Source: Thermoanaerobaculia bacterium (GTDB lineage: Bacteria; Acidobacteriota; Thermoanaerobaculia; Gp7-AA8). From it: 42,159 nucleotides of DNA. The notes below the pieces were generated by a model. It saw only the letters and a list, made by a program, of their open reading frames with translations. It had not been told where the DNA came from and did no database searches. Of this stretch, positions 1 to 42,159 are shown one piece after another. The stretch's first letter is position 1, and every line of letters begins with the position of its first letter. The stretch lies in assembly GCA_017883235.1 (NCBI GenBank), contig JADGNY010000052.1:1-42159 (forward strand). The letters run 5' to 3'. Made by a program: the position numbers and the translations under genes.

Positions 1-220
1 TTAGCGGCAACAAGACGGTAGCCAGGGGTGCGAGCGTTTTTTGCGAGCACCCCTGGTAAAGAGATGTCGTGGTTTGGTGCCGCGTCAGCGGCACTGGAGA
101 AATCGGGGACTCCATCCAGTGCCGCAGACGCGGCACGATTTCGGATCGCATCGGTTCCAGGGGTGCTCGCAAAAAACGCTCGCACCCCTGGCTACCATCT
201 TTGTCGCCGCTAACGCGGCG
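1..220. repeat. Dispersed 225-bp palindromic element, copy A
   Basis: First of three copies of a nested palindrome (others at 17925-18148 and 26323-26547). Outer arms carry CCAGGGGTGCGAGCG and its complement around a T/A run. Inner arms carry GTGCCGCG...CGGCAC units joined to CTGGA/TCCAG. The left edge is cut by the window start. Copy A is in inverted orientation relative to copy B: the stretch around 52-107 matches the complement of 18044-18093. The short spacers between palindromes differ between copies. No open frame in it resembles a gene. It lies directly upstream of rodA, so any rodA promoter must be within about 70 bp of the start or inside the repeat. Confidence 0.85.
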
Positions 221-293
221 CCAGCGGTACGAAGCGCCGCATCTGGAATAGGTGGATCGGAAGTTGCTCCTGTCCACTACCCTAACGATCTGC

Positions 294-1385
294 ATGTCCG
301 TCGAACGTACGCTATCCCGCCTCGATCTCAATCTTCTGACGACCGCGCTGCTCATCGCAGCGATCGGTTGCCTGCTCGTCTACAGCGCCACCTACTTCGG
401 CCCTGACGCGCCTCTTTTCCGCAAGCAGGTCATCTGGACGCTCATCGGCATCATCCTGATGATCATCTTCATCGCCATCGACTACCACGTGCTGATGGAG
501 ATCTCCCCGTTTCTGTACGGTGTCGGAATCGTTCTGCTGATGTATCTGCTCGCATCCGACCGCCTGACCCGCAACGTCAAGTCGTGGATCCATATCGGCA
601 ACTTTCAGTTTCAGCCGTCGGAGTTCATGAAGATCTTCACGGCGCTGTTGATCGCGAAGTACTTCGACTCGAACGACCGGGCCTACCTCAACTTCCGCAG
701 CTTCGTCACCGTCATGGCCATGATCGGATTCCCGGTCCTGCTCATCGCGGCGCAGCCGGCCTTCGGCTCGGCGGCCAGCTTCTTTCCGCTGTTCGGCGTG
801 GCCATGTTCTTCGGCGGCATCAAGCCGAAACTGTGGATGATCGCCCTCCTCTGTTTCGTCGTGGCCCTGCCGATCGGCTGGCATTTCCTCAAGCCGTTCC
901 AGAAGGAGCGGATCATGATCTTCATGGATCCGGCCCGCGACCCGCTCGGCTCCGGGTATCAGGTAATGCAGGCCAAGATCGCCACCGGCTCGGGCGGCAT
1001 CACCGGCAAAGGCTTTCTGCACGGGACGCAGGTCAACCTCGAGTACCTCCCCGCCCGGCACACCGATTTCATCTTCTCCGTCCTCGGCGAGGAATGGGGC
1101 TTCGTCGGCGTCAGCGTCGTGCTCACGCTGTATCTGTTCCTCATCGTCGAGTCGCTCGGGGTCGCCAAAGCATCGCGCGACCGCGGAGGGACGTTCCTCG
1201 TCCTCTCGCTGATCTGTTTCTTCATCTTCCACATCCTGATCAACGTCTCGATGCAGATCGGGCTCCTGCCCGTGACCGGCATCCCGTTGCCGCTCATCTC
1301 CTACGGCGGCTCGGCCACGATGATGTTCTTCATGGCCATCGGGTTGATTCTGAATGTGGGGTTCAGGAAGTTCGTGAACGTGTGA
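294..1385 (+). CDS. rodA: Rod shape-determining protein RodA (SEDS glycosyltransferase)
   Basis: SEDS-family polytopic membrane protein of 363 aa that polymerises lipid II into peptidoglycan for side-wall growth, with a class B PBP partner. About ten hydrophobic segments are visible. Family signatures are LPARHTDFIF, containing the Asp that is catalytic in SEDS proteins, GSGGITGKGF before it, and the C-terminal GIPLPLISYGGSA. The ATG at 294 begins MSVERTLSRLD and fits the family N-terminus better than the in-frame start at 252, which would add 14 unusual residues. RodA is preferred over FtsW from the short N-terminus and length. The usually conserved QPDLGTA motif reads QPAFGSA here. No PBP2 or mreBCD genes are adjacent within the window; the upstream side is cut off. 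Confidence 0.93.
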   Translation: MSVERTLSRLDLNLLTTALLIAAIGCLLVYSATYFGPDAPLFRKQVIWTLIGIILMIIFIAIDYHVLMEISPFLYGVGIVLLMYLLASDRLTRNVKSWIHIGNFQFQPSEFMKIFTALLIAKYFDSNDRAYLNFRSFVTVMAMIGFPVLLIAAQPAFGSAASFFPLFGVAMFFGGIKPKLWMIALLCFVVALPIGWHFLKPFQKERIMIFMDPARDPLGSGYQVMQAKIATGSGGITGKGFLHGTQVNLEYLPARHTDFIFSVLGEEWGFVGVSVVLTLYLFLIVESLGVAKASRDRGGTFLVLSLICFFIFHILINVSMQIGLLPVTGIPLPLISYGGSATMMFFMAIGLILNVGFRKFVNV

Positions 1386-1390
1386 TGGAG

Positions 1391-1490
1391 TGGATTAGTA
1401 GATTAGTGGATTAGTGGATTAGTGGATTAGTGGATTAGAAGAGCCCTCGGTCCTAATCTACTAATCTACTGATCTACTGATCTACTGATC
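1391..1490. repeat. Mirrored tandem 8-bp repeats between rodA and vanZ-like gene
   Basis: Six tandem units of TGGATTAG (one TAGATTAG) at 1391-1438 are followed by a spacer and then about four and a half units of CTAATCTA/CTGATCTA at 1453-1490. The second block is the near complement of the first, so the stretch can form a hairpin with a stem of about 40 bp including G-T pairs. It starts a few bases after the rodA stop and may end its transcript, but there is no T-run after it, so a terminator role is only a guess. Confidence 0.75.
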
Positions 1491-1503
1491 ACCAACCCAC
1501 CCC

Positions 1504-1971
1504 ATGCAGACCGTCATCACCATCCGCCGCCCCGTCACGATTCTCCTGCTGCTGGCCGTCACGGCGCTCATCCTCATGATGACCATCTGGATGTCGGGAA
1601 AGAGCTACTCCAAGGTCGATCCGCTTCCGTTCGAAGACATCCGCCATCTCTCCAACCGTATCGCCAGACATCCGGTCTCGACGCACATCCTGGCAGTGAT
1701 CATCGTGCCGATCATCGCCAACGTGCTGTTGTTCGTGCCGTGGGGCTTCCTGATGTTCATCGCCCTCTACACCGTCAACCGGCCAGCGTTGCAGACGTAC
1801 GTGCTGACGGTGCTGCTCGGCCTCACGTTCACCTGCGCGATCGAGGGATGGCAGTACTTTCTCCCCGACCGCGTGGCCGATATCAACGACATCATCTGGA
1901 ACACGACCGGCGCGCTGCTGGGCGCGATCCTCGGCCATTTGCGGGGACGGGTAAGGTTCGAGTTCGCGTAG
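1504..1971 (+). CDS. VanZ-like family membrane protein
   Basis: Small membrane protein of 155 aa with four hydrophobic segments: residues about 10-30, 58-80, 88-108 and 130-148. The C-terminal signature DINDIIWNTTGALLG and the preceding EGWQYFLPDR are typical of the VanZ-like family, named for a teicoplanin-resistance accessory protein. Most chromosomal members have no proven function. The gene is 118 bp downstream of rodA on the same strand, separated by the mirrored repeats, so co-transcription is uncertain. It ends 40 bp before the convergent methyltransferase. The family call is firm; any link to glycopeptide resistance is not supported by context. Confidence 0.85.
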   Translation: MQTVITIRRPVTILLLLAVTALILMMTIWMSGKSYSKVDPLPFEDIRHLSNRIARHPVSTHILAVIIVPIIANVLLFVPWGFLMFIALYTVNRPALQTYVLTVLLGLTFTCAIEGWQYFLPDRVADINDIIWNTTGALLGAILGHLRGRVRFEFA

Positions 1972-2010
1972 TCTTGTCACGCTCGGAGTCATCGGCGCGG
2001 CGCTGATGCT

Positions 2011-2823
2011 TCATCGCCAGCAGAGCACGAGATCCTGAAACGTCACCCCATCGGGCCGGTCGGACCACTTGCCGTGGTGGATCTCGTAGCTGGCAAAGCC
2101 GGCCTCGCGAATCAGGTCGATGAGAACCGCCTCGTCGATGGCAACGCCGACTGCCGGATTCGCCGCGTCGGCGAGACGGAGAGGCGGTTGATCGACGGGA
2201 AAATGGAAGGGCGGGCTGAGCCGCGGCAGCGCTTCGCGCGCATGGTCATCGAGCAGAAAGAACGTTGCCAGGAGACATCCGCCCGGCGCGAGAACCCGCG
2301 CCGACTCGCGCAGGTACTGGCGTGTTTCGGCGAGCACGAGATGCGTGAAGAGCGACGTGGCGAAGGCGTAATCGAACGAGGCATCGTCGAAGGGAAAGCG
2401 GAACCCGGACGCGGACACCCCGCGTTCGCGGTACTCCGAGCTGCGCACATTCACGTGATGGAAGCGGAAGTTCGGGTGGCGCCGCGTGAGGTGGCGCCGG
2501 CACCAGACGACGCCGCGCCGGACGATGTCGAAGCCGTCGTACGTCCCGTCCGCATCGAGATACCGCGTCAGCGGGATGGCCACACGGCCGATGCCGGAAC
2601 CGATGTCGAGAACGCGGCCGCCCGGCTTCAATCCGAAGCGGACCAGCAACTCCTTCAGCTCGTCACCGACCGCGCGGAAATCGCCGGCGCCGGCGAAGCG
2701 GAGCCGCCGCGGCGGCAGCTCCGGATCGGCATTCCCGGTCAGCCACAAACCGAGATCGGCGCGCGCCGCCGCAATCCACTCCAGCAGATGGCGGGCCCGA
2801 CGACGCAACCGTTTCGTTCCCAT
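2011..2823 (-). CDS. Class I SAM-dependent methyltransferase
   Basis: Protein of 270 aa with a Rossmann-type SAM-binding domain. Motif I is VLDIGSGIGRVAIPL near residue 95. An acidic residue ends the second strand (DGFDIVRRG), and a motif like FDYAFATSLFTHL is followed by YLRESARVLAPGGCLL, as in Methyltransf_11/25-type enzymes. The first 60 residues are basic and helical (MGTKRLRRRARHLLEW) and may contribute to substrate binding. The substrate cannot be told from sequence. It is transcribed divergently from the M16 pair with only 33 bp between starts, so the two promoters overlap. The ATG at 2823 is the best start. Confidence 0.85.
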   Translation of the reverse strand: MGTKRLRRRARHLLEWIAAARADLGLWLTGNADPELPPRRLRFAGAGDFRAVGDELKELLVRFGLKPGGRVLDIGSGIGRVAIPLTRYLDADGTYDGFDIVRRGVVWCRRHLTRRHPNFRFHHVNVRSSEYRERGVSASGFRFPFDDASFDYAFATSLFTHLVLAETRQYLRESARVLAPGGCLLATFFLLDDHAREALPRLSPPFHFPVDQPPLRLADAANPAVGVAIDEAVLIDLIREAGFASYEIHHGKWSDRPDGVTFQDLVLCWR

Positions 2824-2856
2824 GCCGCGCGCACTCTACCGTGTAGGATTGCCCGC

Positions 2857-4206
2857 ATGAAAAACGTCCGACTGTGGCTGGCCGCATCGCTCCTGGCGTG
2901 CGCGGGCGCATATGCGAAGCCGATCGAGGTGCCGGTCGTCTACGACAAGCTCCCGAACGGACTCAAAGTCGTCATCTCCGAGGCCCATGCGGCGCCGACG
3001 GTTACCGTCGCCGTCTACTACGGCATCGGCTTCCGCGTCGAGCCGAAAGGGCAGACCGGATTCGCTCACCTCTTCGAGCACATGATGTTTCAGGGCTCGG
3101 AGCACGTGAAGAAATTCGAGCACGCCAAGATCGTCGAGGCCAACGGCGGGAACCTCAACGGCTCGACGCGCCTCGACTACACGAACTACTTCGAAACGCT
3201 GCCGGCCGAGGGGCTGGAGACGGCATTGTGGCTGGAGTCCGACCGCATGCGCTCGCTCGACGTCAGCGCGGAGAACCTCAAGAACCAGCAGAACGTCGTC
3301 TCCGAGGAAGTGCGGGCCAATGTGCTGAACCAGCCGTACGGCCTCTTCGAATGGCTCGATCTGTGGCAGAACGCCAATCAGAACTGGCTCAACGCGCACA
3401 ACTTCTACGGCGACCTGCACGACATCGAGGCGGCGAAGATCGACGACGTGCGGCAGTTCTTCAAGACCTACTACGCGCCGAACAACGCCGTCCTGACCAT
3501 CGTCGGCGACGTCGATGCCGCGGCGGTGCGCAAACTCGTCGACAAATACTTCGCCTCGATTCCGCAACAGCCGGTCCCGAATCGGCCCGACGTCAGCGAG
3601 CCGCCGCAGACGAAAGAGAAGCGCGTCAACCAGACGGATAAACTCGCCAACCTGCCGGCCCTGGCGATTGGCTGGCATCTCCCCGATCAGCAATCGCCCG
3701 ACTATGCGCCGGCCGTTCTGCTCAACCTAATCCTCCAGGGTGATGACAGCTCGCGCTTCTACCAGCGGCTGGTGAAGGAGAAGGAGATTTCGATCGACTG
3801 GAGCGGCGGAATCAACTTCGAGCTCGGCAACGAGTTCGACTACGACGGTCCTATGCTCCTCGTCGCCCGTACGACGTACAAGCCCGGCCATTCAGCAGAT
3901 GAGATCCTTCACGAGGTCGATGCGATCGTCGCCGACATGCAGCAGCACGGTCCGACGGCGCGCGAGCTCGCCGACGCCAAGGTCCGGTTCCGCTCGAATT
4001 ACTACGACGCGCTCGAGACGACCGGCGGCAAGGCCAACCTCCTGGCCTCATTCGCCCTCTTCCGCGACGACCCGCCGCAGATCAACAGAGTCCTGCCTCT
4101 ATTCGACGCGGTCACCGCCGCGCAGGTCCAGTCGGTTGCGCAGAAGTTCCTGGTCACGTCCAACAGGACCTCGATCGACCGCGTCCCGGCCAAGGAGGGG
4201 AAATGA
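2857..4206 (+). CDS. M16 family zinc peptidase, catalytic subunit
   Basis: Periplasmic or secreted pitrilysin-family metallopeptidase of 449 aa. It opens with a signal peptide (MKNVRLWLAASLLACAGAYA) ending near residue 20. The inverted zinc motif HLFEH is at residues 71-75, and the third zinc ligand is expected at Glu151 in VVSEEVR, 76 residues after His75, matching the M16 spacing. A second M16 half-domain follows (about residues 200-400). An open frame extends upstream through the antisense of the methyltransferase, but the ATG at 2857 directly precedes the signal peptide, so I use it. The stop overlaps the next gene's start as ATGA, so this and the following inactive homologue are translationally coupled, as in PqqL/YmxG-like two-subunit M16 pairs. 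Confidence 0.92.
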   Translation: MKNVRLWLAASLLACAGAYAKPIEVPVVYDKLPNGLKVVISEAHAAPTVTVAVYYGIGFRVEPKGQTGFAHLFEHMMFQGSEHVKKFEHAKIVEANGGNLNGSTRLDYTNYFETLPAEGLETALWLESDRMRSLDVSAENLKNQQNVVSEEVRANVLNQPYGLFEWLDLWQNANQNWLNAHNFYGDLHDIEAAKIDDVRQFFKTYYAPNNAVLTIVGDVDAAAVRKLVDKYFASIPQQPVPNRPDVSEPPQTKEKRVNQTDKLANLPALAIGWHLPDQQSPDYAPAVLLNLILQGDDSSRFYQRLVKEKEISIDWSGGINFELGNEFDYDGPMLLVARTTYKPGHSADEILHEVDAIVADMQQHGPTARELADAKVRFRSNYYDALETTGGKANLLASFALFRDDPPQINRVLPLFDAVTAAQVQSVAQKFLVTSNRTSIDRVPAKEGK

Positions 4207-5717
4207 TCTCTCTCCGGCACTCCGAGCCTTCCCAGCACAGACAAGAGTGTCTGTGCCACATTGACAACCGACAACGCACGCGCCAGCGTGCAGACAACGC
4301 GCGCGGAGACGCGCAGACAACGCGCGCGAAGACGCGCACGCTAACGCTGGTTGCCGCGATCCTCGCGTTCGCCGCAAGCACGTTCGCCCAGGCCACCCCT
4401 CCCCCGCCCGCGCCGCCGCGGCCGATCAACTGGCCGGCGATCAGCGAATCGAAGCTCGGCAACGGGTTGACCGTCGTGCTCGTCCCGCTTCACAACGTTC
4501 CGAAGATCACCGCCGAGTTGTCGTTGCTGGCGGGACGCGGTGCGGCGTACAAGACGCAGCCCGGCGTCGCGCAACTCGCGGCGCGCGTAGTGAACGAAGG
4601 AACCGCCACGCGGACCAGCCTTCAGATCAAGGAAGAGCTGCGCTCGATCGGCGGCGCGCTCGCGATCGCCGTCGACCACGACGCCACCACGATGACGGCA
4701 TCGTCGCTGTCCGAGTTCGCGCCGAAGCTGCTCGACCTCGTCAGCGACGTGGTGCGGCATCCGGCCTATCCCCAGTCCGAGGTTGCGCTGGCCAAGACGA
4801 ACTTCGCCCAGGAGATCGAAGAGCAGCGCTCCACGCCCGACTTCCTGGCGCAGGAGGAGCTCGACAAGGCGCTCTTCGGCGCCCATCCATACGGCTTCAC
4901 CGTCCCCGCGCCGGCGGCGATCAAGAACGTCACCCGCGATGCGCTCAGGACCTTTGCCGCGACCTGGTACGTCCCGAACAACGCCACGCTCGTCATCGTC
5001 GGCGATTTTGACGTGCCGAAGATGCACGCCGAGGTCGAAAGGACGTTCGGATCGTGGAAGCGCGTCCCGCTTCCGCCGGCGCCGAAGGTCATCCTGCCGA
5101 CGCGTGAAAAGCGGCAGATCTACGTCATCGACCGTCCAGGCTCGGTGCAATCGACGATCCTCATCGGCGCTCCGGCGCCCCCGAGGCGATCGCCCGACTA
5201 CATCCCGCTCCGGACGACGAATATGATCTATGGCGGCGCGTTTTACTCGCGCCTCACGCGCAACATCCGCGAATCGAAGGGCTACACCTATTCGCCGTTC
5301 AGTTCCGCCGACCTTCGCCGCGCCGCCGGGTCCTTCACTGCCGGCGCCTCGGTGCGCAACGAGGTCACCGGACCGACGATCCTGGAGATGCTCTACGAGC
5401 TCGACCGGATGCGCGTCGAGCCGGTCACGGCGGAGGAGCTGGCCTCCGCGAAGACCTACAGCATCGGCGGCATGGAGCTGGAGCTGGAATCGCAGGCCAG
5501 CCTGGCCACCCGCATCAGCACGATCTACATCGACGAGCTGTCCCACGACTTCCTGCAGACCTTCCGCGACAAAGTGGCCGCGCTGACCCCGGCCGAAGTA
5601 CAGAGCTCCGCAGCAAAGTACTTCGACACCTACCGCAGCGCCATCGTCATCGTCGGCGACTACAAGCAGATCAAGGATCAGATCGCGCCGTTCGGGGATG
5701 TGAAGGTGGTGAAGTGA
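4203..5717 (+). CDS. M16 family peptidase-like protein, non-catalytic subunit
   Basis: Homologue of the preceding peptidase, 504 aa. The zinc motif is lost: the matching stretch reads GVAQLAARVVNEGT with no HxxEH. Such proteins pair with a catalytic M16 subunit to form the closed clamshell. A signal sequence (TLVAAILAFAASTFAQA) is visible at about residues 48-64, followed by a proline-rich linker and two M16 half-domains (NATLVIVGDFD near residue 260). The first 45 or so residues are Arg/Thr-rich and encoded by repeat-like DNA (4235-4335), so this N-terminus looks like a later insertion between start codon and signal peptide. The start at 4203 is the only ATG and overlaps the upstream stop (ATGA). 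Confidence 0.88.
   Translation: MISLRHSEPSQHRQECLCHIDNRQRTRQRADNARGDAQTTRAKTRTLTLVAAILAFAASTFAQATPPPPAPPRPINWPAISESKLGNGLTVVLVPLHNVPKITAELSLLAGRGAAYKTQPGVAQLAARVVNEGTATRTSLQIKEELRSIGGALAIAVDHDATTMTASSLSEFAPKLLDLVSDVVRHPAYPQSEVALAKTNFAQEIEEQRSTPDFLAQEELDKALFGAHPYGFTVPAPAAIKNVTRDALRTFAATWYVPNNATLVIVGDFDVPKMHAEVERTFGSWKRVPLPPAPKVILPTREKRQIYVIDRPGSVQSTILIGAPAPPRRSPDYIPLRTTNMIYGGAFYSRLTRNIRESKGYTYSPFSSADLRRAAGSFTAGASVRNEVTGPTILEMLYELDRMRVEPVTAEELASAKTYSIGGMELELESQASLATRISTIYIDELSHDFLQTFRDKVAALTPAEVQSSAAKYFDTYRSAIVIVGDYKQIKDQIAPFGDVKVVK
4235..4335. repeat. Hairpin and 23-bp tandem repeat inside the 5' end of the second M16 gene
   Basis: GCACAGACA at 4235-4243 and TGTCTGTGC at 4248-4256 form a perfect 9-bp stem with a 4-base loop. 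They are followed by two 23-bp units (4290-4312 and 4313-4335, one mismatch) containing GCAGACAACGCGCGCG. The block keeps the reading frame open and separates the start codon from the signal peptide of the M16-like gene. It looks like a small dispersed repeat captured in frame. Confidence 0.7.
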
Positions 5718-5798
5718 CCTAGGAGACTGCGCGGTAGAAACGTTCTTGCGCTACTGCTGGCGGAGCCTTGGGCAACCAGCGCAGCCGGCCGTGCCGGC
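5718..5798. repeat. Dispersed repeat, family D, copy 1 (with hairpin)
   Basis: The 36 bases at 5763-5798 are identical to the complement of 33942-33977. A second shared block, GCGCGG(T/C)AGAA with flanks, lies at about 5721-5738 and reappears near 33996-34014. A perfect 7-bp stem AGCCGGC/GCCGGCT (5783-5799) sits between the convergent ends of the M16-like gene and the Ig-like gene and could stop transcription from both sides. Confidence 0.75.
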
Positions 5799-8012
5799 TC
5801 ATTGCCTCGACGGCCGCCGACGCGGTGGGCCGGTCATCGGTCCATCGTCGTTCAGAATCGTGACCGTTCCGATGCCGTTGCCGATGTCCGCGTTCGCCGG
5901 ATCTGACAGCACGACGGTAAACGTCTGGTCAGGCTCCGGGATGGTGTCGCCGAATACGTGCAGCTCGATCGACCGCGCCACTTCGCCGGGCGGAAACTCC
6001 AGGACGCCCCGCGACATCTCGTAGTCCATGCCTGCTATCGCGCTTCCATCGACCGTGGTGTACGCCACCCGTACGATCTTTGACGATGGTTCCGTGAGCT
6101 GTACGAGCAGCTCGACGACCTGCGTTCCCGCGTTCCCCTCGGCGATGGCGATGCTCGATACCGAGAGCTGCGGCAGCAGGACGGTTTGTTCGACCGATGC
6201 CGAGCTCGGCTCGAAATTCGGATCACCGGAATAGGAGACGACGAGCTGATGATGGCCGGCCGGCAAGCCCGGCATGTTCACGGTGGCACCACCGCCGATG
6301 AGAGTCTCCTCGGCGAGGGTGGCTCCGTTTTCCGACACGGTCACTTTGCCGGTGGCGGTGAGAGAGGGATGGTCCGTAACCGTGACGGCGACCTTCACCA
6401 GCAGTTGCCCGGCAACGGGGGTATTCGGGAACAGATCGGCTCGCACCTCTGTGCGCGCCCTTGCCACGGTCTGCCCAAGCACGCCGCTCGCGCTGGGGGT
6501 GAAGTTCGGATCGCCACTGTATTTCGCCACGACGGAATGCACGCCCGGGGCGAGAACCGAGGTCACGAGAGTGGCGCTCCCGTTCGAAACGGGGATAGAG
6601 CCGATGGACATGCCATCGACTTCAAAGGAAACCGTGCCGGTCGCTGCCGCGACGAAACCCGCCGGCCCGACCGTTGCGGTGAACGTCACGGCATCGCCAT
6701 AACGAGTCGCGGCGCTGGAGGTGCCGAGGGCCGTGGTCGTCACTCGTTGTTGCACCTGGTGGGTCACAACGGCCGACGTGCTGCCGAAGTAGAGATGGGA
6801 TGGTTGGTAGACCGCGGTGATGTTGTGCGTCCCCGCCCCGAGGTCTGACGTCGTCCATGTGGCGGTACCGTTGTGCGCGGTGACGATCGCAACAGTCGCA
6901 GCGCCCTCATAGAAAATCACCAGGCCGCCCGGAGGCGTGCCCGCATCCGAAGTCACCGTCGCCGTGACCGTGACAGGATCGCCGTAGGACGTCGTCGCCG
7001 CGCTCTGGACCGCCGTCGTGGCCGTTCCCCCCACCGTCGTCAGAACGACGTCGTTGCCGTCTCCGCCGGCATAGCTGATCTTTAACAGGTAATTGCTGGG
7101 AATGATCGCCCCTTCCGGCGCTCCATGAAAGGTGCCCACGACCGGATCGGTGCCGTCGTTGTCGATGATCGTGAAGGTCTGCCCCAGAACCGGAGATCCG
7201 CTCACGACAACGCCGATCGAGCTGTTCAGAAACACGGTGCCGGTGACCTGCACCGCGCTCGAAACACCGTTCGTCGCCAGTTGCACGTCATAGTCGCCGG
7301 CGTTGATCGCGAGGGACTTGGTGTGAATGACGGCGGAGCCGCCCCCGAAATTGAGGGGCTGAAGCGAGCCGCCGTTCAGCGTCACATTGCCCAGCGTCCC
7401 CGCGCCGATGACTTCCTCGGTGTGCCCACCCGTCTGGCCACCGCCAATGATCACGTTGGCATTCGGCATCGACCCGCCCACACGAATCGACCCGTTGATC
7501 GTGCCGTTGAACGTACCGTCGCCGATGAGGGTGAGGGGAGGAGAGATCTGGACGACGTTGACCGTCCCGCTACCGTTCAGCGAGTTGATATTCGTGGGTC
7601 CGTCGATCGTCAGCGTCTGCCCATTCACGTCGATCTTGTCGGTGGCGTAGGCGCCGGTCAACCGGACCGGAGCACCGATCTTCAAGGGAACGAGGACGAG
7701 GAGAGCTCCCGCCGTGTTCACAACGTCGCCGGTAAGCGTCAGCGGATTGCCGTCGATCGTGTAGGCCGAGGCGTTGAACGTCATCGGCCCCACGGTCCCA
7801 GAAGGAAGATCATTCGTCATCCACAGGTTCGGCACGCCCGGGGGGAAGATCAGCGAGTCTCCGGACGCGGGGATACCCGCCGGCGACCAGTTTCCTGTGG
7901 CTGACCACGATCCACTGAACACACCCGTCCACGTCCTGGTGATCGCGGACGAAGGGAGGGCGATGAGGGACAGAACGATGCATGCAGCAAGAACGTATGA
8001 CGAACGGCGCAC
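5799..8012 (-). CDS. Secreted Ig-like and Calx-beta repeat protein
   Basis: Secreted protein of 737 aa. The GTG at 8012 is supported by an AAGGAG ribosome site 7 bases upstream and a signal peptide of about 23 residues (VLSLIALPSSA cleavage region). Residues about 25-330 form a beta-rich head with repeated G/N/T segments like those of autotransporter-type beta-helices. Three bacterial Ig-like repeats follow at roughly 335-425, 425-515 and 520-610, each with a VTVTATV or similar strand and an LxAGxHxxxAxYxGD pattern. The C-terminal 100 residues are a Calx-beta domain (IAEGNAGTQ; AIAGMDYE; VTILNDD). Calx-beta domains bind Ca2+ and are usual in adhesins. No membrane anchor or sorting tail is visible. 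Function is likely adhesion or surface architecture, by inference only. Confidence 0.82.
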   Translation of the reverse strand: MRRSSYVLAACIVLSLIALPSSAITRTWTGVFSGSWSATGNWSPAGIPASGDSLIFPPGVPNLWMTNDLPSGTVGPMTFNASAYTIDGNPLTLTGDVVNTAGALLVLVPLKIGAPVRLTGAYATDKIDVNGQTLTIDGPTNINSLNGSGTVNVVQISPPLTLIGDGTFNGTINGSIRVGGSMPNANVIIGGGQTGGHTEEVIGAGTLGNVTLNGGSLQPLNFGGGSAVIHTKSLAINAGDYDVQLATNGVSSAVQVTGTVFLNSSIGVVVSGSPVLGQTFTIIDNDGTDPVVGTFHGAPEGAIIPSNYLLKISYAGGDGNDVVLTTVGGTATTAVQSAATTSYGDPVTVTATVTSDAGTPPGGLVIFYEGAATVAIVTAHNGTATWTTSDLGAGTHNITAVYQPSHLYFGSTSAVVTHQVQQRVTTTALGTSSAATRYGDAVTFTATVGPAGFVAAATGTVSFEVDGMSIGSIPVSNGSATLVTSVLAPGVHSVVAKYSGDPNFTPSASGVLGQTVARARTEVRADLFPNTPVAGQLLVKVAVTVTDHPSLTATGKVTVSENGATLAEETLIGGGATVNMPGLPAGHHQLVVSYSGDPNFEPSSASVEQTVLLPQLSVSSIAIAEGNAGTQVVELLVQLTEPSSKIVRVAYTTVDGSAIAGMDYEMSRGVLEFPPGEVARSIELHVFGDTIPEPDQTFTVVLSDPANADIGNGIGTVTILNDDGPMTGPPRRRPSRQ

Positions 8013-8258
8013 GATGTGCTCCTTACGCGCACGGCTGGACTGAAGCGTCCGCGCGACTCAAAGGACTGATGGACCGCGATGGTTATAACGCTCTATTGGA
8101 CTGGCGTCCACAGTTATTCGCGGTGCATTGCTCGAACCTATCGCCACCCCGTTTCGTTCGAGAGTCCGAGAGGCCGTTGGCGATTTTGTCTGGAGGAGTG
8201 CGTAGCCCTGGGAGCGCGGGCGTCTCGCCCGCGCTTACGCCGGCTTCGCCGGCGTAAG
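8013..8258. other. Intergenic region with small palindromes
   Basis: Upstream region of the Ig-like gene (minus strand). It contains the AAGGAG ribosome site for that gene, then about 190 bases with no gene I can support. At 8214-8255 there are two short palindromes, GCGCGGGCG...CGCCCGCGC and ACGCCGGC..GCCGGCGT. The same CGCGGGCG-type palindrome recurs near 8842-8872 and 26558-26585. Confidence 0.6.
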
Positions 8259-8769
8259 AGGCAGTTCAACTGCCTCCGGGAGCGTGTTAACTGCATCCAG
8301 GAACGTGCTAACTGCCTCCGACAGGCAGTTTAACTGCCTCCAGGAACGTGTTAACTGCCTCCGAGAGCGTATTAACTGCCTCCGACAGGCAGTTTAACTG
8401 CCTCCGGGAGCGTGTTAACTGCCTCCAGGAGCGTGTTAACTGCCTCCGACAGGCAGTTTAACTGCCTCCGGGAGCGTATTAACTGCCTCCGAGAGGCAGT
8501 TTAACTGCCTCCGGGAGCGTGTTAACTGCCTCCGAGAGGCAGTTTGACTGCCTCCGGGAGCGTATTAACTGCCTCCAGAAGCGTGTTAACTGCCTCCGAC
8601 AGGTAGTTTAACTGCCTCCGGGAGCGTATTAACTGCCTCCAGGAGCGTGTTAACTGCCTCCGGGAGCGTATTAACTGCCTCCGGGAGCGTGTTAACTGCC
8701 TCCGGGAGCGTGTTAACTGCCTCCGAGAGCGTGTTAACTGCCTCCGAGAGGCAGTTTAACTGCCTCCTG
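8259..8769. repeat. Array of about 24 tandem 21-22 bp units
   Basis: About 24 consecutive units built on AACTGCCTCC followed either by GGGAGCGTGTT (21 bp) or by GACAGGCAGTTT (22 bp). Where the second type meets the next unit it makes the perfect 15-base palindrome GGCAGTTTAACTGCC. Variation is limited to a few positions (GG/AG/AC/AA after CTCC; GTG or GTA). There are no unique spacers, so it is not a CRISPR array. It lies between the end of the DUF1501 gene and the start of the Ig-like gene. Confidence 0.93.
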
Positions 8770-8969
8770 TTGCCGCGTTAGCGGCAAACAAGCGCGGGCG
8801 TCTCGACACCGCGCTTGCAAGCAGCAGGATGCCGAGCATCAAACGCGGGCGAGACGCCCGCGGTCCCAGGGGTTACTTCTTCAACAACCCGTTCATGTTA
8901 TCCGCAAGCCGCTTACACTCTGTCCCGGCATCGACCACCACCGCGGATGAGAGGTAACAGGGTGCCCCC
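8770..8969. other. Intergenic palindromes and a possible gene-tail relic
   Basis: Holds GCCGCGTTAGCGGC (the small palindrome also ending the 225-bp elements) and a CGGGCG..CGCCCG palindrome ending near 8872. On the minus strand about 8874-8940 reads as an open tail ending DNMNGLLKK and a stop, with CKRLAD before it. It has no start codon or ribosome site of its own and is in a different frame from the DUF1501 gene. It may be the 3' remnant of a lost gene; I am not sure. Confidence 0.35.
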
Positions 8970-10202
8970 CTACGCCAGAATCCCCTTCCACTTCGACGGC
9001 GACGTGTCGTAGCCCGGAAACACGCTCCTCAGCGACGGCACGGCGAGCTGTTTCGTCAGCAACTCCGAGAAGACATCGCGGAAGTCGGTGGTGATGGCCA
9101 GATCGCGATTCTCGTAGAGCTGCTGTGACGACAACCCCGGCCACTTACCGTACACCTTGCCGCCTTTGACGCCGCCGCCGAGGACCAGCATCACGTTGGC
9201 GTGGCCATGATCCGTTCCGCGGTTGCCGTTCTCGCGGACCGTACGGCCGAACTCCGACATCGTCACCAGCACCACGTCGCCCATGCGCGAGCCGAGGTCG
9301 CGCGTGAACGCGGCGATGGCATCGGAGAAATTGCGGAGATTGTTCGCCAACTGCCCCTGCGCGCCTCCTTCGCCGGCATGCGTGTCCCAGCCGCTGACGT
9401 CGGCGAAGGCCACCTCGAGGCCGACGTTCGATTTGATGAGCTGGGCGATCTGCCGGAGCGAGTTGCCGAGTGGGCCATTCGGATAGACGGCGCCATTCTC
9501 CGGCTGCAGCTTCTGCGGATCGGCGCTCTTGAGGATGCGCGCCACCTCGAACGATTCCTTGGCCGTCCCTCCCAGCGTTCCCGCCACCGCCTCGGCGTAC
9601 ATCGATTCGAAGCCGCCGCTGACGTTCGCGCCGCCGCGAATCCCGAACTGGCTCAGGTTCGTCATCGCCACCGCACCGGCGGAGCCCGCCAGGATGCGCG
9701 GCAGCGCCGGCGAGAGCGCCACGGCACGCAGCGGCGACACCGGCGTCCCTTTCTTCATGCCGACCGCGCGGGAGAGAAACCCATCCTCGGTCGATTTCAC
9801 GCCGGGCGTTCCCGACTCCATGAAGTCCTGCGCGTCAAAGTGCGACCGCGTCGCGTCGGGAGAGCCGGCGGCATGCACGAAGGCCGCGCTGTGATCCTTG
9901 AAGTACGGCGTCAGCGAGGCCAGCGACGGATGCAGTCCGAAGAATCCGTCGAGATCGATGGCACCGCCCGCGGCGCCGGGACGCGGCACCGCGATGGTCG
10001 GCCGCGCGTCGTAGTACGCCTTCTCGCCGAACGGAACGATGACGTTCAACCCGTCCACCGCTCCGCGCTGAAAAATCGCCACCAGCGTCTTGCTCCCCTT
10101 CGTCGTCGCGGCATTGGCCATCTTCACGAACACACTGGGAAGCAGACTGCCGCCGACGAGAGCAAGGCCGGAGGATTTGAGGAAGATTCGTCTGTCGATC
10201 AT
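8970..10202 (-). CDS. DUF1501 domain-containing Tat-exported protein
   Basis: Protein of 410 aa, alkaline phosphatase/sulfatase-like fold family DUF1501, of unknown activity. The N-terminus is a twin-arginine signal (DRRIFLKSSG, then a hydrophobic stretch to about residue 30), so it should be exported folded. Family motifs are FQRGAVDGLNVIVPFGE, DAQDFMESGTPG, SGWDTHAGEGGAQG, and the C-terminal MSEFGRTVRENGNRGTDHGH. The start at 10202 is chosen over an in-frame start at 10244 because AGGAG lies 5 bases upstream and the Tat signal begins there. It follows the DUF1800 gene by 13 bp, the standard partner order, so the two proteins probably act together in the periplasm. Confidence 0.93.
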   Translation of the reverse strand: MIDRRIFLKSSGLALVGGSLLPSVFVKMANAATTKGSKTLVAIFQRGAVDGLNVIVPFGEKAYYDARPTIAVPRPGAAGGAIDLDGFFGLHPSLASLTPYFKDHSAAFVHAAGSPDATRSHFDAQDFMESGTPGVKSTEDGFLSRAVGMKKGTPVSPLRAVALSPALPRILAGSAGAVAMTNLSQFGIRGGANVSGGFESMYAEAVAGTLGGTAKESFEVARILKSADPQKLQPENGAVYPNGPLGNSLRQIAQLIKSNVGLEVAFADVSGWDTHAGEGGAQGQLANNLRNFSDAIAAFTRDLGSRMGDVVLVTMSEFGRTVRENGNRGTDHGHANVMLVLGGGVKGGKVYGKWPGLSSQQLYENRDLAITTDFRDVFSELLTKQLAVPSLRSVFPGYDTSPSKWKGILA

Positions 10203-10215
10203 GGGGTCTCCTGGG

Positions 10216-11925
10216 TTACTGCCTCTGAAACTCCGGCGAGCCAAGAATCAGCCCGGCCACCGTCGGCAGTTGGGTGTTGTCCCACGGATCGACGGACGGT
10301 ACTTTCCGATCAACGATCCGCGATTCGACGATCCGCGATTTGATGGTGTTGCGCGTCTCCTGCGTCAGGTTGCCGCCCGTCAGCGCCAGCGCCAGCGCTT
10401 CGACGGAATGCGAGGCGTCGGCGGCCTGCCCCGCGGGGATGAGCGCCTGCATGAGCGCAACGACGTCCCCGTGCACGCCCGGCAGTTTGTTGGACGCCAG
10501 TGACAGCGCGAAATTGAGGCGATTCATCAGCGCGCCGGTATTGATCCAGACGTCGGCCTTGTCGCTGTAACCGGTCGGCGGCTGCGCGCCGTAGAGCGGC
10601 TCGCCGATCTGCTGCAACGCTCGCGCAATCGGCGCCGGATCGGTGATCTGCGCGTTCACTGCGCGCACCGCCGAGATCGTGTACTCGAACGGCGACTTGA
10701 CCTTGGCGCGATACGACGCCGGATCCCAGAATTCGGGACTCTCGATCACCGCCCGGACGGTCTGGCGGAGATCGCCGTCCGTCATCAGGAACTTCTTCGC
10801 CACGCGATCGACGAGCGCCGGCGGCGGCTCATCGGCGACGAGGCGTTGGCAGAGCTTGAGCGCTATGCGATGGGCGGTGGCCGGCTGGTGCGCAAGGACG
10901 TGGATCATCCTCTCCCCTTCCTCGATCCCGCCGCCGGGGGCGAAGCGGATGCCGAGGACGATCTTGGCGCCGGCGTCGTGCATCTGCGGCCGGAAGACGA
11001 AGGCAGCGCCCTCACCGCTGCCGTCGCGCTCCCGGCTGATCGACCAGCCGGTCAGCACGCGCGCCAGCTCGGTCACGTCCTTCTGCGTGTAACCGGCATC
11101 GACGCCGAGCGTGTGGAGCTCCATGATCTCCCGCGCGTAGTTCTCATTGAGCCCCCCCTCTTTTCCCTGGAACTGTGCGCGCTGCATCATCGCGCGGCGG
11201 CCGAAGCCGAACCGTCCGCCGAATCCGCGCTGCTGCATGACAGGACGGTTCTCCGGAGCGGCCATGGAGCGGGCGTTGTCGAGATAGAACAACATCGCCG
11301 GCGATTTCGCGGTGGCCATCAGGAGATCTTCGAAGCGCCCCCAGATATGCGGCCGGATGACATCGCGCTCGTAGCTCGTCAGCAGAAACCGGTCGAGGCC
11401 CTTTCCGGAAAAGATGTTGAAGTGATTCATCCAGAAGTCGACCATCACCTCGTTGAGCTGGCGATCGGACTCCGCGGCACGCAGGATGCGCTGCGCGACG
11501 AGCTCGTTCATCACCACCTGCGGCCGCTGGTTCATAGGAATGTCGCGCATGAGCTCGCGGCGCACCTCCTCTTTCTCCAGGTCGCCGCTCTTCCCCTCGG
11601 CATTGGCCTTCTTCCGCGCCATCAGCACCGGCTCGTAGTACGTCTTCACGATCTGCGCATTCGACAGCGTCATCGTCGGCAGAGCGGCGATGCGCGCTTC
11701 GACCGCGCGATCCGGAATCCCCTCGGGATGAAGCTGCCGTTCAATCCACCGATCGACGCCATCCTTCATCACCGCATCAACCTCCCCCGGCCGCGGCCCG
11801 AACGCCAGCCGGTTGAGCGCATGAAGAGCCCGCTGCCGGTCATTGAGTTTGCTATCCGAGGTGGTGATACCGGTGAGGAGGGCGAGGGCGATGAGTCCGG
11901 CAAGGAGTTTGGGGGCGTGGTTCAT
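10216..11925 (-). CDS. DUF1800 domain-containing protein
   Basis: Exported protein of 569 aa from the DUF1800 family, which almost always precedes a DUF1501 gene in Acidobacteriota, Planctomycetes and others. A signal peptide covers about residues 1-22 (LLAGLIALALLTGITTS). Family motifs are HALNRLAFGPRPGEVD, MVDFWMNHFNIFSGKG, NENYAREIMELHTLGVDAG and DVTELARVLTGWSI. An insertion rich in Gly, Arg and Phe (GFGGRFGFGRRAMMQ, about residues 233-247) interrupts the domain. The activity of the family is not established. It is first in a two-gene operon with DUF1501 13 bp downstream. Confidence 0.93.
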   Translation of the reverse strand: MNHAPKLLAGLIALALLTGITTSDSKLNDRQRALHALNRLAFGPRPGEVDAVMKDGVDRWIERQLHPEGIPDRAVEARIAALPTMTLSNAQIVKTYYEPVLMARKKANAEGKSGDLEKEEVRRELMRDIPMNQRPQVVMNELVAQRILRAAESDRQLNEVMVDFWMNHFNIFSGKGLDRFLLTSYERDVIRPHIWGRFEDLLMATAKSPAMLFYLDNARSMAAPENRPVMQQRGFGGRFGFGRRAMMQRAQFQGKEGGLNENYAREIMELHTLGVDAGYTQKDVTELARVLTGWSISRERDGSGEGAAFVFRPQMHDAGAKIVLGIRFAPGGGIEEGERMIHVLAHQPATAHRIALKLCQRLVADEPPPALVDRVAKKFLMTDGDLRQTVRAVIESPEFWDPASYRAKVKSPFEYTISAVRAVNAQITDPAPIARALQQIGEPLYGAQPPTGYSDKADVWINTGALMNRLNFALSLASNKLPGVHGDVVALMQALIPAGQAADASHSVEALALALTGGNLTQETRNTIKSRIVESRIVDRKVPSVDPWDNTQLPTVAGLILGSPEFQRQ

Positions 11926-11963
11926 GACCGTTGGACGGATGGCGGGGAGGTGCGTTTACCGGC

Positions 11964-12066
11964 GCGCTTGGGGTCAGGTCGAAAGTCGACAGTGCCGACG
12001 CAGGTCTGGAGAATCGTCGGCATCCCGTCTTTCGGCACTTTCGACTTTCGACCTGACCCCAAGCGC
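11964..12066. repeat. GGGGTC-type palindromic element, perfect 26-bp arms
   Basis: 11964-11989 (GCGCTTGGGGTCAGGTCGAA plus AGTCGA) is the exact complement of 12041-12066, with a second imperfect stem (GTGCCGACG / CGTCGGCA) inside. The TTGGGGTC ends resemble REP-like elements that in other genomes accompany REP-associated tyrosine transposases; no such gene is present here. It lies just upstream of the HicB-like gene, where a HicA toxin gene would be expected. Confidence 0.8.
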
Positions 12067-12102
12067 CACCCGAGCTGAATCTTCTTGACTTACACTCATG
12101 AG

Positions 12103-12546
12103 ATGGATACCGCGCTGCAGTACGTCGCCTATGTGCGTAAGGAGGGGCGTCGGCATCTGATCGAGTTCCCTGACGCCCCCGGCTGTCAGACCTTCGCGGA
12201 TCGCGAGGCACACATCTACTCGAATGCCAAGGAGGCGATCGAGGGATGGATCGAGGCCCACCTCGTGGAAGGGACGGACTTGCCGCATAGGCACCGGCCG
12301 CCGAAGGCAAATGAACGGCGCGTCCAAATCACGATTTCTCCCAAGCTGGTTCTTGCCTTGCAGTTCCGATCCATGCGAAGTGAGCGGGGCTGGAGCCAGG
12401 CCGAAATCGCGAAGCGCGTCGGTGTCTCGCAACAGCAGATCGCCAAGCTCGAAGATTCTGATGCAAATCCTACAATCGAGACGATCATGAAGGTTGCCCG
12501 TGCGTTCGACATGGACCTTCTCGTCAGTTTCAAGAAGATCGCCTGA
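12103..12546 (+). CDS. HicB-like antitoxin fused to an XRE-type helix-turn-helix domain
   Basis: Protein of 147 aa. Residues about 1-65 are a HicB partial RNase-H-like fold (YVAYVRKEGRRHLIEFPDAP, then GCQTF and AIEGWIEAHL). Residues about 85-145 are an XRE HTH (RGWSQAEIAKRVGVSQQQI, AKLEDSDANPTIETI). This is the usual architecture of HTH-bearing HicB antitoxins, which neutralise the HicA mRNA interferase and repress the operon. I chose the ATG at 12103; a TTG at 12085 would add six residues. No HicA (about 60 aa, dsRBD-like) is found on either side: upstream is a palindromic element and downstream a repeat region. It is therefore an orphan antitoxin or a stand-alone regulator. Confidence 0.85.
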   Translation: MDTALQYVAYVRKEGRRHLIEFPDAPGCQTFADREAHIYSNAKEAIEGWIEAHLVEGTDLPHRHRPPKANERRVQITISPKLVLALQFRSMRSERGWSQAEIAKRVGVSQQQIAKLEDSDANPTIETIMKVARAFDMDLLVSFKKIA

Positions 12547-12954
12547 GCTGAGCGGTGGCCGTGCGGCGGGCGGGACTCGTATCTCGAAATCACTTAACGG
12601 AGCACGGTTTTGGGACAGCCTCGTCCGCTAGGTTGATTTTCCAGATACCACCCCAGAACGGGGCCCGCGCACGTCCTCGGGCTAGCCGCGTCGGGGGTAT
12701 GAAGCCCTCTCGATGCGCTCGGCCCGAAGCAAGATCTGCCGTCACACCCCGACGGATAACCGCGCCATGCCCACAACTGGAATGAGCCCACCCATTGGAC
12801 TGGAACGTGTTACGATCAATTCAGTCACGAGCCCATTCGCCCGTTATCCGTCACGGTGTGGTATTCGCCATGAGGGAGGGCGGCACGGGCCTGGGCTCAA
12901 TAATGAGTTGGGCCGCGGAAGCTACGTCGCGGCTTGTAGAGATATCATCGTCGT
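12547..12954. other. Intergenic region with palindrome copy i and a hairpin
   Basis: No gene can be supported here. 12572-12595 and 12630-12654 are the diverged arms of the repeat also at 14131-14212 and 14907-14980 (CGTATCT..AAATCACTT / GGTTGATTTTCCAGATACC). At about 12830-12890 GAGCCCA..GCCCGT faces ACGGGC..TGGGCTC as a hairpin, followed by GTTGGGC (12907-12913). That heptamer fits the integron R-box consensus GTTRRRY and could be the left edge of the next gene cassette, but no convincing left half of an attC site is visible. Confidence 0.45.
12572..12654. repeat. Palindromic element (GGTCGTATCTGGAAA family), copy i
   Basis: Inverted arms 12572-12595 and 12630-12654, the most diverged of three copies in this region. 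The interior contains TTTTGGGACAGC, the complement of the GCTGTCC(C/A)AAA motif repeated at 14409, 14516 and 14641. Confidence 0.6.
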
Positions 12955-13518
12955 ATGGCCTCTCGCAAACACACTAACACTAGTGACGCCCGTCAAAAGC
13001 CAACGTTGCCGAAAGGCGCTAAGGGGTCATCAGCAGCTGAGTTGGCTCCTATTCGATGGATCCGAATGCATCAGAAGACGCGGGAATGGACTAGACGTGT
13101 GCGCCGCTCCGAAGGACTGAAGCACGACTGGGTTGTTCGCCTCGACGACTACGAAGCCGCGGAGTACCTCGGATTGCCTATACGACGATTCCGTAAATTA
13201 GTGGAGAAAGGTGCGCTTCGGTTCTGGCCGGACACGCGACTCTTCGACGTCAATGAATTGCAGGAATACGTGCTCGCGCAAGCGGAGACACCAGAGCAGC
13301 GGCGCGAAACGGTTCTTCGCCGCGTCCGCTGGGAGGCTCATGATCTGGAGAAGTATCCCCTCAGTTTTCGCATCGCAATCATTGAAGACTTCGCGAAAGT
13401 GTGGGAGCAGCTTGCCGAACGGTTTCGAGACGACGGTCTTCCAGAAGAAGGGTCTGCGGTCCGTGCGATTATCAGGCAGGCGCGCCGGAGCCTCCGCGAG
13501 GCGTCGACCCCAAACTAG
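12955..13518 (+). CDS. Putative winged-helix (excisionase-type) DNA-binding protein
   Basis: Protein of 187 aa; no family name is certain. Residues about 60-105 look like a MerR/excisionase-type HTH: VVRLDDYEAAEYLGLPIRRF, then a recognition-wing-like RFWPDTRLFDVNELQEYV. The first 30 residues are polar and basic. The C-terminal half is charged and helical with many Arg and Glu (KVWEQLAERFRDD). It is followed 10 bp later by an attC-like site (13528-13632), as expected if the gene is an integron cassette. GTTGGGC at 12907-12913 would be its 5' edge and GACCAAC at 13528-13534 its R'' box; these agree at six of seven positions. Codon usage is less GC3-biased than in the flanking housekeeping genes. 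Confidence 0.7.
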   Translation: MASRKHTNTSDARQKPTLPKGAKGSSAAELAPIRWIRMHQKTREWTRRVRRSEGLKHDWVVRLDDYEAAEYLGLPIRRFRKLVEKGALRFWPDTRLFDVNELQEYVLAQAETPEQRRETVLRRVRWEAHDLEKYPLSFRIAIIEDFAKVWEQLAERFRDDGLPEEGSAVRAIIRQARRSLREASTPN

Positions 13519-13527
13519 CGGTCTGTG

Positions 13528-13632
13528 GACCAACTAGCGCCTGCAGCGGACGCGCCCGCTTGGTTGCCGCATCGGAAGTGCAATACCATAGCGCGTCGCG
13601 GGCCAAGCCGCTGAGGCGCAGGTCCGTTGGGA
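13528..13632 (+). other. attC-like integron recombination site 1
   Basis: Two half-sites pair as in an attC. GCGCCT (13537-13542) pairs with AGGCGC (13614-13619) and CAGCGG (13544-13549) with CCGCTG (13608-13613), leaving G13543 as a single bulged base on one side. CCAAC (13530-13534) pairs with GTTGG (13626-13630), with unpaired spacers TA and AGGTCC between. R' reads GTTGGGA against the consensus GTTRRRY. It lies directly between two co-oriented small genes, 9 bases before the next ATG. The fold is seen in the sequence; the integron assignment rests on known attC architecture. Confidence 0.65.
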
Positions 13633-13641
13633 ATTTGAGAG

Positions 13642-14067
13642 ATGCTCTCGTCTAAAGACACGAAGCAACGAACTGCCAGCGATCGCCGCTTTCTAAAGAG
13701 AGTAAACGCGGTTGCCGTCACAAAGGACGAAGTGCTTGAATTGGCCCGTGAGTCTGGCGACTTGCGACCGGAACATCGTGACTTTGAGGGGTTGACGATC
13801 ACCGCAATCCGGCTTCACCCCGGAAATGTGGAGAAGGTGAACGCGCTCATGTATCGCTTCGAGGCGTTGGCTCGCCTGGTGGAGTCGCCAGTCATGAGAG
13901 GCTGGACCTATCCAACCACCCCAGATGGTGCAACTTGGACGAGCGAGCCCGTATTCGCGGCCACTGCCGTGCAGCCGGTCATCCTGATTGACGGGAAACC
14001 ATCGTTCGAACCCGAGTCGTTTTCTCAGAAGGTTCTTGAGCTTGCAGAGGCTGTTGAAGAGTCGTGA
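13642..14067 (+). CDS. Hypothetical protein, probable gene-cassette protein
   Basis: Protein of 141 aa that I do not recognise. It is soluble, with no signal or membrane segment. A basic N-terminal 30 residues (KDTKQRTASDRRFLKRVNAV) are followed by a mixed alpha/beta region (DFEGLTITAIRLHPGNVEKV; ALMYRFEALARLVES). It starts 9 bases after the R' box of attC-like site 1, typical of cassette genes with a short leader. A matching R'' box (TCCCAAC) for its own attC was not found downstream, where palindromic copy ii begins within about 65 bp; its attC may have been destroyed. Confidence 0.65.
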   Translation: MLSSKDTKQRTASDRRFLKRVNAVAVTKDEVLELARESGDLRPEHRDFEGLTITAIRLHPGNVEKVNALMYRFEALARLVESPVMRGWTYPTTPDGATWTSEPVFAATAVQPVILIDGKPSFEPESFSQKVLELAEAVEES

Positions 14068-14130
14068 TTCAGTTCTTGCGGAGGTCTCTCAAGCACACCT
14101 GGGCAAGCGCCATCGGCCCAATGAAGGGTG

Positions 14131-14212
14131 AAGTTGGGGTCGTTTCTGGAAACGCAACTTAACGCGCGGCTGACGATCCGGACAGTTGATCTTCCAGATG
14201 CGACCCCAACTT
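14131..14212. repeat. Palindromic element, copy ii
   Basis: Arms 14131-14160 and 14183-14212 begin AAGTTGGGGTCGTTTCTGG and end with its near complement. Same family as copies at 12572 and 14907. It ends 2 bases before the GAGGAGG ribosome site of the following zinc-ribbon gene. Confidence 0.8.
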
Positions 14213-14225
14213 AACGAGGAGGCTA

Positions 14226-14453
14226 ATGATGGCCCTTGGCAAGTGTCCTGAGTGCGAGGGCAAAGTGTCCACTACGGCGCCTGCTTGCCCGCACTGTGGA
14301 AACACGCAATTCCTAGTTCGCACTGGCAAACTCGTCCAGGAGAAATGCGAACGGTGTCGCGGCTCCGGGACATGGTGTACGGATTTCAGCAAATACAGAT
14401 GTGATCTCACTGCTGTCCAAAACAGCGCGGAAACGCCCAAAATATCTTTGTAA
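14226..14453 (+). CDS. Small zinc-ribbon protein, apparently truncated
   Basis: Protein of 75 aa. Two CxxC knuckles (CPEC near residue 8, CPHC near residue 21) form a zinc ribbon. They are followed by CERCRGSG (about residues 39-46), which matches the DnaJ-type CxxCxGxG repeat. A second CxxCxGxG would be expected after KYRCDL, but the sequence runs instead into repeat DNA containing CTGTCCAAAACA, and the frame ends after TAVQNSAETPKISL. GAGGAGG is well placed 5 bases before the ATG at 14226; a second ATG follows at 14229. I infer that the original 3' end was replaced. Function unknown; zinc ribbons of this type usually bind RNA, DNA or protein partners. Confidence 0.65.
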   Translation: MMALGKCPECEGKVSTTAPACPHCGNTQFLVRTGKLVQEKCERCRGSGTWCTDFSKYRCDLTAVQNSAETPKISL

Positions 14454-14684
14454 GTCGTTGAAAACACGCGCACCGACGCGGTCAGCTGAAACGACACCCC
14501 CTCGTCGGCTCTGATGCTGTCCAAAACACGGAGCAACCTCGACCCGAAGCGAAGGGTCGCGCTAAGTCACTTGAAAGATGAGTGTTCACGCCGGTTTCCC
14601 GGTAGTCTGCCGCGCCAGAAGGCTGTTCACGAGAGAGAGATGCTGTCCCAAACACCGTTTCGCGAAAGCTGTTTTGGACAGGTG
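14409..14684. repeat. Repeated TGCTGTCCAAAACA motifs with a hairpin
   Basis: The motif (T/A)GCTGTCC(A/C)AAACA occurs at about 14409, 14516 and 14641, and inverted at 14668-14684 (AGCTGTTTTGGACAGG). The last direct copy and the inverted copy form a stem around TTTCGCGAAA. The first copy coincides with the point where the zinc-ribbon gene loses its expected second cysteine repeat. Confidence 0.6.
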
Positions 14685-14832
14685 TGATGTGATCTGTGCC
14701 ATGGTACGGGGCAACGACAGGTAGCTGAACTCAAAGACCAACGGGATGGCTCTCTCCACTTCGAGCGTTAAAGGTGACCACGGCGTCGGAAGGTTCATCG
14801 ACCTCGTTCGCTAGAACGGATGACAACGCGGC
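14454..14832. other. Intergenic, no supported gene
   Basis: Apart from the TGCTGTCCAAAACA motifs I see no gene. Open frames here are short, lack ribosome sites and resemble nothing I know. The stretch has lower GC than the flanking regions and probably consists of decayed sequence. Confidence 0.5.
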
Positions 14833-15063
14833 GCGTAACTCTTGCGGCTGCACCCGACGCGAACCGCCGCGCCGTCATGTCGAGAGCTAGCCTTCAGGGG
14901 TCGCGGAGTTGGGGTCGTATCTGGAAAATCAACTTAGCGGATGAACGTTAGGTTGATTTTCCAGATACGACCCCCAACTTCACTCGAGTCGCAACTTGCC
15001 GCATCGCGAGTGCGGTACTATTTCGCGTGCGGCTCCAGGCCGGTGAGCTTGGGTCCGTTAGCC
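14833..15063 (+). other. attC-like site 2, interrupted by a palindromic element
   Basis: Left half: GCGTAAC (14833-14839) then GCT-G-CACC (14847-14854). Right half: GGTG-AGC (15042-15048), then GTTAGCC (15057-15063). GCT/AGC and CACC/GGTG pair with G14850 bulged, as in site 1. The inner right half (TTGCCGCATCGCGAGTGC) closely resembles the interior of site 1 (TTGCCGCATCGGAAGTGC). Palindromic copy iii (14907-14980) lies between the halves; without it the site would be about 155 bp, within the usual attC range. The next ATG is 14 bases after the R' box. Confidence 0.5.
14907..14980. repeat. Palindromic element, copy iii
   Basis: Arms 14907-14935 and 14950-14980 are nearly perfect complements (AGTTGGGGTCGTATCTGG...CCAGATACGACCCC) around a 14-base loop. 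It is the best-preserved copy of the family and sits inside attC-like site 2. Confidence 0.85.
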
Positions 15064-15077
15064 TGTCGGAACTTCCC

Positions 15078-15683
15078 ATGTCGCAGAATCCAAATCCGAG
15101 CGGAATCATCGGCGCATTCACCGAAGAACTCGGTGAACTCAACAAGATCCTCAGCGACCGAGGCCTGACGGACTTTGTCGCTCGTGTATTCATCCGAACG
15201 CTGTTTTCTATTTTCGACGGATACGCGTTCTACGTGAAGCAACTCGCCTTGGGAGGCGCGGCAGCCGCCGGAATCACCTTCACGCAGTCGGAACTCGAAA
15301 TCCTAACAGAGCTAAGAAACGCAAAAGATCGACACGGCAACCCTGAAACACGTCCCAAAATCGTTCCCACGCGCGAGAACTTGACCATGGCGCTGAAATC
15401 CTACGCGCGTGTTCGGGGATCGGTGTCCCCACTTCCAAACAGCGCGCTCCCCGCGGAGTTCAAATGCGCTTCGGACGCCCGGAACCGCATCACGCACCCG
15501 AAACAGGTATCGGACTTCGCCATTTCTGCTTCCGAGCGCCAGGCAATCGGTGACCTCCTCATCTGGTGGCGCAGCGTCATGGAGTGGGTGAACGACGAGG
15601 AGCTTCGGTATCTCGAAGTTGTCAAACGGCGTATCGACGAATCCGCACAAGCCATGATAGAAAAGTTTCGTTCCAAGCTCTGA
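15078..15683 (+). CDS. HEPN-like protein, probable gene-cassette protein
   Basis: All-helical soluble protein of 201 aa. Near the C-terminus RNRITHPK (residues 135-142) carries Arg-x4-His, the catalytic pattern of HEPN ribonucleases, followed by a long helix (AIGDLLIWWRSVMEWV). The N-terminal helix RVFIRTLFSIFDGYAFYVKQ also fits HEPN-type four-helix bundles. HEPN proteins cut RNA in toxin, abortive-infection and CRISPR systems. The ATG at 15078 is preferred over an upstream GTG at 15027, which would lie inside the attC-like R box. GTTAGCC at 15057-15063 in front and GGCTAAC at 15689-15695 just behind the stop are exact complements, as required for the two ends of one integron cassette. The HEPN call is from motif only. 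Confidence 0.65.
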   Translation: MSQNPNPSGIIGAFTEELGELNKILSDRGLTDFVARVFIRTLFSIFDGYAFYVKQLALGGAAAAGITFTQSELEILTELRNAKDRHGNPETRPKIVPTRENLTMALKSYARVRGSVSPLPNSALPAEFKCASDARNRITHPKQVSDFAISASERQAIGDLLIWWRSVMEWVNDEELRYLEVVKRRIDESAQAMIEKFRSKL

Positions 15684-15688
15684 CCGAG

Positions 15689-15727
15689 GGCTAACTCTGC
15701 GCGGCACCGGGCTTGGATCCGTTGGGC
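15689..15727 (+). other. Short attC-like site 3
   Basis: GGCTAAC (15689-15695) and GTTGGGC (15721-15727) flank 25 bases. The right part (GGGCTTGGATCCGTTGGGC) is close to the right half of site 2 (GAGCTTGGGTCCGTTAGCC). The middle is too short to form the usual L''/L' stem, so this is probably an attC with an internal deletion. Its R'' box complements the R' box at the 5' end of the HEPN cassette at seven of seven bases. Confidence 0.45.
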
Positions 15728-15765
15728 GGTATGACAGCGTGCTAGCCTCTGCTCCGCGCGTCACC

Positions 15766-16527
15766 ATGAAGGATCAGCGCCACCTCTTCTGCCTCGCCCT
15801 CTTCGCGCTCAACCTGTCAGGCTGTGATCGGCCCGGCGCCTCCGCTATCCCGCTGACATCCGGCCGTGTGCCGGGCATCCTCCTGTTCAATGGAACAGGC
15901 ACCTCCCCCAACGACGTCGCGGCGATCGAGACCCTCCTGGAGAAGAGCCGGATCTCATACTCCACCGCGAGCTCGGCGCAACTGGACGAGATGAGCGCGG
16001 CGCGGCTGCGTACCTATCACCTCATCATTGTCCCCGGCGGAGACTTCACTCGCATCGGGATCGGTCTCGAGAAGGAGACGGCAGTAATGCTCCGCGACGC
16101 CGTGCACTACGGTGTGAACTACCTCGGCATCTGCGCCGGAGCGTTCTTTGCCGGCCGCACGCCCTACAACGGTCTGAACCTGACCTCTGGCGTGCAGTTC
16201 GGCTTCTACTCCGCCGAGGGGCGGGGGAGCCGCAAGGCGGCAGTGCCGATCTCTGGTGCGGGAACGCCCACGCTCGACCAGTATTGGGAGGATGGTCCTC
16301 AGCTCACCGGTTGGGGTGCCGTTGTCGGCAGGTACCCCGATGGCACGCCCGCCGTGGTGCAAGGGCGATCGGGAGACGGATGCATCATCCTCTGTGGGAT
16401 CCATCCCGAGGCGCCGGAGAGCTGGCGTAGCGGCATGGACTTCACCACGCCGGCGAGCGCCGACAACGCCTACGCCGTGACGCTCATCCGCTCGGCCCTG
16501 GAGCGGCGGCCGCTGCCGCACTTCTGA
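15766..16527 (+). CDS. Lipoprotein with a class I glutamine amidotransferase-like (BPL_N) domain
   Basis: Protein of 253 aa. A signal peptide ends in the lipobox LSGC with Cys20, so it should be a lipoprotein. Residues about 35-245 are a class I glutaminase-like flavodoxin fold as in BPL_N (biotin-protein-ligase N-terminal-like) proteins: PGGDF turn near 90, nucleophile elbow GICAGAFF with Cys123, and a late HxE pair (His213, Glu215) in CGIHPEAPESW. All three catalytic-type residues are therefore present. The substrate is unknown. It starts 39 bases after the R' box of attC-like site 3, but no attC follows the gene, so it may be the first resident gene after the cassettes. The ATG at 15766 starts the signal peptide. 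Confidence 0.82.
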   Translation: MKDQRHLFCLALFALNLSGCDRPGASAIPLTSGRVPGILLFNGTGTSPNDVAAIETLLEKSRISYSTASSAQLDEMSAARLRTYHLIIVPGGDFTRIGIGLEKETAVMLRDAVHYGVNYLGICAGAFFAGRTPYNGLNLTSGVQFGFYSAEGRGSRKAAVPISGAGTPTLDQYWEDGPQLTGWGAVVGRYPDGTPAVVQGRSGDGCIILCGIHPEAPESWRSGMDFTTPASADNAYAVTLIRSALERRPLPHF

Positions 16528-16789
16528 CGTGAGTCCGGCAAGGAGTTGGGTTAATCGATGCCCAGCCCGGAAGTGAGTGTCTGGCGCTCAAGCCTGACTG
16601 ATCCGTTCTATCAGTGGAGTGATCCGCGCCATCAGTCAATTGAGCGGCTCACTCACCCAACTGATCCCCTCGATCACCCAACTGATCCGAGTGTCCACCA
16701 TCCCGCATTTCTCACGAGGTCAAGGGTGCCGACGATTCCAGAGAGTGTGTGAAAATGCGGGCTAAATTCGGTGAAGGACCGTCTCTCGA
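16528..16789. repeat. Intergenic with short repeats of ACTGATCC
   Basis: No gene supported. 16595-16695 contains several copies of (A)CTGATCC and its complement (for example CCCAACTGATCC twice), with internal symmetry that can fold into small hairpins. It is similar in style to the 8-bp repeats after rodA, though not the same sequence. Confidence 0.5.
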
Positions 16790-17120
16790 ATGAACCCTGA
16801 AGGCAGCATCGTCGACCACTTTGCAGCGGAGGCAATTCGTCTGGGAGCGGACGGACTCGAGGTCGAATACAAAGACCGCCACGAGCAGATCTGCGTGCAA
16901 ACAGTCCCTTGGCTTTGGCATCGGGAGCCTTGACGCCTCGGATCCGGCAGCCAAGGAACTTCGTGACGAACTCTGGGCGATGAGGCGGCGGAAGCGCGAG
17001 ATCACCGTAGACGAAGTTCGGTACGAGTTGCGATGCAGCGTGTTCGACAGCTTCGGCGAGACCGCCTTTCGCGTGGCAATTCAAAAAGCGAGTGGGGGCG
17101 GGAAACGGTCACCCAAGTAA
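16790..17120 (+). pseudogene. Conserved hypothetical gene with a +1 frameshift
   Basis: Two overlapping frames together make one protein of about 109 aa. From the ATG at 16790 the frame reads MNPEGSIVDHFAAEAIRLGA and on through DGLEVEYKDRHEQICV to about 16898. After a shift by one base near 16895-16910 it continues SLGFGIGSLDAS and ITVDEVRYELRCSVFDSFGE to the stop at 17118-17120. Each part alone lacks a sensible other end. The joined order resembles a small conserved hypothetical protein I recall from other genomes but cannot name. Either the gene is dead or the sequence has one wrong base. Confidence 0.65.
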
Positions 17121-17184
17121 GGGTTGCACGAACGTAGTCAACGGGGGAAGAGCCGCGAGGCAAGACCTTCACTTCCAAAGAGCC

Positions 17185-17430
17185 TCATCCTGCCTCGCAC
17201 GAAGCGATGCTCTCGATGAGCCTTTTCTCATCGTCCTCAGACCAGCGACCGATGAAGCGATCGAGGGCGGACCCGATCACCGAGCCGGACGAGCAGGTCT
17301 CATTCAGGCCGGCGCCCTTTTTCAGGAGCATCAGTGCGGCCTTGTTCAACGAGACGCCCTCCCGCTTGGCGATCTCCTTCAGCCGCCGTTCCAATTCCTT
17401 GTCGAACCCACGTAGCGAGAGCTTGTCCAT
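17185..17430 (-). CDS. Ribbon-helix-helix antitoxin-like protein with shifted C-terminus
   Basis: Protein of 81 aa from the second ATG (17430), with GGGGA 9 bases upstream. DKLSLRGFDKELERRLKEIA and SLNKAALMLLKKGAGL form an RHH DNA-binding fold typical of VapB/FitA-like antitoxins; VIGSALDRFIGRWSEDDE is the C-terminal toxin-binding part. The frame ends SIASCEAG and a stop. One base over, the DNA reads DEALWK and a stop (17164-17184), which is the kind of ending this family normally has, so I infer a late +1 frameshift. No PIN-domain (VapC) gene follows downstream on this strand. Orphan and probably damaged. Confidence 0.75.
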   Translation of the reverse strand: MDKLSLRGFDKELERRLKEIAKREGVSLNKAALMLLKKGAGLNETCSSGSVIGSALDRFIGRWSEDDEKRLIESIASCEAG

Positions 17431-17499
17431 CAGCATGTCCCCGAATGAGTCACGTTCGACTCATTGTTGATTCACCCTACGGCGCGGCAGGCGTCGGAG

Positions 17500-17736
17500 T
17501 CAATCCGGGCCAACTAGTACGAGTTGGTTCAACTTTGTGAGATCGATTCCAGCCCGGAACCCGCAGGCCTTCGGATGAACTCGAAACCGCGGCACGCGCC
17601 GTGTCGGGGTTGCGTCCGTCGCCAGCGCGTCGCGCAGCGCCTCGTTGACCACTTCCTTGAACGACCTGCCGCTGGTTCGGACGGTCTCCCGAAGTGCCTG
17701 CGCGACATCGTCATCGAGCGTGAGAGTCGTTCGCAT
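17500..17736 (-). CDS. VapB-type ribbon-helix-helix antitoxin, C-terminus truncated
   Basis: Protein of 78 aa. MRTTLTLDDDVAQALRETV with SFKEVVNEALRDAL is a classic RHH antitoxin N-terminus, and FRVHPKACGFRAGIDLTKLN leads to the toxin-binding tail. Family members usually continue LNQLVDELE; here it changes to LVLVGPD and stops, exactly at the palindrome CCAACTAGTACGAGTTGG (17510-17527). The usual VapC toxin gene overlapping the 3' end is absent, though the next 60 bases on this strand may be scrambled toxin DNA. It is 63 bp upstream of the other RHH gene on the same strand. Confidence 0.8.
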   Translation of the reverse strand: MRTTLTLDDDVAQALRETVRTSGRSFKEVVNEALRDALATDATPTRRVPRFRVHPKACGFRAGIDLTKLNQLVLVGPD

Positions 17737-17802
17737 CCGTACATCATGATGCGTTAGAAAATGAGCGTCAATGTGCTTGACGTTTGACCAAGCCTCACAC
17801 CT

Positions 17803-17823
17803 TCAGGCCCGGACTGGACACTC
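17803..17823. repeat. 21-bp direct repeat, left copy
   Basis: Matches 18208-18228 at 20 of 21 bases. The two copies flank the palindromic block that stands where higB would be expected. Confidence 0.75.
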
Positions 17824-17924
17824 GTCGTCGACAGAAGATTCGACGGATGCTCATGGCCGGCGAAGCCGGCTTGAGAACCTAGCCGACGGCTTCAGCCGGG
17901 GGCCTTGAGATTGGACGTTATGAC

Positions 17925-18148
17925 GCCGCGATAGCGGCTCAAGACGGTAGCCAGGGGTGCGAGCGCTTTTTGCGAGCACCCCTGGTCTGCGTTGTCTCTT
18001 GAAAGCGTGCCGCGTTAGCGGCACTGGATGGGATCCCCGATTACTCCAGTGCCGCTGACGCGGCACCAAACCACGACATCTCTTTACCAGGGGTGCTCGC
18101 AAAAAACGCTCGCACCCCTGGCTACCGTCTTGATGCCGCTAACGCGGC
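17925..18148. repeat. Dispersed 225-bp palindromic element, copy B
   Basis: Bounded by GCCGCGATAGCGGC and GCCGCTAACGCGGC. It contains both CCAGGGGTGCGAGCG-type outer arms and the GTGCCGCG..CGGCACTGGA inner arms. The right half matches copy A in inverted orientation, including the otherwise variable spacer (ACCAAACCACGACATC). Confidence 0.9.
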
Positions 18149-18207
18149 AACCCCGCCGGCTGAAGCCGGGGCTACGACCTTAAGCCAGCTTCGCTGGCGC
18201 AATCCGG

Positions 18208-18228
18208 TCAGGCGCGGACTGGACACTC
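18208..18228. repeat. 21-bp direct repeat, right copy
   Basis: Partner of 17803-17823; one mismatch. Confidence 0.75.
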
Positions 18229-18266
18229 ATTCTCGGAGATCACCGATTATCATAAAGAGGACGACC

Positions 18267-18566
18267 ATGAGGAAGCTCAAACCTGTGACGCCTGGTGAGT
18301 TGCTCCGCGAAGAGTTTCTCGGCCCGATGGGCATTTCGCAGTACCGTCTTGCCAAGGAGATCGGCGTGCCCGCCCAGCGTATCGGCGAGATTGTGGCCGG
18401 CAAGCGAGCGATCACCGCCGATACGGACCTCCGCCTGTGCCGATTCCTTGGCCTGTCTAACGGTTACTGGCTGCGAGCCCAGGCGGCTTACGACACGGAA
18501 GTGGCTGAAGATCTCCTCGCCAAAGCGCTGGATCGGATCAAGCCGTGGTCGGGGACTGCGGCGTAA
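18267..18566 (+). CDS. higA: HigA family addiction-module antitoxin
   Basis: Protein of 99 aa with the HigA/XRE pattern: PVTPGELLREEFLGPMGISQ, YRLAKEIGVPAQRIGEIVAG, then ADTDLRLCRFLGLSNGYWLR. HigA binds and inhibits the ribosome-dependent mRNA interferase HigB and represses the operon. AAAGAGGA lies 6 bases before the ATG at 18267. HigB normally lies immediately upstream; here that position holds palindromic repeat DNA and only a six-residue stretch (EITDYH) resembling the HigB tail. The antitoxin itself looks intact and full length, with the normal C-terminal helix (AEDLLAKALDRIKPW). Confidence 0.88.
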   Translation: MRKLKPVTPGELLREEFLGPMGISQYRLAKEIGVPAQRIGEIVAGKRAITADTDLRLCRFLGLSNGYWLRAQAAYDTEVAEDLLAKALDRIKPWSGTAA

Positions 18567-18943
<377 letters not shown>

Positions 18944-18960
18944 GATCAAGAAGGAGCGAG

Positions 18961-19365
18961 ATGGGTCGGTCGTCCTCACAAGTACTCGGCGCCAAACTGC
19001 TTGCTGACACAGCGGAGTGGCCGGAACGCTGGATGGGCGACGAAGGTGATCTTCCTCTTGGTCGAGCAGCGCTTGCAGCCATGCTTCCTTTCTTGGAGAG
19101 TCTGGTTGAGAAGGAACTCGCCAATACGACTCTCCGTCGTCACTTTGGCAATGCGTGGCTTCTGGGCGGCGAGATCATCCGAAGCACGTTCGTGAATCCT
19201 TCGGTGCGAAAGCTCAAGGGCAAGAAGCTCCTTCTCAAGTTCGTGGGAGAGGACGGTGGTCCGCTCCTCCACGGATATGCCACTGAGGATGAGCAGACGG
19301 AGTTCGATGGCACATGCCGCAAGTTACAGCGTTTTCTCAGCGGGGGCCAGCAGGCACGCAAATAG
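18961..19365 (+). CDS. Hypothetical protein between direct repeats
   Basis: Soluble protein of 134 aa that I do not recognise. It has an alpha-helical first half (LAAMLPFLESLVEKELANTT), then KLKGKKLLLKFVGEDGGP and a C-terminal helix (FDGTCRKLQRFLSGG). AAGGAG lies 6-7 bases before the ATG at 18961, a strong start. It follows the DUF433 gene by 25 bp and is flanked by the 47-bp direct repeats, so it may have arrived, or been duplicated, as a unit. It does not resemble a PIN-domain or DUF5615 toxin: no early acidic LLDENL-type motif is present. A toxin role is therefore not supported. Confidence 0.7.
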   Translation: MGRSSSQVLGAKLLADTAEWPERWMGDEGDLPLGRAALAAMLPFLESLVEKELANTTLRRHFGNAWLLGGEIIRSTFVNPSVRKLKGKKLLLKFVGEDGGPLLHGYATEDEQTEFDGTCRKLQRFLSGGQQARK

Positions 19366-19401
19366 TCGAGGCAGTCGAGGTTCCTGGAGACGGTGACTGA
19401 C

Positions 19402-19448
19402 GAACTTCATGAGTGTCGCCCTGTAGCGGACGAAACCTGACGCTACAC
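19402..19448. repeat. 47-bp direct repeat, right copy
   Basis: Second copy of 18897-18943 with three substitutions. It lies 9 bp before the FecCD permease start. The frame DELHECRPVADET plus stop is kept open, suggesting that it once ended a related gene. Confidence 0.85.
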
Positions 19449-19456
19449 TGCGCAGC

Positions 19457-20440
19457 GTGTCATCCGCTCACCCCCAGCCCCGCCTCATCGGCGCCATCGC
19501 GATGCTGGCGCTCTTGCTCGCCATCGCGCTGATCGTCGCCTCATCGGTTGGGGCGACGAATGTCTCCTGGCGCGCGGCACTGTCGGGGGATGAAACCGCG
19601 CGCGCCATCCTCATCGGAATCCGGTTGCCCCGCGCGCTGCTGGCCGCTCTGGTTGGCGCGACGCTGGCGGTGGCCGGCGTCACGTTCCAGACGCTGCTGC
19701 GAAATCCGCTGGCCGATCCGTTCATCCTCGGTGTTTCCGGCGGGGCCGCATGTGGGGCATCGATCGCCACGGCGGCGGGGCTGGCAAGGCTTCCCGGCGT
19801 CGTGCCGGGCATCGCCTTCGCCGGCGCGTGCGGCGCCACGGCGGCGGTGTTCCTGCTGGCGCGGCGACGGGAGTACACCGACCCGACCCGCCTCCTCCTC
19901 TCCGGCCTGGTGTTGAATGCTTTCTTTTCAGCAGTAATCCTCATCTCCTTCGGCGTCTCCCGGCAGAGCGATCTGACGGCGGCGCTGCGCTGGATGATGG
20001 GGACGCTCTTCGGCGCCACCTGGAGCGACGTTGTTCTGCTGACGGTGCTGCTTCTCATCGCCATGGTCACGCTGGCCACGATCGGAAACGATCTGCGCAT
20101 GCTGGCGTTCGGCGAAGACGACGCCAAGTCGCGCGGCGTGCAGGTCGAGCGGGTCAAGGTCATCGGTTTCATCACCGCGTCGATCGTCACCGGCGCCGCC
20201 GTATCGGTCAGCGGCATCATCGGCTTCGTCGGACTGCTGGTGCCGCATCTCATCCGCTTGATCTGGCGGCGCGACTTCCGCTTCCTCCTGCCGCTCTGCG
20301 CGCTCGGCGGCGGCGTGCTCGTGGTCCTGGCCGACCTTCTGTCGCGCGTCGTCGTCACGTCGTCCGAACTGCCGATCGGCGCCTTCACCGCCGTCCTCGG
20401 CGTGCCGTTTTTCCTCTCGCTGCTGCGGAGGAACCGCTGA
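19457..20440 (+). CDS. FecCD/BtuC-type ABC transporter permease
   Basis: Inner-membrane permease of 327 aa with about ten hydrophobic segments, for uptake of Fe3+-siderophore, haem or cobalamin. Family signatures are IRLPRALLAALVGATLAVAG, LLRNPLADPFILGVSGGA, GEDDAKSRGVQVER and the C-terminal IGFVGLLVPHLIRL, which contacts the ATPase. The start codon is GTG at 19457; an ATG at 19502 falls inside the first membrane segment and is less likely. The stop overlaps the ATPase gene start (TGATG). No substrate-binding protein (BtuF/FecB) is encoded in the window, so the ligand cannot be told. Confidence 0.92.
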   Translation: MSSAHPQPRLIGAIAMLALLLAIALIVASSVGATNVSWRAALSGDETARAILIGIRLPRALLAALVGATLAVAGVTFQTLLRNPLADPFILGVSGGAACGASIATAAGLARLPGVVPGIAFAGACGATAAVFLLARRREYTDPTRLLLSGLVLNAFFSAVILISFGVSRQSDLTAALRWMMGTLFGATWSDVVLLTVLLLIAMVTLATIGNDLRMLAFGEDDAKSRGVQVERVKVIGFITASIVTGAAVSVSGIIGFVGLLVPHLIRLIWRRDFRFLLPLCALGGGVLVVLADLLSRVVVTSSELPIGAFTAVLGVPFFLSLLRRNR

Positions 20441-21219
20441 TGCTGGCGCTGCGCGATGTCTCGTTCGAATACGAAGGCGCGCAGGCGGTCGATGGAATCA
20501 CGGCCTCGTTCGACCGGACGCAGCTCATCGCCCTCACCGGTCCGAACGGCTCGGGGAAATCGACGCTGCTCAAGCTCGTCGCCAACGTGCTGGCGCCGCG
20601 CGCCGGGGAGATCGCTTTCGACGGCAAGCGCCTCCGCGACTGGCCGGCGAAGGAGTACGCCAAACAGGTGGCCTACCTTCCGCAGGATCCCGATCCGACC
20701 TTCTCGATGCGGGCCATCGACGTCGTCGTTTCCGGACGCGCTCCGTTCCTCGGCCGCTTCGCCTGGGAGTCAGACTCTGACTACGACGAAGCGGAGCACG
20801 CGCTCGCTCTCTGCGACGCCGCGCACCTCGGCGGACGCTATCTCGACGAGATGAGCGGCGGCGAGCGCAAGCGCGTCTTCCTGGCCCGCGTCCTGGCGGC
20901 GCGGCCGCGGCTCATCCTGCTCGACGAGCCGCTGGCGTCGCTCGACATCTCGCACGTACAGCAATTCTCGGCGCTCCTCCGCGACATCGTCGACCGCACC
21001 GGCGTCACGGTCATCTACGCCACGCACGACCTGAACTGGGCCGCCGCCTACAGCGACCGCATGCTGGTCATGCAGCGCGGCTCCCTCGCCCGCGACGCCG
21101 CGCCGTCCGAGGTCATGCAGCCGGAAGTGGTGCGGGAGCTGTTCGGGTTTGATGCCGAGGCGGTGGCGATGGGCGGGCGGAGTTGGCTGGTGCCGAAGGT
21201 GGAGAAAAGTCCATCCTGA
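20440..21219 (+). CDS. FecE/BtuD-type ABC transporter ATP-binding protein
   Basis: Cytoplasmic ATPase of 259 aa. Walker A is GPNGSGKST (residues 34-42), the Q-loop is near AYLPQDPDP, the signature is MSGGERKRVFLARVLA, Walker B is LILLDEP, and the switch histidine is in YATHDLNWAA. Full length for the family. The ATG at 20440 overlaps the permease stop, and GGAGG is 8-12 bases upstream. An in-frame open region continues upstream through the permease gene but is a shadow. With the permease it makes an importer for iron chelate or cobalamin. Confidence 0.93.
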   Translation: MLALRDVSFEYEGAQAVDGITASFDRTQLIALTGPNGSGKSTLLKLVANVLAPRAGEIAFDGKRLRDWPAKEYAKQVAYLPQDPDPTFSMRAIDVVVSGRAPFLGRFAWESDSDYDEAEHALALCDAAHLGGRYLDEMSGGERKRVFLARVLAARPRLILLDEPLASLDISHVQQFSALLRDIVDRTGVTVIYATHDLNWAAAYSDRMLVMQRGSLARDAAPSEVMQPEVVRELFGFDAEAVAMGGRSWLVPKVEKSPS

Positions 21220-21467
21220 TGGCGAGCGCAAGCGAGCCTGGAAGTCCATCCTGACGGCGAGCGTAGCGAGCCTGTCAGGATCTCCGGTGAGACCGCGCGG
21301 CAGTCGGTTCCAGCAGAGTTAGAAGTCTCCCCATCCTGACGGCGAGCGCAGCGAGCCTGTCAGGATCTCCGGTGAGACCGCGCGGCAGTCGGTTCCAGCA
21401 AAGCCCTCGCGATTCCACCGGAGATCCTGACAGGCTCGCTACGCTCGCCGTCAGGATGGGACTTTTC
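21204..21467. repeat. Direct and inverted 69-bp repeats between convergent genes
   Basis: 21247-21315 and 21332-21400 are direct copies of a 69-bp unit (one mismatch) starting CATCCTGACGGCGAGCG. A partial copy lies at 21212-21241, and an inverted partial copy at 21418-21459. The outermost ends, GAAAAGTCC (from 21204) and GGACTTTTC (to 21467), are complementary and abut both convergent stop codons. The block can form a very long hairpin and may stop transcription from both the ATPase gene and hemL. Confidence 0.9.
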
Positions 21468-22756
21468 TACTTCTCAAACTCCCACGCCAGCTTCTTCAAC
21501 GTCCGGTCCGCGCGCTCGATGAGTTGCACGATGTCTTTCTTCGCATGCGCCGCGGAGAAGAACGCGGCCTCTAGCTGGGACGGCGGCAGGTAAACACCCT
21601 CGGCCAGCATCAGGTGGAAGAAGCGGGCGAACTTGTCGCGGTTCGATCGGTTCGCGCTCTCGTAGTCGGTGACCGGGCCCTCGGTGAAGAAAATCGTCCA
21701 CATCGAGCCGGCGCGATTGATCGTCAGCGGCACGCCGTGCTTTTCGGCCGCCTTGAGAACGCCGGTCTCGAATTCGCCGGAGCGCTCCTCGAGGTCGGCA
21801 TAGATCGACGAGTTCTTCAACACGCCGAGCGTCGCCTTCCCCGCGGCAACGGCCACAGGATTGCCCGACAGCGTTCCGGCCTGGTACATCGGACCCAGCG
21901 GCGAGACGAGTTGCATCAGCTCGCGCCGTCCGCCGTACGCGCCGATCGGCATGCCGCCACCGATGATCTTGCCAAGCGTGGTGATGTCCGGCTTCACGCC
22001 GTACACCGACTGCGCGCCGCCGTAGGCCACGCGGAAGCCGGTCATCACCTCGTCGAGGATGAGCAGCGCGCCGCGCTCGGTACAGAGATCGCGCAGCCCT
22101 TTCAGAAAGCCGTCCGCCGGCGGGACGCATCCCATGTTCCCGGCCACCGGCTCGACGATGATCGCCGCCACCTCATCATCCATTGCCTTGCGTACCGCCT
22201 CGAGGTCGTTGTAGGCGACGCTGATCGTCAGCTCGGTCACCTCTTTCGGCACACCGGCGGAGTCGGGAACGTTGAACGTCGCGCCGCCGCTCCCCGCCTT
22301 CACCAGCAACGAGTCGACGTGCCCGTGGTAGCCGCCGTCGAACTTGATGATCTTTTTCCGCCCGGTGGCCGCGCGCGCCAGCCGGAGGGCGCTCATGGTG
22401 GCCTCGGTGCCGGAGTTGACCAGGCGAACCATCTCGATCGACGGAACGGCCTGCACGATCATCTCGGCCAGCTCGATCTCGCCGAGCGTCGGCGCGCCGA
22501 AGGAGAAGCCGCGCGTGGCCGCCTTCTTCACCGCCTCGACGACGTAACGATGACCGTGCCCGAGGATCATCGGCCCCCAGGAGCCGACGCAGTCGATGTA
22601 CTGCACGTTGTCGGCGTCGAAGATGCGCGAGCCGAGCGCCTGTTCGATGAACAGCGGTGTGCCGCCGACGCCTCGGAAGGCGCGCACCGGCGAGTTGACG
22701 CCGCCGGGGATGATCTCCTGCGCACGTTGGAAGAGAGTTTCGGAGTTTTTGCCCAT
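21467..22756 (-). CDS. hemL: Glutamate-1-semialdehyde 2,1-aminomutase
   Basis: PLP-dependent aminomutase of 429 aa that converts glutamate-1-semialdehyde to 5-aminolevulinate in the C5 haem/tetrapyrrole pathway. NSPVRAFRGVGGTP near the N-terminus is diagnostic of GSA-AM. Other motifs are NSGTEATMSALRLARAATGR, FDGGYHGHVD, LILDEVMTGFR with Asp235, and TTLGKIIGGGMPIGAYGG with the PLP lysine at 263. Full length. The ATG at 22756 is 17 bp from the end of the sugar transferase gene on the same strand. A TATAAT lies 11 bases upstream of the start codon. Confidence 0.96.
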   Translation of the reverse strand: MGKNSETLFQRAQEIIPGGVNSPVRAFRGVGGTPLFIEQALGSRIFDADNVQYIDCVGSWGPMILGHGHRYVVEAVKKAATRGFSFGAPTLGEIELAEMIVQAVPSIEMVRLVNSGTEATMSALRLARAATGRKKIIKFDGGYHGHVDSLLVKAGSGGATFNVPDSAGVPKEVTELTISVAYNDLEAVRKAMDDEVAAIIVEPVAGNMGCVPPADGFLKGLRDLCTERGALLILDEVMTGFRVAYGGAQSVYGVKPDITTLGKIIGGGMPIGAYGGRRELMQLVSPLGPMYQAGTLSGNPVAVAAGKATLGVLKNSSIYADLEERSGEFETGVLKAAEKHGVPLTINRAGSMWTIFFTEGPVTDYESANRSNRDKFARFFHLMLAEGVYLPPSQLEAAFFSAAHAKKDIVQLIERADRTLKKLAWEFEK

Positions 22757-22767
22757 GTAGGGGGCGG

Positions 22768-22773
22768 ATTATA
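22768..22773 (-). promoter_or_regulatory. Possible -10 box for hemL
   Basis: TATAAT on the minus strand, in an AT-rich island (TAATATAAT) within GC-rich DNA. If used, transcription would begin about 4-6 bases before the ATG, giving an almost leaderless mRNA. The -35 position (near 22791-22797) matches the consensus only poorly (CTGAAG). Confidence 0.3.
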
Positions 22774-24180
22774 TTAGTACGCGTTCTCGTGCTTCAGCCC
22801 GTGAATCACGGTCATGAAGAGGATCTTCAGATCGAGCAGCAGCGACCAGTTCTCGATGTAGTAGAGGTCGTGCTCGATGCGGATGCGGATCGAGGTATTG
22901 CCGCGCCAGCCGTGGACCTGCGCCCATCCGGTCATGCCGGCCCGGACCTTGTGCCGGAGCATGTAGTGCGGGAACTCGGCACGGAACTGTTCGACGAACT
23001 GCGGGCGCTCGGGGCGGGGGCCGACGACGCTCATATCGCCGAGGAGCACGTTGAACAGCTGCGGCAACTCGTCGAGCGACGTCTTCCGGATGAAGGCCCC
23101 CACGCGCGTCCGGCGCGGGTCATCCTTCTCGGCCCACTTGGCGCCGGTGTCCTTCTCCGCGCCGACGCGCATCGAGCGGAACTTGAAGATGTCGAACGGC
23201 TTGCCGTCGAGCCCCATCCGCTCCTGGCGATAGAACACCGGACCGCGGTCGCCGAGCTTGATGGCGATGGCAACGATCAGCATCACAGGCGAGAAGACGA
23301 TCAGCGCGATCGTGGCCACGACGAGATCGAACCCCCGCTTCAGGAAGCGGCTCCACCCTTCCAGCGGCGTCTCGGAGAGGTTGATGGTCGGCAGACCGTC
23401 GAGGTCCTCCACCCGGGAGCGCAGCACCATGAACTGCAGGAGGTCGGGGACGACATGGATGGCCACGACGCTGCGCACCAGGCGGTCGAGGAGAACCATC
23501 ATCGCTTCCGACGAGGCATGCGGAAGCGCCACGAAGACGTGGTCGATCTTCTGTTCGTCGATCACGCGCTCGGCGTCATCGATGGTGCCGAGGCATTCCA
23601 GCGCATCGAGCTTCGACTCCTCGCCGTTGCGGAGATAGCCGACCACGCGGAAGCCGAGCTCGCGATGTCCGTTCACACGGTCCACGACCGCGCTGGCCAG
23701 CTCACCGCTGCCGGCGATGAGCACGCGGTCGAGCCGCTTCCCTTCCCGATGTCCCCGCTCCACGATCGCCCGCACCATGGCCCGGCCGAGGATCACGAAG
23801 ATGATCGCGCAGACGAGGAAGATCAGCAGCGTCGCCCGCGAGTAGAGAATGTCCGGGCGCCCGGGCCGCACCCAGAGCAGCACGCCGGAGAAGACCACCG
23901 TGGCCACGATCGAGCCGATGGCCACCGACAGCCACTCCTCCGCTCTCGACCGCGTCGGACGGATGCGATACAGCCCCTGCACGGCGAAAGCGAGCGGGAA
24001 GACGATGGTCACGATCGGCAGAAGCTGGAGATAGGTCTCGACCTCCTGCTGCCCCTTCGTGACCGGAATGACTTTCACGCTGAAGCGGAGAAACCAGGCG
24101 CAGAGCATCGCCAGATTCGATGCCACGGCATCGTTGATCAGGTAGATGGAGGACAGCGTCCGATGTCGTTTCTCGATCAC
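22774..24180 (-). CDS. Undecaprenyl-phosphate sugar phosphotransferase (WbaP/EpsE-like)
   Basis: Polyisoprenyl-phosphate hexose-1-phosphate transferase of 468 aa that starts repeat-unit synthesis for exo- or capsular polysaccharide. Four N-terminal membrane segments (about residues 10-125) precede a CoA-binding-like nucleotide domain (VLIAGSGELASAVVDRV). The catalytic C-terminal bacterial sugar transferase domain carries KRGFDLVVATIALIVFSPVM, PVFYRQERMGLDGKPFDIFK, RKTSLDELPQLFNVLLGDMS, VGPRPE and VRAGMTGWAQV. The GTG at 24180 overlaps the upstream stop as GTGA; a longer open frame exists but would begin inside the glycosyltransferase gene. Third gene of an overlapping group. Confidence 0.93.
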   Translation of the reverse strand: MIEKRHRTLSSIYLINDAVASNLAMLCAWFLRFSVKVIPVTKGQQEVETYLQLLPIVTIVFPLAFAVQGLYRIRPTRSRAEEWLSVAIGSIVATVVFSGVLLWVRPGRPDILYSRATLLIFLVCAIIFVILGRAMVRAIVERGHREGKRLDRVLIAGSGELASAVVDRVNGHRELGFRVVGYLRNGEESKLDALECLGTIDDAERVIDEQKIDHVFVALPHASSEAMMVLLDRLVRSVVAIHVVPDLLQFMVLRSRVEDLDGLPTINLSETPLEGWSRFLKRGFDLVVATIALIVFSPVMLIVAIAIKLGDRGPVFYRQERMGLDGKPFDIFKFRSMRVGAEKDTGAKWAEKDDPRRTRVGAFIRKTSLDELPQLFNVLLGDMSVVGPRPERPQFVEQFRAEFPHYMLRHKVRAGMTGWAQVHGWRGNTSIRIRIEHDLYYIENWSLLLDLKILFMTVIHGLKHENAY

Positions 24181-25286
24181 GCGATGACCTTTAGCATCTC
24201 GTTTTGCAGCTCGGCCAGCATCTCCCGTTGAAACCGCGCACGCGAGAACGTCGCCGCGTGGGCACGGATGGCCGCGCGATCCCACGCGCGGCGCTCCGTC
24301 TCGTCGAGAGCCTGGCGAAGCGAGTGTACCGCCGCCGTCCCGAAGAAAATTCCGGTCATTCCCTCAACGACCGAATCGCGCACGCCGCCGGTGCCGAGGG
24401 CCACGACCGGCGTCCCGAGCGACATCGCCTCCAGCGGCGTGATGCCGAAGTCTTCGACGCCGGGAAGGATCAGGCTCTGTGCGCGGCCGAGGTGATCGAT
24501 GATCACGTCTCTCGATACGTGCCCGAGGAACCGAACGTTGGGGCCGCTGCGCTTACGAAGAGTGGCCAGCAGCGGCCCCCCGCCGATGACGATGAGCCGC
24601 CGTTTGCTGTCGTTCACGGCGTCGACGGCCAGCTCGACATGCTTGTAGGGCACCAGCGCCGAGACGACGAGGTGAAAATCGTCGCGGCCATCGGGCAGCG
24701 GCGCGGCCAGAAAGACATCGTCGGCAAATGGATGGACCACGGACGCGTCCCGGCCGTAGTAGCCGCGAATGCGCTCGCGCACGAAGTTCGAGTTGGCGAC
24801 GAAGCGGGTCACCCCTTTTGATGTGGCCACGTCCCATCGCCGAAGCCGGGCCGCCAGCGGACGCGCCAGAGCGCGCTTCAAGCCGCGCGGGAAGTAGTCG
24901 TCGAAGCGGTCCCATATGTAGCGCATCGGCGTGTGGCAGTAGCAGAGGTGCGGTTTGCCGCGGCTGTCGACTCCTTTGGCCACGGCGTGGCTGGAGCTGA
25001 TGACCAGATCGAATCCGCGGAGGTCCCACTGCTTCACGGCGCGCGGGAAGAGCGGCAGCAGCGTGCGGTAGTTGGAGACCCGCGTCGCCAGCGGCTGCAA
25101 CGCCGAGGTGTGAATCGTGTGCGACTCGATGGCGGGCGAAATGCTGCCGGGAAAATGGAAGAGCGTGAAGAGCTCCGCGCCCGGCACGAGATCGAGGATG
25201 GCTTCGAGCACGTGCTCCCCGCCGCGCATTCCGGTCAGCCAGTCGTGGATGACGGCCACGCGGCCGAAGGAGGGACGTTCCTTCAT
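24177..25286 (-). CDS. Glycosyltransferase family 4 (mannosyltransferase WbaZ-like)
   Basis: Retaining GT-B enzyme of 369 aa. The N-terminal VAVIHDWLTGMRGGEHVLEA is typical of WbaZ-like GT4 proteins. CHTPMRYIWDRFDDYF and FVANSNFVRERIRGYYGRDA follow; the C-terminal donor site contains LPGVEDFGITPLEAMSLGTP with the EX7E motif. It adds a sugar, perhaps mannose, to the lipid-linked product of the neighbouring sugar transferase. The ATG at 25286 overlaps the zinc-ribbon stop (ATGA), and its own stop overlaps the sugar transferase GTG, so the three are translationally coupled. The exact sugar is not known. Confidence 0.92.
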   Translation of the reverse strand: MKERPSFGRVAVIHDWLTGMRGGEHVLEAILDLVPGAELFTLFHFPGSISPAIESHTIHTSALQPLATRVSNYRTLLPLFPRAVKQWDLRGFDLVISSSHAVAKGVDSRGKPHLCYCHTPMRYIWDRFDDYFPRGLKRALARPLAARLRRWDVATSKGVTRFVANSNFVRERIRGYYGRDASVVHPFADDVFLAAPLPDGRDDFHLVVSALVPYKHVELAVDAVNDSKRRLIVIGGGPLLATLRKRSGPNVRFLGHVSRDVIIDHLGRAQSLILPGVEDFGITPLEAMSLGTPVVALGTGGVRDSVVEGMTGIFFGTAAVHSLRQALDETERRAWDRAAIRAHAATFSRARFQREMLAELQNEMLKVIA

Positions 25287-25474
25287 CGCGGCTCGTTCTT
25301 CTTCCGCTTCGGCGCCGGCGTCGACGCCAGCGGGTAGTCGCCTTCCGCGGCGCAGCGGTCGCACAGGTGATCGTTCCGAAAGTACTCCTCCGATTCGACC
25401 TCGCGCAGACAGCGGACGCAGACATGCTTTCCCGTTCGTTCGTTCACGTTGCGCCTCGGAAAATCGTCGAGCAT
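25283..25474 (-). CDS. Small zinc-ribbon protein
   Basis: Protein of 63 aa. CVRCLREVESEEYFRNDHLC plus DRC forms a CxxC...CxxC zinc ribbon (about residues 19-41), followed by a basic tail (APKRKKNEPR). The stop overlaps the start of the glycosyltransferase gene, which supports real translation. I chose the ATG at 25474 because the longer frame runs back through the divergent pirin gene. Its job is unknown; it leads a polysaccharide-synthesis operon and could be regulatory or purely structural. Confidence 0.65.
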   Translation of the reverse strand: MLDDFPRRNVNERTGKHVCVRCLREVESEEYFRNDHLCDRCAAEGDYPLASTPAPKRKKNEPR

Positions 25475-25531
25475 CGGTACGGTTGTTGTAGCACGGAATA
25501 CGATTCTGTTTTCGAGGGCAGGAGGAGTTCC

Positions 25532-26221
25532 ATGATCCGAGTTCGCAAAGCCGAGGAGCGAGGGCATTTCAACCACGGGTGGCTCAACACCTACCACACC
25601 TTCTCATTCGCCGATTACCACGACCCCGACTTCATGGGCTTCCGCTCGCTGCGCGTGATCAACGAAGACTACGTGACGGCCGGGCAGGGCTTCGGCACGC
25701 ATGGCCATCGCGACATGGAGATCGTTACGTATGTGCTCGAAGGAGCGTTGAGTCACGCAGATTCGATGGGCACCGGTTCTGTGATCCGACCCGGCGAAGT
25801 GCAGCGCATGAGCGCCGGCACCGGCGTGATGCACAGCGAGAAGAACGCCTCGGACGAGCCGGTGCACCTTCTCCAGATCTGGATTCTGCCGGAGCGCCAC
25901 GGGATTCGGCCAGAGTATGAACAGAAGGAGTTTCCCGCCTCCGAGCGCGACGGAACGCTTCGTCTGGTGGCATCGCACGACGGCCGCGACGGCTCGCTGA
26001 CGATTCACCAGGACGTCGATCTCTACACCACCACGCTGCGCGACGGCGCGAGCGTCGCCTTCGACTTCCGTCCGAACCGTTACGGATGGCTGCAGGTGAC
26101 GCGCGGCTCCGTTTCGCTCAACGGACAGCCGCTCCGCGCCGGCGATGGTGCGGCGATCGAGAAGGAGACGAAGGTAACGATCGCGGGGGATGGGGAGGCG
26201 TTGTTGTTTGACTTGAATTAG
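25532..26221 (+). CDS. Pirin family protein (YhaK-like)
   Basis: Bicupin of 229 aa. Pirin signature: FNHGWLNTYHTFSFADYHDP, then FGTHGHRDMEIVTYVLEGAL with the metal-binding His residues, RMSAGTGVMHSEKN, and a second cupin without clear metal ligands. Some pirins have quercetin 2,3-dioxygenase activity; others act in redox sensing or regulation, so substrate cannot be told. GGAGGAG is 5-10 bases before the ATG at 25532. It is divergent from the zinc-ribbon/glycosyltransferase operon with 57 bp between the starts. Confidence 0.93.
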   Translation: MIRVRKAEERGHFNHGWLNTYHTFSFADYHDPDFMGFRSLRVINEDYVTAGQGFGTHGHRDMEIVTYVLEGALSHADSMGTGSVIRPGEVQRMSAGTGVMHSEKNASDEPVHLLQIWILPERHGIRPEYEQKEFPASERDGTLRLVASHDGRDGSLTIHQDVDLYTTTLRDGASVAFDFRPNRYGWLQVTRGSVSLNGQPLRAGDGAAIEKETKVTIAGDGEALLFDLN

Positions 26222-26599
26222 ATACAACCCTGGGACCGCGTGCGTCCCGCACGCGCTTCTTGCAGCATCCTGCCCGACAGCGAGGGCGAGACACCCGCGC
26301 TCTGGGATTTGGACGCTACGACGCCGCGATAGCGGCTCAAGAAGGTAGCCAGGGGTGCGAGCGTTTTTTGCGAGCACCCCTGGCTACTGAGCTCCACCAA
26401 GACCGTGCCGCGTCAGCGGCACTGGATGGAGTTGTCGATTGCTCCAGTGCCGCTGACGCGGCACGAAATCGACAATTATCCGCTTCCAGGGGTGCTCGCA
26501 AAAAACGCTCGCACCCCTGGCTACCGTCTTGTTGCCGCTAACGCGGCAAAAAAAGCGCGGGCGAGACGCCCGCGGTCCCAGGGGTATCCTCCCTCCTCC
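26222..26599. other. Repeat-filled intergenic region
   Basis: No gene. It holds a small palindrome (GCGTGCGTCCCGCACGC) near 26240, the 225-bp element copy C (26323-26547), and a CGCGGGCG..CGCCCGCG palindrome near 26558-26576, followed by the thioesterase start. Confidence 0.75.
26323..26547. repeat. Dispersed 225-bp palindromic element, copy C
   Basis: Same plan as copies A and B: GCCGCGATAGCGGC edge, CCAGGGGTGCGAGCG arms, GTGCCGCGTCAGCGGCAC inner palindromes, and GCCGCTAACGCGGC edge. The spacers inside (for example GAAATCGACAATTATCCG) differ from those of A and B but are partly self-complementary with the centre. Confidence 0.9.
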
Positions 26600-27115
26600 A
26601 TGGTCGTCCTCTTCCGTTTCCTCTTCGCGATCTTCAAGAGCCGGTTCCGGCGGCCGCTCGGGATTCTCGACGACTGCGTCATCGCCATGCGCGTCTGGCC
26701 GAACGATCTCGACCTCAACATGCACATGAACAGCGGGCGCTACCTCAGCATGATGGACATCGGCCGCGTCGAGATCCTGGCCCGCTCGCGGATGCTGCGG
26801 CCGGTCCTGAAGCGTGGATGGCGGCCGATGGTCGGGGCGACATTCATCCGCTACCGCAAGTCGCTCCTCCCTTTCGAGCGCTTCACCGTCCGCTCGCGCA
26901 TCGTCTGCTGGGACGAGAAGTGGCTCTACTTCGAGCACATCATCGAGCGGCGTGGCGAGGTGGCGGCGCAGGCCTACGTGCGGGGACTGCTTCGTGGGAA
27001 AGCAGGGAACGTCAAGCCACGCGAGATGCTCGAGCTGGCCGGAAAGCCGGAGATGGAATCGCCGGTGATGCCGGAAGCCGTTGCCGCATGGCGTGACATC
27101 ATCGAGCGCGGATGA
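26600..27115 (+). CDS. Thioesterase-like (hot-dog fold) protein
   Basis: Protein of 171 aa with a hot-dog domain of the 4HBT/THEM6-like type: WPNDLDLNMHMNSGRYLSMM is the N-terminal active-site helix region, then RYRKSLLPFERFTVRSRIV and KWLYFEHIIERRGEVAAQAY. The first 20 residues are basic and hydrophobic (LFRFLFAIFKSRFRRP) and may touch the membrane. The likely role is acyl-CoA thioester hydrolysis, substrate unknown. The stop overlaps the nth start (ATGA), so the two are translationally coupled. Confidence 0.85.
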   Translation: MVVLFRFLFAIFKSRFRRPLGILDDCVIAMRVWPNDLDLNMHMNSGRYLSMMDIGRVEILARSRMLRPVLKRGWRPMVGATFIRYRKSLLPFERFTVRSRIVCWDEKWLYFEHIIERRGEVAAQAYVRGLLRGKAGNVKPREMLELAGKPEMESPVMPEAVAAWRDIIERG

Positions 27116-27759
27116 AGAAGCAGGACAAAGCAACCCGGATCGGCGAAATCCTCGACGACCTCTACCCCGCCCCTCCCATCCCCCTCGAGCACGCCGACCC
27201 CTTCACCCTTCTCGTGGCCGTCGTGCTCTCGGCGCAGACGACCGACGTGCAGGTCAACAAGGTCACGCCGGCTCTGTTCAAACGCGCCTCGGCGCCGGCG
27301 ACGCTCGCGGCGCTCAGCGAGGGGGAGATCCTGGCATTCATCCGGAGCTGCGGCCTCGCTCCCGGGAAAGCGCGCAATATCCGCAAGCTGGCGCAGACGA
27401 TCGTCGATGAGCACGGCGGGAAAGTCCCGAAAGACATCGAGGCTCTCGAGAAACTCCCCGGCGTCGGCCACAAGACCGCCAGCGTGGTCATGTCGCAGGC
27501 GTTCGGCGAGCCGGCCTTTGCGGTCGACACTCACATTCACCGCCTCGCCGAGCGTTGGGGACTGTCGTCAGGGAAGAACGTCGAGCAGACCGAGCGCGAT
27601 CTGAAGAAGCTCTTCCCTCGCGAAGAGTGGGCGAAGCGCCACCTGCAGATCATCTACTTCGGCCGCGAGTACTGCCCGGCCCGCAATCACGATTTCGAGG
27701 GTTGTCCGATCTGCTCATGGGCGGCGAGCAAGCGCATGCGTAGCGCACAGCGTAAATAA
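27112..27759 (+). CDS. nth: Endonuclease III
   Basis: DNA glycosylase/AP lyase of 215 aa for oxidised pyrimidines in base-excision repair. HhH motif LPGVGHKTASVVM includes Lys121, matching catalytic Lys120 of E. coli Nth; Asp139 in VDTHIHRL matches the catalytic Asp138. LLVAVVLSAQTTD and FIRSCGLAPGKARNI are typical. The C-terminal iron-sulphur loop has cysteines at 188, 198 and 201, but the position six residues after Cys188, where another ligand is expected, is Phe195. So only three of four cluster ligands are seen. Short basic C-terminal tail. Confidence 0.94.
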   Translation: MKKQDKATRIGEILDDLYPAPPIPLEHADPFTLLVAVVLSAQTTDVQVNKVTPALFKRASAPATLAALSEGEILAFIRSCGLAPGKARNIRKLAQTIVDEHGGKVPKDIEALEKLPGVGHKTASVVMSQAFGEPAFAVDTHIHRLAERWGLSSGKNVEQTERDLKKLFPREEWAKRHLQIIYFGREYCPARNHDFEGCPICSWAASKRMRSAQRK

Positions 27760-27795
27760 ACTCCCCGGCACTTCGTGTTCTTCAGCCAACCCCGA

Positions 27796-29781
27796 ATGCG
27801 CAAGCTCCTCCTCATCCTCCTGTTCGCCGCCTCGGCAAGGGCCGCCGTCCACGCCGACGACGCTACCCAGTTCGAAGTCCGGCATGCGCCTGCCTGGATC
27901 GACACCCTCACCGCCGACACACGTACCGCAAACCGCAGCGCCCGCTCGGGCATCGACGGACTGCTCGAAGATCATCAGGTTCACGTCACCGGCACGAATG
28001 TCGACGAGTATTTCCGGCGGGTGCATCGCGTGGTGACCTCGGCCGGCGTGCAGAACGCCTCCCAGTTGAGCATCGACTTCGATCCCTCCTATCAGCGGCT
28101 GGTCCTCCACGACGTGGCCATCATCCGCGACGGAAAACGGATCGAGGAGATGGCGCGCGACGACGTGCGCATCATCGAGAAGGAATCCGAGTCCAAGGAC
28201 AGCATCTTCGACGGACAGCTCACGGCGCTGTTGTTTCTCAAGGACGTCCGGCCCGGCGATGTGATCGACTACTCCTGGACCCTGGCAGGCTCGAACCCGC
28301 TCCTCGGCGGCCGCTACGCGGACGAATTCGATTTCAGCGCGCACGTGCCGACACGCCTGATGCGCCACCGCATGCTCTGGCCCGCCAATCGCCCGATCCA
28401 CCTCAGCAAGCCGGCGAAGATCGAACATCGCGGCGCGGACGATGTGTACACGTGGGAGAGGCGCGACGTCGGATCGACCGACGCGGAAGACTCCACCCCC
28501 GACTGGTACGAGCCGTGGGAGACCGTGCAGGTGACCGAGTACGCGTCGTGGAACGAAGTGGCGAAGTGGGCCGATGCACTCTTCCGTCTCGACGACACGT
28601 CGCATGCCGCGGTCGTCAGGCTGGCGAACGAAATCAGGGAGTCGAATCAGGGCCGCGACGCGCAGCTCGTGGCCGCGATCCGGTTCGTGCAGGACGACAT
28701 CCGCTACCTCGGCATCGAGATGGGCCGCGGCTCGCACGAGCCCCGGCAACCGGCCGTGGTCCTGACCCAGCGCTACGGTGATTGCAAAGACAAGGCACTC
28801 CTTCTGGCCGCCCTCCTCCGCGAGCTCGGCATCGAGGCCTACCCGGCGCTGGTCAATACCAAGCTGCGGGCGCACCTCGACGGCTACCTGCCGTCGCCCT
28901 TCCTGTTTGACCACGTGATCACGCAGGTACTCGACGGCGGCAGGACTTACTGGATCGACGGCACACTCTCCGATCAGGGGGGAACGCTGGCCACGATCGA
29001 GACGCCGAGCGACGAGCGCACGTTGATCGTACGCCCGGAGACGAAGGCGCTGGCGCCGATCGTCGTCCACAATCGCGGCAAGGTCCTCGTCGAGGAAGTC
29101 ATCCGCACCGACAGCCAGCGGATGACCCTCGAGGTCACCTCGACCTACTCCGGGCACGACGCGGATGACATCCGTTCCCGAATGGCCAGTGAGTCGCTGG
29201 CGGACGTGGCCAAGTCTCATCTCAATCGCTACGCGGCCGACCATCCGCGCATCGAAGCGCTCGGCCAGCCGTCGATCGCCGACGACCGCCTGGGCAATGT
29301 CCTCGTCCTCCGCGAGCGCTACACCATCCACGACCTCTGGAAGAACGGCTCCTGGACCTATTACCCGCGTGCGGTCGAGCAGCAGCTGACGCATCCGGAG
29401 ACGCTGGTCCGCTCCATGCCGCTGGCGATCGACTATCCGCTCGACGTGACCGAGCGGCTCATCATCCGAGGGGACGCCAAGGCTCGTGTCGACGAGAACG
29501 ACAACATCCTCGACGGGCCGGCGCTCCACTACGAGCAGCACATCGCGCATGGACGCGATCTGGTCATCACCACGATGCTCCGGGCCACGAAGGATGCCGT
29601 ATCGGTGGCGGCCGTGCCGGACCATCTGGCCTCCCTCAACGAGATGCGCGACGGCCTCGATGTCACGGTCGAGCCGGCGCACAGCACCGTTGCTCCCGTG
29701 GCCGCCGGAACGGCGGCCGTGGTGCTCATGGCCGGTCTTGCCACCACGATCGCCTTCCGCCGGAAAAGGCCGTGGAAATAG
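27796..29781 (+). CDS. DUF3857 and transglutaminase-like protein
   Basis: Exported protein of 661 aa. Signal peptide to about residue 20 (LLLILLFAASARAAVHA). DUF3857 covers about residues 55-230 (VLHDVAIIRDGKRIEEMARD; LKDVRPGDVIDYSWTLAGSN). A transglutaminase-like cysteine-protease fold at about 270-400 keeps the triad: Cys330 in RYGDCKDKALLLAALL, His373 in FDHVITQV and Asp388 in YWIDGT. The last 25 residues are a membrane segment with a basic end (AAVVLMAGLATTIAF, RRKRPWK), so the domains face the periplasm. The ATG at 27796 begins the signal peptide. Substrate unknown; peptide or isopeptide bond chemistry is an inference. Confidence 0.9.
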   Translation: MRKLLLILLFAASARAAVHADDATQFEVRHAPAWIDTLTADTRTANRSARSGIDGLLEDHQVHVTGTNVDEYFRRVHRVVTSAGVQNASQLSIDFDPSYQRLVLHDVAIIRDGKRIEEMARDDVRIIEKESESKDSIFDGQLTALLFLKDVRPGDVIDYSWTLAGSNPLLGGRYADEFDFSAHVPTRLMRHRMLWPANRPIHLSKPAKIEHRGADDVYTWERRDVGSTDAEDSTPDWYEPWETVQVTEYASWNEVAKWADALFRLDDTSHAAVVRLANEIRESNQGRDAQLVAAIRFVQDDIRYLGIEMGRGSHEPRQPAVVLTQRYGDCKDKALLLAALLRELGIEAYPALVNTKLRAHLDGYLPSPFLFDHVITQVLDGGRTYWIDGTLSDQGGTLATIETPSDERTLIVRPETKALAPIVVHNRGKVLVEEVIRTDSQRMTLEVTSTYSGHDADDIRSRMASESLADVAKSHLNRYAADHPRIEALGQPSIADDRLGNVLVLRERYTIHDLWKNGSWTYYPRAVEQQLTHPETLVRSMPLAIDYPLDVTERLIIRGDAKARVDENDNILDGPALHYEQHIAHGRDLVITTMLRATKDAVSVAAVPDHLASLNEMRDGLDVTVEPAHSTVAPVAAGTAAVVLMAGLATTIAFRRKRPWK

Positions 29782-29917
29782 GCGTCCCCCTGGCAATGTT
29801 GGTCCGATCCTGGCGTGATTAGTCTGTACGCGAGCCGTTGAGTGACGTTGGTCGCCTTTACGGATCTCCAGGCAGCCTCACGAAATATCGGTAACAAATC
29901 AAAGGAGATTCTCAAGA
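29782..29917 (+). promoter_or_regulatory. Leader region of the cold-shock gene
   Basis: 136 bp between genes, with a good ribosome site (AAAGGAG, 29901-29907) 10 bases before the ATG and AT-rich sequence (AAATATCGGTAACAAATC) before it. Cold-shock genes often have long structured leaders that regulate translation; I see no certain promoter boxes or clear fold here. Confidence 0.4.
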
Positions 29918-30124
29918 ATGCGTAGCACCGGAACAGTCAAGTGGTTCAACGATGCGAAGGGCTTCGGCTTCATCACCACCGAGGGCGGCGAGGACGTGTT
30001 CGTTCACTTTTCGGCCATTCAGTCGAAAGGTTTCCGCTCACTGGCCGAAGGCTCCCAGGTCGAGTTTGACCTCGTGCAGGGTCCGAAAGGACTCCAGGCG
30101 GCGAACGTCACGATTCCCCAGTAA
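29918..30124 (+). CDS. Cold-shock domain protein
   Basis: Single OB-fold protein of 68 aa. [20 protein letters not shown] contains RNP1 (KGFGFI), and VFVHFSAIQ is RNP2. It binds single-stranded RNA or DNA and acts as an RNA chaperone. Full length for the CspA family. It stands alone with its own leader and terminator. Confidence 0.96.
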
Positions 30125-30141
30125 ACCTACAGACAGAGGCG

Positions 30142-30178
30142 TGAACGAAAGGGCGGCGCGAGCCGCCCTTTTCGTTCA
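30142..30178. terminator. Bidirectional hairpin terminator
   Basis: GAACGAAAGGGCGGC (30143-30157) pairs with GCCGCCCTTTTCGTTC (30162-30177), with one unpaired T and a 4-base loop. The T-rich 3' arm reads TTTTCGTT on the plus strand, and the A-rich 5' arm gives CTTTCGTTC on the minus strand. It lies between the convergent cold-shock gene and the membrane-anchored protein gene and can serve both. Confidence 0.85.
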
Positions 30179-31231
30179 TCACGGCACCCTCCGCTCCCCA
30201 GGCCGCATCGGTTTCCCGACATCATCGAAATCGCGCATGAAGACAAACAGCCCGTAGTTGGGCTGATTGCGGTCGAAGCCGGCGACGAGTTGGTCGTTGT
30301 AGCGGTCGATGAAAAAGTCGAACGGGTCGCTGGGATCGGTATCGGCGACCTGCATGTCGGCATCCACCATCAGCAGCTTTCCCATCCGCAGCGTGCCGCC
30401 GCGGAAGAACATCGTGTTCTTCTCCTTTGGATGCGGGAGCGTCAGCTCGGGCAGATGACGGCCGGCATCGAAGATCTGCACCAGCTCGTCGCCTTCGACG
30501 CGGACGTCGACGAGACGCAGCTCGATCTGCGGCGGCGGCAGGGCTCGCTGTGGATCGATGAGCAGGTCGTTCCCCTGCGCCGAGATGCCCCGCCCCGTAG
30601 GCATCGTCAACATTTTCTCCAGCGTCATCCCGACCACCCTCATCAGGCCGATGCCGTTGATGCCGTAGGTCTCGATCTTCGTCGGATGGATCCGGATCTT
30701 CCCATTTGAGGCCGACACATCCGCCCACATCGTGAACCGGATGTTGACGAGCTTGTGGATCACTCCGCTCTGCTTGAGCTGCCTGCCCGCCATTTCGATA
30801 TGGAGATTGCGCAGCGGCGGGTTCGGGTAGCCGAAGATGTAGCGGTTCATCAGCACGTCGAGGCTGGCGCTGCGCATGCCGATCTTCGCCGTGTCGATCT
30901 TCATCACGAACGACGTCTTGTTGTCGAGATTCAGCGGCGCCCCCGGCGTCTTTGACACCATCTCGCCGCGCATGGAGTGAATATCGAGATAGGCATCCCG
31001 ATCGATGTGAAACCAGACGTTGCGCATCAGCGCCTGCGTCGGCGCTTTCGCCGCCGCCTCGGTAGGTGTCGGGATCGGCTGGGTACCGATCGGCGGGATG
31101 TCGATCTTCGGCGGCCCGCTCACCAGCGTCAGCGGCTCGTTCCTAGAGCAATAAGCCGGCAGGAGCAGGAGGGAGAGCAGAATCGTCGTGATCGACGTGA
31201 AGATGGCAACAGGTTTCCACGGCATTCGCAT
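30179..31231 (-). CDS. Membrane-anchored protein of unknown function
   Basis: Protein of 350 aa that I do not recognise. One hydrophobic segment (VAIFTSITTILLSLLLLPAY, about residues 6-25) is followed by a proline-rich linker (IDIPPIGTQPIPTPTEAA). The rest is a beta-rich extracytoplasmic region with repeated hydrophobic strands (RSASLDVLMNRYIFGYPNPP; GTLRMGKLLMVDADMQVADT). The middle (residues about 110-270) resembles lipid-binding AsmA- or DUF2993-like beta sheets in general style, but I cannot assign it. Start ambiguous: ATG at 31231 or 31225, with a TTG at 31270 inside the repeat element less likely. Divergent from the ABC exporter pair across that element. Confidence 0.7.
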   Translation of the reverse strand: MRMPWKPVAIFTSITTILLSLLLLPAYCSRNEPLTLVSGPPKIDIPPIGTQPIPTPTEAAAKAPTQALMRNVWFHIDRDAYLDIHSMRGEMVSKTPGAPLNLDNKTSFVMKIDTAKIGMRSASLDVLMNRYIFGYPNPPLRNLHIEMAGRQLKQSGVIHKLVNIRFTMWADVSASNGKIRIHPTKIETYGINGIGLMRVVGMTLEKMLTMPTGRGISAQGNDLLIDPQRALPPPQIELRLVDVRVEGDELVQIFDAGRHLPELTLPHPKEKNTMFFRGGTLRMGKLLMVDADMQVADTDPSDPFDFFIDRYNDQLVAGFDRNQPNYGLFVFMRDFDDVGKPMRPGERRVP

Positions 31232-31270
31232 ACGAATGGATGAGCTGTTCACGAAAGGTGCCGTGTACAA

Positions 31271-31405
31271 ACCGGAGCGCTGGCGTCTCGCCGGCTGGCT
31301 CAGCGGCGTCTCGCCGCTGAGGAGGTTACGAGCAACTGTATGGAGTCTTGCCAGACCGGCGGCGAGACGCCGCCGGGCCAGCCGGCGAGACGCCAGCGCT
31401 CCGGT
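31271..31405. repeat. Dispersed 135-bp palindrome, family F, copy 1
   Basis: The two ends are perfect 29-base complements (ACCGGAGCGCTGGCGTCTCG through GGCTGGC and its complement). Inner stems include GGCGTCTCGCCG and CGGCGGCGAGACGCCGCCG around a single-stranded-type centre (TTACGAGCAACTGTATGGAG). Copy 2 at 39323-39456 shares centre and arms in the same orientation, and a fragment lies at 41890-41935. It sits between divergent genes. Confidence 0.92.
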
Positions 31406-31458
31406 GCGACGATCGCTTCCGCAACAAGCACCCCCCTACGCCGTATGATCCCCCACAC

Positions 31459-32205
31459 ATGGACTACGGCATCGAGGTCAACGGCCTCACGAAAAACTAC
31501 GATTCCTTCGTTGCGGTGAAGGACTTCTCCTTCGCCGTGAAGCGCGGCGAGGTTCTCGGACTGGTTGGGCCCAACGGTGCGGGGAAGACCACCACGCTGC
31601 GCGCGCTGGCCGGAATCCATCCGCCTACGGACGGCACCATCCGCATCTGCGGCTTCGACCTTCGCAACGATGCCGTCGACGCCAAGCGGCACCTGGCCTT
31701 CATGCCGGATGAGCCGCGTCTCTTCGATTACCTCACCGTCGAAGAGCATCTGCAGTTCGTGGCCCGGCTCTACCAGGTCACCGGCGTAAAGGAGAAGATA
31801 GGGCCGCTCCTCCACGAATTCGAGCTGGCCGACAAGCGCAAAGCGCTCCCCTCCGAGCTGTCGCGCGGCATGAAGCAGAAGCTGATGATCGCCTGCGGCT
31901 TCATTCACGATCCCGACGTCCTGATCTTCGACGAGCCTTTGACCGGCCTCGATCCCCTCGGCATCCGCCGGATGAAAGAGTCGATCGTCCGCCGCTCCCA
32001 GGCCGGCGCCTCAGTCGTCCTCAGCTCGCATCTGCTGCATCTCGTCGAAGAGCTCTGCGACACGGTGGCGGTCATCCAGCACGGCACCCGCATCGCCTAC
32101 GACACGATCGACAACTTGAAGTGGAAGATCACCAGCGGCCGCAACGACCTCTCGCTCGAGGATGCCTTCCTGAAGATCACCGCCGAGGAGACGCCGTCGG
32201 CGTGA
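31459..32205 (+). CDS. ABC transporter ATP-binding protein
   Basis: ATPase of 248 aa of the ABC-2/Bcr-like export type. Walker A is GPNGAGKTT, the signature is LSRGMKQKLMIACGF (degenerate LSGGQ, normal for this group), Walker B is VLIFDEPLTGLD, and the switch His is in SSHLLHLVEELC. The ATG at 31459 matches the family N-terminus (MDYGIEVNGLTKNYDSF); the open frame upstream runs through the repeat element. The stop overlaps the permease GTG (GTGA). Partner of the next gene; substrate unknown. Confidence 0.92.
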   Translation: MDYGIEVNGLTKNYDSFVAVKDFSFAVKRGEVLGLVGPNGAGKTTTLRALAGIHPPTDGTIRICGFDLRNDAVDAKRHLAFMPDEPRLFDYLTVEEHLQFVARLYQVTGVKEKIGPLLHEFELADKRKALPSELSRGMKQKLMIACGFIHDPDVLIFDEPLTGLDPLGIRRMKESIVRRSQAGASVVLSSHLLHLVEELCDTVAVIQHGTRIAYDTIDNLKWKITSGRNDLSLEDAFLKITAEETPSA

Positions 32206-33941
32206 TCGGAACCTTTTTCACTGTTGCCTTCCTGACGCTGAAGAACAGGATCGTGCAGGGCCTCCGGCGTCTGCGCCAGCCGCGTTACCTCATCGGAGCG
32301 ATCGCCGGCGGCATCTACTTCTGGTTCATGATCTTCCGGCGCGCGGCGGGGGCCGGCAACGGCAAGCTGCTGATACTGAAATCGATGTCGATCACGCCGC
32401 TGGTAGTCGACTTCGCCAGTATCGTTCTCCTCCTGTTGATGATCCTGGCGTGGGCACTGCCGGCCGACTCCGGCGGACTCGACTTTAGCGAGACGGAGAT
32501 CGCCTTCCTCTTTCCCGCACCGCTGCGGCGGCGCGACATCCTGCTCTACAAGATTCTCCGTGCGCAGCCGCAGGCGATGTTCAGTGCGCTGATCATGACG
32601 GTCCTCGGCTGGTGGCGGAACGGGCTCTTCGTCGGGATGTGGGCTGTCATCTCCGTCCTCTCGATCTATTTCATGCTGGTCTCCCTCGGCCGCGCCAGGC
32701 TGCGGCTCATGCACGTCGGCTTCGTGGCCCGCCTGTTCGGCGTCGCAGCGATCGTGGCCGGTCTCTACTGGCTGGCCGTGTCCGAGCTCCGAACGGTTGA
32801 TTTCTCCCACATCAATCGCTTCAAGGACCTCCAGGCCCCCGCTGTCTTCAAGGCGCTGAACGCGCCGTTTCAGAAGCCGCTGATCCGGGCGCTTCTCTTC
32901 ATCCCCCGCCTGTTTGCCTCGGCAGCGTTGCCCTCTTCTCTGTCGACGCTGGCCGTCTCCGTGCTCGCCGTCGCCGCCCTCGGCGTGGCCTTCTTCTTCA
33001 TCGCCGCCGCGCTCAACGTCTCCTTCGAAGAGGCATCCCTGTCCATCTCGCAGAAACGGGCCACGCGCAAGGACCGGGTGCGCGGCCAGCGCGCCGGCTC
33101 GCTCGTGATGTTCCGGCATGCACCGGCGCCGTTCCGCCTGCAGGAGACCGGACCGGTCGAAGTGGCCATCGTCTGGAAGAATCTGATCGCCCTCGTGCGC
33201 AACTCCATCGCCTGGGTAGCGGTCTTCGCCCTGACTATTGCCTTCCTGCTCGGCATGGCGCTCTGGTCGCACACCTCGGGCGGATACGAGACGATCGGAA
33301 CGGGGTTGCTCATCATGGCATGCATGTTCCCGCTCATTGCGCCGAACGTCTTCGCCAACGATCTCCGCCTGGACATGCCGCGGCTGGAAGTGCTGAAGAG
33401 CTACCCGATCGCGGGCGATCGTCTGATCGCCGCGGAGATCGCCGCGCCGCTGGCGGTGATCTCGATTCTGGAGATGCTGTTCGCCACCTCGGCCGCGGTG
33501 CTGATCGGCATGTCCGGCACGACCAAGCCATTCTTCAGCTTCGTGGCCACACCACAGTTCATCGTGGCCGTGCTCATCCTCACGCTGCCGGTAATCGCGG
33601 TTCAGCTCCTGATCCGCAACGCCGTCCCCGTTCTCTTTCCGGCGTGGGCAGGGCGCGGCAAAGACGAGCCGCGCGGATTCGTGATGACCGGTCAGCGGCT
33701 GGTGGTTCTGGCCGGCAATCTGCTCGTCCTCGCTATCGCCCTCGTTCCCGCGGCCGTCGTCTTTCTGCCGTCGCTCTGGATCGCCTACAAGTTCTTCGCC
33801 GGCAATCCCGCCTTCGTGGCCGTGGCCACGATGCCGGCGGTCGGCGTCCTCCTGGCCGAGGTCTGGATGGGGGTGAGAGCGCTCGGCGCGCAATTCGAGA
33901 CCATCGACATCTCCAACGAGAGCGACGTGTCCGCCCCGTAG
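32202..33941 (+). CDS. ABC exporter permease
   Basis: Polytopic membrane protein of 579 aa with about 12-14 hydrophobic segments. The family is a putative ABC exporter type of long ABC-2-like permease. The N-terminus (IGTFFTVAFLTLKNRIVQGL, RRLRQPRYLIGAIAGG), ETEIAFLFPAPLRRRDILLY and, later, RLEVLKSYPIAGDRLIAAEI are characteristic of these proteins. It starts with GTG at 32202, overlapping the ATPase stop by 4 bases; an in-frame ATG further up is inside the ATPase gene. Together the pair should form an exporter; nothing here indicates the cargo. Confidence 0.88.
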   Translation: MIGTFFTVAFLTLKNRIVQGLRRLRQPRYLIGAIAGGIYFWFMIFRRAAGAGNGKLLILKSMSITPLVVDFASIVLLLLMILAWALPADSGGLDFSETEIAFLFPAPLRRRDILLYKILRAQPQAMFSALIMTVLGWWRNGLFVGMWAVISVLSIYFMLVSLGRARLRLMHVGFVARLFGVAAIVAGLYWLAVSELRTVDFSHINRFKDLQAPAVFKALNAPFQKPLIRALLFIPRLFASAALPSSLSTLAVSVLAVAALGVAFFFIAAALNVSFEEASLSISQKRATRKDRVRGQRAGSLVMFRHAPAPFRLQETGPVEVAIVWKNLIALVRNSIAWVAVFALTIAFLLGMALWSHTSGGYETIGTGLLIMACMFPLIAPNVFANDLRLDMPRLEVLKSYPIAGDRLIAAEIAAPLAVISILEMLFATSAAVLIGMSGTTKPFFSFVATPQFIVAVLILTLPVIAVQLLIRNAVPVLFPAWAGRGKDEPRGFVMTGQRLVVLAGNLLVLAIALVPAAVVFLPSLWIAYKFFAGNPAFVAVATMPAVGVLLAEVWMGVRALGAQFETIDISNESDVSAP

Positions 33942-34020
33942 GCCGGCACGGCCGGCTGCGCTGGTTGCCCAAGGCTCGGCCACCATCTTCGCTCTATCGT
34001 TCTGCCGCGCAGACTCCCAG
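33942..34020. repeat. Dispersed repeat, family D, copy 2
   Basis: 33942-33977 is the exact complement of 5763-5798 (36 bases). A further block (TTCTGCCGCGCAGACTCCC, about 33996-34014) matches the complement of about 5720-5738 with two or three changes. It lies between the exporter permease stop and the polysaccharide lyase start. Confidence 0.75.
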
Positions 34021-34064
34021 TTATTAGGAAATACCGCGGCCAGCACCGCGCCTTCTCGTATGGA

Positions 34065-36241
34065 GTGAAGTCACCCCTCTCCCTCCTGCTCGGGCTGCTC
34101 CTGGTCTCTTCCGCTCAGGCGTCGCCATCGAGCGACGCGGTCCAGAAGAACATCGTCGACTATTACTCCGCCGCCGGTGCCGACCGCGCCTCGCCACGGA
34201 TGCAGGCGGCCCTCGACGCGCTCGCCTCGCAGACGCGCGACGCCACAGCGCCCGGCCTACTGCTCGCGAACGGCAGCTTCAGCGATATCAACTACAACGA
34301 CGTCCCCGAAGGCGGCTGGTCGCCGTGGGCCCACACGCAGCGGCTCTTCACGATGGCCAGGGCTTATCGCACGCCGGGCCAGCCGTTCTACGGCGATCCG
34401 CAGTTGCGCGGCCAGATCGAGTCCGCGCTGGCCTACGTACCGTCCTACTACGGCGTCAGGACCATTCCGAACGGCAACTGGTGGTTCTGGACGCTCGGCG
34501 TGCCGCTCGACCTCGGCCCGACCCTCCTGCTGATGAAAGGCGACATCAGCGACAAGGTGATGAACGACTGCCTGACGACACTCTCCTGGCACATCGGCGG
34601 GAACGCCTACTCCAAGGGTCTTGTCGGTCCGGCGCCGACGGGTGAGAACCTTGTCTGGTCATCGTTCACGCACCTTTGCCTCGGCGTGCTGAAGGACGAC
34701 GCGGCGATGCTCGGGAGCGTCCGCGATGCCATGGCCGGCGTCTGCGCGACCACCACCGGCGACGGCATTCAGGCCGACAATTCCTTTCACCAGCACGGCG
34801 CGCAGCTCTACACAGGCGGCTACGGTGCCTCGTTCGCGAATGACGTCTCGAAATATGCGCTTCTGACGCGAGGCACCGACTACGCCCTTCCCCCCGCGGC
34901 GCTCGACGCCTTCGCCAATTACATCGCCGACGGCGTGGCCTGGTCGCTCCAGGGCAACTACTTCGACGTCTCCGCCATCGGCCGCGAAGTGGCCCGGCCG
35001 ACCACTACCGGCTACAACGGCATCGCCTCGCTGTTGCAGTCGTCACAGTTCCCGTCGTCGCGTCTGACCGACATCCGCACGGCCTCCGCGCAAATGCTCC
35101 GCTCGTGGCAATGGAGTCTGCCGCCCGAGGTGGCAGCGCTGGCCGCGATCTCGGAGAACGCGGCGGTCACCGGTGCCTGGCCGTCCGGACATCAGCACTA
35201 CTGGCTCTCCGACTACACCGTCCACCGCCGTCCGGGCTGGTTCGCCTCGGTGAAGATGTTCTCATCGCGCACGAAATCCGGCGAGAACACGAATGGCGAG
35301 AACGCCCTCGGCTCGCGGCAATCCGACGGCCGCTTCTACCTCGTCATCGACGGCAGCGAATACTTCGGCCGCGAGATCTGGCCCGCCTACGACTGGACGC
35401 GACTTCCCGGCATCACTGTCGAGCAGAAGGCCGACACCGCCAACAACCTCTACGGCACCGGCACGCGCAGCTTCGCCGGCGGCGCGAGCGACGGCCGCAA
35501 CGGCGTCTCGGCGATGGACCTGCAGCCGGTCGGATCGGCGTTGACGGCGAAGAAATCGTGGTTCTTCTTCGACGACACCATCGTCTTCCTGACCAACAGC
35601 ATCACGCTGCCGGGGCAGAATCGCGTCGAGACAGTCGTGCAGCAGTGGCCGCTCGCCAATGCGGCGTCGCCGACGCTCCGAGGCGCGAACTGGCTGTGGT
35701 GCGAGAACGTCGGCTACTACGTCTATCCGCAGAGTGCCGCGCTCAACGTCACGCACCAGGAGCGCAGCGGGACATGGCAGTCCTCGGCGCAAGCGACGAC
35801 GCAACATCGAAGAGCGCCACATTCCTGACGATGTGGCTCGATCATGGCGTCGCGCCGGTCAACGCGGATGCCGCGTACGCGATCGTGCCGGACATCGCCG
35901 CGCCGGCGATGAACAGCTTCGTCGCACCGGCGATCGTCGCGAACGACGCACACGCCTCCGCCGTGCGCAGCGGCTCGGCACTCGGCATCGTCTTCTGGGC
36001 CGCTGGCTCCGTCGCCGGTTATCAATCGACGCTGCCGTGCATCGTCTACACGGTCACGAACGGCCGGACCATCGACGTCTATGCCGCCGATCCGACAAAC
36101 GGCAACGGGACCTACCAGCTCACGGTGCCGTCGCTCGTCGCCGGCGTTCGCGCCACGACCGTCACGCTGCCGCGCAACGGCGGCAGGACCGTGCACGTCA
36201 CGATTGCGCCGCCGGTTCTGAAGCGTCGTGCCACGCGATGA
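34065..36241 (+). pseudogene. Polysaccharide lyase family 8 gene with a -1 frameshift
   Basis: Secreted PL8 lyase (hyaluronate, chondroitin or xanthan lyase type), about 725 aa when joined. It starts with GTG at 34065 and a signal peptide (LLLGLLLVSSAQA). Catalytic residues fit PL8: Asn195 in TGENLVW, His244 and Tyr253 (nine apart) in FHQHGAQLYTGGYG; NGNWWFWTLGVP and NGENALG are typical. The first frame runs to a premature stop at 35828. The second frame resumes at about 35775 as ASDDATSKSATFLTMWLDHG and continues to 36241 with the beta-sandwich C-terminus. One base seems missing near 35780 in TCCTC, where TCCCTC would restore TWQSLGASDD. Either a real mutation or a sequence error; without it the gene looks fully functional. 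Confidence 0.85.
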
Positions 36242-37484
36242 GCGACGTCAGGACGACGTAGGTCAACGCCGGCGTCAGATGCGTCACCAGCCGTTCCCAC
36301 GACCACGTCACGTGCCAGGCCAGATCGAATGGTGTGGCCAGGTACGCGCCGATGTAGCAGGCGAACTGTACGACGAGCGTGACCATGAGGAAGCGCTCGC
36401 GCGTGGCCAGCGTGCGCGAGACGATCACGATGCCGATCGCCAGCGCGATCCAGAGCAGCGGCTTCCCCAGCGATACCGAGGCGATCGCGGCGATGAGCTG
36501 CATCGGATTGCGTAGATGGTCGACGACGCGCGCGATCACACCGCCTGCAGCGATATCCGTCGAAAGCGAGTGCAGCGAACGGGCGATGAGCCACGGCAGC
36601 GGGATGGCCACGGCCGGCCAGAGCCGGATGACGTCGCGGGCGCGGCGCGCGCAGACCAGGCCGAGGGCAGCGGCCACGATCAGGGCCAGACCTTCGTTCT
36701 TCGTCGATGCCGCCAGCCCGAGCAGAATCGCCCCGAGGGCCATGTTGCCGCGCCGGATCAGCAACAGAGCCGACGTTGCGAACGCGACGAACGGCCCCTC
36801 CGCCAACCCGATCCACGGCGTCGCCGCGAACGGCACGAGGGCGGCGGTGATGAAGGCCGCGGCGAGGCGTGACCTCGTCTCCTCCAGCGCCGCGCCATGA
36901 ATGACCAGCAACAACGCCGTCGCGAAGGCGACATGGACGACGCCGAGGTGTGCATCGCTCCAACCGTTGCGGAGGATGGCGATGAAGTCGTAGGTCAGCG
37001 GAAGGAGGAGCGGATAGTCGGGGTGCACATTGAAGTAGATCGCCTTTCCGAGGAATTGCCAGTCGATGGAACGCACCTCGAAGAAGGCCTTTGCTTTGAA
37101 GCCCCAGTTGGTCAGGTAGTCGAATTCGGGAGGAGGAGCGACGGTGGCGTAGAGGGCATAGCCGATGAGGGCGATGAGGGCCAGTGCGTAGAACAGGAGT
37201 GCCCACCGCGAGGGAGCCGGTGGCGGTCCGGGCGGCGAGCTGCCGGCGCTACGCCAGGCGGAGAGGCCGGCGATGACCAGCAGCGCGGGAACGATGAACC
37301 ATCGTGACCACGGCAGCAGGGCCGGCGTCGCGGCGCAGATTCCGATTCCGAGGAGCAGTCCCTCGCCTGTCAGGAGGGAAACGTTGTCACGCGGAGATGC
37401 GGAGACGCGGAGGAAGTTGAGCATCCGCGCCAGAGGAATGCCAACGGCGAGCGCGAGCGCGATCGCGCACAGTTCCGGGATCAC
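36198..37484 (-). CDS. GT-C-like polytopic membrane protein
   Basis: Membrane protein of 428 aa with about ten hydrophobic segments. FDYLTNWGFKAKAFFEVRSI and VHPDYPLLLPLTYDF after the third segment, and LLGLAASTKNEGLALIVAAA, are typical of GT-C-fold glycosyltransferase-like proteins of the ArnT/GT39 superfamily, which use lipid-linked sugars. It starts with GTG at 37484, overlapping the upstream stop as GTGA. Its 3' end overlaps the end of the convergent lyase gene by 44 bp. Last gene of the overlapping minus-strand operon. Confidence 0.72.
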   Translation of the reverse strand: MIPELCAIALALAVGIPLARMLNFLRVSASPRDNVSLLTGEGLLLGIGICAATPALLPWSRWFIVPALLVIAGLSAWRSAGSSPPGPPPAPSRWALLFYALALIALIGYALYATVAPPPEFDYLTNWGFKAKAFFEVRSIDWQFLGKAIYFNVHPDYPLLLPLTYDFIAILRNGWSDAHLGVVHVAFATALLLVIHGAALEETRSRLAAAFITAALVPFAATPWIGLAEGPFVAFATSALLLIRRGNMALGAILLGLAASTKNEGLALIVAAALGLVCARRARDVIRLWPAVAIPLPWLIARSLHSLSTDIAAGGVIARVVDHLRNPMQLIAAIASVSLGKPLLWIALAIGIVIVSRTLATRERFLMVTLVVQFACYIGAYLATPFDLAWHVTWSWERLVTHLTPALTYVVLTSLIAWHDASEPAAQS

Positions 37485-37912
37485 GGCACCCTCCGCAGCA
37501 GCATCCCGTCGCGTCCGCGCCAGACCACGGCGAAGCCGGCCAGGTGCGGCTCGCAGCGATAGGCGGCCACGACGTTCGCCCGCGCAAGGTTGTCGGCACG
37601 CGGACGGTCATGCTCATCGATCAGCGGCAGAACCACGCGGCCCGTCAGTGGATAGAGGGCGCGCGTGAAGAGGTACGAATAGCCCTGATCCCATTTCGTG
37701 AAGGGAACGGCGATGGCGATGACGTCGCCCGGCTTCGTCCGGGCCCGGACCTCGAGGATGAGCTCGCGCGCCCCGGGCATTTTGCTATACGGCAGCGCCA
37801 CCTCGTTCGCGGAAACGCGCGCGCGGTCGAGGACGAAGATACGGAAGTAGAACGGCTCGAACGCTCCGGCCGCGATGGCGACGGCTGCTGCGAGCGCCAG
37901 CGGGCGGATCAG
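37481..37912 (-). CDS. Small membrane-anchored protein, probable non-AUG start
   Basis: Protein of about 143 aa that I do not recognise by name. From a CTG at 37912 it begins with one hydrophobic segment ([20 protein letters not shown]), then a soluble domain ([54 protein letters not shown]). The first GTG (37801) would cut off that segment. CTG overlaps the scoB stop as CTGA, parallel to the GTGA overlap at its own 3' end with the GT-C gene, so translational coupling is likely. The soluble part resembles the extracytoplasmic tails of GT39-like proteins, suggesting that it works with the next gene; this is inference. Confidence 0.6.
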
Positions 37913-38565
37913 ACGGCGATCTCCTTCACATCATCAGCGACGATCAGCTTCGGCTCCGTCAGCGCCTGGATGTCATCAATACTCACTCCCGGCGCCACCT
38001 CGATGAGCCGCAAGCCCTGCTCCGTAACGTCGAGCACGCAGTACTCCGTGATGATGCGGTTGACGCACTTCACGCCGGTGAGCGGCAGGTTGCAGGCATT
38101 CAGAATCTTCCTGCCGCCCTTCCTGGTGACGTGCTCCATCGTCACGATGAGCCGCTTGGCGCTGGCCACGAGGTCCATGGCCCCCCCCATCCCCTTCACC
38201 ATCGAGCCCGGCACCATCCAGTTGGCGATGTCCCCCTGCGCCGAGACCTGCATCGCGCCGAGGATCGAGAGATCGACCTTCCCGCCGCGGATCATGGCAA
38301 ACGAATCGGCGCTGGAGAAGAACGACGCGCCCGGGAGGATCGTAACCGTCTGCTTGCCGGCGTTGATGAGGTCGGGGTCGACATCTTCGTCCGCGGGAAA
38401 AGGACCGAGTCCGAGGATGCCGTTCTCCGATTGCAGGACAACCTCCATCCCGGGAGGGATGCAGTTGGCAACCAGCGTTGGCATCCCGATGCCTAGGTTG
38501 ACGTAGTAGCCGTCCTGCAGTTCGTCGGCCGCGCGCTTTACGATCTGGTCTCTTGTCAGCGGCAT
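37909..38565 (-). CDS. scoB: 3-oxoacid CoA-transferase, subunit B
   Basis: CoA-transferase beta subunit of 218 aa. The catalytic Glu is Glu47 in the conserved [17 protein letters not shown] is at the N-terminus, and [15 protein letters not shown] and [15 protein letters not shown] follow. With ScoA it moves CoA from succinyl-CoA to acetoacetate or a similar 3-oxoacid for ketone-body or branched-chain catabolism. It starts 3 bases after the scoA stop, with AAGGGG just upstream. The exact acid substrate cannot be told from sequence. Confidence 0.94.
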
Positions 38566-38568
38566 TCG

Positions 38569-39264
38569 TTACCCCTTCCGCACCGTGCGCTGCTCGATCC
38601 GCTTCTCACGCTTCGCCACAACAATCCGATGCACGAAGATGCCCGGCGTATGGACACAGTCGGGATCGAGATCACCGGGCTCCACTAACTCTTCAACCTC
38701 GGCCACGCAGATCCGACCCGCGGTCGCCGCCATCGGATTGAAGTTTCTGGCCGTCTTGCGGTATTGCAGGTTGCCAAACCGGTCGGCTTTCTGGGCCGCG
38801 ACAAACGAAAAGTCGCCGACGATGCCACGCTCCATCACGTACATCCGGCCCTCGAATTCGCGCGTCTCTTTCCCATCGGCCACGATCGTGCCGTAGCCCG
38901 CGGGGGTGAAGAACGCCGGGATGCCGGCGCCGCCGGCGCGCATCCGCTCGGCCAGCGTCCCCTGCGGAACGAACTCCACTTCCAGCTCGCCCGCCAGGTA
39001 CTGGCGCTCGAACTCCGCGTTCTCGCCGACGTAGGACGAGACCATCTTCCGGACCTGCTTCGTCTGCAGCAGCAATCCGAGGCCCCAGTCATCGACACCG
39101 GCGTTGTTGGAGACGCAGGTCAGCCCCTTCACGCCGCGTTTGACCAGCGCATGGATCAGATTCTCGGGAATGCCACAGAGCCCGAAGCCACCCACGACGA
39201 GCGTCGCCCCATCAGCGACATCGCGGACCGCCTCGTCAGCCGATGCGACGACTTTGTTGATCAT
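38569..39264 (-). CDS. scoA: 3-oxoacid CoA-transferase, subunit A
   Basis: CoA-transferase alpha subunit of 231 aa. [16 protein letters not shown] is the N-terminal signature; [40 protein letters not shown] and [20 protein letters not shown] follow. The ATG at 39264 matches the family start ([13 protein letters not shown]). First gene of an overlapping four-gene group (scoA, scoB, small membrane protein, GT-C protein). The operon promoter must lie in the 223-bp divergent region, which contains the 135-bp palindrome. Confidence 0.94.
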
Positions 39265-39322
39265 GGGGGTAACGATATCAAGTCTCGCGGTTGCGCGGTT
39301 ACCGGGTCTCGCGGTGGCGGGT

Positions 39323-39456
39323 CGGAGCGCTGGCGTCTCGCCGGCTGGCCCGGGGGCGTCTCGCCCCCGGTGTTGGCTTACGAGCAACTGTATGGAGTCT
39401 TGCCACACCGGCGGCGAGACGCCGCCGGGCCAGCCGGCGAGACGCCGGCGCTCCGG
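39323..39456. repeat. Dispersed 135-bp palindrome, family F, copy 2
   Basis: Same arms and centre as 31271-31405, with small changes (CGGGGGCGTCTCGCCCCCG replaces the left inner stem). Again between divergent genes, here scoA and the GT-C-like protein. Confidence 0.92.
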
Positions 39457-39487
39457 AAAAAGACCGCCTCTGCTACTCTCGCCCGCA

Positions 39488-41884
39488 ATGACCACCGAGC
39501 CATTCGGGTATCGCGCGGACGATGCGCATCCGTTCGGCATCCGCGTGCTTCGGGAAGCCGGCGTCTTCGCCTTCTTTCTTCTCTTCACCATCATCCTCAC
39601 CTGGCCGGTCGCCGTCCGTCTCAACACGGCTGTCCCCGACCTCGGCGATCCGCTGCTCAACACCTGGATCCTCGACTGGGACCTCTACAGCGTCACCAAC
39701 GCGCCATCGCACATCTACGACGCCAACATCTTCTACCCGAGCAAGTACCCGCTGGCGTACAGCGAGAACCTCTTCGGCATCGCCATCGTGGCGCTGCCGT
39801 TCTACCTGCTCGGCTTCACGCCCCTTGCGGTTTACAACATGGCCGTCCTCCTCGGATTCGCCTTCTCCGGCTACGGCGCATTCGTGCTCGGGCGGACGCT
39901 GACGCGATCGACGCCAGCCGGCCTCGTCGCCGGCATCCTCTACTCCTTCGTCAACTTCCGCGTCGACCATCTCGCGCACCTGCAATTCGTCTGGGGGGGA
40001 TGGATGCCGCTGATGCTGGCGGCGCTGCTGCACTACTGGCGGCGGCCGACCATCCGCAACGCCATCGTCTACGGTCTATGTGTGCTGATGAACGGCCTGA
40101 CGAACATTCATCAGTTCCTCTTCGGGACGACGGCGCTCGTCCTCTCGATCGCCTTGCTGGCCCTGCTGGCCACCCGCTTCAAGTGGCGGACACTCATCGG
40201 CGCATCCGCCGCGACGATCCTCGCGGCCGCGCTGATGGTGCCGGTGCTGATGCCGTACAAGGAGGTCTCCGCGCTCTACGGAATGGTGCGCGACCCCAGC
40301 GCGGCAATGTGGGGCTCGGCGACCTGGACCGACTGGCTCTCCGCCACGGGAAGAAGCCGCGCCTACGGCGACATCGCCGATCCGAAGAACGTGCAGGGGG
40401 AAAAGGTCCTCTTCCCCGGCCTGATGATGCTCTTCCTGACCGCCAGCGCGCTGCTCATCGATCGCCGCAAGCTCCCCGTTGCCCTCGATGCCCGCCCTGT
40501 TCCGCGATGGCTGCTCCACCTGCTCGACGTCCTCATCGTCGTGCTGGCCGTCGGCACGTACCTGGGAACGGCATCGCCGCGCTATCAATGGGGGCTCTTC
40601 GGCCGGACCATCGTCAGCATCCACACCTCCGACCTTCCGGCGGTCTTTCTGATCATCGTCATCGTCGCTCGCCTGTCGCTGCAATTGCCGAAGGGACTCT
40701 CCGGCGAGACGCTGCAGTCGCTTCGCACCGCGGCGGCCCGCTCCCGCGTGCCGATCGAGCTCTGGGTGATGCTCCTCTGGGTCGTTCTGGGCGTGCTCGG
40801 CTCCCTCGGCCTTCACGCCTTCCTCCACACCTTTCTCTACGAGCGCGTCCTGATGTTCCGCAGCATGCGCGTCCCGGCGCGATGGGCCACGGACGCCTAC
40901 GTCGGTCTGGCCGGCGCGAGCGCGTGCGGGGCGGCGGCATGGATCGACACGCGGCGGACGAAAATCGGCCGCTGGGGCGTCGCCGTCCTATTGATCGCCC
41001 TTTCGATACACGACGTCCTGCCAATCATCCGCTGGGAGCATGCGCTGGAGGTGACCGACCCGGCCTACGCCTGGATGCGCGACGCGAAGTTCACCGGCGG
41101 CACCCTGGAGTTGCCGGCATCCGAGGGGATCGCGCAGTTTCTCTATCAATTCGGAGCAACCATTCATCACAAGCCGCTGATGAACGGAACGTCCGGCTTC
41201 GAGCCGCCGCTTCATGTAAAGATCAAGGAGATGGCGCAGCAGAAGACCATCCCTGACGGGTTCCTCCCGCTACTGGCCAGCAACGACTGTCACTTCATCC
41301 TCGTCCACGATGACTGGCTGCGCGGTGCCACCGAGCCGACGCACGAATGGCTGACCCGCGAGATGGCCGCCAACCGTCTCGGCTTCATCCGCCGTTTCGA
41401 TCATCGCGGCGGCGGCGACTACCTCTTCGCCGTGACGCAGAACGTCCCCGGCTGGCGCGATCTGCGGACGCCGGACAAGCGCGACGGAGCCCGCTTCACC
41501 GACGACCAGGAGCTGCAGCGCGCCCTCCACGGTGCCGCGACCTACATGGGCCGCTCGTTCGGCGTCGTCGACACCCCCCACGGGGAGGACGTCATCAACG
41601 GTCCACTCACCGTCAGCGGCTGGGCCCTTTCGCCGAATGGCATCGCCAACGTCGACGTCCTGCTGCACGACGGCATGTACCGCTTTCACACCACGCCCAC
41701 CAGCCGGATCGACGTGCAGACCAGGTTCCCCTGGTACCCGCGCGTCCACAACGCCGGCTTCACCATCACCTTCCCGAAGAAACGCCCGCGCGGCGTGCCG
41801 CGATGGACCGACGTGCAGGTGGAGATCATCGATAGGAAGGGCGGGCGGGCGCGATTGCCGGACGTCGTGATCGATTGGCCGTGA
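39488..41884 (+). CDS. GT-C-like membrane protein with a C-terminal Ig-like domain
   Basis: Protein of 798 aa. About 11 hydrophobic segments lie between residues 25 and 500, with the first periplasmic loop [20 protein letters not shown] and [19 protein letters not shown] typical of uncharacterised GT-C-fold proteins of bacterial cell-surface glycan pathways. A soluble region (about 510-690) follows with [20 protein letters not shown]. The last 100 residues look like a bacterial Ig-like fold ([31 protein letters not shown]). The ATG at 39488 is the first in frame after the repeat element. The likely role is transfer of sugars from a lipid carrier; not proven for this group. Confidence 0.75.
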
Positions 41885-42159
41885 GAAAAACGGAGCGCCG
41901 GCGTCTCGCCGGCTGGCCCGGGGGCGTCTCGCCGGAGTTTGGACGTTACGCATCGCCGGCGGAGCCGGCGAGAGATCGTAGCCCCCGGTTTCAACCGGGG
42001 GTTCATGGTCGCCCCAAAATTGCGAGCCCGCTTTAGCGGGCGACAGAGCAGGCAGGTGCCGACGTCCCGGCGGAATGCACCTCGGATTCTGTCGCCCGCT
42101 AAAGCGGGCTTGCAATCCGGGGGCGACCTCGAAAACCCCCGGTTGAAACCGGGGGCTAC
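41885..42159. repeat. Fragment of family F and a 182-bp palindrome at the window end
   Basis: 41890-41935 is a fragment of the 135-bp palindrome. A small GCCGGCGGAGCCGGC hairpin follows. From 41978 to 42159 the ends are perfect 26-base complements (GTAGCCCCCGGTTTCAACCG plus GGGGTT, and its complement), with a second stem GCCCGCTTTAGCGGGCGACA/TGTCGCCCGCTAAAGCGGGC inside and a spacer that carries smaller repeats. No gene is present. Confidence 0.9.

What the first reader, a model, noticed from the sequence alone, without database searches (positions are those of the whole stretch)
8259..8769. 24-unit palindromic tandem array between two exported-protein loci
About 24 units of 21-22 bp with little divergence, alternating between two types so that GGCAGTTTAACTGCC hairpins recur at irregular intervals. 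It lies upstream of the surface Ig/Calx-beta gene. It could be a phase-variable or transcription-pausing element, a protein-binding array, or a recently expanded satellite.
Basis: seen in the sequence. Interest (0 to 1): 0.6.

Follow-up and report, generated by a model that had tools for sequence, protein, structure and literature searches.

The report
Dispersed 21-base satellite in soil bacterium
The repeat block is one copy of a non-coding 21-base satellite that has recently spread through an uncultured soil bacterium's genome; blocks of this kind were found upstream of the examined genes of an unknown, multi-copy protein family, which gives a first handle on a known but unexplained class of bacterial repeats.

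Summary
In detail: 24 units spaced only 21 or 22 bp, window 8258-8767. It is not a local switch. The family occurs at 22 or more places in this Acidobacteriota genome and matched none of 99 relatives; 20 of 20 clustered arrays are intergenic. Its 64-bp higher-order unit is nearly as alike between arrays (0.905) as within them (0.921), so ready-made arrays dispersed recently. Both congeners lack the array and the Ig/Calx-beta gene at this site. This genome and congener G002 hold many unrelated arrays of the same period, matching a published, unexplained class: constant-size, variable-sequence bacterial repeats (PMC8161180).

New: a link to an orphan, mostly 150-240-aa protein family X. Nine of nine X genes with enough upstream DNA have 21-bp repetition upstream, among them the window's own family on contig C97. 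X is most numerous in the three genomes where 21-bp arrays were clearly seen. I propose that arrays are two-turn-phased platforms for a cognate protein, probably X; binding is inferred, not shown.

The parts
8258..8767 (.). 24-unit tandem array, units of 21 or 22 bp, degraded 64-bp higher-order unit (22+21+21)
8235..8257 (.). hairpin TTACGCCGGC-TTC-GCCGGCGTAA at the left edge of the array
   Evidence: read
8770..8787 (.). hairpin TTGCCGCGTTAGCGGCAA at the right edge; 48 places genome-wide with up to 1 mismatch
8206..8236 (.). left outer inverted-repeat arm, REP-like, 94% complementary to 8841-8871
   Evidence: I7
8791..8872 (.). right outer repeat (called REP82 here), dispersed through the genome
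   Evidence: 30 distinct copies compared
5799..8012 (-). neighbouring gene: Big_3_5 and Calx-beta domains; absent from this site in both congeners
8970..10244 (-). neighbouring gene: DUF1501; in both congeners followed at once by a gene that I read as the M16 peptidase
17904..18150 (+). copy of a ~240-bp nested-hairpin element (E) whose two end hairpins also bound several arrays of the family
26302..26549 (+). second copy of element E in the window

Best explanation
The array is an 'away' copy of a mobile non-coding satellite of the constant-size, variable-sequence class. SHOWN: the unit is held at 21-22 bp (two DNA turns) here and in unrelated arrays of the same genome and of a congener; the family is dispersed as ready-made arrays in intergenic DNA, several of them framed by hairpin repeats; arrays lie upstream of the examined genes of an orphan protein family X, and the window's own family has such a place ('home') 795 bp upstream of an X gene on contig C97. 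INFERRED: X proteins (basic, with an RRKK and Pro/Ala tail in the best-sampled subfamily) or another protein bind the repeats cooperatively, one complex per two turns on one face of the helix, which keeps the unit length while the letters drift and lets arrays be kept and copied elsewhere. The window array then acts as a binding platform or selfish passenger, not as a switch of its neighbours.
For: Spacing of unit centres over the 20 main-family arrays: 21 x182, 22 x68, 20 x1, 23 x2, plus 13 longer gaps of 42-64. Best lag between 10 and 30, heptamer arrays left out: own sample 39 of 52 arrays at 21/22 (sample enriched for this family), G002 12 of 16. Substitutions to indel events: own arrays 677:75, G002 arrays 245:8, dispersed REP82 control 199:52 (Fisher 2.5e-5 and 2.9e-10). 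20 of 20 main-family arrays intergenic in ~82% coding DNA. 64-mers: 49 units in 13 arrays, identity within 0.921, between 0.905. A second family, the pair beside X on C147, also matches six other contigs. X link: G002 4 of 4 X genes versus 7 of 291 other genes, p 1.1e-6; own loci not chosen for arrays 2 of 3 versus 13 of 422, p 0.003. Without the two genes that led me to the link (L206, L174) the same scan test gives 3 of 3, p 2.9e-5, and 2 of 2, p 0.0012. With a long upstream gap required, G002 4 of 4 versus 1 of 50, p 1.6e-5. Nine of nine evaluable X genes by the sensitive scan, one of them (L154) chosen for its array. X matches: 31 in G000, 28 in G002, 15 in G009, 4 in G001, 1 in G016, 0 in six others.
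Against: No binding, transcription or structure was tested. Of the 22 main-family places only C97 has a listed X gene within 1.2 kb (C159 has one about 8 kb away). Distances from array to X range from 38 to 1107 bp and other predicted genes lie between in some cases. The link across genomes rests on few, related genomes and partial DNA samples. L186 and L201 score only 0.63 in the scan, and L186 has a 14-bp array just downstream. In the TRF test the own sample gives 2 of 3 (p 0.0012) at score 60 but 1 of 3 (p 0.056) at score 80, and without L174 1 of 2 (p 0.037). Dyad symmetry, striking here, is only modest across families (Fisher p 0.067 own, 0.008 G002), so a strict palindromic-site model is not general. 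TRF favours regular arrays, which inflates the substitution:indel ratio; the 64-mers were picked by likeness to one consensus, which raises the between-array identity.
Confidence: 0.5

Rival explanations
1. Protein-free selfish satellite: arrays grow by slippage or unequal exchange and spread inside hairpin-framed modules; the 21-22 bp size is set by the copying process, and X genes merely share the same repeat-tolerant neighbourhoods.
For: Array edges coincide with dispersed hairpins in several loci; two unrelated array families share one module on C100; most arrays of the window's family, and the other contigs of the second family, have no listed X gene close by.
Against: X genes have arrays upstream far more often than other genes with equally long upstream gaps, and no 21-bp signal downstream in G002 (0 of 4). 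A pure copying bias does not explain why G001, of the same genus, showed none in 292 kb.
Confidence: 0.3
2. The arrays are upstream regulatory DNA of X genes (repeat number tunes X expression); dispersed copies are by-products.
For: Arrays upstream in the evaluable set, as near as 38 and 70 bp.
Against: Distances vary up to 1.1 kb with predicted genes between in several cases; most arrays of the window's family are not near X.
Confidence: 0.15
3. Cargo of a REP/RAYT-type system: hairpin ends are cut and moved by a Y1 transposase of the genome.
For: Nine Y1_Tnp matches in the genome, one with a REP82 copy about 0.25 kb upstream; hairpin-bounded modules.
Against: REP82-type matches near only 2 of 9 Y1 loci, one of them just an arm of 24-25 bp, where the background (9 hits per 266 kb) predicts about 1 in ~30 kb; cap and edge hairpin near none of the 9.
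Confidence: 0.08
4. Phase-variable switch of the Ig/Calx-beta gene.
For: Position about 250 bp upstream of its start; three promoter-like matches in the array on that gene's strand against 0.1 expected.
Against: Sister arrays beside other genes; array and gene absent from this site in congeners; unit far longer than classical contingency repeats (recalled).
Confidence: 0.03

Closest known systems
Constant-size, variable-sequence bacterial tandem repeats, 20-21 nt class (Subirana and Messeguer; of PMC8161180 I saw the outline, part 1 of 2 of the results, the discussion and found passages; their J Bacteriol 2020 paper is not held)
   Same: Unit of two helical turns, many unrelated families per genome, non-coding, species-specific, patchy between related species.
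   Different: 21-22 bp mix with a 64-bp higher-order unit; hairpin frames; linkage to an orphan protein family. The main text of PMC8161180 does not contain 'Acidobacter'; in the parts I read it names no associated protein and says of its 52-nt class that there is no evidence for a Cas-like protein.
REP/REPIN-RAYT systems (search listing with abstract openings only; details recalled)
   Same: An extragenic palindromic repeat with home copies beside a gene and away copies dispersed.
   Different: Head-to-tail 21-bp arrays; X shows no match to Y1_Tnp or convincing match to any Pfam family; REP-type repeats here are not enriched near Y1 genes.
Transposed satellites of Leptospira interrogans and Methanocella conradii (PMC6749651, parts 1-2 of 5 read)
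   Same: Non-coding satellites dispersed through a prokaryotic genome.
   Different: Those are families with long repeats, and such transposition is described as rare.

Membership tests
Constant-size variable-sequence tandem repeats (20-21 nt class) | One unit length shared by families of unrelated sequence in a genome | tested here: met
   15 clusters (3 are the main family and near relatives) at 21/22 bp in the own sample, 11 in G002
Constant-size variable-sequence tandem repeats (20-21 nt class) | Non-coding | tested here: met
   20 of 20 main-family arrays intergenic by my own gene caller; 4 of 39 arrays of all clusters overlap predicted ORFs by more than half, possibly ORFs made by the array itself
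Constant-size variable-sequence tandem repeats (20-21 nt class) | Species-specific sequence | tested here: met
   no match of the window array at E <= 0.001 in 99 relatives
Constant-size variable-sequence tandem repeats (20-21 nt class) | Short motif shared by the repeats of one species | tested here: inconclusive
   G002: TCGATG in 5 of 11 families, reached by 0 of 300 shuffles; own: best 6-mer in 4 of 15 clusters, partly from related clusters
Constant-size variable-sequence tandem repeats (20-21 nt class) | Transcribed (reported for the 52-nt class) | not testable with these tools
   no RNA data
REP/REPIN-RAYT | Cognate Y1 transposase gene beside repeat copies | tested here: not met
   2 of 9 Y1 loci, about what background gives
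REP/REPIN-RAYT | GTAG or CGTC tag on the palindrome | not tested
   not examined
CRISPR array | Constant repeats separated by unique spacers | tested here: not met
   units are head-to-tail, without spacers
MITE-type element | Terminal inverted repeats | tested here: met
   window arms of 31 bp, 94%; the L163 array carries the cap core at both ends in inverted orientation, the L164 array an intact cap at one end and a worn one at the other
MITE-type element | Target-site duplication | tested here: inconclusive
   none evident by eye in L163; not tested systematically

The most novel reading that the evidence does not exclude
X genes and 21-bp arrays form a new kind of two-part genetic system: a diversified protein family (about 30 copies per genome) in which each member has its own helically phased repeat array upstream as cognate site, with array copies spreading through the genome, which would explain why repeat length is fixed while sequence turns over.
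Probability: 0.25. Interest if true: 0.82.

Novelty: new variant of a known kind. Interest (0 to 1): 0.6.

Why it matters
Bacterial tandem repeats of fixed length but free sequence were described without a mechanism; the paper I could read names no partner protein in the parts I saw. A protein family whose genes sit beside such arrays, and which is most numerous where arrays were seen, turns that puzzle into a direct test: does each X bind its own array in a two-turn register? If so, it would be a bacterial parallel of satellite DNA with binding proteins that let sequence drift but keep length.

Tried and rejected
RAYT mobilisation: REP82 and cap copies are not enriched at the 9 Y1_Tnp loci. 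Loss of SbcCD (palindrome nuclease, recalled role) as the permissive cause: TIGR00619 passes its cut-off only in G002, which has arrays, and has no match in array-rich G000 or in G001; 8 of 11 genomes have no match. Known RNA element: no Rfam hit at gathering threshold in the window or in four X loci. Spread by phage or plasmid: no match of the array region in the phage or plasmid records and no exact 20-base unit in viral contigs; X not found in viral contigs, plasmids or phages. General dyad symmetry of units: only modest across families. Known function of X: nothing convincing in Pfam, NCBIfam, PHROGs, PADLOC or PDB sequences. Same-position arrays in congeners with other letters: at the window site neither congener has one; L174 and L206 both have two arrays about 1 kb upstream of X genes that are each 68-70% identical to the X of L178, but the neighbouring genes differ, so I do not call them the same locus. 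Contig-end enrichment of X genes was looked at by eye and dropped as inconclusive.

Full report
OBSERVATION. The array is real. Tandem Repeats Finder reports 8268-8767, 23.5 copies of 21 bp, score 622, with similar scores at 43 and 64 bp. A conserved decamer occurs 24 times with spacings of 21 or 22 only. Written out, the array is a worn 64-bp higher-order unit of three monomers, 22+21+21, in which the 22-mer carries the GGCAGTTTAACTGCC palindrome. The edges are hairpins (8235-8257 and 8770-8787) and the whole lies between inverted REP-like arms at 8206-8236 and 8841-8871. The flanking genes are DUF1501 and a Big_3_5/Calx-beta protein.

ONE OF MANY. BLAST in the own genome finds the array family at 22 places (where 40 of 393 first-look candidates were scored, so this is a lower bound; C236 end and C229 start share an overlap and may be one array). 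Seven of these reach a contig end, so repeats of this kind break the assembly. Nothing was found in 99 relatives, two of them of the same genus. The best named relatives of the neighbouring DUF1501 protein are a Thermoanaerobaculia and other Acidobacteriota MAGs. In G002 and G001, which are the genomes of loci L071 and L072, DUF1501 is followed at once by a gene I read as the M16 peptidase, with neither array nor Ig/Calx gene between; the Ig/Calx protein has only partial matches in those two genomes.

HOW IT SPREAD. Across 13 arrays, 49 units of 64 bp, picked by likeness to one consensus, are 92.1% identical within and 90.5% between arrays; the nearest neighbour lies in the same array for 16.2 of 49 units against 3.7 expected. 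So ready-made arrays were dispersed recently, with some local copying since. All 20 arrays clustered with the main family are intergenic although about 82% of the sampled DNA is coding by my own gene caller. Several arrays share caps of about 50-110 bp whose core occurs 43 times genome-wide with up to 1 mismatch. The cap core and the edge hairpin (48 places) are also the two ends of a ~240-bp nested-hairpin element, two copies of which lie in the window. On C25 an array lies inside such an element; on C100 one module holds two unrelated 21-bp families.

CONSTANT SIZE, FREE SEQUENCE. Loci fetched without regard to arrays contain further tandem arrays of unrelated sequence with the same period. 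Taking the best lag between 10 and 30, 39 of 52 arrays in the own sample and 12 of 16 in the G002 sample have 21 or 22 (the own sample is enriched for the main family, and many stretches begin at contig starts). G001 showed none in 292 kb. In G009 one array of 20 copies and one short one were found in 100 kb; one array was called among the remaining sampled genomes. Control loci L072-L150 (79 loci, 879 kb; L072 is from G001) gave one 21-bp lag, from a heptamer repeat, and at a lower threshold two weak three-copy calls of period 21. Substitution to indel ratios (9.0 own, 30.6 G002, against 3.8 for dispersed REP82 copies) point to a constraint on length, with the caveat that TRF prefers regular arrays. 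This fits the class described in Bacillus by Subirana and Messeguer (PMC8161180): 20-21 nt, variable sequence, species-specific, function unknown, two turns of the helix noted.

LINK TO AN ORPHAN PROTEIN FAMILY. When array flanks were compared between genomes, a multi-copy gene appeared beside arrays in both (first seen at L174 and L206). Family X, here 146-238 aa as predicted, has pI 8-10.5 and, in its best-sampled subfamily, RRKK and a Pro/Ala-rich tail. It has no convincing match in Pfam, NCBIfam, PHROGs, PADLOC or PDB sequences. In held DNA I found 12 X genes (11, and L298). Nine have at least 1.2 kb of upstream DNA; in all nine the best 84-bp window within 1.5 kb upstream matches itself at lag 21 by 63-99%, while other lags of 15-30 reach at most 50%. 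Distances for the seven called by TRF at score 60 are 38, 70, 795, 858, 878, 1016 and 1107 bp, all upstream. L154 had been chosen for its array; the other eight had not been chosen for an array near X. With fixed gene models: G002 4 of 4 X genes against 7 of 291 others (p 1.1e-6), own loci not chosen for arrays 2 of 3 against 13 of 422 (p 0.003); the miss there, as I read the coordinates, is L174, whose predicted start lies further downstream, while in the TRF tests the miss is L186. Without the discovery cases L206 and L174 the scan test gives 3 of 3 (p 2.9e-5) and 2 of 2 (p 0.0012). The TRF test for the own sample is weaker: 2 of 3, p 0.0012, at score 60; 1 of 3, p 0.056, at score 80. Restricting to genes with at least 600 bp upstream gap leaves G002 4 of 4 against 1 of 50, p 1.6e-5, and own 2 of 2 against 3 of 99, p 0.002. 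Downstream of X the 21-bp signal is seen in 0 of 4 (G002) and 1 of 3 (own), the one being the 14-bp array of L186. The window's own family is the one beside the X gene of C97 (L154, 795 bp). A second X-linked family (C147) matches six other contigs, one of them weakly. Single-protein search, all candidates scored: 31 X matches in G000, 28 in G002, 15 in G009, 4 in G001, 1 in G016, 0 in six others. By profile over 100 genomes, with at most 31 candidates scored in each: 31, 31, 28, 8 and 2 in the same order, one weak match in G030, none in 94.

MECHANISM. Shown: dispersal, constant length, intergenic position, linkage to X. Inferred: a protein reads the arrays in a two-turn register. X is the best candidate because its genes sit beside arrays and it is most numerous where arrays were seen, but binding is untested.

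NOVELTY. The class is known. An Acidobacteriota example with a higher-order unit, hairpin frames and a linked orphan protein family did not appear in the listings of my searches of the open library; the key 2020 paper was not held, and I read only the papers named above. I therefore rate it a new variant of a known kind, with a novel two-part system as a live possibility.

Noticed in passing
L163:9195-9420 (-), L174:3897-4099 (+), L208:13833-13945 (-), L206:11246-11397 (-): A conserved leader of up to 226 nt upstream of one X subfamily (77-93% identity to that of L163), with hairpin-like stretches by eye and no Rfam match: a candidate structured RNA.
   Followed up: partly
window 17904-18150 and 26302-26549: Two copies of a ~240-bp nested-hairpin dispersed element whose ends also frame satellite arrays.
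   Followed up: partly
L163:8144-8566 and L208:12170-13267: A second uncharacterised gene directly downstream of X in two loci (66% identity over 117 aa): possible partner of X.
   Followed up: no
L186:10841-10961, L260:2982-3084, L284:283-362, L286:4354-4465: Heptamer-type (7 or 14 bp) tandem arrays turn up repeatedly in the own genome and in sampled relatives; three heptamers also make 21 bp.
   Followed up: no
L071 and L072 just downstream of DUF1501: The site that holds the array here holds other palindromic sequences in the two congeners, which look like interspersed repeats (sequence read).
   Followed up: no
G000 genome: SbcD (TIGR00619) had no match in 8 of 11 genomes of this group, including the window's genome.
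   Followed up: partly
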